DNA of 64,000 nt, taken from NCBI RefSeq assembly GCF_000003815.2, contig NC_049979.1, positions 12,760,613 through 12,824,612 of the forward strand. The letters are read 5' to 3'. The notes below the pieces were generated by a model that was given only the letters and a program-made list of their open reading frames with translations, was not told where the DNA came from and did no database searches. Source of the stretch: Branchiostoma floridae. Taxonomy: Eukaryota > Chordata > Leptocardii > Amphioxiformes > Branchiostomatidae. Below, piece by piece: positions 1 to 64,000 of this stretch. The position numbers and the translations under genes are program-made. The number at the start of each line of letters is the position of its first letter. The stretch's first letter is position 1.

Positions 1-116
1 TATGTTACACTCAACGTCTGTACGTCGTAGCTGGTTGCTGGTCTGGATACCATGATGTTATCATGTATTAAATCAGAAAAAAATACACTATTAAACTTTT
101 GTGCCTTTTCTTTCAG

Positions 117-1002
117 CCAGGAAGGGTGGTGACACTGGTAAAGGACCCAGAGGTAATGCAATTAACTGATCCTGATTATCCAGTACAGTTTAAGGCAGTT
201 CATCCAATGATAACATGGCAATTAGCAGTTCGATCAATGAGAAAGTCTATGCAAGTCAGTCATTGCATTTCTATGTCTTTATTTTGAATTACTACGTTTT
301 GAGGGAGTGGGTGGGGCTTTGGGCTCTATATCTTATGTGAATCAATATGAAATGTTTGTCATCATTCGTAGCTTGGGAAAATGACAGCTCAGAGACGACG
401 GTATTCAAATATGAAATGTTTGTGTAATGTTACATTATCTTACACTACTTTAGTCAAATGTATGCATGATTTATTACTCCATCATGTTTAATCTTCAGCC
501 TGCTAAGGTACTAGTAACTGATTGGCACTAAGGTTGTAATGGTTATAGGGTTATGCAGCATCTGTATCTTTGATAAAGTTAAGCATTGACTAAGCAACAG
601 TCGCTACTTTTTGTTTTTTCTCTAAAGGATTGTGTATGGGGAGTTGCTTACCAACTTCCTGAGAAAAATCTGGACGGTATTCTGGAGCATTTGGCCTTCA
701 GAGAAAATATCTACCACAAGGAGTCTGTGCCCTTCTATCCAGTGGACCCCTCCACCCAGCCCTTTGGTGTGATGGTTCATGTCAGTGTGAAGAACGAGAA
801 CAACCCACACTACCTGGGCCCTGCCTCGCTAGAAGACATGTCACACCAGATAGTGCAGAGTTCAGGGTGTGCAGGGAGGAACTCTGAGTATGTGTACAAA
901 CTAGCTGAGTTCATGAGAACTGAAGCGCCAGACAAACAGGATGATCAACTATATAACCTAGAGAGAATGGTTAGAGAAAGGGAAGCAAATCACACTGAAT
1001 AG
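117..1002 (+). CDS. CHAC2: CHAC2-type glutathione-specific gamma-glutamylcyclotransferase (last two exons)
   Basis: These are the 3' exons of a ChaC-family enzyme, which in other animals splits cytosolic glutathione into 5-oxoproline and Cys-Gly. Exon 117-152 (acceptor tttcag, donor gtaatg) encodes PGRVVTLVKDPE. It joins exon 628-1002, starting DCVWGVAYQLPEK and ending at TAG 1000-1002. The join reproduces the human CHAC2 order GRVVTLV..DP..CVWGVAY. The FRE motif around codon 30 of the last exon holds the expected catalytic Glu, followed by FYPVDPST and YLGPASLEDM, both family signatures. The loop after FRE (NIYHKE) lacks the Gly-Gly of human CHAC2. The N-terminal half, with the YGSLIW motif, lies left of the window. 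AATAAA is at 1096-1101. The Met codon at 586 is in the intron and is not a start. Confidence 0.93.
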
Positions 1003-1606
1003 ATAGTCCTTAAGCTGAGTTTTGTTGTAAGTCAGTTGTCTTCATTCCTAGCTGGTTAAGACTGTATAGAAAACATGCCACAGTCAATGGTCCTGAATAA
1101 ATCATATGTCATACAAGAGAAAAATAATTGGCTGCCTTTTATTAAGGAGGTTAAAAAAGACGTTTATGTATTCCTGTCATACAGCAGGTCAAGATATTTG
1201 GACTGTTAGTAGAGCCAATTTAACAATATAAATTTCACACATGATCATTCAAGTGTAGGCTATGACTGTATTAAGAACTATACATGTAACCGTTATTAAG
1301 ATATATAAAAAAAGGAACAGTATCATAACAATGCATGATCATAAATATGTTATCTAATTAGTAGCTGTAAACATCAGATTTGGAATGAAAGGAACTACTG
1401 CTACATGTACATGATCTACGAGGCCTACAGTACCATCCCTGTATCTAGCTGTCTTTTTGAATGGGACTACATTCTCTTGCCATATTGTCATGACTGCCAT
1501 AGATATCATGAATAAAACAAAACTTCTAACACCACTGTCTCATCTGTCTTCAGAATCTCCTTAAAAATCCTAGTCAGTCAGAAGTTCTGCAGTGTGTAGT
1601 TTTGTG
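1003..1606. other. Convergent 3' intergenic region between CHAC2 and NAA80
   Basis: No coding potential is seen. It contains the CHAC2 polyadenylation signal AATAAA (1096-1101, + strand) and a candidate NAA80 signal (TTTATT at 1138-1143, AATAAA on the - strand). If both are used, the two transcripts end tail to tail and overlap by a few tens of bases. Confidence 0.55.
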
Positions 1607-4274
1607 TCAGCTGGTGTCTGGTAGGACCTTCATCATCCAGTCTGTTTTCTGTTCCACGCTGGGAAACCTTCTGTACTTGGGGAAGATGCCAGATGGGGCT
1701 GGGGGCCTAGACTGGCGAGTACTGGACAAGTAGCCAGGGGCACTTGGAGGGGCTGGCCGTGGTATGCTTTCTAAGGGAGGGATATATTGTGAAGGTGGAG
1801 GGGGTATGTTTGATGGGGGCGGTGGCGGAATGTATCCAGGCGGTGGAGGTGGAGGAGGTATGTGTCCAGGGGGTGGTGGAGGAGGGGGTATGTGTCCAGG
1901 GGGTGGTGGAGGAGGGGGTATATTTCCAGGGGGTGGTGGAGGAGGGGGTATGTGTCCAGGGGGTGGTGGAGGAGGGGGTATGTGTCCAGGGGGTGGCGGA
2001 GGAGGGGGTATGATTTCAGAGGAAGGGGATGTTTGAGCAGCAGATAGAGACATGTCCTTCATACAATTGCTAAGAGGATGAGTCAAATTGTTCCTGATTT
2101 GTCCATTGACAGAGTCCTCAAAAAATACATCATCGTTCTTTGCTCCAGAACTGTTCACAGCTGGACCGTTTAGCTGCAAGTCCATGGTAGTCCTGTTGAA
2201 GTTGGGTAGAACACTGGCATCAAGCTTCTTCAGCTGCTCAGGGGTACAAAAGATTGAAGTCAGACACATGATTACCAGTAAGACTGGAGGACATACTTGT
2301 CTTAACAAGTTCTTATACTATATTTAGTAATATTGTAATAAAGCAGCCTTTGGTACTGATCACTTGCAGACCTACCTTTGAATTAAGCAACATGGCAGAA
2401 TATGGTGAATTTTGAAAAGGTGCTAATGGCATCAACATACAGTGGAAGTAAAGTGCATCTTTGCATTTGAACTATTCTATTCATCTTCATGACTACAGTA
2501 CAGGACATTGAACAGAGAAAAAATCTACTGTCTACAAATCTTAGCTCACTCCATGAAGAGATGATAAAGAACATTGAACCTGAAGTGATAACCACACATC
2601 TCAAAGTACGAACAGATCTTACCAGACGTTCATTGATCTTGACCGAGCAGGGTTTGACAGCTGACACAGACTTGCTGTAGTTGTATCCTAAATGCTCATA
2701 AAAGCCCTGTTTGTCATGGGTGGACAGGTACACCCTCTTGAACCCAAATCTGGCAGGGGAAAAAGATATTTTCATTATCACATTTGTCAATAGGGAATGA
2801 CAGGCAGACACAAGTGGATGCATGAAACTGTTATACTGTATGTATAGATACATTTACTGATTTGAGCCTGCTGATTTTGTTGTTTCTACATAAAGACTCC
2901 AGTTGTCAGTCAGAAACAGCTGCTGACCCGCATGTCAGTATATTCAACATGTGATATGGGTGTGGCCATCTGGCTTAATGGTCACAAAATGTTTTTAGAA
3001 AAAGCTTGTAAGTCCATGTAGCAGAACACGTGGAGCCTTCTTGCTCGGGACCATTATACAATGTTTCATGTTTGTATGAGTTCCATCTGCATTGGAATAT
3101 GGGCTGTTTAAACAACAAGGTACATCCTGATTCTACAATGAGATACGTCTTTCAAGTACTGTACCATATAATTCTGTATCCCCACCCAGAGCATTGCAGC
3201 CTCACCCACCTGTGAGCTATCTCCTCCATGTTCTCCATCAGTCTCCTCCCCAGACCACGCCCTCTGTTCTCTATAGACACCACAACTAGGATGTAAACAT
3301 GGAACACCACAGTGAGTACTCTCAAGGATGGTCATTATGATATCTTAAGGGGATATGTAAATAAGTGTACATTTTGTGACTTTAACATAAGACTTTGCTG
3401 AGCCTCCACAGCTAAATCTTCTTACAGCTAACCTCAGCCTTTGACACGTTGGCCTGTGTAAGCTCTGATAACTGTCTGGTCCAGATCAAAGAATAGCAAA
3501 CCCTTTCATAAGTCTTTCAATTCTTTTATAGAGTGTTACCTAGTAGCTCACACTTGGGAGGGAAGATAACACAGTCAAGAGGTCAGCTTTAGAAGCAAAA
3601 TGAAAATATGGAATATAATGGCAACCAAATTATCAACATATTATTGCTTTCTTTTTCCTTGTACACTGTCATTGCCCAGTGAAAATATTCCTAACAGGAC
3701 TATTCAACTTGAGGTCTTCAGAATGCGTTCTATCACTGGGAATCCCTTCTTACCTGACTCTACCACCACACTGTCTGCCATGCCCAGCACCCTGCTGATC
3801 TTACAGTAGCCCACAACTTTCTCCTTGCCTGATCTGGTTCTCTCCAACATGACAATACTACATGGCAGGTCATTACTGGACTTTTCCAGATTCCGCTCCC
3901 TAAAGAAAGATGGGGCAGACACCGGTCAGCTTTGTAGTACAGGTTAATGACAGCTGATAACGAGTAAGAGAGAATCAAGAGCTGCTGCGATTATGTTATC
4001 AATAACAATACAGCAATTTGAACTTCATTCTTTTCAATTCCTTCCATAATCTCCCCCTTCTCTTTGATTAACAAAAACTTGAGCTTGCTCCACGTACTCC
4101 ACTGCATCCTTTTAAAAATCCAACGTTATAGTGTGAAACAAAGCAATTGAAAATCCATGTACATCTGGCTGGTACCTGAGTGCCTGGCTCCTGGGCCACT
4201 CACTGTTGAGCAGTTCAACACAGGACTGGGTCAAATCCCGGCGATCATGCAACAGCACAAACTCTGTGTCCATC
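1607..4274 (-). CDS. NAA80: N-alpha-acetyltransferase 80 (actin N-terminal acetyltransferase), complete coding region in five exons
   Basis: NAA80 acetylates the processed acidic N-terminus of actin, using profilin as partner. Exons in transcript order: 4274-4176 (ATG at 4273), 3899-3754, 3285-3210, 2749-2623, 2233-1607. All junctions are GT-AG and keep frame, giving 357 codons plus stop. Residues 82-94 contain VVVSIENRGRGLG, the GNAT acetyl-CoA pyrophosphate loop (R/Q-x-x-G-x-G/A). HDKQGFYEHLGY matches the human HDQVHFYTHLGY segment. The last exon holds a profilin-type proline tract (residues about 224-283) and ends with a DWMMKVL segment like the C-terminal strand of human NAA80. The first coding exon starts at an acceptor one base before the ATG, so a 5' UTR exon lies upstream. 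An extra N-terminal extension, as in human, cannot be excluded. Confidence 0.95.
1831..2010 (-). repeat. Six 30-bp tandem repeats encoding proline-rich decapeptides in NAA80
   Basis: There are six in-phase 30-bp units (1831-1860, 1861-1890, 1891-1920, 1921-1950, 1951-1980, 1981-2010). On the minus strand each encodes I-P7-G-H/N/Y. The five inner units are nearly identical; the one at 1831-1860 is the most diverged. Further short proline runs follow on the C-terminal side. Runs of Pro with Gly are typical profilin ligands. A unit of exactly ten codons lets the array change length without breaking the frame. Confidence 0.93.
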
Positions 4275-5502
4275 CTGAAACAGTCCATCATCACATGTAG
4301 TTATATCTATCTAACATAACAGGTATATAAATAGTCAGGGTCAACAAGAACAGAAATTGTCCTCTTTGCCCTTGACTTTGATTTCTGCCCAAAATGAGTT
4401 TTGAATATAAATTCTATGTATTAAGACCAACATTGCACATTTACATAGAAAATTTGATCCCATTCTAAATATGTTAACGTTACAGTACTGTAACAAGCAA
4501 CATTTTGATGTTAATACAAATAACGTTATAACTTTCTGCCTTAGTAAATATTAAGACTAAAATTCATGTCCTGAGTTACATTCATGTCCTTTCTGACCAC
4601 AAGCAGAGCACTGATAACTCACAAAACTACAATCGGATCACAAGCATGTCTGCAGTATTCACGATGGTGTTTCTTAAATCATGAGTTCCTTCTAACAAAA
4701 TTAACGTTATATCGGGAATCAAGACATGCAACCATTTCAGCAGCATTGTATCACAATACAAAGGACGAGATCGCAAGCACACGGAGACTATATCTTGTCA
4801 TTGAATAGCGTTACAAAATAGGGTTAACCTTCTTACACGGTGAATACTGGGCTACTGCCCCCCTCCCACTCAACTCAACTTACTGTACGAGCGGGTTACT
4901 TCAAACGGGTCCGGACAAGAAGAATACTGCTTATCAGTCTGAGACGGCACCGGACCGGACCGGTATCTAAGCCAGCACGAATGCCTTTCATACTCTCCTC
5001 GTGCGCGAAGCTATGCGATGGCTGTAGACACAGGACACTGCATCTGTCACCCAGCTGACTGAATAAAAACTTCCAAGGTCAGGGGTCAGGGTTGTACGCT
5101 CCGGATTTGCAGTACTAACAATAATCCCAAGGGGTCGCCCTTACACTATCACTCAACCCGTCGAGCTCCCACAGACATTGCCCACATGCCATAATGATTC
5201 TAGATCACACTAGCAATAGGACAGAAAAGACCACACTTATCATTATGGTTAAACCAAAGAGGTTCAATTAAACCCGTATGATAAAGTTTTGTTAACCGAA
5301 CTATCAGCTCACTCAGTGTTAACGTTACCAATTGTAAACATATAACATTAACGTTAAACGTTTATAGATGGAGCTTTGGCTATGGCATTTGTTCAGTATT
5401 CACCTCTTACACATTTCTCCAAGATATCCAAGCAACAAAGTCTAACATGAAATCAAATGCAGAAATACAGGCTATTCCAACAGACCTCTTAATGTTCATC
5501 AT

Positions 5503-5724
5503 GTAACGCTAGTTCACCTTTATCCGTTGGGTAACATATATCCATTGCTTTCTAAAAACAGTGTATTTAGGCACATAAAGTCGGCGGGTGATAGTTTTAA
5601 ACTGTAATATCCTGAAAATATTGCAATTTGAAACTAATGTTCATCAACGTGATATCCCCAAATACCCTGTTATTAAAAGCAACGAATATAGGTTACCCAA
5701 TGGATAAAGGTGAACTAGCGTTAC
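5503..5724. mobile_element. Small fold-back MITE
   Basis: The outer ends are inverted copies: GTAACGCTAGTTCACCTTTA at 5503 and its reverse complement ending at 5724. The match continues inward for about 75 bp with mismatches, so the whole element can form one hairpin. It has no coding capacity. A TA follows the first G at each end, compatible with a TA target duplication (Tc1/mariner type), but the class is not settled. Confidence 0.65.
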
Positions 5725-6561
5725 CGTTCACAACATGTACATGTAGAATACAACACGGTGTATTCCTCATCACCCGAGGTTCCAGCCCGACTGCGGATCG
5801 GATCACCCGACTGCTGGAGGGCGACCCGACCCACGGGAGGGCTGGGCCGAGGGGGATGTGGAATACACTGTATTGCATTTTATTTATGTCATACCCACTT
5901 GTTAAAACACATGTTTTCATGCGAAATGTGACAGAAGTTGCAAAAATTTGGTGTCCTCAAACAAATTGTTACAACAGCAATGTTCCAACGTCCGAAACAA
6001 GCATTCAAATTTTCGACTGCGCCGCACACGGCATGGGCAGAGTACGTTCAAAGTGTTTGATGGAAGCCTGTGTGATAAAACTTCAAAGCATGTGTGATAC
6101 AGCTTTTTACGTTATCGCGGCCCAAGTATATGACATAAAATACAATAAACTGAACAATATCAAGCCTTGATATCATGTCAGCAGCAAAACAAATGACACG
6201 GTCATCCTGCATACCAGCAATGCATGACATCATACTTTATGAATCATCATCACTTTCTAAATCCTGTACAAATTGTTTTGTATTCTTGACTTTAATGCTA
6301 CAGCTTGCCTGTTCAAAGGAACTTATCTGTAATTTGACATACATGTATATCATCAATGTCTCTTTAACCTCTTTGATTTCACAAAGTAACAATTAACTAC
6401 AGGTATCTGTACATACATTCCACAAGTAGCAATTAGAGACAGTTATATTTTACTTTCAAATCAAAAAACATATTTCAAGATACAACAGTCTTGTCTCATT
6501 GTCAATAAAGGTTTAAGTCAAAGTGAAGCAGTGTAAAGCCAGGAAAGCCTTCCTTGAAGAC

Positions 6562-6567
6562 TTTATT
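6562..6567 (-). terminator. Candidate polyadenylation signal of DMAC1
   Basis: TTTATT on the plus strand reads AATAAA on the DMAC1 strand, about 450 bases past its stop codon. Assignment rests only on position and hexamer. Confidence 0.4.
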
Positions 6568-6868
6568 AGTAAAATCTCATTTGCTACACATGCTCATCAG
6601 CAGTATACCTTACAGGTAAGCCAAGCGACATGATGGCAAAGCAGCCCATTTACAAAACGTTGTTAACTTCTACCAATAGTACAATTTTGCACATACAATT
6701 TAATCACGAGAAGGAAGAATTAATATGTTTTTACTTATTGGCTGAAAGGACCTCTATTATGGAAGACTTCTGTAGTCGGATGAAATAAAATAAGCTGCCC
6801 TGTGATGTAGCATCTGTTGAAATACGTCAATGAAGATTAGACATCCAGGTAATAAGATACAGCAAAAA

Positions 6869-6958
6869 TCAGTTACTCAAGCAATTGGATATGGAGTCAC
6901 TGACAAAAAACAATGAATGTTGTTTGAAACGTCTGACCGTTTCCAATATTATTTCCAG
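6869..6958 (+). repeat. 90-bp repeat, left member of an inverted pair flanking DMAC1
   Basis: It begins CAGTTACTCAAGCAATTGGA and ends CCAATATTATTTCCAG. An almost identical copy lies inverted at 8883-8972. No coding content. The internal run with the ACTGACAAAAAAC motif suggests a dispersed repeat fragment, family not recognised. Confidence 0.8.
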
Positions 6959-7015
6959 TTGCTGGGGTGACTACTTTTAGGCACAGCTGTTGAAATGTTT
7001 TGCACTTGAACAGTC

Positions 7016-8796
7016 TCAGAGAACACTTTTTTTCTGCCAGCTCTCATCAGTAATTACTGCCTCCTCCTTCTCCAACTTGGCCATGGCGTGTTCCTCTCTC
7101 AGTCTGAGTCTGCGCTGCCGTTCCTCATACCTCCTCAACCAGTCATCCTGGATCTGCTTCTGTGGGTCCACAATGATGGTGATACCAGCAACACCCAGAC
7201 CTGCAAAATAAACACCACATTTACAATGTTTCAAAACAGTACAGGCCACAATAAATTAATCACCAACAATCAATTACTTAAAAGGTTCATCTGAATTCAA
7301 AAAGAAACTAGAGTCCATTCCAAGACACCATGCGGATGTTTGTTGCCATTGTTTAGAATTGATTTTTAAGTTTTGTAATTATATGTCTAGGACATTTGAT
7401 ACTTTAGAAATATTTTTAACACTGTTTCAACTTTATAAATATTTCCCTGGTCCTGTAAAACTTTGGAAATATTCATGGTGTGGAATTGGATACTTCTAAT
7501 GGTTTCTAAATAATGATAACAGCATTCTACCATTATTTGCCATTTTCTACCATTTTTTGTAAATGGTTCGGTGGGCTGAGAATATAGCAATTCACACATC
7601 CTTGCAAAGTATGGTTGGGTGCCGTGCAACAATGGCCCACCACAAAGGATCCACCAGTGCCCAGCAGTGAAATCTAAAAATATACAGATGCAACAATAGG
7701 GCTTACTTTTATGGGGGCAATAAACCAATTTTACCATTTGGCCAGGTTTACCATTTTTTGTAAATATTTGTAAATGTGAAATAATCACAGAGAGGTTTCA
7801 CAATTATTCTGAATAAAGGTAGTTTTGTACAGTTACTTTAAAAATGTTTCTAAAATATTCAAAGAAATTCAAATAAATGAGTATTTTCTTAGTCAATTTT
7901 TTGAAAATAATTGAATTATTGTGGCTCAGATATTCTTTTATTCAAAATAATTCAGACTAATTATAAATATCGCCTAAAAACCCTCATGGTGTCTTGGAAT
8001 GGACTCTAAGTTACTAACTTATTACAATTTTACCAAGTCTCTATGTTTGTCTTTATGGGTTTGGGCTTTGACTTTTCCAATTCTCAATGAACATACATGC
8101 ACTTTCTGATATTTATGAGTCTCTCAACATAAGTATTCTCATAACTCACACAAAGCAAAGAAGATCTTGATGAGAGGTCCGGTTTTGCGAGTGTAGCGTA
8201 TACGGGCTCTGCTGCTCATGTAGACATAAACCCCTGCACCAATAAACGACAGGCCTGAGACCCACCTGTCAGAACAAAATAAACAATTTGGTGTAAGAAC
8301 GTCATAATTAAAACTGTCAAGTGTATATCAGGGCATTTTGCAACAAAGTTTGCATTTGGACTTTCACAGATTGGTTTCCTGCTAGACTGCAATGGCAATG
8401 GAATATTTAACATTACTTAAATAATGGATTTACATTCATTGAAAAATATGGTACACATGTATATCAAGCATAACATATTTAACCTCCTTTTTTTACAGAG
8501 GTGAATATGGATGTTAACTGTGATATTATCAAATCTGAACTGTACCTGCAAGATTGACACTCCCCGAGATACGTCTGCAGCCTGCCCCGTTTCCCCAGCC
8601 CGATGTCTTCCTGTGAGTCGACCAGCCAGGGGATCCTGGTGGGCGGGTACTGACTCAGCATGGCGGGGTCCCGGGGGACTCTCCTGTACGGCTGAGGGGG
8701 GGCCTCGGGAGGGTCTCTGGTACCTTCATCTGCAGCTGGGGGGCTGTCAGCTTCTGCAGCTCTTACACTCAGCACCGAGGCCAGGCGATGGAACAT
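7016..8796 (-). CDS. DMAC1: DMAC1-like mitochondrial membrane protein (distal membrane-arm assembly component 1), three exons
   Basis: DMAC1 (TMEM261/C9orf123) is an inner-membrane protein needed for assembly of the distal membrane arm of complex I. Exons in transcript order: 8796-8546, 8265-8150, 7200-7016, all GT-AG and in frame, 183 codons plus stop. The core CQSCRWVSGLSFIGAGVYVY matches the human CWSCRVLSGLGLMGAGGYVY (CxSCR, then first membrane segment). The second hydrophobic segment, LGVAGITIIVDP, matches the human ...GIVVMADP end. It is longer than the human protein (112 residues). The extra parts are a proline-rich N-terminus of about 80 residues, plausibly a mitochondrial presequence, and a charged helical tail (DDWLRRYEERQRRLRLREEH). 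Intron 2 hosts a TA-flanked transposon. Confidence 0.88.
7309..8008. mobile_element. Non-autonomous DNA transposon with 25-bp terminal inverted repeats in DMAC1 intron 2
   Basis: Left end TAGAGTCCATTCCAAGACAC (7309-) and right end GTGTCTTGGAATGGACTCTA (-8008) are exact inverted copies; similarity extends to about 25 bp. Each repeat is bounded by TA, compatible with Tc1/mariner-like insertion. The interior is A+T-rich with no transposase. The element lies wholly inside the intron 7201-8149. Confidence 0.65.
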
Positions 8797-9091
8797 GGTG
8801 CTCGTTCAGTACTTCCTGTTAGATCGATGTAAATGGACAAAGCATGACAACTGGTCGTTAATTAATAGGGGTTAAAGGGTACCTGGAAATAATATTGGAA
8901 ACGGTCAGACGTTTCAAACAACATTCATTGTTTTTTGTCAGTGACACCATATCCAGTTGCTTGAGTAACTGCTTTTATAATAATGGCCTGCAATACAGAT
9001 AACCAATAATCTCCTTGAGATAACCAAGGAGGTTAAAACCTTCTTGAGCAACAAAGAGTGACAAATGTTGCATACAGGAATACATCAGGAT
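8797..9091. other. DMAC1 5' region
   Basis: Short flank upstream of the DMAC1 start codon. It contains the right copy of the 90-bp inverted repeat (8883-8972). No CpG-rich core or TATA box stands out. Confidence 0.4.
8883..8972 (-). repeat. 90-bp repeat, right member of the inverted pair flanking DMAC1
   Basis: Reverse complement of 6869-6958 with only a few differences (for example GCAATTGGA versus GCAACTGGA). It lies within 90 bases of the DMAC1 start codon. Confidence 0.8.
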
Positions 9092-10263
9092 TAGGGCTGG
9101 GTATCGGTACAGCGTACCGGTACAAAACCGGTTTTTCTTATTGGACCGGTCCAGAAAAACCGGACCTGAAAAAATTAGGTGGACCGGATGTTGGACCGAA
9201 AAAAAAATTAACATATCATTTTATCAGGCATTCACACGTTTTGGCGCTTGCAGTTGGAAGAAAATGACAAGAGTGAAGTAGAGTAGAGTTTATAGTAAAT
9301 TCTACCAAGGTTTACAGTCAATCGCACAGGTGCAGTTAGCGTTGTAGTGTTTTAAAACGCCAGTGTAAGTCTAATACTCAACCAAATAGATTTCTTGGTA
9401 GTGAAATGGACCATTGGTATGAGTCATACTGAATCAGGTCCAGGTTCAGGTCCGGACCTGGACCTGATCCTTTGGACCTGAACCGGACCTGAATTTTCTG
9501 TACCGGTACCCAGCCCTAATCGAATGTCGGACGACTCGGACCATTACCAACTCGGACCAGTCAACTCGGCCCATCTGCCGGGACAACTCGGACCATCCCC
9601 CCACAGCTATTTCATTGATTTTTTTTTTCGAAAATGCAATCCCAACACTAGTTTTATATGTACATACTCTGAAATGAGAAAACTGTAGGTTGGATTGATT
9701 GGGTTGTGTAATTCATCGGAACTTTTCGGCATAACCTCCTTGGGCATTCCATGCGGCGCACATTAGGTCATTGACCCCGAAATACGCAGTGTGTGTGGAC
9801 ACGTGGATATATGTGAGGTGCTTCTAAGAGAGGACAGTAGTAAACTTTATCATTTCTTGCTCTTCGGAATAGCTTTAGACAAATAAGAAGTGGGTATTGA
9901 TCAGAGAATGAGTCATTTTTGTTGAAGATTAATTGCTATTAAAATCAAGAATTTTTTTTCAAGCCGACCGTGTCCACTTTGTTTCGATATCGCCGGCGCC
10001 CGCGGCACATATGATACTAGATCAAAGGACCGCCACTCTGTATGACCAGGAGACTTCTGAAGTTCTAATAGTAGCAGCTGGGGACAATCTTTATAATACT
10101 AGTACAAATGTACCAAGAAATGTCAATTTTTTTTTTCAAAAGATAAGTAATTTGGTCCGACTTGTACATGGGTGGTCCGAGTTGACTAGGGGGGTGGTCC
10201 GAGTTGACCAGATTTTCAATGGGCCGAGTTAGTAATGGTCCGAGTCGTCCTGATTCCGCCCTA
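9092..10263. mobile_element. Composite hAT-like non-autonomous element with 8-bp target duplication
   Basis: The 8-bp duplication ATCAGGAT (9084-9091 and 10264-10271) flanks ends TAGGGC...GCCCTA. Inside are two modules. Module A (9092-9518) is a palindrome-like MITE with ends TAGGGCTGGGTATCGGTAC and its inverse, rich in ACCGGTAC and CCGGACCTG motifs. Module B (about 9519-10263) has subterminal inverted copies of GACGACTCGGACCATTAC and ends TAGGGCGGAATCAGG on the right only; its left tip is missing. No transposase was found. The 8-bp duplication is typical of hAT and related superfamilies. Confidence 0.75.
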
Positions 10264-10783
10264 ATCAGGATCAGGATCCAACTTAAAACCTCCATGATTT
10301 CAGCAGATTCAGTCTGCATCTACTTTCTCAATGCTATTTGCTACACATGCATGTCCCATTGCACATGTTTTCCACATATGAAACAAAATAACGTTATATA
10401 ACATAGAACATGTCATTAATCAAATCTCAAATTAAACGTACAATGTCATCATTTGGAGTAAAACACAAGTCGACCTTACCAAGTACTCACGTTCTGATCT
10501 ACGTTACCTTTGACCTTAAAAAGAGCTGTCTATGGCTTTTATTCTACCGCCTGTAAATCGCGTTGTATACTTACGTTTGTAAAAGTATCTTAACGGAGTA
10601 AATGCAGCTTCAAAATCTCATTATTACATCAGTAGTTTCTAGATTGGCATGTGAAGTATTTACACCTTTTCGTACTTGATTAAGGCACGCCTTATTTCTG
10701 TGCCGTGAACAGCCTAGTCAGCTGACCAGTCGACAGCTGACCGTCCGTGACCACAGTGTGGTCCGTGACGGTAGAAACTCACC
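10264..10783. promoter_or_regulatory. Upstream region of the S9 peptidase gene
   Basis: About 500 bases between the transposon and the start codon. The last 100 bases (around 10690-10783) are G+C-richer and contain repeated CAGCTGACC motifs (10721-10742). They probably hold the core promoter and 5' UTR. No TATA box is evident. Confidence 0.35.
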
Positions 10784-13700
10784 ATGGCGGCGTGCAGTCC
10801 ATACGGCTCGTGGAAGTCTCCCATCTCCAGCGCGCTGGTGGCGGAGAGCGGCATCCGCCTGTATGACGTACAGGTGGACAAGTCGGGTAAACATCTAGGT
10901 AAATCTCACTGCGTTGATCTTGTTGGAATTTCTTTGCTTCATGGTGCTTCTGTTGCAATTAAGAGTCATTGCACGAGAAAACCAGGCAAAACCAGGCAGA
11001 GGCCGGAAGATGGGGGTCGGCCAAATCGACTCAAACTTTTTATGTGTGATAGGTATGTGGAACTATGAACAGCCATATAGTTAAAACCCTCCAGCTATTT
11101 TTCGTTATGGCGTTCTGGGACCCCCCCCAGGGACCCTCTAAAATCCAACAATTTATGCCTGAAAATTACTAAAATTTCGATGGCTATTTTGAAAAATCCG
11201 ATCAAGATACGAACAAAAGTTTTACATTTTCATATAGCATGAATTCTTAAGTGTTACAGACCAAAAGTTGAAGATGGTACATTAAAGTTTAGAGGGTGTG
11301 CTAGGGGGTTACCTGAACCATTGAAAGCAGAATTTTTGTCACTGTAAATTTTAGTCATTTTTAAGGCGCAATAAAATCTATGCCCAGCGGGTCTGGTGAA
11401 TGGTTTTAATGTTGATAGAGAGAGGAACATCTACTTATTCAAAAACAATCGTCGTCTAATTGGGCCATACATAACGTGAGCCGTGAGAGGGGGGTCTTTA
11501 TGGGGATTTTTCGGGTTTTGGTCTTTAGTAAATCGGGTGATTATATTACTCCATGGGGGGTAAGTCGTGGCGAATGTTTGCGAAGTTGTTTGTGAACCAT
11601 GCATAAGTGTCAAAATATCATGGTTGATTGGTAATATTAATTTGGGCTCCATATGGGGGATTTGGGGATACCATAAAAGGCATTGTGCTGATTTTATACA
11701 TTTTTACTGTTGCTTTTTAATGTTATTAAACTGGTATCTGTTCCTAAATTATTTGTACATACCAGCTATGTTGTGCACAATGAGAAGGCTCTACATGGGG
11801 GTTACCAGGACTCAACAAATGTGATACCATTTAATAGAAAGGGCACGTGGATGCGGATATACCTAATGTATATTTAAAAAAAATAGAACAAGACCACAGC
11901 GAAGGTCAAGATTAATGCTTTTGGGAATGGATAAGTGTACATTATACTTTTTTCATCAATACGGGTGCATTATAGGTACTGCTATAGACAAACAACATTA
12001 CATCGGTGGTTTGTATGCCTGACTATTCATCATTCACCACTATAAGGTCATGCTAATTTAGGGAACTGATGTGAGCCCCGGTCAAGCGGAATGCACGGAA
12101 AAATTTGCCTTTATCATGTCATATTTCAATAAGGCTATTTAAATGATGACTACATGTACATTGTACTTTTTTTTATCAATTTCGGTATACCATAGCGCAC
12201 AGTTTAGGTTACAAAGTGCTGTACATCAATTGCTAGACATTCATTACCATAAGGACAAACCAAAAACCAAATCTATCACAAACCCTTTACATGTAGAACC
12301 CCTTTAGTATCAAGTTAACTGTCGAGACGCAAAATCAAACGCAAAGGACAGTTCACTTTTGTTTTAGTGGTGATAGCACTTTTGTCAAAATTACGCTACG
12401 AAAGAATAAATTAAAGTAACAAATTACAAAAATTACAGCCAAGCAGCTTACAATATTGTACAAGTCTTTCAGTAGCACAGAGGTAGCATGAAAGCACAGA
12501 ATTTGTGGCCACTAACGTGGAGTCAATAAACTAAATTTAGATGGATAGAAGAGGAATGCAAGTGGCAGGCACTGCAAACACACTATATACTAGCATTGAC
12601 TACATTCATCTTTTCATGATTGAACTGGCAATAACCAACGGCCTTGAATCATTAAAGCTAAAGTAACTAAAACTTGTGTCAGGCCATTTTCTTCTGCCCG
12701 TTATAGGCTACATGACACTTCCTTTCCTACAGGTATTGGAAACTATCGTAGGCACATGCACATACATGTAGATCCTTGTAAAGGATTCGTCAAAGACTTT
12801 GTTTTTGGCTTGTGGTGTGCACATCAATTATAAGCTTTTTTCATTGTCAGAAAAAAAGAAACGTTTAGATTTTAACCGTACTGTAATTCATACAAAGCAG
12901 CTACAAAATGAGCAAATATATGCCGTATATTGCAAACACATCGGCAAACGTGAATGTGTACTAATTACTTAGAATGCCAACGTCAATTCCAAGGTCGAAC
13001 GAGAAGATATGAAAGAACGAAAATCAAGAATCCGTTGTTTGGTATATCATACTCTGTGTGTTTTGTCATTTGTTCAGCTTTCCTGACCATACCACCTCAC
13101 CATAATCGATGCAAATTTTTTTGGCAATTTTTTTTATTAGCCTACTCGCATCAGTTCCCTAATCAGCATGACCTTATAATGCTGAATGATGAATAGTCAG
13201 GCATATTTATGTAATGCTGTTTGTCTTTAGCAGTACCTATAGTGCACCCGTATTGATGAAAAAAGTATAATGTACACTTATCCATTCCCAAAAGCATTAA
13301 TCTTGACCTTCGCTGTGGTCTTGTTCTATTTTTTTAAACATACATATAGGTATATCCGCATCCACGTGCCCTTTCTATTAAATGGTATCACATTTGTTGA
13401 GTCCTGGTAACCCCCATGTAGAGCCTTCTCATTGTGCACAACATAGCTGGTATGTACAAATAATTTAGGAACAGATACCAGTTTAATAAGATTAAAAAAC
13501 AACAGTAAAAATGTATAAAATCAGCACAATGCCTTTTATAGTATCCCCAAATCCCCCATATGGAGTCCAAATTAATATTACCAATTAATCATGATATTTT
13601 GACACTTATACATGGTTCACAAACAACTTCGCAAACATTCGCCATGACTTACCCCCCACGGAGTAATATAATCACCCGATTTACTAAAGACCAAAACCCG

Positions 13701-16700
13701 AAAAATCCCCATAAAGACCCCCATCTCACGGCTCACGTTATGTATGGCCCAATTAGACGACGATTGTTTTTGAATAAGTAGATGTTCCTCTCTCTATCAA
13801 CATTAAAACCATTCACCAGACCCGCTGGGCATAGATTTTATTGCGCCTTAAAAATGACTAAAATTTACAGTGACAAAAATTCTGCTTTCAATGGTTCAGG
13901 TAACCCCCTAGCACACCCTCTAAACTTTAATGTACCATCTTCAACTTTTGGTCTGTAACACTTAAGAATCCATGCTATATGGAAATGTAAAATTTTTGTT
14001 CGTACCTTAATCAGATTTTTCAGAATAGCCATCGAAATTTCAGTAAATTTCAGGCATAAATTGTTGGATTTTAGAGGGTCCCTGAGGGGGGTCCCAGAAC
14101 GCCATAACGAAAAATAGCTGGAGGGTTTTAACTATATGGCTGTTCATAGTTCCACATACCTATCACACATAAAAAGTTTGAGTCGATTTGGCCGACCCCC
14201 ATCTTCCGGCCTCTGCCTGGTTTTCTCGTGCAATGACTCTTAAGATTGTTACGTTCCGGACCGGTAACTTAAAATTTTCTGAACTTTAGTTATGTTATCA
14301 TAGGTCGTGATCCACACGTCTGTTTTATGCCGTGTACTTGGCTGCAGGCACTGCAACATCGATTGAAATTAAGGGGAAGTGCAAGGTGCAATCTTGGGCG
14401 TTGGTCTTGATTGAAACACTTTCACTTTCAGAGGTAGACCATGGTGCAAAATTTTGGGGACATGGCTTATAATTCTTCAAGCAGAGGTTTCAGTTGAGGG
14501 ATAGTAGTTACAATTCTTCAAGCAGAGTTTTCAGGGGAAACTTTTAACGTCAAGCAGAGTTTTCAGGGGAAACTTTTAACGTCTGCGCCTGACTGAAACT
14601 TCACTTTGGAAAATAATAATAAGTAGTGGCCACGATTTCTTTAATGTTGGTGCATCCCTATTAAGGGCAGAATTGCAGGTTTGAGTAGACAAGAGTAGAG
14701 TGGTTGGAGCTAGGTAGGAGTTTGGGCAAGGTTTGAGTTTGGGGTAATCCATCTTGTATTATAGCTGAAGTGTCTTTCGTCAAAAAAAGTACATATCATA
14801 GGCGTATATACTGTGAATTCTTTAAATTCTTATTTTCTTTCTTCTACTTGGATGTGTTACATCAGACAGGGTATACTGGTCTGAGCTGCGCCCCGCTGAA
14901 GGTGGCCGTTATGTGGTGTGTTCGAAGGACGGAGACTCCCAGCCTACGGAGTGGACTCCAGAAGGCTTCAATGCACGCACCCGTGTACACGAGTATGGTG
15001 GAGGAGCCATGTTTGCACACAATGGAGTGGTGTACTTCTCCAACTTCACGGACCAGCGTCTGTACAGGCAGACCTCACCTGATGCTGCTCCTGAAGCCAT
15101 CACCCCTGCTGACTCAGGCTGGAGGTTTGCAGATGGACACTTCTGTGAGAAGGTATTGTCAATGTCATCATCTTTGCTTTATCCAAGGAGGTTAACCTTA
15201 ACTTGCATTAAATTCTTTGCATTCATAACCAGTAGAAGTTTAAACTGGCTAAGCTGTTGTATCATCAATGCTTGTTTATTTTGGAGGAATGAATTTACAC
15301 ATAGCTTTGAGCAAACTACTTTTTTATCAATCTGCCTTTGTTTATTCTTGTTGTTGTTGTTGTAGCTGAACATCATCACAGCAGTGCGTGAGGACCATAG
15401 TGTTGTTAACAGGGGCGAGGCCAAGGAAGCAGCCAACACAGTTGTGGCCATCCATCCTGACACACAGGAACAGTTTGTGTTGGTGAGGCAGATACATATG
15501 AGTACATTTATACTGTCTGAAAAAAGTTATGTGTGTATGTGGTTTTATCTAAGGGTAAGCAAATGTCAGAAAACAAAGGGAAAATGGAAACATGTAATGT
15601 TAGTATCAAACTGATAAGTCAGTACCATGGACAGGACTGCTATGGAATGATATGTGTTCAATACTAGCAATGTTAACCGCCTTGGAAATAGATACAACAT
15701 TGCATATGATATAACAATGAAACATACTTCCTTGTGATTACATATAGTTTGTCTGTTAGGGTGTTAGAGGATACTCAGTATAGATCTTGGCTTGTTTTCA
15801 GTCACTCTGAAAGGACTGGCTTGACATAACATTGTACAAAAGTTAAGTCCGCAGTCTCATTGAGCCTGACTTATCCTAAATTTGGGCATGGCTGATGGTT
15901 GTGACCTTTTCCCCGCAGGCCTCAGGGTCAGACTTCTATGCTTCTCCCCGTGTGTCACCTGACGGCAAGAAGATCTGCTGGACTCAATGGAACCATCCCA
16001 ACATGGTCTGTTCTGTACTTCTGCAGTCCACAGTTGTGTAATTGTGTAGTCTGCATACTCATATATGATGATGTCACCATGTTGAGTCCAGACAAATAGT
16101 CAGGCACATTTGTTTATTGCAGACTGTGCATGTTAAAGATGAAGTTATTAAACTGCCAACAAGCAAAGTTGATGTAATTAATGATGTTGGTGTGCTGTGT
16201 TCTCTCCAGCCTTGGGACTCCACTGAGATTTGGCAGGCTGACATGCAGCCTGATGGGAAGGGGGTCAGGGAAGCACACAAGGTTGGTCACCATGCTCATC
16301 TGCTGTTAGTTGACTTGTTGGCCTTTCCATGGTGCTGAAATCATGGTGCTGTAAGGCCTGCAGTCCAGAGGTGGCTCTGGTGTTTTTGCACTACCATTTG
16401 TTGTAGATGTACATGAAGTAACAGAATGTACATGAAGTCCCCCTATAGCATCTCAATATCACAATTGTGAAACAATAACAGCTGTTAGAGATAAACTGAT
16501 ATTGTGTGTCATATATAGGTGTGTGGTGGGGATGACATCAGCGTCATGTATCCAAGATGGTCTCCCAGTGGAGAGCTGTACTACATCAGTGATGTCTCTG
16601 ATTGGTGGAACCTGTATCATGTGACCTCATCAGGTGACCATGTTGCCATAGGACCCCAGCAGAGGGAAATCGGTGGTCCACACTGGCAGTTTGGAAATGC

Positions 16701-19700
16701 ACCATATGACTTTGATCCTGACAACGGAGTAATTGTTACTGCCTATGGCATGGTATGTGTGTTAGTTTTATGTTCTTCAGCTTCTCTATGTGCATTATTA
16801 CAAAGAGCTGATTGATCCATTTGAGTGTTTCACAGCTGTATGAGGAGCACTGTTGATGCATTTTATGCTATACTTTAACTCACCAACAAGCCATGGTTAT
16901 TCCCTGAATTGGTAGGAGCTTGGCTTCTATGAGATGGGGAGTGGAAAGCACCTTAAGAACGTGGACACTGGGTTCAAGACCCACAGCTACTTGGTGATGG
17001 GTGGGAAGGGGTGTGCCTACTGCATAGCCAGCAGCCCCACACAGTTCCCCAGTGTCATCAGGGTTAACTATGCTACTTCTAAGGTTGGTATGTTATATCA
17101 TAATCCTCTGTATTAACATTAATGATTAAACTGGAGTAACTTCAGAACTGTATGAATTGTTGTTCAAAACAATGGTTCTTTACCATTGCATGTTTTAAAT
17201 ACTAGTAGTGGAGACACTGGTGTCACCTCCCAAAAGAGGATGATCTGAACTGAACTGAGTACCTTCAAGTGTGACATTATATCCTAAATGTTATTTTGTC
17301 ATTTCATGTCTCATTGTTGAGTTATTGTAAGCGTTTAATTGCTAAGCTTGCTGTCAAACACTGTAGGCCGACACTGTGAAAAGTACGAAGGACATGCCTG
17401 TGGACACAGGGTACTTCAGCATTCCAGAGGAGATCACATTCCCCACTGCAGGGGGAGACACAGCACATGCCTACTTCTACCCACCCAAGAACAAGGACTT
17501 CACAGCGCCAGAGGGAACCCTGCCCCCACTGCTGGTACGCGCTCATGGCGGCCCAACATCCTCCTGTTCCAGCACCCTCAACCTCAACATACAGTACTTC
17601 ACCAGTCGTGGGGTCGGGTTGCTGGATGTCAACTACAGGGGCAGCACTGGCTATGGCAAGACATACAGGAACAAGCTCAGGCTGAAGTACAGTAACCTTA
17701 ACATTATTAGGACGGGGGGAGAATGAAAAAGATGTCTGATTTTAAACAATGATTCGATTCCTGTTGTTAAAAAGCCATTTACCTTCCATATAATCCTATG
17801 GGCCTTTGCTTACACAAGGTGACCTATACATGTGAGGGGGCTAAACCAAATGTTACATGTTACAACAGGCTCTTGTGAGTCATGGAAAAAATGGCATGTA
17901 CCTGGTGCTCCTGATTTATCATGCTGTGGTTCTGTTGCCAGCTGGGGAATCCATGATGTGGATGACTGCTGCCATGGAGCCCTGTATCTGGCAGACAAGG
18001 GCAAGGTGGACAGGAAGAGACTGGCCATCGATGGAGGGTCAGCAGGGGGGTACACCACTCTGGCAGCCTTGGCCTTCAGGGATATCTTCCATGCTGGTAG
18101 GGACTTGCTTCTTGATTGTCTTACCGGTTAACACTCTGACAGTGTCGCATTAGTAAAAACAACATGCATGAAAATCTAGGTAGAAGTGTTTGTCTCACCT
18201 GGCCAATCTTATGAACACCGTGTTTGTCCAAAATAGTTCATACACACTGCAGTCTATCCTTTCATTTGCTTTTCTAAAAATTGATTTTTGTTATCTGTTC
18301 TAGTAGACAATTTAAGTGCTGACAATTTTAGTGATTTGTTTGTTATTATGTTGCACTACCTTATTGTAATTGTAAATTGCATGCATCAGGTCGGTTGTCA
18401 TTCATAAGCATGAGTATTTTCCCTGGCCTTGATACCATGTCATTGACAGCTGTTGTCACTCATTATGAAAATATCATATTTCTCACCAAATGCTTTTTTC
18501 TGTCGGTCTTTGAACCATGAAGGCTGGTTGTCATTCTTGACACGATGACAACCATGCGCAAAACTTCTATCATATTAGGTGTAAGCCATTATGGTGTTGG
18601 AGACTTAGAGGCCCTAGCAAAGGACACTCACAAGTTTGAGAGCAGATATCTGGACACCATTATTGGTGCATACCCTGAGATGGAGAGCACATACAAGGAA
18701 CGTTCTCCCATCAACCATGTGGACAAGCTGAGCTGTTCTATTGCATTGTTCCAGGGAGGCGAGGATAAGGTATGTAAGACCAGGGAAGTACATCTTACAA
18801 TGACTGACAACTGTAGGCCTCTACTGTGACACATACAATGTAACCTCTACTGTACTAAATAACTAGGAGTAAGCCATTATGGAATTGGGGATTTAGTGGT
18901 CTTGGAAGAGGAGGGCCACAAGTTTGAAGCAAGGTACTCTGCGACTATGATTGGCCCCTATCCTGAGAGCATTGACACTTACAGAGATCGCTCCCCCATC
19001 AACCATGTGGACAAGCTGAGCTGTCCTATCGCATTGTTCCAGGGAGGGGAAGACAAGGTTGGTTGAAGTATGACAAACATGAGGTCTACTTCATAGTAGA
19101 AGGTGATAAGGATACTTTTGCTTCGAACAGGGACATCTGCGGTCACGTATGGTTACGAAACATCATCATCATCATTTTGGATGTGTTGGTTACAAACAAT
19201 GGTATCTATTTTACCACTCAAAGAGATAATATTACAATGGCCTCGCATCTCCTTAAAAATAATTTCTCAGGACATGTGACAATGCAGATATTGGCAATTA
19301 GCAATCAGGCTGGGTTGGAAGGGGAATAGGGTGTTTGCAGCGACATAATTATGGTGTCATTACAGTGTGTAACAAGTCCAAGGTTGGTAAAGTTAGTTTG
19401 TGTCCTCCACAGATTGTACCTCCTAACCAGGCAGAGATGATGTTTGAAGCCGTCAAGAACAAGGGACTCCCATGTGCCTTTGTACTCTTCCCTGGTAAAC
19501 CTTTAAAGTTGCACCTTCTCTGATGCTTTCATGCCATAATTCATGCATTAATGCCAAACATTCAGCAGTTGTGCTTCCCCTAAGATTAAAATGAAGATTT
19601 GTTTTCTGGCCATACTAACTTTTAAGTATTGGATGACATCAACCTAAATTCAATGTATTAGTACAATAACCACCGAACAGCGCCAATCAGAACAGTGAGA

Positions 19701-20016
19701 ACCTGAATTTCGTGTTTTCTTCCAGATGAACAGCATGGATTCAGGAAGGCAGAAAACATGAGGAGGGCTCTGGATGGAGAGTTCTACTTCCTAGGCAGGG
19801 TGTTCGGCTATGAACCTGCTGACAAGGGTGGAGAGGTGAGTGCAACTGCTTGAAATTAGTGGCCCTGTAGTCTATGGTTTGCTTCCTTGGCAAATTTGAT
19901 TTGCAGCACATCTTTGTAATCCAACATATTTGGAGCTGAACTAGCATTTATCTTATTGTGATCAACATCTTCTATATTCTATGCCTTTGCAGATTGAGAT
20001 TGAGAACATGGCTTAG
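10784..20016 (+). CDS. S9-family serine peptidase (acylaminoacyl-peptidase/prolyl-oligopeptidase-like), 13-exon coding frame
   Basis: Exons: 10784-10886, 14866-15152, 15366-15482, 15919-16005, 16210-16281, 16519-16752, 16916-17083, 17367-17686, 17942-18096, 18579-18769 (or 18867-19057), 19413-19494, 19726-19835, 19993-20016. Junctions are GT-AG and the sum is 1950 nt, 649 residues. The N-terminal half ([37 protein letters not shown]) is the beta-propeller. The C-terminal half is an alpha/beta hydrolase with [16 protein letters not shown] and the nucleophile DGGSAGG (Ser about 496), Asp about 577 in GGEDK and His about 609 in HGF. The 81 and 32 residue spacings are close to those of Aeropyrum acylaminoacyl peptidase. 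Such enzymes remove residues or dipeptides from short peptides. The propeller resembles bacterial and plant S9 peptidases more than vertebrate APEH, DPP4 or PREP. No signal peptide is seen, so it is probably cytosolic. Confidence 0.93.
10960..14243. mobile_element. 3.28-kb fold-back transposon with about 1.1-kb terminal inverted repeats and TTAA target site
   Basis: The sequence from GAGTCATTGCACGAG (after TTAA 10960-10963) to CTCGTGCAATGACTC (before TTAA 14240-14243) has arms that are inverted copies. Left arm is about 10964-12071, right arm about 13149-14239, roughly 97% alike by eye, around a 1.08-kb unique spacer. TTAA lies at both outer edges, the target site of piggyBac and Kolobok elements; the ends lack the piggyBac CCC start. 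The left arm has one extra copy of a 9-bp AACCAGGCA unit. No transposase frame is visible in arms or spacer, so it is non-autonomous. It sits in intron 1 of the S9 peptidase gene. Confidence 0.88.
14519..14582 (+). repeat. Two perfect tandem copies of a 32-bp unit
   Basis: 14519-14550 and 14551-14582 are identical; each begins CAAGCAGAGTTTTCAGGGGA and ends TTTTAACGT. A diverged third relative (AATTCTTCAAGCAGAGGTTT) precedes at about 14473. Intronic, with no gene content. Confidence 0.85.
18579..18769 (+). other. Alternative exon 10A of the S9 peptidase
   Basis: 191-nt exon (acceptor tattag, donor gtatgt) encoding [15 protein letters not shown] through to ALFQGGEDK, including the catalytic Asp and the helix before it. 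It shares about 46 of 64 residues with exon 10B at 18867-19057. It starts in phase 1 and ends in phase 0. Confidence 0.92.
18867..19057 (+). other. Alternative exon 10B of the S9 peptidase
   Basis: Also exactly 191 nt, with good splice sites (aactag / gttggt), encoding [17 protein letters not shown] through to ALFQGGEDK. It is 97 bases downstream of exon 10A. Splicing 10A directly to 10B would read GAG TAA at the junction and terminate, so the two must be used alternatively. Confidence 0.92.
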
Positions 20017-20593
20017 CCCCAAAGTATGCCTGTGCAGCAAACCTACAAGTCCTGAAGCAAGAGTTGTGTGGAAAATTCACATGATTCACATTATACACAT
20101 TGGAGTGTGACTCCAATTTAATGATGTATGTAATCATGATCTCTTAATCCAATGTCCAAAGATGTGCCTGAATAGAATTATTAGAAAAGATGACTAAAAG
20201 AGGGGATGGGTAATGGATCATACACCAAAGTATGAATCACACGAGTGCTATTGTAACTATGAAATCTTCTACCTTTTGATAATGAGCATTTATTGCGTAC
20301 ACATGGATACAATACAACGTGTAGCTATAAACGAATATGAGGTGCATGTGTCATAAATGTTACAACATGAGGATTTTCAATCGATATGTATGAATAATGT
20401 TTCTCTGCTAGACTGTATCTGCTTCATCATTTTCGGTAATATGCTGTAGTGAAAAATTACTACATGTATCTAGCTTGGAGTAGCCTGTACACAGAACCCT
20501 AGTCTCTGATGACCACTGTAGAACAGTGCTCTTTCTATTGACAAAGCTGAGCTGCACAGTTCAATTGATCTTCTATTTGCCAAGGCATCCTGT
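20017..20593. other. Convergent 3' region between the S9 peptidase and INTS7
   Basis: No coding exon seen. TTTATT at 20289-20294 (AATAAA on the minus strand) is a likely INTS7 polyadenylation signal, about 300 bases past its stop. No clear AATAAA for the peptidase is found here. Confidence 0.45.
20289..20294 (-). terminator. Candidate INTS7 polyadenylation signal
   Basis: TTTATT on the plus strand, AATAAA in INTS7 sense, 300 bases downstream of its stop codon. Confidence 0.5.
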
Positions 20594-23500
20594 TCAGAAC
20601 CGTGATGCACTGCTCCGAGCTGGGGGTGGGGGTGGAGGCTGCTGGTGCCTGGGGGGCTGGGGGGCATTAGGGTCAAAAGATCTCACCAGCAGGGTCATTT
20701 TGGGCCCCGTTTTCCAAGAAAGGCCAGAGGTGTCTATAACAGAAGCCTCTGCACACACAGTGTGGTTCCCAGGGAAAGGGAAGTGAAGAAGGAACTGTGC
20801 ACTGAAGTAGTCATTGTGTGGTTCCACCAGCTCCTGCAGCTCATTGTTCAGGTTGTCCACTCGGACCTGGAAGAGTTAAAGGCAATGTTGAGTTGCAATG
20901 AAATATTTAGCATTGGAAGTTTACTGTCCTGTAGCACAGGCATTTAATAAATGCAACATAAGACTCTTTCTGTCCGTCTGTTTCAATTTTTCTAATTGTA
21001 TACATTTCTGTTGATAAAGATAAACCTTTTTTTAAGGTTACTACAGTTCAACTCCCTGCCAACAAGCAATCTCTGAAGAAAGAAAAAAATCAACCAAGGA
21101 TATTGGATACATACCAGTATGTACAATTGATATATGAAAGATTTTGAATTACCTTCTGTTCCTGTGGAATCTTGGTGTCAGAACTGGATGACACATCCAG
21201 ACAGACTTTGTTGACAGCCCTGAACAGCCCCGGTTTGGCCCCATGCTGAATCACACCCTCTACTTTCAGTGCTAGCTGTGTGTCAGTTGAGACCAAAACA
21301 GGGTCGTTCACACTTCTCTGACTTGGGGACAGGGCAAGCTGCAGAAGTAAACAGTCAAAAGATGTACAAAACGTCAGAAATTGATAAATTGTCACAGGAA
21401 CATTGTAAAACTGCCAATCAGAAAAAAATTTAACATAGAGAGAGGTGAACAAACCTTGATTTGAGTTGACTGTAGTGCCTGGAAGAAGTACCTGGGGAAG
21501 TGCAGGGGTTCCCTGAGCAGCATACAGGAAGCTTTGAAAACACTGGAGACTTGCTGGAAAACAAAAGCCAGTAATGTGGCTTGCATACTACATGTACATG
21601 TATTCAACTTCCATCGCATACTAGAGAAGGACCAGATAATAGATGAGTCATGCTGAAAACTAAAACAAGTACAGTATCAGAATTGTGTGAATATAAGAAG
21701 AATACATGAATCAGAAAGGGAGCAAAATATCCCTCCCCAGGTGAAAATAATAAGTTACCACATGTGTGATGGCTGAGCCCTGGGCCTCCCCCAGGGTTTT
21801 CTGCACCATTTTCAGTACATCCTGGAACACAGGTGGCAGGGCCTCCCCACCAGACTCCCCCCTACTGAAGTCTGGTACATCCCACTGGATATTGTACACA
21901 TCTGCTGAACTGTGGGCAGGTTCAACACCATGTTAACTAACTGTACAGCAACATCAATCAATAATACACAGACAGCTATTTTGTGAGAAAATGTCAATCA
22001 GGTTGATGTTAGAAATTAAAAGCAAACTTACATATACTGGTGGTTGTGCAATACCAGCACGTCCACAACATGGGCCATGAGGAGGCAACCCTGTTGTAAG
22101 CTGGTGCATATGATAAGGAAAAGAAACATCTGCTTTTGTCTGTAAATCATGTAATACTAGTAAACATTAAAAGTACCACATGTGTGATGGCTATCCGCAA
22201 AGCTACCCATACTCTAGATGACAATTTAGCAGGATGCCTTAGACACTGTCTCCAAGTAGGACTGGACATAATTGTTACATGGGACATACATTGCTATTTT
22301 TTTGCCATTGCATGTTCGTTTCTTGCTTCTCCACACTTTATGATTTTTCATTGTCATCCTTGTTTCAAAACGATAAAGGATACTGTGTCAGGCTCTTCAG
22401 TGTTGTGAGGTCAGCATCAAAGGAAGCCTGCAGCAGATCACCATATTTGGCTGATAACATACGGAACTGGGCGACACACTGCTGCAACTGTGGAAGACAG
22501 ACAGAACAAAACATTGTTCATTTGAACATTCATCATAGGTCCAGGTGGGAACACATGGAAAATTCAAATCGTGAAGAGAGGCAATCTAATAGTAAGTAAC
22601 CATGAACCATGGTATCTTGGAAGAAAGTGGCCTCTCTCATAAATTGGAACAGTTCAATTCAAAGGCTAAGAGAGGTGTACCTGAGTCCCTATTCTTCCAG
22701 TTCTCTGTATCTCTTTCCCAGACACGTTGGCCATTGCTGTGGCAATGGCGGGAGGAGGACAGGTCTGCAGGGTGGTGCAGGCAGCCAGGAGGTTGGCATG
22801 TGCCTGCAGCAGCTCCGCCCGCAGCTGGGTGAACTGGGTCTGAAACTCCAGCGGGAAGGTGGGGGTCACGGATGCCTGCAGGACAAGAGGAGTTGTGCAA
22901 AGGATGCATGTCTGTAGTTCCAACTATAACAATAGGGTAGTGTTCCATGGTTTCTCCCAATAGTTGTATAAGAAACGGGTAGTTTATGGCTCCGATTAAT
23001 GGGTCTGGTTAAACCATTTTGTTTATAACAAATAACATATGCCATGGCCTGGTCCACATAATTTTGTCCTGGCAATCTCCTTCATATGTGTTCTCTAACA
23101 CAGTAAAATATTACTGATAACAAATGCATCAGTATGCTGTAGCAGTGCAAACTAGTCAAATTCAAGTATACGGTACAGCAAAAGGAAGTTTTGGGATCCA
23201 TGATAATGATGTTACCTTCAAAGCAGTAGTTCCTTTTTGATAGTGCCCACAGGCTTGAGCCAGGCTAACTGTGCCTTTGTGTTGAGGTTGGTCTGGATGT
23301 ATGTGGGAAAGCTGTTCCTCTCCAGCACAGAACTCCCTAGCGATATCAGCCAGAAGTGCAGGTGCTCAGATGCAACAAGAGATGGCAGACGCTGGAGNNN
23401 NNNNNNNNNNNNNNNNNNNNNNNNNNNNNNNNNNNNNNNNNNNNNNNNNNNNNNNNNNNNNNNNNNNNNNNNNNNNNNNNNNNNNNNNNNNNNNNNNTGT

Positions 23501-26500
23501 GTGATGACCCTGCAGATATACCATACATTAGGTTATCACCTTAACGACCCATTACTAGCAGGACAAAAAGATCATGGAATAATATACTAAAAGAGGTAAC
23601 AAAGACAACAATAACATATTTTGTCAAAGCCACAAATATACTACAGAGTCACATTGCAGCCCAATAAAAGTCTGTTACCCATCTGGCAGCTTGTCTGGCC
23701 ACACAGAATGCAGTCCAGTGGTTGGGATCAGAGGTCAAGCTGGCTATCAAAGTCTTGCTCATGTGACCAGGAAGAGGGACAGGACATGCCATCAGTACAA
23801 GGGAGGTCAGTAGGACCTGTATAACAGCAATACAAGGTTTGACAACTCAGAAAAAAAGCTGCATGTTGGTACCTTTTGTTTCACAAATTTCAGGAATTGG
23901 ATGGACTTGTTTATAAATTTTATTCAAAACATGCCTGGAAGTCTTGCTGCTTGTCTTGTGGCATGGCAGACACTTCCTGTAACCTGTCCAGAAGGTCAAA
24001 CCTGAGTTGTTCCAGGCCAGAAGGACAGGTACTCCCCACTGCTGCCAGCCCCTGATACAGCAGCAAGGGCATCTCTCCTAAGAAAGGGAACAATATCTAT
24101 CAACTACTACCCTTCATTGCTGAATACATGTATCTCATCATTCAACAGTCATCACTTACTATTATAGCTAATACCAACAGAAGACAAAAGGTTAGCTGCA
24201 GTACACATTCTTTCTTGGCGTTACTTTACAGCCATAGCTATACTGTAACTGTATATCATCTTAGGAAAGGCTGTTCTCTTTCTGAGAGCTGACCTTGAGC
24301 CACATCCAGGAGGCTGTAGATGGTGTCTGCTAGTGACGAGGCCAACACTGGGAAACTCTTACACAGGCAGCTCACACAGCTCAGGGATTTCTGTGAAGCA
24401 CAATTGAGTTGATCATGAATTCAGAATGCACTGTGCACTGTAAGCAGGCAACTGTCTTACTTCAATTTTAGGTAGCAATTTCTATCTGCACATTTTTTTA
24501 ATATTCTATATTAGACCCCAGTGCACTTGACAGCAAATGATCANNNNNNNNNNNNNNNNNNNNNNNNNNNNNNNNNNNNNNNNNNNNNNNNNNNNNNNNN
24601 NNNNNNNNNNNNNNNNNNNNNNNNNNNNNNNNNNNNNNNNNNNTGTTCTGTTGTTTCTGTCACACAAACAGTGAGTAGAGACTCCACAGCTGCCACACAC
24701 TGGTTCAGCAATGTCTCATCAACCTTACCACTGGCTCCTGAAACAAGTAAAGCTGTCATTTCAAAATCTAACTTTGTAACAGAGCAACATGCCACTAGCT
24801 GTTAACAGGTTCATGTTTCCAACACGATACACAAAAACAAGGGAAAAGAACATCCTGATTTCTACCTTTGCTGAGCTGGCATGCAAGGTTGGTCAGCACC
24901 GTAGATGCCTCTGTGGAGATGGCAATGTTGCTATGGTAACAGTTCTCCAAACACACCTCCATCAAGGATGATTCTGTAGCATGGAAAAAGCACACAACAT
25001 GTCAGTAATTCCATGTTCTAACAGAAATCATCTATATGTGACTTCCCTTTACATCCAGACATAAAATGTGCTCCACCAACAATACATCACTTTTGTACTA
25101 CAATACTGAAAGAACTTTATTGTACATTTTGCTCAACTGAGCTACGTACAGGTCACAACAAAGACACATTAAGAAACATACATGTGTTGGTAGTAGTATC
25201 ATAGTCTATCATGCAGGTTTGGCTTGTTCTCACCTCTTAGTAATGATGAAAATGAAGGTTGTAAGAATTTAGCTTTAGTCAGCTCATCAAAATGCATGAT
25301 GCGGAATACAAGTTTTCCAGTGCCAATCATACATCTAAAGTGATAGCTCTACAAGTATTCACCATTACATTCAGTGCAATGACAGTGTTGTTAATCATGA
25401 GGCCGCTTAGGGTACCCAATGATGTAACCTCAGTCCAGAGTGATAATACCAGAGACATATGGAGACACTTTCTATCAAATCAGGCAAAATAATCTTATTA
25501 GCATCCCAAATAATCTAGCAATCACAGGCTTCTGACCTTTGGTGATGAGGGGTGAGGATTCTGCCAGCACACTCAGCACTGTCAGTGCTCGTAGCTTTAG
25601 GTTGTCGTAAGGGGTGATGGAGATGAAACTGCACAGTACCTGGGAGATCGGGAACAAGTCATACATACAGTGAGATCCTAGGGGGCATAGAGTGCTACAG
25701 TGCTCTCAAAAAACTACAGACACATAAAAATGCAGATACAGTCCAAGGAAGTGACAGAGAGTAATGTAACAGATTATATTTTCTGTTGCTACAAAGAAGG
25801 TTTAAGAGAATGCACATGCATACTTTAAAAATAATGTGAAGCATGAGGCTACTGTATAACAGATACTTTGATAAAAACTGCACAGCTGGATCTTTACCTG
25901 TAGATTGTGCTGTGCCCACATGTGTGGGGCCTTCTTGGTCAGCAGGTGGAGGTCACTCAGCACCTTCAGCTTAATGGCCCGGCGTGGATCTTGTTGAAGA
26001 TAGTGTAGCAACAGCTCAACCTGCAACAATGCAACCATTTTTATATAAAAAATATTACAACATTAATTCCTGCCCAAAGAAGACATATACAGTTTAGCCT
26101 TAACATACTTTGGGCATGAAAATGTGGTGGCAACAGCAGTATGGCAAGGAGGAATAAGAAGTAATGGCAAGATGCACAATATGGGATCCTACTGTCTTTG
26201 TGATATAAATAAGTTTTGCTAACTCGAGTAGTTGTGATAGTGTATGCACTGGAACTTCATCTCACTACCACTAGTACCTGTGTTCCAGTTGACCACTTTG
26301 CTACAGCCTCAATTCTATAGGAATTCAGATATAAAGCAGCGTATGTTTCTGTACTGATCAGACAATCATAGTGAACAAAATATGTGAGTAGACACACCTG
26401 CTGGGGGATGTCAATCAGAGTCTTTGCAGACAGCAGTGAGAGTGTGTGGAGGGTGACCATGACGAACCCACGGGCGGGGTAGGACGGCAGCATCTCCACA

Positions 26501-28572
26501 CACAGCTGCCGCACCTTGGCTGCTGTCTGGGCATCATGGTGCATGTGCTGGAAGATGGGGATGAGTTTCAGCTTCATCTCAACTGGAGTCGCAAGACCTG
26601 TGACGACAGCAGAGACAGATGTGGACAATGAAAATGGTAACTTCTACTTACCTTTTTAGATGTTTAGAAGCAGTGTCACAGAAAAATATTTTGAGCAAAA
26701 ATATGAGGTAAGTGCAAAGAATATATTCAAACCTTGAATCATCTCTGCTATCTTGTTGCAAATTCCAACAGCAAATGTTCTATGGGGAGAAAAACATGAT
26801 ACATAAGTGTTGATAAAGAGTACTAGTATCTGTTGACAAAACAAACCCAAATTTATCTACCTGTATCAATCTGGTGCCAGCTAGTACATATTTTATTCCA
26901 CAAAGCCTTGTTAAGCATTACTTTTTCCAAGTTCTCATATTCAAGTACAGTGTCTCTAATCAAAGTGTCAGCAAGAATCAAACTTCTGTAATGCACTTGG
27001 CCTCTTTTTTTTCCATAGGACGGGTGAAACTAACTCATAGACAGCTTGGCTCAATAGCAATGCCCAGTAAATTTCACTCGACAGTGAGACAGCTGCGGGA
27101 AACTTCAACAGAATGTTTTTAGAGTAGCATGTGGACGCACATGTCTGCTATCTCCAACACACTACTAGTATTACTAGGCCTGTGCAAACAATTTATCCTA
27201 TTTCAGAAGCATAGCTATGATATGAGAAACCAATAAGCTTAAAGTTTATAATACCTGGACTGAGCTGCAAAACAAGATGCAGCAAATATTGCTGCCTCCA
27301 TCTCCACCTCATCATGGGAGTCCAGACTGGTGCGGATGCTGTGATGGGTGTTCTTCCTCTCACTGATGATGCAGGCAATACTGCCCAAAACCCTGTACAA
27401 TTATTGATAATTGAGTGTTCATAAGAAAACAGTCTTTCTAGGGCTGTGTAGAAAAACATCAGATATCTACAACACAAAGCATTTTTTGTTGACACACAAG
27501 ATATGTAAATTTTGCTGCAAATACAATTCCTGATATGACAAAGAAGCACTGCTTTCAAATGGCAAGAGCTCTGGTATAAAAGACATCTAGTATATACCTT
27601 CTATATTACCTCACCTCAAAGTAAGTGCCCTGGCAATGGGGTCATTGCTGTGGATGACAGAGAAGATGCGCCTCAGGAACTCATCCACGTTCAGTATCTT
27701 GTCCAGATGTTTCTCACTCTGCTGGGTCACTCGTAGAACACACAGCCGCAAAAAGTTGTTTCTTGGAGGAAAGACAACTAGTTTAAGGACGACAGATTTG
27801 CATACCAGTGTACTAATGCAGCAGCTACTAATGTTGATATCAAGAAAGATACTAGTTATCTGGACAGTGGACACATCACTTTACTGGATGTATCAATAGC
27901 TCTGCAAGGTAGATTTAAATGGTAAAATTTTTGACACTTACCCTATTCTGAAGACATCTGCCAGCTTCAGAAAGGATGAGTTGATCAGGATCGGGAATGG
28001 GTACTTCTCAAAAAGCCTCGGAAAGCGGACAATGGCCTCACACTGCTCCCCAACACGAGTGGACCTGAGACCTACACATATTCACAGAAAATTAGCTTAT
28101 TGACGGACACATGAAATGACACTACCTTTTTTTATATTTATATGTTCCTTATCTGGAGCTTTCTGAAGTTTATAACAGAAGATCATACAGGAGGTAACAC
28201 GTTAACTGTTGCGTTACAGAACTTGAGAGAAACTGCAATAATTTGACAGATCATTATCATGATGGTGCAAATTATGCAACAGTTGATGTTGATTTCATGA
28301 ACTCATCTAAAGCCCAAAGACTAAGAACTTAGACATACAGCACGACTTTAAGGTCGTGAAAGTCTAGTGTAACTTGCAAACAGCCATGATGGAGATGAAG
28401 AAAAATATGCAAACCTCTACCCCCCCTCCCCGTGATCAAACGAGACGAATAGGAATCATGTGCACCAACCATTTCATTTCAAACTGTCCAAGTACATTTT
28501 ACAGACCTTTATCTAGCTCCAGAAGTGCAGAGTTTGCATCTTGTTCTTGATCCGCCCCATATTTTTCCGCTC
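20594..28572 (-). CDS. INTS7: Integrator complex subunit 7 (all but the extreme N-terminus)
   Basis: INTS7 is a HEAT-repeat subunit of Integrator, which cleaves snRNA 3' ends and attenuates paused Pol II. Exons in transcript order: 28572-28507, 28071-27942, 27761-27615, 27392-27255, 26779-26733, 26597-26398, 26020-25898, 25639-25537, 24973-24866, 24737-24644 (into gap), 24390-24294, 24077-23935, 23816-23679, 23509-23216 (contains gap), 22875-22681, 22487-22384, 22100-22032, 21909-21759, 21553-21455, 21338-21153, 20866-20594. Translations follow human INTS7 throughout: DANSALLELDKG, EKYPFPILINSSFLKLADVF, KHLDKILNVDEF, GICNKIAEMIQG, EPHNDYFSAQFLL, WKTGP. The last exon ends in a proline/serine tail (PRHQQPPPPPPARSS) where human has glutamines. 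The start codon lies upstream of 28572, probably in gap 28631-28730. One intron is U12-type, one is GC-AG, and there is a one-base frame break near 23337. Confidence 0.97.
22101..22383 (-). other. U12-type (minor spliceosome) intron of INTS7
   Basis: The 5' splice site reads GTATCCTTT (reverse complement of 22375-22383), the minor-spliceosome consensus in its GT form. TTCCTTATC (reverse complement of 22112-22120) matches the U12 branch site and lies about 13 bases before the acceptor CACCAG. With this acceptor the frame is SLTHLQQGCLLMAH, which aligns with human INTS7 (ELQQQSCLLISH). The conventional-looking acceptor ten bases further on breaks the frame. Confidence 0.88.
23398..23497. other. 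Assembly gap (100 N) inside an INTS7 exon
   Basis: Exon sequence is readable on both sides (GGTCATCACACA on the upstream side, CTCCAGCGTCTGCC on the downstream side, minus strand). The missing part corresponds to the human ...KELYQSLL region. Confidence 0.98.
24544..24643. other. Assembly gap (100 N) at the 3' end of an INTS7 exon
   Basis: The exon beginning at 24737 (GASGKVDETLLNQC...) runs into the gap after VCVTETTE, so its donor site is not visible. Confidence 0.98.
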
Positions 28573-28630
28573 CTAATCGGGAAAATTAGACCCACTGATA
28601 CCCGAACCATGGTTGTTTTGGGGTCAAAGG

Positions 28631-28730
28631 NNNNNNNNNNNNNNNNNNNNNNNNNNNNNNNNNNNNNNNNNNNNNNNNNNNNNNNNNNNNNNNNNNNNNN
28701 NNNNNNNNNNNNNNNNNNNNNNNNNNNNNN
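28631..28730. other. Assembly gap (100 N) near the INTS7 start
   Basis: Lies upstream of the first readable INTS7 exon (acceptor cccgattag before 28572). The initiation codon and first residues are probably inside or just beyond this gap. Confidence 0.98.
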
Positions 28731-28734
28731 GATT

Positions 28735-29043
28735 TATGCTTGACATTTTTACAGTAGGCATTTTTATAAAATTACGAAAAACATTTAAATGCAAAAAAGG
28801 TCAGAAATCTGACCAATGAAATAGCGAGTTGTCCGTTCATCCAATCAGATGGCAGAACAGCCGGGATTTGGCGCGTGTTTCGTCTGGCATTTCCCGCAAA
28901 ATATTCAGGACGCTGCTGAACAGTGTGCTCGAGCGGCTGTTCAAATTGAGTACATTTCTTCAGCAATTAACTTGATATTGTTGGTTGCGTGGATCTGAAA
29001 ACCACAAGGTGTGTTAAAGAGAAGAGCTGTGTTCAATTCGACC
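28735..29043. promoter_or_regulatory. Bidirectional INTS7/DTL promoter with two E2F sites
   Basis: Divergent genes are separated by about 0.3-0.45 kb. TTTGGCGC (28867-28874) and TTTCCCGC (28890-28897) both fit the E2F consensus TTTSSCGC exactly and are 15 bases apart. TTCAAA (about 28940) resembles a CHR element in reverse orientation. No TATA box is seen. Human INTS7 and DTL share the same head-to-head layout, and DTL is a known cell-cycle-regulated gene. Use of these sites here is inferred. Confidence 0.75.
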
Positions 29044-32000
29044 ATGTTTGGGCAGAGGAATGGCCTGTTTTCTGCTATCAGTGAGCGTCGGGTGTGGGGA
29101 GCCTGGGACAAACATGGCGGGAAAGGTGAGCTCTCATCAGAGACTTTGTAGCTTCCCAAACCATGAAATTTGTTTCTGTACAATTGCATAAGGTATTCAT
29201 GTTAACTAGAGTAATCTTTCCTTTGTGTAGCTCATAATGTTTTCCAGAACTAGCTCAATACGTTTTCAGTGAAGTGAACGCGTCATTGGTGCTACTGCCT
29301 TATTGCAGGAACCACAAGAGGAAAGCTGGACAGTGTTATCGAAAGGTTCATGTGCACCCGAGCAGACGAATATGAAATGGACGGATTCGAATTTGGAGTA
29401 AGTTGACTTTCAATGTTTTATAATTCTATCACTTATTTTGTTAAGTGTTGCATGTGCATAAGTATTTGTTCTTCTTTATTCAGGGGTCATATTCTGCAGT
29501 ATATAATTATATTAATAATAAAAAGACAATTCAATTGTCTATTTTTATGGTAGCTGAATCTGACACATTAAAGGCTTAATCATCTACTTCATCCACATTT
29601 TCTTCTCTCCACACAGACTGCATGTCCTCCATTTGCATCAGGCTTCTGCAAAGGTACATATTTATTATTTTATTCACAAGTTAGGCCATGTTTACTTGAT
29701 CATATGGATGATATCGTCTCTGAACAACCAAACTGATGCAAGTGTGCAAAAGAAATGGCCAAAAAAAAGTTGACTTCATTTTAAGATCTAACGTTAAGTA
29801 CATGAGTGATGATAGTCAAACAATTGACAAATCACAGCGAGTATGGTATACCGAACGGTACATTCATTTTGTTCTTTCAGATCTTTTTCGTTGACCTTGA
29901 ACCTTGACATTCTATGACATTAGTTTACTTTTTCCATTTTTTCCATTTTAATGACATTAGTTTACTTTTTCCATTTTTTTGTTTCAATTCATGTCATATA
30001 TTTGCTCCTGATGGACAGTATTGAAAACGTTTTTTGGGAAATGGCCAAAAATTGATGCATGCACAGATGTCAAACATATACTAGTAATCAAATCAATCTT
30101 ATATGTTAGTGCCTTGGTATAAGGCTGGTATTGCTTAGATAATGAAGGCAACCATGTACAAAAAGTAATAGACTATGAATGTAATGCTATCTCTTACAAC
30201 TTGAATGTGCGGAGTTGCAATGGCCTTTTTTGTTACTTCTTCCTCAGTGCCTGGCCAGGAACATGTGCTGTGTGTCTGTGATGAGGATGGCTTCATTCGA
30301 CTCTATTGTACAAAGCATAGTGGTGACCATGGCCGCCTGGCACGTAAGTAGCAATCCTTGTTGTTAGCATGATTACCTGCTTGCTGACTTCAGTCGTTTC
30401 ATTAGCATCAGCTTAGAGGAACATCTTTAGCATTAGTCAACTTCATAGGAATCAAACCAAAATGTGTCAATATTATTTTCTTTTGCAGAATGGACAGGAC
30501 ATGGCAATGCCATATTTGATCTGGAATGGTCACCTCACCAAGGCATCATGGTAAGTCTGCAGACGTCTGGTTTTAGTATTTTATGATTTGTGAAGTAGAA
30601 GATAATCCAACCTCTTAGTCTTAGTCCATTTTCCAGGGGACATATTGGTACCATTTGAGGTAGCAAGTTCTCCTTGAAACTTTTGAATAATAGACCTGTG
30701 GTATATATTTTGTTGCAATAGCCATTCTGCTTTATACATGTATGTGTAATTGTGTGTATCATCTTATGGAAGACTAAGCCATACATGTACTAAATCTTTA
30801 ATGTACATGTATTATGCAATCTCTTGTTGTCAAGTTGATTGCCCTTTCTCCCCATTCTAGAGGCCTGACCAATGGCAAGGCTGCTAAAAGCATGATTTAG
30901 TCAGGCTATACTTAACATAAATGTATGCAAGCTGGTGTATTCCTTGTTCATTCACTGATACATGTCTTGTGTATTACCAGGTGACAGCCTCTGGTGATCA
31001 GACAGCTCGGATATGGGACATGGGGTCCAACAATCTGATGGGGGTGTTCAAGGGGCACACATGCAGTGTCAAGTCTGCATCTTTTAGGACCAATGACAAA
31101 TGTAAAATTCTACACAGTTATAAAACTTTTCATTTGATCGTCTGTGTATTACTGTTGAAAAACTGGTCACTTTGCTCACTTGCTTTGCTTAGGTTTGATG
31201 ATTAATGCATGTAATTCTATACCTCTTCCATAATCAGTAAGGATGGTTTCTATCTACCAGTATTCATTAGACACATAACCTGTGAAAATTCACATTGACC
31301 AGTTGATAACATGTCCTGTTTGCACGCTCTTTCCATACCCTGAGAAGTTTTGCTACTCCTAATATGTCATACCTCTTTACATTTACCTTGTTTGCAGGGG
31401 TTTTCTGCACAGGAGCTAGAGACGGGAATATACTGGTTTGGGATGGAAGATGCAATCATAACGGTGAGCGCTACGCAGGTTTTTGCTACAACAGTACAAG
31501 TCAGAAGAGTTTCCTTTTGGTTTTCAGTCATATTAAATACTGTTAAAAGTCTCTGTCTCTGTATGCAGAATATGTCTCAGAGGCTTTGAGAAATGCCTAT
31601 ATATCATTACCAGGAACATGAATGTTCCTGTTTCTGTATTGTGCTTATATGATAAACCAGCTGCTAATATTTGCCTTATGTTGTATGTAGATGGGTACTA
31701 CAGACCAGTGAATTCCATTCGCAATGCTCACACGCTACCAATGCAGTCCACGCCACGTCCCAAAAAGAAACGAAAGGTTGATGCTGCTACGTCCAACCCT
31801 GTAGGTACAATGTATCTTTCAGCATCTTGTTGGTACCAAAAATGTATTACATATCATATATTGACATCCGATGTTTTTTTACCAGAAATATAGCTTAAGC
31901 AATAGCAATTTGAGGTCGAACAATCTGCACAGTTTTTAAAAAGTACATGAATAATTTGGTGCTCCCTTCCCATGTGCACAGCAGCAAGATTCCCAACAGA

Positions 32001-35000
32001 GTGTGACCTGTGTGGTGTACCAGGATGAGAACACTGTAGTCTCGGCAGGCAGTGTGGACGGGTGAGTTGGCAGCAACCACAAATGCCGTCTTAGTTTCAA
32101 CTACCATTGTCTGGGACACACTTGCATGTAAAAGAAAGTTGAATGACACATTGGCATTGTTCGTACATATATATTAAAATTAGATGCGGAAGTTCATTAT
32201 GCCTACACAGAGACATACCCTACTTGGGACAGGTAAAAATCATTTGTTAGAAATAGAGCAATTAGATGTACAGAAGATATGTTAAGTGTAACTTGTAAAT
32301 GAATCCAGGATGATTCTATGAAATGTTACTTACAGATTTTTATTTGGGAAAGTCTTCAAATAGGATTTATTTGAGTGATGAGAGAGAGCAATGGAGAGAT
32401 TGGTTGGTTAGTTTTGGTTAGTTTCCTTACCAACCACAAGTGCACATAATATGAACAATACAAATTAGAGAAAAACTAAGGATATATTCTGTCCATGTAG
32501 TACCATCAAGCTGTGGGACATGAGGAAGAACTACACAGCCTACCAGTGCACTCCCATCCCCAAGCAGACCTTCCAGTATCCAGGAGCACGTGTCAGGAGA
32601 AGAGGTCTGTTGATACACATACATTAAATCTTTGTAGAATGGCAATACATAGATTGCATTCTATAACCACCGGGAGTGTAGAAGATTCAGGCCATACAAA
32701 TTAATAGGGTATGACTTCTTTCCAGCATCTTAAGACTATAAAGTGTAATTGTCCCCTGCATCCTCTCGCAGCTACCTGGCACAGGCTTATGGACTTCAGC
32801 CATAAGCCACATTAAAACAGTCGTGTAAATTTCTACAGTTAACACCAACCTGTCCCAAGCAACCATTTGTCCTTAGTCCCTCAAGTGGTTGCTGAACACA
32901 AGTGTGACTGAACTTCTAAAATTAAAACTAGTTGGTATTTTTGCAGGAAACACATGACTGCCCATGGCCCAATGCAGGCGTTTTGCTGAATGTGACCTTT
33001 TCTTTTTATTTGCAGGTTTCTCCTCCTTGGTTGTGGATTCAGCAGGTACAAGACTGTTTGCCAGTTGTACAGACAATACAATCTACATGTACAACTGTAA
33101 CAGCATGGAGACCCAGCCTGGTAGGTATCATAGCTCAGGTCTCAACACGCGTTTTGTTATTAATCTCTGTTAAGCAGTAATAGTTTAGAATAGATTGAAA
33201 TATACCTTGGATGTTTAGTGATTGTATTTAGTATGTGAATTGATTGATTTATATCATGTTTGGGCTTGTTTTCCTCTTCACATTACATGATTTTGCAGTA
33301 TGTGAAAGCATGTCAGCTTGTATTCGGTGTATTGTCATTTGTCAAGTCTACAAACCATCTTCCCCTGCAGTGTCATCGTTCACAGGCCACTCCTGCTCCA
33401 GCTTCTATGTGAGATGTGCCCTGAGCCCTTGTGAAGATTACCTGATCAGTGGCTCTAGTGACAACAGTGCCTACATTTGGAAGGTAATTAGTTTTCTACA
33501 TGGGTAATCGGCTGCCACTACTCCTCTGTACTGACACTAGGAATTCGACAATAATATTTTTAAATTAAAATCTGCCCTACATTGCTTGAAAAATTTAAGA
33601 TTTCAGTATATCAAGACCCAGGTCATCCAACATCAGTTTGCTTTGGTCTTGCCCATATCATTTGTACATGGTTGCTGTACAATGGAAACAAACTATTTTG
33701 TCTTAATGATCTGCTTCAAATTTATCTTAGTATGTTTAAGACATTGGTTATGTTGTTGTGAAAGTATAGAAAGTTGACATATAAGAGTAATGTGTGCAGT
33801 ATGCAAATATGCTGCATGATATCATGCATGGTTGCAATGGAGAAAGGATACATATCTGCTCCCTCAATTTATAGGTGCTATAGCTGCCTCCTTCAGATAC
33901 AAATCCCTTTTAGATTGGATTGACTCAGACATTATTTGTCAGCCATGATCACCACCTGTATGATGTACAACTTTCAGGCTATCATGGTAGGAAACCATCA
34001 CTGATTTATGAGGGACACTGAAAAGCCAACCATTATCAGTACAGGGGAAGTGTTCATTAGTAGGCACAGGTTAGACCTCCGTGTGATATCTTCCAATTAC
34101 CTCAGGTAGAGTGTGTGTGATCTGAATAGAAAACAGCTCCAAATTTTGGTCTGCATATTGGTGTGTATCTGAGACCCTTACACTTATGCAGTGACCATGG
34201 TTTCAAATGATAAAATGAAGCCTTGCATACCTTGACTGAAGATAAACTGATCAATGTGACACTCTGGAGATGCAAAAAATAGTTGGCCTTGAATGTGTTT
34301 ACATGTCTTTTTACAAACCATACTGGACCATGTTATCGCATTCCATACTACATTTTTCAAGTTCCATGATAGTACTTGTCGTACCAGTAGCAATGTTGTA
34401 GCATAAAAAAAGAAACCACTAGTAACTTAACATTCGTCTACAGGTCAATGACCCCGAGGCATGCCCATGGAAGCTCACAGGTCACAGTGGGGAGGTGACA
34501 GCTGTGTCGTGGTGTCAGAAGGACTTCACTAAGGTAACATTGCAGAAGTTATAGATATAGTACCAGTGGCATCTGCAGAGTCACGTTGCAGTTTCTTTAT
34601 TGCTGTGGAGTGATGTCTACAATTTCTCCATCAATATCATGTTTTATCTACAGGAGGGTTTGTTTCCTTGGTCATTCATATTCCACCTTTCTTACCTTCA
34701 GGTGATCACATGTTCTGATGACAACACCATGAGAGTCTGGAGACATGAGCCTAAAACAGATAAAGAATGGGATCCTAATGATGTTCTTGGAGAAGTACAG
34801 AGGGTTGTCAGGACACCACAGAAGTTAGCAGGTAAAAAAACTGTAGAAAGATTGATTCATTGATCGATTGAGCTACACGTGTTGTTTTATTCCTCTCATT
34901 TGGAAACTGCAATGGCTTTCATTTGCTGAATGGTTGGTAATGAAAAAAGAGTATGAAAATATCTCAATGACATGGTATGTTCTTCTGATCAAGTTGAATT

Positions 35001-36386
35001 TTGAAAAAAATGATAGGTGTGAAAGATCCTCTTTCAGCAAATTTGAGGTGGTCACCAAGATGAGACCACTTGTTGCATGCCTCAGCAGACGACACATAAA
35101 GCAGTCATCTGTTAAATTCTGCTTACATTGGATTGATGAGAAACAGTCCCTTTTGCTCTAGAAGTCACAAATAACTTTCAGGATGCCATTCCCCTACCTG
35201 TGGTCTGCCACATTTGATGGGTAGCTGCTTTTACCATCCTCCATTGTCATACATCCTAGGGCCCTTATCATATCAGTCTAATGACTCTTCTACTGTTAAC
35301 AGGTACCTGGAAAGCTGGGCCATTGGAGACTGGAGTCAGGACTGTTGGAGTCGGGACTGTTGGAGTGGGAAGTCCAAGAATGGCTGTAACTGTCTCCAAC
35401 AACATTCCCACTGTCAGTTGTGCCTCTCCTAAACATGCAGCAGGTGCATCCCCTACCCCTGAAGCTGTGGTTGCAGCAGGCTTACCAACACCGGCAAATG
35501 AACAATCCAAAACATCTGGAAATTTAGACTCTGCAAAGGTATCTAGGCCACAGCTTGCCATCACTCAATGGCTGATGTCTGCCAAATGTTCAAAACAGAC
35601 AGATGAAAAGGAGAACAGAAAAAAACAGATGGAAGTGGAAGATGCCAGACTTCCTGAGCAGGTGATAGATAAAGAGCAAAGACAGGCTCTATCTCCCGTG
35701 AAAAACACTTTGTCAGGAAGTAAAGGTGGAAAAGACAGCAAGGGAAGTAACAGAGTCATGGGATTCATGTCAAAGGGACAGACAGAAAAAAGTAGTGACA
35801 ACCCAAACACCTGTCAAAGAAAGCTTCTGACAGAATTTAGCGCTGAGGAGAAAGAATGCACATTCAAAAGCTCAAACCAAGCTACTCCCAAGTCGTCAGA
35901 AGAGCATGAAATTTTGCAACAGTTTGATTCACCAACAGCAAACCTTCCAAACTATGTTGTGGATGGCATCTCAACAAGGGTACCTAGCCTGACACGCACA
36001 GACTCTGACAAGGAAAATGGGCAGCGAGGACAAAGACAAAACTGGCTTCTACAGCTCAGCTTGCAAAAGAGAAAAGAGGATGTGAAGGAAGGAATGAGAG
36101 GGGTCTGTAAGAAGAGGAAAATCAGTGAGAAAAGTGCAACAAGTAGTCCTCCAAAAGACAAGGTATGTTGCTACAGAAGCACAGCACAACTGCTCAATTT
36201 CCTTTTTCATTCATCATCATCAGTCCTATCTCACTGTTATAACGTTAAAGCAGGCTATTTTTGGTCTAAAAGTCTCTGTTCTTCCATTTTCAGGTTTCTA
36301 TGACATCTGCTGCCACATCATCACCAAGCTCAATTCGCTCCTTCTTCTCCCCACAGCGCAGTGATATGAGCAAGGAAAAACATTAA
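29044..36386 (+). CDS. DTL: Denticleless/CDT2, substrate receptor of the CRL4 ubiquitin ligase, complete coding region in 16 exons
   Basis: CRL4-Cdt2 ubiquitinates PCNA-bound substrates (CDT1, p21, SET8) in S phase and after DNA damage. Exons: 29044-29125, 29309-29397, 29617-29653, 30248-30343, 30489-30550, 30981-31101, 31398-31463, 31691-31800, 31982-32061, 32501-32604, 33016-33120, 33371-33483, 34444-34533, 34702-34831, 35303-36162, 36294-36386; 745 residues versus 730 in human. WD40 repeats span about residues 60-430 (DEDGFIRLY, GDQTARIWD, CTGARDGNILVWD, SGSSDNSAYIWK, CSDDNTMRVWR). WDGR and WDMR are the DDB1-contacting WDxR motifs. PKKKRKV near residue 208 is a strong nuclear localisation signal. 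The large exon 15 has LAITQWLM and NWLLQLSLQKRK, matching conserved C-terminal boxes. The last exon carries a PIP-like SSIRSFF. Exon 9 has a tandem CAGCAG acceptor that could drop one Gln. Confidence 0.97.
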
Positions 36387-38027
36387 TAGCATTAAATGTC
36401 ATCATATACCTAGGACCTGCAAAATGTCTCACATGATTACAAAAGGGAGAAGAACTGAAGGCTTAGCGATACCACTTGTTCTTTATTATTATGTATGTCA
36501 ATAACAGGATTTACTAGCTATGTTGTCATGAGACAAATAACAGTCATGAACGTTGAAGGCACAAGCAAACTCATGATCAGAAACTTCTCATCATCAATGT
36601 AAGACATAATTTGCTTGAAACATGATGCAATAAGTTGATCGAAACATGGAAAACAATGTCTAAGCGTGACCTATTTGTTAAAACAAGCACTGATTTTTCT
36701 TGTATGAGCAAACATTGCTTGGGTGGTGTAGATTCTGAATTATCGTACATGTATTATATCTGAATGATTTATCAAGGGCAGTATTGTCAGTAAGTATCAA
36801 GGAAGATCAAGAGAAAGGACATTTAATTTCCTTTAAGGTTAATATTTATTTTTTTTAGCCATTTTTAGATTCATGTGTAAGCATTTTAGATTCAATAGGA
36901 CTGAGTGGCATGCAAATAGATTGGCAGAATTACATTTTTATTTGAGCCTGAAAATTGTTGTAGAGAACATCACAAATGTGAAGACAATGATATAATTGAT
37001 TACGTTTGTTTATAATATGTACAATGTATAGGGCCATCTTGTAATGAAGAACAGGTGAATGCGTTATATGCTCAGTTCCCCCACATAGTGGACAAGGTAA
37101 TGATTTCAGTGGAGACAGGGAGTCTACAACACCTGAAGCACATGGACTGAACATATCATAAGTCAGCATACATGCAGGATCTGGGTTTCAAACCAGGATC
37201 AGTCCCTGTTTCCTGTGGCTATCTGCAGTAGTAAGTGTTGTACATCTAGGCAAGACAGATAGGAAAGCTCAGGAAATGGGACAGTGCTCAATCAAGTACA
37301 TACCTTAACAAATTGTTGCTTTACAAGTACAGGATTTTATTTTTACATGGTGTTGCTTATATAGTTACATGATTAATTGCCACTTTCTCTGCAAAACTCA
37401 GAACATTTAAGGCATTCACTACTCACCTGATGACAAACTACATGCTTGCGTTAACATTTATTGCATGGTCTTCAGTTTAACCTAGCAAATGATATGTTGT
37501 TAATGTAACTACTGAGGATAAAATGTCCACGTTTTTTACTAATGACTTTGGAACAAACAGGCCTATAAATGATATCTGAAAACCTTGGTTATTGATTACC
37601 ACGCTCTGCAGTTCAGATCCTCAAGACAAGTACACTACGAAACACGACCCGGAAGTAGTCTTACACTGCTGTTGAATATTCATGACCGGTGAATTTGCAC
37701 ACGGCTCTCGTTATCGTGTTCCACACGGCCCCAAAATAATTAAGGTTTCTTCAAACTGGCGCGAAACCTGTCCGGACCAAGTGCCAACCCCCAAATAAAC
37801 CAAGTGGAACAGAAAAAGGGCTAGTGAGTAAGCGATTGAATCCCTTCTTTCTTTGAAAATGAATGACCCAAGCACACATAATAGACCTCACGTGACGCGG
37901 AATAGACGTAACACATCTCGTGACTATCAGTATCAAGGTAGTCACTGCCGGCGTCACGTAATCCTCGATACGCTGGCTTCATAAGCGCCGAACGGCACTA
38001 TTTTCATCATATCTGTAGTACTAAAGG
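36387..38027. other. Intergenic: DTL 3' flank and ZIP transporter promoter
   Basis: No coding exon. ATTAAA at 36391-36396, right after the DTL stop, is a poor position for a signal; no clear AATAAA follows nearby. Upstream of the ZIP gene are an ETS-type CCGGAAGT (37649-37656) and a palindromic E-box TCACGTGAC (37888-37896) that fits MITF/TFE-type factors. These are motif matches only. Confidence 0.45.
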
Positions 38028-38981
38028 ATGGACCTGATCATCGTGCAGCTTCTGACCCTCCTCGGACTTCTGGTTACATGTTTGACATTCTCCTTGATCC
38101 CACTGGCCCTGGCATGGAGGGCATCCAGGCCGTCGTCAATAAACAACAGACTGGGCTCCCGTTTTCTTGGCAAGGTGAACAGCTTCGTGGGGGGAGTTTT
38201 CTTCGCAACGTGTTTTCTTCACTTGCTGCCAGAAGTGAGGAAGGACCTTGGGAACAACTTGCGTGGATACGGGATCGTTACGGCTTATCCCGTAGCCGAA
38301 CTGGTGACGTGTGTTGGGTTTTTCATAGTTCATCTGGTGGAAAGTTTGACACATCTTTGTTTACCTCATGACGAAAGTCCGTCCCGGGACCGACGATCGT
38401 ACAACACAGTCGATGAGGAGGGCACAACTCGTCCATTGATAAGAGGTGAATCCAAGGTGGACTACGGGGCAGTCAATCCTTCGGCACAAGGGACAGGGCC
38501 ATCAGACAGTTCTGTGGAAGTAATACGTGATGACAGGGACGTGGGAAGAAACGTACATACATTCCTGCTTCTTATCGCTTTAAGCGTTCACGGGACGTTT
38601 GAAGGTGTTGCACTGGGTGTCCAATCCTCACAATCATCTCTTCTATCGCTGTTTTTCGTAGTTGTCGTCCACAAAAGCATCTTAGCCCTCAGTCTTGGGA
38701 TGAACGTCGCAACCGGTGACCTGTCATTACCATACAAAGTCATCACCTGCGTAGTTTTTAGTCTAGCCGGTCCAGTAGGACAAGGTATTGGCCTCCTGGT
38801 CACCAACGCAGACGGCGGTGGTCTCGTCACCGGCATTCTGCAGGGGGTGGCTGCGGGAACTCTGCTTCATGTCACGTTCATGGAGGTACTTTCCAAAGAC
38901 ATGAAAACAAGCGATATGCTATCTACGCTGTCTGCCGTCATTGGGTTCGCTCTCATCGCAGGGTTGACTCTCTTGGATTGA
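38028..38981 (+). CDS. Intronless ZIP-family (SLC39, ZIP-II type) metal transporter
   Basis: A 317-residue single-exon protein with about eight hydrophobic segments, the ZIP topology. ZIP proteins move Zn2+ or related ions into the cytosol. Landmarks: TM1 about residues 2-28; FLHLLPEV in TM2 (about 63-70); a hydrophilic loop about 115-175 between TM3 and TM4 with acidic residues and only a few His; VHGTFEGVALGVQ in TM4 (classically HS-x-FEG, here HGTFEG); VVVHKSILALSLGM in TM5 carrying the metal-site His; and GTLLHVTFMEVL in TM7. This pattern fits the SLC39A1/2/3 branch. The lack of introns, unlike all neighbours, suggests a retroposed copy or complete intron loss. A candidate AATAAA is at 39781-39786, giving a 0.8-kb 3' UTR. 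Confidence 0.93.
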   Translation: MDLIIVQLLTLLGLLVTCLTFSLIPLALAWRASRPSSINNRLGSRFLGKVNSFVGGVFFATCFLHLLPEVRKDLGNNLRGYGIVTAYPVAELVTCVGFFIVHLVESLTHLCLPHDESPSRDRRSYNTVDEEGTTRPLIRGESKVDYGAVNPSAQGTGPSDSSVEVIRDDRDVGRNVHTFLLLIALSVHGTFEGVALGVQSSQSSLLSLFFVVVVHKSILALSLGMNVATGDLSLPYKVITCVVFSLAGPVGQGIGLLVTNADGGGLVTGILQGVAAGTLLHVTFMEVLSKDMKTSDMLSTLSAVIGFALIAGLTLLD

Positions 38982-41900
38982 AAAACATTCATTCGATAGC
39001 GTATGGCATTAACATGCTCCATTGCAACCATTTATGTAATTGCGTTATTCTTTCTTTTGTTTTGTTGAAGGACTTGTAATATAAACGACAGGAATATTCA
39101 CCCTTGAACTTGAACATATGTCTCGATAAAAACGCGATGCCAAAAATGTGTACATGTGTATTGTTTTATTTATGTATTGTGTAAGTTCGAATTCGTTCTT
39201 TTCATACATGTAATTGGACTAATCTTGAATTAAGGAGTTATGTATGTATCGTGATGCATGCACGTTTGCCTAAGGACAGCTGGTTATGGGGTTATGAGGA
39301 ATTTTGAGGATGATCGCTAACTTTTTAGGTATTTTTCTCTGGGTAGTGTTTTTCATTTTGAAGACATTGCTCGTTTCCATAACCCCTATCACTCCCTTGT
39401 GCGTCACTTTTAATTTATTTGTTACGATGTGGATTTTAATGATTTGTTACACGGTGGTTTTTGCGACCACCGTGTATCATAGGCTTGTACTTCCAAGGAA
39501 GACCTACTTGTTCCATTCGTTGTGAATTAAGTATATGTAATGTCAGGGATTTTTAAAAAAAGGGACAACACTGTGTAGTTCATATCATGAGAATGGAATT
39601 TTGCCTTGAATTTCCTATGCACTGGTTCTCAGGAAGAAGGACGTTTTGTCTGGTCAGTATTTGTTTTTCTCACGGCATAGCTACAGGTGGACATCATTAC
39701 CTTCGTCATTGTCGGCAGGAACAGTAATGTAATAGAAATGCCAAATAGCCATACTCATCTTTTACACCAACGGAAAGGAAAATAAACCAATTGTTAATGA
39801 TCCAGAATCCTTGTGATTTCTTACTTAAGTTAGTGTGTAAAATTATCATCTAATGATATCTCTTTCAAAGTTTGAAACTAATCCAGACCATGCGGTTCCA
39901 GAAGGCGCAAACACTCAAGAGCTATCTGCCACTAACTAAAACCACGACCACAACATGTCGAGATTTCGTGACATCAAAACCGGAAGTTGGGCAGCAGAAC
40001 CTTAACAACCCGCTAGGGGCCCGAAATCCAATTATTTTCAGCTCTCATCAAGATCCATCCAGGCCCTCTCCAGTTATGCTGTTAATTCCCATACATACAA
40101 ACGATACCTTCTAGCGATGGTAACTTGAAGAGTGACTAATCTTATTAAGGTTCCGGAATAAACAGAAGGGTAGAGTTGGTAACGTGCGTACATGTAATAT
40201 CTCAAAGTGATGAGGAGACCTTACCAAGTAAGTAAGTACATGTAAACACTTTCCTATCTTTCACGGACACGCCAAGATCTTCATGGCAGTAACCTTGTGC
40301 AATGCCAGCTTTCTGATATGTGGAAATCATGAATTCTGTACGGCTAAACTGTATACATCCCAGCACAGTAAACTGCCAGCACAGTGTGGCCCTAGCTATC
40401 CGAGTCATCCTCCTCTTATCACAAAAGAACCTATATGACTGCTACAGTTACGGTGGAATTGCCTCCTACGGGACATTGTGAACCGTGATCAGAGACATAC
40501 AGAACTTCAAACTCAAAATAAACGCCTACTTCAGCGCTACTCGTCAGCGTACTGTATTGTAAAATATGAATTATTCAGTTAAGCACAGCTGCTAAGCTGA
40601 GGTTTGTGGAATCAGCAAGAAATTGTTTTTTTTGCAACATTTTTTTTTTGCAAAGGAGGCACTAAAATGTAATTTGGCACATGCCACTTCAGTGTGATGG
40701 GGGATAAGAGTACTCGAGAGTATTGGTCTGCTTAAACAAGACTCTTGGTTGAGTAACGATCGTTGCACATTTTCTCTCTTTTTTTTACGCAACATACTAG
40801 TAATGGTAAGTGTCCTTCTACTATCTCATCCATTTCTTACATGCCGGTAGGCTCTTTGCTGGAGGGCTGGAGGGGATGGTGACGTCAAAGTAATACGTAA
40901 GCAATCAGTTCCCAAATTGAATGTAAAATTTGTCTTGGGGTACGCGCATCTGTATACTAGTACATTGACCTTGTTGTAGGCCTTCATGAAATCTGACCTT
41001 GTTTCGATACCAGTAACCAAACGATACCATCATGTAGAACTTTTTGTGACATATGGGATAACCTAACCCGAAAAAATAAGAAAGCGGTGTGGTGAAGTCG
41101 TTCGAAAAGTGTAAATAGAAGCAGTGATTTTTTTTCAAAACTTTCTGAAGTAAAGGAAAAGATATCGATCCCATCCAAAGATTGCATGGATGATAGTTCG
41201 TTATAGATCTTAGTTTTCACTATATTCATAAAATATCGTGTACTCCGTAACGTAATGTAACGTAGGACTGTATATTTCTTCACGTATGTACGTGGCTGAG
41301 GCGCTGGCGGCGTACGAATGCACCCGAGTCTTCTATTATCATACATAATGCTTGAAATTGAAGGGTCGTCACTGCAACACACCAGACACTCTGCCTTATA
41401 TGTCATGAAAATGGTACTGCTACCGTGGCGCCTACATTGCATAGGTCAGTTTCTTTTTTCTTCATTCCAAAAGTGAGACCAAATTATTCTGTATAATGAT
41501 AGCGTATCTCAAATACTGTACTATAATATTTTGAAGTCATGAACATGGGATAGTACTGTAGTACTTCAATAGTTGTTACTGGATGTTGTAAGTTAAAACT
41601 ATGTACGGTTGTCAAGCAATAAACTATATGACAGTTAACTTTACATGAAAATATAGTCCTTATAACGGTATTCTAAATGTTTCGAAGTTTGCCCTTTCCA
41701 TTTCCACGTGTGTAGTTTTGCTACCATCTTGTACACAACACTCTTCGATGGAAAAATTGATCTAGTTAAAACTAGCCTGTCTCTTCCCTTGCCGCGGTGA
41801 CCTTGCATATAAAATCACCTGGCAGAGAGCTATTCCGTAAACATGTTTATTGATAGACAATATTTCTAGATTCAGTTCACACTGTGGCATAGTAATATCA

Positions 41901-43861
41901 GGAATGATACAGGTGAATCTCATAAATCGTGATCAATACCAGGAAATTCAGGAATGCAAAGAAAAATCTGTGTGAACGGTGCCACATATGCTGACTGTGT
42001 GCTAATTAGCGAAAACGGTACGATTTTGCTAAGTTCAGTCTTCCGGTCCGTTATGGAAAACGCAATGCGAGAGAACTCTGTCAGAAAAGTGCAGTGTGCC
42101 CTTCCATAAATGAAAGCCATTGAACATATACATTCTTATAACCAGCAAAAAGTCTTTGCCTGACACCTTGGATGTATGTGAAGTATCAATCTTGCGTCTT
42201 TGAGGTCCAAGTTTGGACGAGAACAGACGAGAACACTGTACGACAGACGCGGGCGTAGGTTGTGAATTTTGGCGGGAATGTGTGTTGTTACCCATAACTT
42301 TGGCGACCACTCTCGCTTTACCTTTGCCGACGAAACCAGATATGGTATAAAGACACGTGGCTGCGCTAGGAAGGCCTTAATGCGGTACGTAATTGTACTG
42401 CGCGCAACTTGGCCAGATTCTTTCTCCAAGAGTTTCACCTCCTTTTTCTAACACATCTAAGACTAAAAAGTGTCAAAGAAAACGTATCAGCATGCGACTA
42501 AATGTACACACACACACACACACATTAAAACACTTCAATGTTAGCCGTTGCGACCAGTTCGTCCATTGCACTAAGAGCAAGTCAAACTTGCAAGACCTGT
42601 TTGGTAGGTTATTGGGACTTCTGGCTTAATGGCAACAGGTCTCTCCATTGTAGCATCGTTGCCGTGTTTTTCCAGGTCATGGGTTTCAGATCTATAATAT
42701 TACTACCTAAAGATTTTTCTGTGCCCCAAAAGGTTATACAATGCCCCTCAGTATGTTGTACTATGTATGACACACCTTATCCAACAACCTTAATTGTGTA
42801 ACTAGAGCAGCCATTATTTGCATTATTGGTCGGTCGCCATTGGGGCCATGCAGCGCAATGGGCACAACATAAACAAAGGTTACGGCGTTAAGGGTACAGA
42901 ATTTCTACGAAGTTGTGGTTGCATTGGCGCACACAGGGCCTACATGCTCCCGTTTGTCTTTTGGGTCCCTTTCTGGAAAGGCAACTGAAAGAGAAAGAGT
43001 CATTGCGAGAGGTTGAAAGGTGACGGTACCCCGCCCAATGCACATGTTTTGTTGCATTATACCCTGACCAAATTTGGAAACAAAATATGACACGTTTCTC
43101 CGTACGAGCGCACTGTGTCATGGTGTGACAGATGTTGGTGCGTTTTACCCTTGCTGGTTGCGCGCATGGATTAATGCCCAGATCTGACATCGCTATCAAA
43201 TGACGTCATCGCGTTGCCAAGGTGGTCTGACTCCCTTTGTTGTGCCATCCGCCTGCTAATGAAATGGGACAAACAGTTCTTTGACATTGACTCGCTGACC
43301 CGCAGGTACTTCTACCGGACGTACACCTTCCTCATGTGGACTGCCCTATACATACACTGTGCCTTAGGATACCCTTAGGGACTGTGGAAGTCTGCACATT
43401 TATCGCCATGATTGATTGACAGGTTCAAGTCTAGTTACCATAGCAACTGGATCCCTCCATGTGGACGTACGGAAATTGCCGAAAATTACCGAACACTGCC
43501 GAAGATGAAGATTAGATATTTGATTTAGGAAGTGGGCACACCATTTGGGATGAAATCACCCAGCATGCATACAGGATGCATCAGTGGATGACAAGGAGAA
43601 GTTTGACACCACACTCGACCCGGCAATACCCCCTCCATCACCTGTACACCCCCATACCCCCGCCGCCGAAGATTTCCGAAGGATGTGTGACGTCACGTGC
43701 TGAAAAGGAAGAATCCTGGCGGTCGTAATGGCGATGTGTGTGTGAAGCGGGGCGCGACAGCGACTGACCACGTTGAACGACAGCGCACCTAGGACTGACC
43801 AGGCCCGGTCCCCCTGCTTTCCCAGAACGTGTGGAGTGTCCTCGCGGGATTGCTGACCGAC
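38982..43861. other. Intergenic region between the ZIP gene and MTA
   Basis: About 4.9 kb with no convincing coding exon on either strand. It contains the ZIP 3' UTR (to about 39800), a (CA)n tract at 42505-42524, and a G+C-richer stretch from about 43600 that should be the MTA promoter and 5' UTR. Short frames are of random length and have no recognisable domains. Confidence 0.5.
42505..42524. repeat. (CA)n microsatellite
   Basis: About ten dinucleotide units between the ZIP and MTA genes. Confidence 0.95.
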
Positions 43862-46800
43862 ATGGCGGCGAACATGTACCGAGTTGGAGGTGTGTATTGT
43901 GTGTACAGAGGCATGGGGATCACGGTATTGTTGTCCGGCTCTGGGGCGAATGTGGCCCTCGGCGCGGCAAAATTCAGGGTCGACCTCTGCTTGGTCTTAT
44001 GTCAAAATTTTGTCGATCATAGGATTTATGGTGGTAGATTACACAGAGATTTAGCAAATTTGGCGCTTTTTCTTGCCAGGAAGTGATATTTTACCGGCTT
44101 TTTGAATGGAGGATTGAGGGAGTGTAAAAATAGACAGTGGACCTTCCATTGACACACTACAATGGCTGTGAAGCGGCCCATCACAAATCGCCGGCTTTTC
44201 CGACCAAATTCGACCGCCACACTCAAACGGTATCTAAAATACAATGAAGGTAGTCTCCAGGAAGTTTTTGGGACAGAGAGTTGAGGTTGTTTTCACGTTT
44301 CTATGGTTTTAGAGCCATGTGATAGGGGAACTACTTTCTCTCACATGATGGCCATTACAGCACGAGCATGGATATGTACACAATGGCCTCCCTATAATGA
44401 TTTACACTAAATAGTGTGACATTTTCTTTCACCAGACTATGTCTACTTCGAGAACTCATCAAGCAATCCATACCAGATACGTCGAATAGAAGAACTTACC
44501 AAGGTAAGAACATTGATTTTTGCAGTTTATTTCCTGGATTTTGTGACAATATGGGGAAGTGATATGAGTGTCTATCACAGTGAGTACAAATGTCATGCAC
44601 ATTGGGAATGCTTATTCCTGATGGGATTTTTTGTGGGTAAATGTGTATCTTTTCCTCTCCCCTTTCCTGCAGACTCCAAATGGGAATGTGGAGGCCAAGT
44701 GTGTATGTTTCTATCGAAGACGGGACATCTCTAGCAGCCTGATTTCACTAGCAGACAAGCATGCCAGTATGTGAACATTCCTCAGACGCCATATTCACTC
44801 TCTTGCATGTGTAATTTGATATTAGCATGCATACACAGTGTCATTTGTGGACGTAAACAGCTTGCAGGCTCACTTTTGTATTAACAGTGACCATCGTTAC
44901 AGTTGCCTAAAAGTTGTGTTGGAAGTCAGAAACGTGGGTCGTCTCCGGAATCTCGTTATCATGAATATTTAATTGCAATAGGTGGTATAGGAAGGCCCTT
45001 GAACCTTTTCATGTCATTTCCTTGTATTGCTGTCTTTCCATCAGCTTTTCTTGTCTGGTGCAGTATTTTTGTCTTCTTTAACTTTCAATGCCCAAGCACA
45101 GGTTTGCTGCCTCCACCCTATTGGCCGAAAGTTCGATCTGCGGCAGCCAATGGCGTCGCTCGATTTGAAAAAAGTAGTCAGTTGTATAGAAATGGCTTGT
45201 AGAAGGGCTGGAAAGGGATGGTTTGTTCAGGATTATGATAACATAGGTAGGTTTTTTTCAAATAGGTAACGTTCAGACTATTTTCTCCCAAAAGTAAGGT
45301 AAAATTACAGGTTCTGTTGATTTTTTTATGGTCGTCTCCGTTTCTATTATTTTAATACCATTGGCTTGGAACACGATAAAGTAAGCTTTGCTACACCTGA
45401 AATTTGTTTTGGCAATTGGTCGTATGTCACTCCTGAATCAACTTTGTTTAAGCTAAAAATTTATTTTGAAATTGTTCGTTTGTCAGCGTGTAAAGTGGAC
45501 TAGGTAGGTAGGTAGGTAAAGTGGGAAAATGTTATATCTTGGTTCTGAATTCAGATGTTACTATCATGTCTTTCAATCCAAAGTCCTCCATCTTCAGTAG
45601 AATACATATTAATATATTATACTAAGGTGTAATATATATATATATATATCCTTGGTAGTGGGGTTACCTGTAGGTGTTTCATTAGAATGGTAAATCCATT
45701 GGGATTATAAAAGATACAGCTTGAAATGTCAGTGAATGTCAACTAAGAGACAAGCTATGCATTCTCAAGTAGTCTTGATTTAGGACCAAGGTACTGTAGT
45801 TTTCACAAAATTGGATTGGAAGGCAAATGGCATCTTCTTAATAGCTTTTTCAGAATTTTTATATGTACTATTCTGGTAAAGGAAGATAGCTTAACAATCA
45901 AGCTGAAGAGGGTCATTGCCAATATGCTACATGTACATGTATGTTACTTCCAACTTATTTGTGAGTTTTTGGGCTATGTTGCTCAAACTGTTGGGTATCA
46001 TGGAGGTATGAGTTAGTATGTTTTTGTTTTGAGTGTATATAGTAACAATAGATACATACTATAAAATGATGACTGTCAAAATGTCAGAGAGTGGGTTGGT
46101 AGCTTTTGGCCCAGGAAAGGAGTGCTTGCTTTTTATTACAGGTCAGAATTAAAATGTAATTAAAAATTCTAAGATCACATAGTAGATTTTGTAGTTGGTA
46201 CATACGATGCAGGCAAGCATTAAAACCCTGACCAATTGCTATTCCAACAAAATTATTTTTTTCTCAAACATGCAATTTAAGTGGATGAGACAGAATTATT
46301 ATTTAACACAAACGGAGGTTTACTTGGAGCAGGGTTAGTTTATAGGAGGTTACACATTACCTTTTCTTGCCTGATGAAAATTGAAACAGGCAGGTAGTTT
46401 TATTCAGGTGTTCCAACATGAAGTCTTTCTTTCATTTCTGATGTCAAACCTGACTGTTGATTACATACGATTATGTTTGATGAAGTTTTTTTCATTATAA
46501 CTAAATCTTATGAGCACAATCTTTTCCTGTGAAGAAGTATGCAATGCAGTTATCATTTCCTAAAGATATCATTATGTCCGGTTCCTGCTTTGTTTTTGTT
46601 GATTTATCAGCACTTTTTTTTGCATCAGCTCCTTTGTGGAATTCTTGTTGGTTCTGACTCCCTCTAAAATATTACTTTTTACTACCAACTGTATAGAGTA
46701 GAAAGGCATATAGCTGGATGGGATTGCTTATTTTATTTTAGTTTCTGCATGCTGAATTGCCATTTAGCACAGCAGTGACTTCCTGTATAGCTGTGAAAAG

Positions 46801-49800
46801 CTGGTTGTAACGTTACACAATTATATGAAAGCCGAACATGTTTAGATTCATAAGTTGTTGAATTTAACATATTTCTAAGATACAGATCTATCACAATATG
46901 CTATTAAAAGTATTAATAATTCTATTGGGTGTTCCTGACACAGATTTGAAAATATAACAATAGCCATTCATGGTGATTAGCTTGTTCGTATATTTATGTT
47001 GATAATCCTGCGGTTTCCGTTCAATAGGCTGCCGTGTTGTATCTCTTGATTGCACATTGCTATTGCACATTGCTATGTCTTTGACAGTTAATAATATGTA
47101 CCTCACCGGTGTAAAACCGGATGCATAATGATGATAAATATGATGGAATAAATCTAGGTTCCGTGCCATGGGTCCAAACAGGCCAATATGTTGTCCTGTG
47201 TGAAGGTGACCTTGGAGAACATTGCATTATGGGCCATTGGTCAGTCATCGTTCATGTTAATGCTGTGGACATAGCTTACATAGGTTGTTTTGTAAGAGGG
47301 GAATGCCTTGAACTTACCCTAACTGTAGATGCATAAAAGAGGGTCTGCATGCTCTTTTCCGTAAGGCGTAGGCAGCCTATTTTTATTTCCCGTAATTCGT
47401 AGGGAAAACCATCTTATCTACGTAATTCGTAGTGAGGCGGCCAAATTTAGCGCAATTGCCTTCGTTGATTTGGCATAATATGTAGGGGTTCTTCTGAATT
47501 CAGTGTTAATCGTTGTCGGGCCCCCCCATGCAAACCCTCATAAAATGTTACACTGGTCAGTATCATCTTTGTACTTTGTAAATTACGAAGGTGAAGTTGT
47601 TGTAACTTATGTAATGGGGTATTCGTTTGACTGAATCAAGTGATTTGAATATTTTCAGGGATAAGTTATATTGAATCATTTATTTTCTTGCAGTTTAGGG
47701 CTGATTGAAAACAGTTTTGTAAACTACAAGTGTGTTTGGAAAGTTCTTTTTCTGGTTACCTTGATAGCATAAATCCCAGACAGAGCTGCATTCCAGTGTA
47801 ACATAAAGAACAATATTGCCTGACGTAAGTATACGTTGACATTGAATTTTGGTATATCTATTTTACTTGATAAAATTCCCAGTATTTGTATCTGCTTCTA
47901 TAATGAATTTTAGATTATATAATTGTTAATTATAATATGTTATGGTTGGTGGTACTATGTTTGCCTAAGCTAAACCAAGGTCGTATGTTCTTGGAAACAA
48001 TAGTGATTTTCATGTATGCTTTAGTTTAGACTGTAATGATGAAGTAGTTTATATGCAACATAAGGATTTGCACATACAAAAGAGGTGTTGCTGAAACAGG
48101 GTGAAAGATAAACGTACCCTTTCACAAAATGTTCATTGTTACAAATACAAGCTTGGCTGATTTGCATATTTGTCATGCATTGTTGATTTATGACTGCTGG
48201 ATACTCATTTGCATAACTGTCTGGCTTGGTTATTAAATTTCAAGCACTGGGTCTCCAGTCTGTTGCACATTGTGCGAGGTGTGTTTGATTATAGATAATA
48301 GTCTAGCCAACCATGTGCCCGGGCTTAACGGCCAAGGATAATTTGATCTTTCTTGTTGTTTGAGGTCTCACGTGACATGTAAACCTGTGATTGGTTAGTT
48401 TGAATCTGTATTGATTGTAGGGCAGTCCAGCCCCCTGTGGGCCCCCACCCCTAACAACCACCTACTCTCGTGTATCCTTCCACCCTTCTGTTTCGTGGAC
48501 AAGGCAGAACAAAAAGTTCCCTCTTTGTCACTTGTTAGTCATTATCATGCAAATTAGATTAGAGGTATATCCAGGCCAGGTGGCCAGTCACCAGACCTGT
48601 GCAGCTTGTCAATAGATCAAATGTTCAACTTGACATACCCAAAGCAAAATGTGCAGCTGTGGTATCTATTGCCTGTATATGCTTTCTGGTCATGTTCAGT
48701 TCATCACTTTGCACATTATGGCTGTCAGGGCTGAAGCTAATGACAGCTGATTTGCATTTGCTATCAATCAACCAATGGGAGGACTAGGTCCTGCAGCATC
48801 ATGGGATGGTTTCTTTTGGCTCATTTCCAATTCCCTGGCACTATGTACCTCAACCTGATTAAGATTTACAGTGGATAAACAGCAAATTTATTCATAAGAC
48901 TAGCATTTACCTCTACTGAAATGTAACGGTAGACTGAAACATAAGCAAGAAATCAGGCAGCATTAGGGGGATGCATACATTTTGCCATGATAAACAGAAC
49001 TCTTACCACATCTGGTTTTAAGGTAACCAAGACAGCTTGAGATGCCAAGGTAGATATTTATGGATGGATGGATGGCTATGGCCAGGGGTTGAATGTAAAT
49101 GGGACAGGTCTTAAAGCTGGTAAGCATCTGGAGGGATACCATCTGGTGAATGAAAGATGATGTGACTTGAACTTAAAATGCTGAACCCTGATATAGTACC
49201 TCAGAAGTAGGACATGGCTTTAGACTGAGTTACTGAGCTTTGCAGAATTTTTAGAACCTACCTTTTTATTATCTGCTCTTGTCTAATGCTCAGATCAGGA
49301 AATATAGTTTGGGTATCGGTGGAAAAAACACTTATTTTTATATAACATTACCCTCCGTGATCCCTCCCGATCCAGATCTAAGCAAAATCTATCTAAAGGT
49401 TACGGCTTACAAAACATTCGGTATGATGAAAAATCGAGTCACACAACATATACAATATAGGATAGTATATCATCATTTTAATTATACTGGACAATAATGA
49501 CCAGGCAGTATAATATGCAGGGCTCGAAATTCATTTTTGGGATTAGGTGCACTGGTGCACCCAACCAAAAAAATTGGGTGCACCAAAAAATTTTTGGGTG
49601 CACCACATAAAATAGCATAGAATTAGGTAGAAAACCCTACTTACAAACCTTACTGTTCCTCTTCTGAGCTTGTTGAATCTGAAATGGGAGTTTCAGTCTC
49701 ACCACGTGGTCTGGGCCCATAAGGGGCAGTTGAAGGTCGTCGCCTCCCTGCTGTCCACCACAGCCTTATGGCAGGCACAGGGTCAAATGTTTCAACTGAT

Positions 49801-52800
49801 TGTTCACTCAATGATATTGCCATCAGGCTTGTGAGACATGCAGGGGCAAGACAAGACCGCCAGTCTGTTTTGACTCGATTCATTAGCGAAAACGACCTCT
49901 CACACTCCGCCGTATGTATGGGGATTGTCAGTACCAGGCGAAGTAGTTGGAACACATTCCTGTACTCTTGTTCCTCGCGCCTTAACATCATCACCCAAAA
50001 GTCCTTAAATGATGGCGGTCTTCGCATACCGGACAGCTGGGTCCTGCAAACTCTTTTCAGCTCATGCCACTCTCTTAAGGCACTTTCAAGCTCAAACCCA
50101 TTCACTTCCAGTGGTCTTTGGAAGTGTCTGTAGATTTTCCTCAGTTTGTCTTCCTCAATGTCATCTTCAGTGTCATCCTCTTCCTCCTCTTCATCTTCCT
50201 GTTGCCAGCTGGAGAACTGGAAGACTCTTGCTGCAGAGAGTACAGACTGACTGAGCAAAGCATCAAATCTACGACCGAGATGATGTAAAGTTGAATTGAG
50301 AATCTGCTGACAATCTCTGATGACTTCTCCCCTATGTGCAGCAAGATCTGATGGTCTACCACGCTGTGCTCTTCCCATGTGCAATGTGGATCCCTTCCAC
50401 AGCACTGTCCCATCCCTTTCCTCCACCTCAGACATGAGTCTGGTCAGCTTCAAGGGGCTGCACAACTTAGTCAAAGATTTTACCACACTGTCTACCCGCC
50501 TGAAAACAGATTCCAGAGTACTTTCATTATCCTGAAAGACTTTGGACACTGAACACACAAGGTCCAGGTATTTTGCCAAGAACAGTGCAAACAACACAAA
50601 CTTGACAGATTTTACCACCTCGAGGATTCCCTTTGCTTTGTCCCGGCTATCACCACTCCCCAGTTGACCATGTTCTACAAGCTGTCCAAGATGCTGGACC
50701 AGGGCGGGATGGTCTCGTGTAATGGCTTTTAAGGCACGCTCTTGGTGTGGCAGCCACCTCGTACCAGTTGCCTTGGGCGGTTTCAGGACCTGAATGTGGA
50801 GAGCTTCTGCAGCATTCTTAAGTCCCTGCCAATTTAAGGGTGAGTAGTGGTAGAATTTGTAGATAGTAGTAAACATATCATGAACTGTGGAGAAGTATGC
50901 TACTTCTTTCAATACGTCCTTGAAGACAAGTTCGAGTCTGTGCGCACAACATTGCAGGACAATGAGGTGCGGACATTCCTCTAGTAAGCGTACCCCAACT
51001 CCGCTAAGGTTCCCCATGTTTACGGGTGCGCCGTCAAAGCATGCAAAAGTAAGTTTATCTCTCCAGGACTCTCCCAACTCAAGGTCTTCCTTCAAAGCTG
51101 TTACCACAGCCTCCGTAATGTGCGGAGCATCTCCTCTGTCAAGGGGCTTTAGCGCAACAAACACTGTAGTTGGCTCCAGGTTGTCCTTGAGGTATCTGAC
51201 ATGGATAACCTCCTCTTCAATAGACCCTCTATCAGTACTGCCATCGGCTAATATGGCGATAAAATCAGAATCTTTTACCGCATTTGACAACTTTTTACGC
51301 ATTTCTTCTGATATAAAGTCTACAAAGATCCTTGCCTCTTTGTCGTTGAGGTATGTTTGCCCCACATCGATACCATTCTTCTTCTGCAGTCGCATAATAC
51401 CCGGAAAATCTGTAAATGGTCTCCCTTGCTTTGCCAGATAAAATGACGTTCTAAACAAACATTGCATCTGATCAATTTTCTTTTCCTCCATTCGTAATAC
51501 TGCTTTCTGCATTGGTCTCTGCTGAACTGGTACATTTTCAGCTTCCAATTTCTTAACTGCAGTTTTGTGTTCTGGTCTTTTTTCATGTTTTCGCACATTC
51601 TTTATTCTCATTGATGTACATCCTTTGATGAATTTATTTCTCTTCCCACTTTTATCATATTTCTTGCATGCCTCACACCACATAATGCGCCTTCTAGAGT
51701 GTTTCAGCCACCATCTCTTTTTTCCCTTGTCGTCAGTCATCCAGGAATCCTGGAATTTGTATTGTTTCTTCTTCTTCTTTTTGGCCTTCTCATCCAAGGA
51801 CACTTGGTCCTAGAAAAAAATTGGACTTATAAATTTTTTTCAATGCCATACTTCCTTTTGTTCCTAAGAAAACTAAATTGAACAACTTCTTGACATGATC
51901 TGGGTAGCTCAATAAATAAAGGCAGAAAAGTTGTCAATGGAATATCATTGGAAAATTATGTTAATTATCTTTTTGGTGGAATCTATAAATATAATGCTAC
52001 AGTATAAAGTTGCATTAAAAGAAACATTAATTGCTGTTATTTTTGGCATCAGATTTCAAATTTTACTTGCAAAGCTTAAAACAGGAATAACCAACATGCG
52101 TGAGAAAAATAATACTAAATGAAATGTGTATCTTTTATCTAATATACATAATAACATCTATGAAAGTAATTTTTCACGAGTGGACAAAATAGAAAAAAAT
52201 ATTATTCAGTTTTTTTTTATTTTGTAATTTTTCACGAGTGGACAAAATAGAAAAAAAATGCTATTCATTTTTTTTATTTTGTAATTAAAATCACATGGCG
52301 AGGGGAAAAATAACGTATAAACATAAATATAAAATAAACATGCCTATAGGATTATTATTGGACGACATTTTAAAAATTTAAAAAAAATTAAAAAAAAATA
52401 GCCTTACACAAAGCTTTGGCCTTTTGGCAGCTTCTTCTGTCGCAGAATCGCTGTCGGATTCATCTTCTTCTTCTTCTTCTTCTGTCGCTGAAGACCCGCT
52501 GTCTGTTTCTTCTGTATCGGACTCCGACTGGGGGGGAGCCGACGCCGTGGACGGCCCTGGAATGTTGTTATTTTCCTCGCGCACGTGGGCGCCCCCCTCC
52601 CCCTCTGCCTCGCCGGAGGAAAATTGGGTTCTTCTGGTTCCTGATTCCTCACGCTCTGAAGGCTCAGGCGGTGTTTCTTGGATCTCTGGATCATCTTGAT
52701 CTTGAGTGTCGTTGCTTCGGCGTCCACCCCCACGCCCATGCCCTGAGTTTGGGCTACTTAGGAAGCGTAGCAAAGATGTTTGCTTTGACATGTTCACGCT

Positions 52801-55800
52801 TTGACATCCGGGAATTCTAAGACCGAATTTTGCCGACCTTGACATCGTGACCGATGTGGTCGCGGAGATCAGCGAGGTTAAGACGAAAATGCACGAATTT
52901 AACATATTCTCGTCTCGGAAGATATCGTAGGAAGTACCGAAAACTCCCGAAACACAGATGATGTCATGTTTTGATCACATGACTGCGTTCTCTTGTCCAG
53001 GATTATCAGCGTGCGTTCTCTTGTCCAGAGTTACCAGCGGAACCCGGAAGTTGGTCGGCGTGCGGTTCACGATGTCGGCGTGGCACGCACGCTGTTTTGC
53101 GTCTTGTTAGATTTCGATGAACCCAAATTCCAACTTAACAACCCCAATTCTTAAACAAGTATATTTGTAACACTTGGATGTCAAGAATAATGTGCATAAT
53201 AGCATGTTAAACATAGGTAAACCCACAAAAATATTTGGGTGCACCCTGTGCACCCACAGAAAATAATTGGGTGCACAAATAAATTTTTGGGTGCACCTGG
53301 GTGCACGTGCACCCAGTATTTCGAGCCCTGATATGTATCTGTGCACAAGTGTAATCATACATGTTTGCCTGGTATTGTAACGGTAGTTTTGATATTGAAA
53401 ACTAGTCATGTAAAAAAGATTCCCATCTATGATCTAGATCTACATTTTATAGAATTTTCTCAGTGGATGCTGTCAAAGTCAAAGGTATCTGAAAAAGAAA
53501 GTCACACTCACAGATGCTTCATCAAGTTCATGGTATCCATACCACTAGTCTTATCCTTTGTGAGTGACTTAATATCCAGCAGAAAGTTTGTTCCAGGTTA
53601 AACTTGTTCATATCTGTGATAATAGAGATATTTTAGTTTGTGTAAAGTCGAAGTAATATTGTCCTTTATGTGATGTTGTTGCACTATGTCAATGTGTTTC
53701 TTTGTGATGTTACTGTAACTGTACAAACTTCCTGTGGTTCATGTTGCACACATTCTTTCTTGCACCCCTTGCTATCAAAAGAGGAGAAAGAAGAAGGTCG
53801 GTCTATTTTCTACAAACTGCACATGTACAGTAAGGTGCTCGATCTGTTGTTAAGTGACTAAACATTGGAATGAAAAGAGATCTGTTGGTATGACAGGGTT
53901 TAACAAGTTTTCTAAAATTCACTTGTCCTATCGGGCAAGTACCTGACAAATTTACTAGCCCAAACCCACTTTTCACTTGCCCAAAATTTGAATAACTGTA
54001 TAAACTGTATATTTAAATCTCACCCTTGGAAAAATCTTACTTGCCTGATCGGGCAAGTGGGAAAAGACATGCACTTGCCCGATCAGCACTTTCACTTGCC
54101 GGGACAATAGTGCTAGTGGACTTGTCCAACCCTGTATGATACTACATATCGAGATCCTTTTAACTTGATTCAACACAAAAATGCCCTTCTTGGGTTCTTT
54201 TTTGTGTTGATTGAAAACCTTTCAGCATTTAGTGCATTGATGACCATTGGTAATGGTTATGAAAAAATAAAGACCTGTGGGGTTTTAGTTTGGTTGTTAC
54301 TTTTTGCAGAAACTCCTCATACAGGAACCTGTCCTTTATTGATCAAGTATTCTAGAGACAGTTGTGTGTCTTTATTTCTTTTCAATGCACTTTAATGTCT
54401 TTTAAGAAACAAACATCTGTTAACATTGTGTATGTAGATAATGGAAGAATTACAAATGGCCAGCATAAGTTTCTATAACACTTCACATTTTAATTGATAG
54501 CTGCACTGGAGGAAGAGCGGGATGATGCTGAGTTTGAGAACCTTGCTGAGGTGGACAGACACCAGCTCAAGCACAAGGAGCTGTTCCTGTCCCGGCAGCT
54601 GGAATCCCTTCCTGCGACACATATACGGTAGGAGCTGAATAACCTTTGGTACCTTATAGGGCAGTCATGCAGTGTATATTTTTCTCTTCTATACCACTCC
54701 AACTTTTCTTTCATTTAATGATTATATAGAACAATGAACATACAGTTGTCTAAAATAACTTAATGAATGACTGAATCTTTGCCTGGTTTCAGTTGGGATG
54801 TATGGTCGGAAAGTTTGGATTTGACATGATGGTTTCCATTTAGAAGCACATCTCCTGAGCAGACATGTTTTGACTGTTGGTTAAAGTCAACACCTGAATC
54901 TGTTAAAGCTACATGCAGTTGGGAATAGAAAACATACTTGCCAGAACAGAAATCTCTTTTCATTATGTGTCAGATTCATTCTTTGTGAAACATACTGTTC
55001 TTATAACCTTGAAGTAGTTGTAGTAAATATTATTATCAGTATTATTAGTTCCGTCATTAGTTATACGGTAGCAAAGTTGGTTTTGGAGATGACTTCATAT
55101 ACCAACATTTTGTTACAACTGTAAACCTTTTACTTATTAAATTTGCACGACTGTTTTCCTAATTTTTTGCAGGGGGAAGTGCAGTGTTACCCTACTAAAT
55201 GAGACAGAGTCCCTGCAATCCTACTTGAACAAGGAGGTATGTGAGTTTTATAGTCTCTTTCATAGTAATTTTTTGCATTAATTATGTTTGTGGAATATTG
55301 CTTCAGGTATTATCTTTTATGTTATTTTCAGGGTCAATTTGATTTTGAGTGCTCAGGTGTCACATACTTGTAAACGGTTGGTAAACATCAAAATGCCGTG
55401 TGTTTTACATGATCTACTTAAAAAGCTGTAACCATGTATATTTTGTTCACACAGGATGCATTCTTCTACACACTGGTTTATGACCCAGTGCAGAAAACAC
55501 TGCTGGCAGACAAAGGGGAGATAAGGGTAGGCAGCCGGTACCAGGCTGAGGTTCCTCCTCTATTAAAAGAAGGTGAAGAAATTTTCCTTTGTTTTCATAA
55601 GTTGGGAGTTTTGTCACTGCTAACTTTGGGCTGGATTGTGAGGTTTGCAGCTGCAATGAATCTTCGCCTTGTGTTTTAATGGTAGCATCCACTGTTTTCC
55701 TGTCCTAGATGAAGGTGATGGCCGAGAATTGGCCAAGATGGAGAGCAAAATTTGGGATCCTGAAAACCCTCTGGAGGACCGACAGATCGATCAGTTTATG

Positions 55801-58800
55801 GTCATAGCGAGGTGAGGCTGGACTGTTATGTTTGATTTTGCTGGGTAGTTCAGGGCTCGAAATTCATTTTGGGGATTAGGGGCCACTGGTGCACCCAGCT
55901 TGAAAAATTGGGTGCACCAAAATTTTGTTTGGTGCACTACTTAAATTAAGTAATAATCTAATAATAAAAGTTAGTTACAAGCTATCAAATTCTTAAACAA
56001 GTACCATGACAGACATTTATATTATTTTATTTTTTCACTTAGATGTCAAGAATATGATGTATACTAGTATACTTTGACATCTTTGCATACATAAGCCTAT
56101 GAAAATATTTGGGTGCACCCTGTGTACCCACAGAAAAAAATTGGGTGCACAGTTCCAATTTTGGGTGCGCCTGGGTGCACATGAACCCAGTATTTCGAGC
56201 CCTGTAGTTTAAAAATGTCAGTGGTCAGCGTAATTGGTCAACCTGCGACTTTCGATACAATGGCAGACGTAATCTGGCTCAGTTAACATAATAAGCTAGT
56301 GTTCTGACATTTGAGTGATTTCCAGTGTGACATTTCTAGTGAGAAAAATTTCTTCCTTAGAGTCATTCTCCATGATAGTCAGTTAACAGAACTGTTTCTG
56401 GTTAGGTCTGTTGGCACATTTGCCCGTGCACTGGACTGTAGCAGCTCAGTTCGGCAGCCTAGCCTCCACATGAGTGCAGCAGCAGCGTCCAGGGATATTA
56501 CACTGGTGAGGACATTACCTCAACTTTCCTTACATATAGAATACAATTGTTTTTGGTACATGTGCTACATACTTAATGCCTTATTATGAATCAATGACAT
56601 GCAATGTTGCTTAGGTGTTTGTATTAAGATTTTATCCGCTTGTTTCTCTTTTCCTCCTAGTTCCATGCAATGAACACTCTTCACAAAACCCAGTACGACG
56701 CCACAAAAGCCATCACCAGCCTGGTGCCCCAGGGTGGCCCTGTGCTGTGTCGAGATGAGATGGAGGAGTGGTCAGCGTCAGAAGCCAACTTGTTCGAGGA
56801 GGCACTAGAAAAATATGGAAAAGATTTCAATGACATAAGACAAGACTTTGTACGTGACATTTCTTGCCATAAAACAATGTTTGACTGTTTTAGGAAGATG
56901 TTGAAATCTTTATTTTTTTGGTAACAATGGTAGTAATGCTTGAACATAGGTTTAAAATGTGATATCATGTCATAAACATAATAGTATTGTAAATGAACTT
57001 GTTCTCTAAAATGGTTTTGGAGCTTTAGATGACTGTAAAAGTTATACTGTTCTGTTATTTAGTTTCCTTCTTTCTAAATGTTGGATTTGTAACTACAATT
57101 GTGTAGGGGAACAGAAGGCAACGCTATAGCTTACCTTTATATTCTCTCTTTCAGCTACCATGGAAGTCACTTAACAGTATTATAGAGTACTATTACATGT
57201 GGAAAACCACAGACCGATATGTGCAACAGGTAAGGCCAGTTCTGATACTTTAATATTTTGTCAGTTCTGTCACGATTTTGTAATGACCTATTATAGAGTT
57301 ATTATATGTCTAATTTGTCATTAGACACAGGGGATCTAAGTCTAAGTAAGTAATCAACATGGTCTTATGTAAGGCTTTCTGGGTATTGATAAGATTGGTA
57401 CATTCAACGTTGAGGTTTCTCTCGTAACAATATTTTGGTTGCCCTTTTAGAAACGTTTGAAGGCTGCTGAAGCTGAGAGCAAACTAAAGCAAGTCTACAT
57501 TCCCAACTAGTAAGTATGAATTTTATTATCATATCTTCTTGAGTCAATCTTCAAGGAGCAACCTGTGTGCTGTTATTGTAATCTTAATGCTATGTACTGG
57601 AGGTAGTTGCAGCAGTCATAAAATTTTCCAGTATACCAAATTCCTTATTCTCCTTTCTGTAATCTGCCAACTGAAACCAAGACTTAAAAGAGCCTTTTTT
57701 GCTATAAAAGAGTTGATAAGTTTTCCTCTGTATTTTCTAGTATGTTTAGCTAGTAACCTTGTTTGGTATCCAATTTGATTCAAGTTGTACAACATTCACT
57801 GTTGAATTTTAGAGTAACAGTTACAGTGACCATACTAGTAAGGTGATCACTCTGAAGATACTGTATTCAATTTTCAGCAACAAGCCCAACCCCAACCAGA
57901 TCACTAACAAGCCAGGCACACCCAACTCCCTCATGAACGGGCAGGGAGAGAAACCAACCAGGGCCTGTGAAGGCTGCTATGGTGAGGAAGGATCGACTTT
58001 TAGACGCTTAGCTTTGTGGCTTACCACAAGATCTGTCATGTAGCCATTGTTCCCTTACAAACATGTATGATTGTGCCTTTCTGCTTATGGAATGGTAGTA
58101 TATGTACAGTACAATGAATAGTGGGCACTGGGAATCTGCACTGGAAAGGTTAAAACAACTAGCCACAACTGTGTGCCTTTACGCTGGTGTTTATCACCAA
58201 AGGGCAGTTGTACAAAATAGATATATAATCTTTCTGTACAGTAAGGCACAACTGTGTGAGCTGTGGCTAACCAGCATTCATACTAGGCAAAAAGGCCATG
58301 TAAGAACACCGAAAGGCTCGGCAATGAGGGAGGGAGAAGTGTGTATTACTGATATTATTTTAGTTGAGGCAGAAAGGGGACTGTGAGCTGTTTCACAGGC
58401 TAACAGTCCCCTGTAACTGCAAGTCTTCCCTGTGCTGTTTGACTCTTTATACTGTTTTGCCACATTGACTCATGGCCTCACGGTACCTACAGCTCTTTAC
58501 TTTATCCATAAATGGCTATGGTCAGACATGATTCATCTTTACTTGGAAATGATTTGACTGGAAGGTGAATAACAAATCGTCAGTTTTCAGCTTTTAAGGC
58601 ACTGTTTTTCCCGACCTCCTTTGGGCAGGTTGCCAATGATGTATCACTCACAGATAATTGCCGACAGAGATGTTGTTTTGATTTGATATCAATAGTGATT
58701 TATTCAAAATTAAAAGGATGACAATAATAGCAACTCGCTGTCATTGCAGGGCTGTAGCTTTTATAGTTTATTATATCTAAAAGTTTTAATGAATTATTAC

Positions 58801-61800
58801 TTGTGCACTTCTTACTTAATTTTGTCATCAAATGGTCTAGTGCTGTCCAATCTGGAAGTCTGCCTTGGGCTGAATATATTTAGAAAAAAATGAAATATCC
58901 CATCCTAAGGTCTGCAACCTTTCCTTTCCAGTAGTATGCATGTCGGGTGGGTCCAGAAGCAGGGCCGCTAGCCTCTAGACTATTCTTGCTACCCTAAAAT
59001 TACAGATTTTGCAGCTGACTGAGGTACTTGTAGATACCCTACGATCAGATGGAAGAAGAGCTTACACCACTCCAATTTTTGCCCTCCCTTAACCCAGCCA
59101 CTAACTCACACCAGTGGTACTCGTGGGGACCTCCCAACATGCAATGCCGTCTCTGCTCTGTCTGCTGGAGCTACTGGAAGAAGATGGGTGGCCTCAAGAT
59201 GCCAACCCGGCTAGGTGAGAAGCTAGGTGAGGCAGAGGGAGCAAATGATTTTGGTTAGTCCAAATTCCTTGACTTCTAGGTGTTTCGTCAGTTGTTGTTC
59301 CATCATCCATACCCTGGTGTTGTGGGGTTGTCATGGCCGTCAAGTGTTAGTCCAAACCTCCAATCATTTGCTTGTACCCTTTGTGTGTGTGTTTTTGTAG
59401 AATTATTGCGTTGTTTATGTTGTGAGATTTGACTAAAATCAAAATATTCACATCATAGATTGTATGAATATTGTCCTTTACTAAAATTCTCTATAGCTCT
59501 CATGTTTTTCTATGCCCAAGGACCAAGATTTGCATGAGAGCTGTAGTCCCAAAATTTTTGTGTTGCCTAATTTTTCACTGTTTGTTGCCAGTCTTAACAC
59601 CTTCACCCGTGTGTAATATCTTTTTATTCATTGTCATTATATCAAAAATTGTAGATAAGAAACTTTGTGACTGTCTGTCTAACCCACTTGCAGTAATAGT
59701 ATTGAGTTGTATTCAGATGTGTATGGTATGGGCTAAAATGTTGAACAAAGAGATCACCATTAGAAGTCAGTGAACTGTGAAGTGATGACACATAGCCCAC
59801 TGGCTGTACATATAGCAAAGCAAAAAACATGGAATCCTATCACAAAAGATAAAGGTCATCTAACCATTAAACTTGGCTGCCAATGGAGAAGCTGATAATT
59901 TTCTGTTCACTAGAGATACATGTGATTAAAGAAACCCCTCATGTCATGAAAACAACAAGTCTGCACTTTTCCAACCTTTCAAAGTTGATTACAAATGGCT
60001 TGAATAAGAATTTCATGAGGTAACTGTCTATGTTGCACCTGTATTCTATTTTTGAGAAACTGTTCTACAAAGAAATACATACAAAACAGGCCTGTCTCCA
60101 GGACCCATCCCTCTGTTCCGGGTCAGAGATTTTGCAGGTTGGGATGGGAAAAAGTTGCACCTCATTCTTCCAAAAAATCTGTACATCATGACATAAAATT
60201 TCCGAAAATGTATTTTCCTATGCTTGAAATAATCAACAACAAAAATCAACAACTTGGGCTCCCAAACATTAAGTGGGACAGAAAAAAAATTATAGGCTGG
60301 AGACAGCCCTGATATAAAATATTATGCAAAGTAATTTTTGGTGAAGTAGTAATTTGGCAGCTCCACATTGCATTGGTACAATGGTTGAAGTGGCAATGTG
60401 ATTGACAATTGCCATTTCTGGAACCTAGATGGAGGACGACCAAGCCCTACCGTTCAAATAGAGCCAACGTACCCTTGTAGGATTTGTGGGAAAGTTTTCT
60501 ATAGACAAGGTTTGTCTGGAAACTGTTAAACTTCTTGTAGCTTAACAGCTTCGGTTGAGCACCAGCCTGTCGGGCTGATCAAAGTTCTTTCGCCGCACTT
60601 AAAGTGACATGCAGCTTGTCTCATTCTTGTGCCATGATGGTTCTAAACTGTATGGTATTCTGTCTTCATCCTGTACTCCAGCAGCATGTGAACAGAGTAG
60701 TGTGGTGGTGCTGTGAATGGGACAAGCTTGCCCAGCATGGCTGTCTGCTTGTGATGGGAGGACAGTACTGCACATGCAGGAAGGGATTCCACTGCTGTGC
60801 CTTAATCTCACTTGTTTGGCGTATTGTTTGTTTTCAGAGCGACTGGCTGGACACATGCCAATGCACAGACCCTTCAGATGTACCATCAGGGACTGTGGCA
60901 AGGTAATGTTTTGTCACATGACATGCTGATTACCTTAGGGATGTGTAGTGTCTGTAAAGGGTAGGAAATGTGTGGTATAGGTTGTCCATTCTTGTTGNNN
61001 NNNNNNNNNNNNNNNNNNNNNNNNNNNNNNNNNNNNNNNNNNNNNNNNNNNNNNNNNNNNNNNNNNNNNNNNNNNNNNNNNNNNNNNNNNNNNNNNNGCC
61101 TCGACATGCAGCAAGGTGCCCTTTGATCCGGTCAACATCGCCTCTATCAAGATAGAATGTAAGTTTTATCTACTTATACATGATTTTGTATCAAAACTGC
61201 AGAGACGGGGCCATACGTGGAAAGTTTTATGTCGTGTGTGAGTCGTAAGACCTAACTTCATGTGTTTGAAATGACTGAGCCAGCCTCCATGTCTGCAGGC
61301 CAAACCCGGATGCCAGAGGATCCACAGAAGGTCCTGAAGAAGCGGAAGCGCACACGGCCTGATCTGAGTAAGATCCTTGGGAAGCTTGGGATTGATGTGG
61401 AGGCAGATTCTCCTGAATGGATGAATGGCTGCTCCATCCCGCCAGAGCCGGTATTGGGGAAGCCACCACGAACCATTGCAAGCTGTACTGACAGGAAGGG
61501 TGAGTTGACAAGCTTTGGTTGAAGGATATAAAGAAATGAGTTTGTCCCTATTGATAGATATTTAACTGATCTTTGACCCCACGTTAGTCTGTGTAACACA
61601 AACTCTGCTGTCCGGGACTGTAACTGGCCCCTCCCCATGGCCGGCAGATGTTAGGCAGGCTGCTATAAGCAAGATTAAATCAGGCTAACCCCACGTTTAA
61701 CTAGGTAGCGTAATTTTTGCAAACCCCTTACCAAATAGTTGTGGTTAAACCAGTTAAGTCAACCAAACTTTGTTTTCCAACATATCATCTTGTTAGAATT

Positions 61801-63845
61801 TGTATTGAAAATGTCTTGTTCAGAAATCTGTTTTCGCGCTGCTCAATCATAATAAGCAATGTTCTCAGTTTTTGCCTATCTAATTAGTGGTTTTGTACAT
61901 ATGAATGGTTTTGACTGACTAAATCTAGACTGGGCACATCTGAACCATATCTGTGTTTTCAAATGTTTTCCTGTAGAGTACAAGTCCATGTTCCCAGACC
62001 ACCCTGTCAGGGAACCCAAACCTAATGCTGAGCGACATTCAGGTGGTGATGAAAAACCTGGGAGTGTTCCCTCCAACCCTGCCACCATCCTCAACAACGT
62101 GTCTCCCCCCATCATGAAGAAGCGCCCATACGACCAGATGAATGGGATGGATGGTATGGAAGAGCTTTTTGGGACATTTTAAGTCAGCTTATTCAAAGAT
62201 ATACCTTAAACACTAGTCACTTCAGAAAAAGAATTGGAAGTTTAGAAAATTTACCTAATGAGAGGAATAGTGATATAACTGCACTATTATATATAGAGAA
62301 AGATGTTTTTTTCAATAAACATTTAAAACAGATAGAATGTCCTCATGCTGAATTTGCCTTCAGGTCCTGCAGCCAAGAGGTCCTTGCCTATGGGAGGCCC
62401 CAATGACATGCCACTGAAGAAAGGTTAGTAGACTGAAAACTTTTTGGAGATGAACATTTTACTTATTGGACTTGTGCTGAACAATGAGATTAGCTGGCTT
62501 CTAACAGCTGTGGTGGCTTTTTTTGGTGCGGAAGTATGGTGGTCAAAATGCAGTGAGTAGCAAAATTCGGTTTGCTAATGTAGGCTTTCGATGAGCTAAT
62601 GTTGCAAGCTTCAAGGTTGACTAAGTTTTCTGAGTTTTGTCATGTTCGTGTTATCCCGCTAACACAACTCGTGTTAGTTTCTTGAGGATGCACCTGCCCA
62701 TTGCTGATTTCCTTGTAGCTTTACACAGCCATATGTTGCCCCCTCCTTATAGGAGACCAGCCGGCCGTACGGCAGACTGCCATGTTGCCAGGGATGTTCA
62801 GTAACAGTGCCGTCCCTCGCACCAATCAGGTGATGCCTCTTCACAACCCACACCTGTTTCCTGGGGATGGGGTCGGCCCTCACCCCCTGCTGCCGCCTGG
62901 CAGTGGGGGGCCTCCGCTCCTCACACCTGGGAGTGGGGTGAACCTGCTGAACTCTGGGAGCCCCCTCTTGATGTCAGGGAATGGGGTAAATCCACACCTG
63001 ATGACAGGGAGTGGGGTAAGCTCACTGTACCGGTACTGTGAGCGTCGTCGTTGTGCTCGCCTGTACCCACAGTGCAGTGGCTTGCATGGTCCATATCATC
63101 TCCCAATGTCCCGGTCACCCCCCTGCATGGGCCTCAGTTCTGCATGGTTGCCATCTATTGGGAATACATATAAGCATACTGTCTTTGAGTTCATACATAA
63201 TTGTTGTACCAAGGGACCCCGTTTTTCTTTCCTTTTTCTTGAATATTTACAATTTTAAGTCTTAAAGGCAGTTATGGGAAGCTCTTATTCAGATGATGAC
63301 TCTAAAAGATGTTTCATAATGATACTTCTCAGGCAATAATGTTTACAGCTTATTGTGATCGTTTCATTTCAATTCAAAATACATGTATACAACTTTGTAT
63401 TAAAACATTGGTACAAGAAAATGTGCCTAATGCAGCTTTATCGGCATCTTATTTTAATTGTGCATACTCCCATCCATTCCATTCATTTTACACTACTGTC
63501 AATTTGTAGTTGTTCATATATATCTGTGTAATCACTAGTGAATACTATGAAAGCCAATTATAAAATAAAGACGTACCCCACTTGAGGAATTCCTTATAGG
63601 TGTCACAGCCTACTACGGTTTAAAAAAAAAAGATCATTCTGTTTTTTGACCAGCTACCCATTCTGTTTGTAGGTGCTGAACGCCCCTGGCACCAGACCCC
63701 CTGGGGTCCCAGGGATGACCAATCACAATGGCAGCAACAGGCAGTTCGCGAAGACCCTGGCCATCAACAGGCCCGTCAAGAGACGGCGCATCAACTGGAT
63801 TGATGCTCCTGATGACGTTTTCTTTGTGGCCACAGAGGAAACCAG
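43862..63845 (+). CDS. MTA: Metastasis-associated (MTA) family subunit of NuRD, 5' partial-to-near-complete, continues beyond the window
   Basis: MTA proteins scaffold HDAC1/2 and RBBP4/7 in NuRD. Exons: 43862-43889, 44436-44503, 44673-44766, 54501-54627, 55173-55236, 55455-55572, 55709-55811, 56406-56505, 56661-56849, 57155-57229, 57451-57509, 57878-57981, 59098-59214, 60429-60509, 60838-60902, gap to 61158, 61299-61499, 61977-62153, 62364-62423, 62753-63015, 63673-63845. Domain order: BAH (from MAANMYRVG), ELM2 ([20 protein letters not shown]), SANT ([20 protein letters not shown] to [10 protein letters not shown]), GATA finger C372-x2-C375-x17-C393-x2-C396, two C2H2-type fingers (residues about 432-464 and on into the gap), a basic KKRKRTRP segment, a LLPPGSG-type repeat exon, and the RBBP4-binding [16 protein letters not shown]. 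Phases agree through exon 15. The C-terminal end (human ...PIVIED) is outside the window. Confidence 0.97.
45631..45649. repeat. (TA)n microsatellite
   Basis: Alternating AT tract in MTA intron 3. Confidence 0.9.
49518..53330 (-). mobile_element. Intact autonomous hAT transposon, 3.8 kb, 5-bp target duplication
   Basis: Terminal inverted repeats are CAGGGCTCGAAAT (49518-49530) and its exact inverse ending at 53330. The flanking duplication is ATATG (49513-49517 and 53331-53335). Subterminal regions carry multiple GGGTGCACC palindromic motifs at both ends, likely transposase-binding sites. Inside is an uninterrupted two-exon transposase gene on the minus strand, antisense to the host MTA gene. 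A short derivative with the same ends lies at 55851-56204. Confidence 0.93.
49650..52791 (-). CDS. hAT-superfamily transposase (ZNF862/KIAA1586-like), two coding exons, intact
   Basis: Exon 1 is 52791-52408 (128 codons) and exon 2 is 51809-49650; donor GTAAGG and acceptor TTTCTAG keep phase 0, giving 847 residues. It should cut and paste the surrounding element. The N-terminus [15 protein letters not shown] is followed by an acidic Ser-rich linker. A TTF-type zinc-binding module (WCEACKKYD ... FIKGCTSMR ... HEKRPEHK) is at about residues 170-210. The RNase H-like core has LADGSTD (Asp about 317), [12 protein letters not shown], and the hAT CxxH element [13 protein letters not shown]. An acidic loop ([11 protein letters not shown]) is inserted late. 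[12 protein letters not shown] carries the catalytic Glu and begins the C-terminal dimerisation region. No stop or frameshift was found. Initiation could also be at an in-frame Met upstream (52905 or 52848). Confidence 0.92.
53894..54134. mobile_element. hAT-like MITE (241 bp) with 5-bp target duplication
   Basis: Ends CAGGGTTTAACAAGT (left) and inverse of CAGGGTTGGACAAGT (right), flanked by TATGA on both sides (53889-53893, 54135-54139). The interior repeats the motif CACTTGCC/GGGCAAGT several times in both orientations. The family differs from the CAGGGCTCGAAAT element but has the same 5-bp duplication length. Confidence 0.85.
55851..56204. mobile_element. Non-autonomous deletion derivative of the 49518-53330 hAT family
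   Basis: A 354-bp element in MTA intron 7. It has the same CAGGGCTCGAAAT terminal repeats and the same GGGTGCACC-rich subterminal blocks as the autonomous copy, but lacks the transposase. Target duplication TAGTT (55846-55850 and 56205-56209). Confidence 0.93.
58375..58412 (+). other. Perfect 10-bp stem-loop
   Basis: AGGGGACTGT (58375-58384) and ACAGTCCCCT (58403-58412) are exact inverted copies around an 18-base loop in MTA intron 12. It is too short for a canonical miRNA precursor, and no function is assigned. Confidence 0.5.
60087..60311. mobile_element. hAT-like MITE (225 bp) with near-perfect 8-bp target duplication
   Basis: Ends CAGGCCTGTCTCCAGG and inverse of CAGGGCTGTCTCCAGC, flanked by ATACAAAA (60079-60086) and ATATAAAA (60312-60319), 7 of 8 matching. 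No coding capacity. It lies in MTA intron 13. Confidence 0.78.
60429..60902 (+). other. C2H2 zinc-finger exons of MTA (exons 14 and 15)
   Basis: Exon 60429-60509 joins exon 60838-60902 to give C432-RI-C435-x12-H448-MPM-H452, a canonical C2H2 finger split by an intron, with the usual hydrophobic positions ([15 protein letters not shown]). A second finger begins at once: [10 protein letters not shown] (C457-x4-C462), and its second half falls in the gap. After the gap, one frame reads PRHAARC, which could supply the H-x3-C/H pair. Confidence 0.88.
60998..61097. other. Assembly gap (100 N) in the MTA zinc-finger region
   Basis: Removes the start of the exon that ends at 61158, including the middle of the second C2H2 finger. 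Confidence 0.98.
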
Positions 63846-64000
63846 GTGAGATGTTCATTCTGGACAGTCTTACAAAGATATTGGCAGTAAGCATGTGCTG
63901 TGTATTGAGGACTTGAGTTAAAAACCAAGTATTTTAGACTTCTACAAATTTATGTTTTGCCATTAATACCCAGGGCCTGTTTCAGTTAGTTGCAATATGT

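Follow-up and report, generated by a model that had tools for sequence, protein, structure and literature searches.

A tandem-duplicated exon pair, apparently mutually exclusive by reading frame, in the catalytic domain of a lancelet S9 peptidase gene

Could a single lancelet gene produce two versions of a peptidase by exchanging one exon beside its active site? The question is raised by a 64,000-nucleotide stretch of the Branchiostoma floridae genome (hereafter the window), in which a first-pass annotation had described two adjacent 191-nt exons as alternative, about 72% identical versions of the same segment of an S9 peptidase. We analyzed the structure of this gene, the consequences of including either exon, and the divergence of the two copies in comparison with homologous proteins.

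Gene structure and the duplicated exon

The gene lies on the plus strand, from about 10784 to 20016 in the window (Table 1). Its exons from 14866 onward were placed by frame and splice borders, and the spliced product, exon 1 excluded, has 614 residues. A probable exon 1 was added on the basis of its frame, its donor GTAAAC and its resemblance to the expected start of family members. This first coding exon is in phase, and the numbering of the duplicated segment as exon 10 fits a gene model that includes it.

The gene product is an S9 peptidase of the prolyl-oligopeptidase type, with an activity that is predicted from its sequence. Indeed, the spliced 10B isoform matches the catalytic domain PF00326 with 159.7 bits, for a gathering cut-off of 22.6, and relatives of solved structure are found over the full length, namely the prolyl oligopeptidase 7c72 (E 5e-127) and the aminopeptidase 3azo/3azp (E ~1e-115). 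The alignment with 7c72 spans query residues 2-602 and this full-length match would imply an N-terminal beta-propeller; the spliced product matched no propeller family of Pfam at E 0.001. Among the named S9 subfamilies of NCBIfam (Dpp5 and others), the best score of the 10A isoform was 82.5 bits, to be compared with an equivalog cut-off of 900. Alignment with 7c72 and 3azo assigns the catalytic triad to the Ser of GGSAGGY in exon 9, to the Asp of GGEDK, present in 10A and in 10B as had been reported, and to the His of DEQHGF in exon 12. The homologues retrieved by a search of genome contigs (80 of 584 loci kept) are bacterial, mostly cyanobacterial, acidobacterial or from Chloroflexi, with 48-52% identity.

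Table 1. Exons of the S9 peptidase gene and the intron between the duplicated copies, in window coordinates.
Feature	Position	Strand	Description
Probable exon 1	10784-10886	+	putative start codon in CACCATGG context; ends ...VDKS + 1 nt
Exon 2	14866-15152	+	
Exon 3	15366-15482	+	
Exon 4	15919-16005	+	
Exon 5	16210-16281	+	
Exon 6	16519-16752	+	
Exon 7	16916-17083	+	
Exon 8	17367-17686	+	
Exon 9	17942-18096	+	nucleophile motif GGSAGGY; final base is the first base of a split Gly codon
Exon 10A	18579-18769	+	191 nt; completes the Gly codon and adds 63 residues, VSHYGVGDL...GGEDK; nearer the family consensus
10A-10B intron	18770-18866	+	97 nt
Exon 10B	18867-19057	+	191 nt; matching segment VSHYGIGDL...GGEDK; diverged at residues 6-25
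Exon 11	19413-19494	+	3' of the catalytic Asp
Exon 12	19726-19835	+	DEQHGF; contains the catalytic His as assigned by family alignment
Exon 13	19993-20016	+	last 24 coding bases, including the stop codon

Aligned without gaps, 10A and 10B are identical at 141 of 191 nucleotides. Their proteins share 45 of 63 residues, or 46 of 64 when the common split Gly codon is counted, and the identity announced for the pair is thus recovered. Outside the pair, the ungapped comparison of 10A with both strands of the window gives 77/191 at best (mean 48, s.d. 6.6), so that the resemblance between the two exons is far beyond chance. The splice sites described as intact indeed carry AG and GT at every border of both copies, with CATATTAG/GTG and AAG/GTATGT for 10A, and ATAACTAG/GAG and AAG/GTTGGT for 10B. 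This last donor is the same 9-mer as that found at the donors of exons 5 and 7. The polypyrimidine tract of the 10B acceptor is weak (9/17), equal lowest among the listed exons of the gene.

An allelic or assembly artefact was considered and rejected, given that a dS of ~1 far exceeds allelic divergence and that two distinct copies lie on one contig. Searches of the lancelet's own genome (513 Mb in 431 contigs, counts from which are lower bounds) for a second gene copy, with the 10A DNA and the 10B protein, returned only this pair. Besides its own locus, the exon 8 protein retrieved a single weak match (38% over 52 residues, E 0.009), which was discarded as a second copy and would be a distant relative at most. 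Other tandem exon duplications were looked for by comparing open reading frames within 8 kb across the whole window, and this returned only 10A/10B and repeat-like matches at 49-56 kb. In the literature on lancelet exon duplications or on mutually exclusive exons of S9 peptidases, within the partial coverage searched, we found no mention of the locus.

Two repeats were observed upstream of exon 2. A long inverted repeat at 10959-14243 takes up the greater part of intron 1; its 878-nt arms (10988-11865 and 13347-14224) are complementary at 98%, with more paired stretches inward, and it looks like a recent mobile element of the foldback or palindromic type. Just 5' of exon 2, a 32-nt unit is perfectly duplicated in tandem at 14518-14581.

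Reading frame and exon choice

The spliced sequences confirm that both exons have a length of 2 mod 3 and the same phase, and that a stop arises where 10A joins 10B, as the first-pass annotation had pointed out. If only 10A or only 10B is included, the reading frame stays open through the end of the product. When both are included, the junction reads AAG GAG TAA and translation stops one codon after GGEDK, and when neither is included the frame shifts after exon 9. A productive mRNA therefore needs exactly one of the two. The pair has the sequence features of mutually exclusive tandem exons, since these are adjacent homologous exons with splice borders, a shared phase and inclusion policed by the frame, this last feature being common among such exons though not required of them. 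Altogether, these data support the view that 10A and 10B are a tandem-duplicated exon pair, presumably mutually exclusive by reading frame. In this scheme, a single S9 peptidase gene would have acquired two versions of its exon 10 by tandem duplication and would use them one at a time, and transcripts with both or neither would be degraded or would yield a truncated protein devoid of the catalytic His. The frame had been called a built-in guarantee of exclusivity; it does make the double-inclusion transcript unproductive, but does not prevent joint splicing itself, and the wording was too strong.

How would the double product be avoided? The least demanding view is that it would be removed by nonsense-mediated decay. 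A hindrance at the splicing step itself, in which the branch point of 10B would lie too near the 10A donor for the 97-nt intron to be removed, is possible but rather doubtful. Such a mechanism is described for the OGDH exons 4a/4b, where PMC7969005 reports human distant branch points located 25-41 nt from the donor, which block double inclusion, with a threshold of about 50 nt. The intron that separates the OGDH exons is also short, 118-131 nt in birds and mammals (PMC7969005) against 97 nt here. The lancelet intron is the shortest of the 11 introns listed for the gene between 14866 and 19835. It contains branch-point-like TnAy sites with the A at +28, +34, +38, +60, +74 and +93, and both yTnAy matches, at +28 and +38, fall within the OGDH range and under its threshold (PMC7969005). 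Branch-point-like sites near the upstream donor are thus common to both pairs; however, the distant OGDH branch points described in the same source have been mapped, whereas those of the lancelet are motif matches (PMC7969005). Moreover, two yTnAy motifs per 97 nt are about what chance would provide (about 1.5), the intron has no long polypyrimidine run, and an AG at +46 sits between the distant sites and the acceptor. Since TGTGAC at +60 and TGTAACC at +74, which lie 37 and 23 nt from the acceptor, are also acceptable as ordinary branch points, steric exclusion is only a possible mechanism. In some insect genes, intronic RNA pairings compete and thereby select the exon; such a choice appears very improbable here. 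Intron 9 and the 97-nt intron do form a duplex of -53.0 that was matched by only 6 of 200 shuffled pairs, but this was one of three pairs tested and is not significant after correction, and the other two pairs behave as expected by chance (98/200 and 121/200 shuffled pairs).

Differences between the copies and the active site

In a tree of the 63 residues built from both exons and their bacterial homologues, and without support values, 10A and 10B are sisters. As bacteria are the only other organisms in this tree, all it says on the age of the duplication is that it followed the divergence from those sampled. The residue differences listed by the first-pass annotation are correct. When the commonest residue of the family is taken as reference, 10 of the 18 differing residues have changed in 10B and 4 in 10A, the remaining 4 being unpolarised; this excess is not significant by itself (p 0.18). 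The changes are distributed differently along the exon, as residues 6-25 contain 9 of the 10 polarised changes of 10B and none of the 4 of 10A (Fisher p 0.005, for a split at residue 25-30 that was picked after inspection of the data). In 10B, they include Thr16 to Gly (Thr in 78/78 homologues), Ser21 to Ala (Ser in 68/78), Leu24 to Ser (70/78) and Asp25 to Ala (71/78), and in 10A, Pro53 to Ser (Pro in 76/78), Pro30 to Ala (56/78) and Asp36 to Ser (50/78). We take 10A for the probable ancestral type of the enzyme and 10B for the specialised form.

Codons 43-52 (18707-18738 and 18995-19026) are identical at every base despite an overall dS of ~1, and synonymous differences amount to 4 of 20 in codons 43-63, to be compared with 13 of 25 in codons 1-42 (p 0.035). 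A gene conversion tract or a shared splicing signal could possibly account for this identity. The longest identical run has a p of 0.07, and a recent conversion of the back half is consequently only suggestive.

The exon-10 segment starts at the strand that follows the nucleophile and reaches the catalytic Asp. It aligns without gap with 7c72, whereas a one-residue insertion is needed for 3azo/3azp; these are single-version enzymes, and both keep TH.FES where 10B has GHKFEA. Our literature search found no papers on the 7c72 and 3azo/3azp structures. Exon residues 1-29 also align ungapped with the acylaminoacyl peptidase of Aeropyrum (E 2.8e-5), in a register checked by the position of Ser445 and Tyr446. 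In this alignment, Val471, Phe485 and Phe488 are the counterparts of residues 6, 20 and 23, and they touch docked ligands according to PMC4394528, the ligands being modelled organophosphates and the protein a distant archaeal one. Residue 17 corresponds to Asp482, described in PMC3338720 as belonging to a salt-bridge network around Arg526 and the catalytic Asp. The claim that the differences cluster in a substrate-facing region is borne out to the extent that this stretch aligns with substrate-contacting residues of solved S9 peptidases. Residues 17, 20 and 23 (His, Glu and Tyr) are identical in 10A, 10B and 78/78 bacterial homologues. At residue 6, the lancelet exons have Val or Ile. Both versions thus keep the contact-aligned Glu20 and Tyr23 together with the catalytic Asp, and the changed residues 16, 21, 24, 25 and 27 adjoin these conserved positions. 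Ile489 and Leu492 (exon positions 24 and 27) are residues that we take to belong to the S1 pocket.

Constraint on both copies and comparison with known systems

One would wonder whether 10B is a functional exon at all. In our opinion it is improbable that this copy is decaying or goes unused, and that it resembles an exon only at the sequence level. Its branch is indeed longer than that of 10A (0.43 against 0.13, with a stem of 0.29), it lacks the Thr found in all 78 homologues, and its acceptor tract is weak. Its intact frame is not rare under drift either, as ~14% of the runs that simulated neutral decay, with 0.5 substitutions per site, retain one, so that an open frame alone is weak evidence of constraint. 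On the other hand, four methods gave a dN of 0.17-0.21 and a dS of 0.86-1.18 between the copies, and the resulting dN/dS of about 0.16-0.2 is below the ~0.5 or more expected if one copy drifted freely (bootstrap median 0.16, upper 97.5% 0.36, from 500 replicates of which 26 saturated ones were set to 0). Furthermore, 10B keeps 23 of the 24 near-invariant columns of the family that are kept by 10A. When neutral drift was simulated with 0.5 substitutions per site, none of 20000 runs retained 23 of 24 without a stop; with 0.25, about 1 of 20000 did (5e-05). With a threshold of 75/78, each exon keeps 24 of 27 columns. The 78 bacterial homologues are on average 63% identical to 10A, 55% to 10B and 49% to the rest of the protein, which places 10B closer to them than the remainder is. 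Finally, both splice borders of 10B are intact, and it keeps Pro30, Pro53 and Asp36, all lost by 10A. These comparisons thus support protein-level constraint on both copies. It is also unlikely, if marginally less so than decay, that the 10B mRNA encodes a catalytically poor or inactive form (regulatory, dominant-negative or partner subunit) and not a second enzyme. This idea is consistent with the alteration of Thr16, Leu24 and Asp25 in the most conserved stretch of the exon, but 10B retains Glu20 and Tyr23 as well as the GGEDK loop with its catalytic Asp, and the triad is complete.

We therefore favor, with a probability of roughly 0.6, the reading in which frame-policed, mutually exclusive exons would give two active peptidases that differ in their S1-side surroundings. 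Each isoform would retain a complete Ser-Asp-His triad, and the swap would alter the surroundings of a helix that, by alignment, comes after the nucleophile strand and forms the S1 side of the pocket; a tuning of substrate preference, turnover or stability is therefore probable. Transcription of both exons, their exclusive choice and an altered activity would all be part of this scheme. A stronger version is tempting yet much more tentative: this single-copy gene would switch its S1-side helix between two substrate preferences, the ancestral features would be divided between the copies (the front being changed in 10B and the back in 10A), and two barriers, the frame and branch points crowding the 10A donor, would prevent double inclusion.

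A parallel can be drawn with several vertebrate enzymes. In PMC9741552, adjacent homologous exons likewise exchange one enzyme segment in KHK, ACOX1, CAMK2D and PKM, with transcript or protein support, whereas the lancelet pair is known from genome sequence alone. As for Arg108 of KHK, a catalytic residue, here the Asp, is kept in both versions while its neighbours differ (PMC9741552), and the conservation of contact residues among changed neighbours matches the pattern described there for human duplicated exons at ligand sites. None of the tandem-exon examples in section 10 of PMC9741552 is an S9 peptidase, and within a partial coverage of the literature we found no case of mutually exclusive exons in S9 peptidases. 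The JNK exon pair is also mutually exclusive and located within a catalytic domain, and is predicted to change kinetics and substrate affinity; it concerns a kinase with isoforms described in human and zebrafish, in contrast with the lancelet peptidase (PMC8586503). Duplicated mutually exclusive exons in the catalytic domains of enzymes are thus already known, and 10A/10B is a new instance of them. If both isoforms are made, they would form a natural pair of peptidases with the same propeller and triad, differing at 18 of 63 residues, 17 of which lie in the first 42. With such a pair one could cleanly test the way in which specificity in the prolyl-oligopeptidase family is set by the segment that follows the nucleophile strand, and exon duplication would stand in for gene duplication in the lancelet.

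Other reading frames were noted in the window. On the minus strand, an open reading frame at 1607-2317 contains a long proline repeat run of the GHIPPPPPPP type and matches no Pfam family at E 0.001. A 719-codon frame at 49650-51809, also on the minus strand, combines a C17orf113-type zinc finger with a hAT dimerisation domain; it is flanked by the repeat-like matches, at 49.5-56.2 kb, and represents a transposase-derived gene or element. On the plus strand, an intron-less frame of 318 codons at 38025-38981 corresponds to a ZIP zinc transporter (PF02535, E 9e-51).
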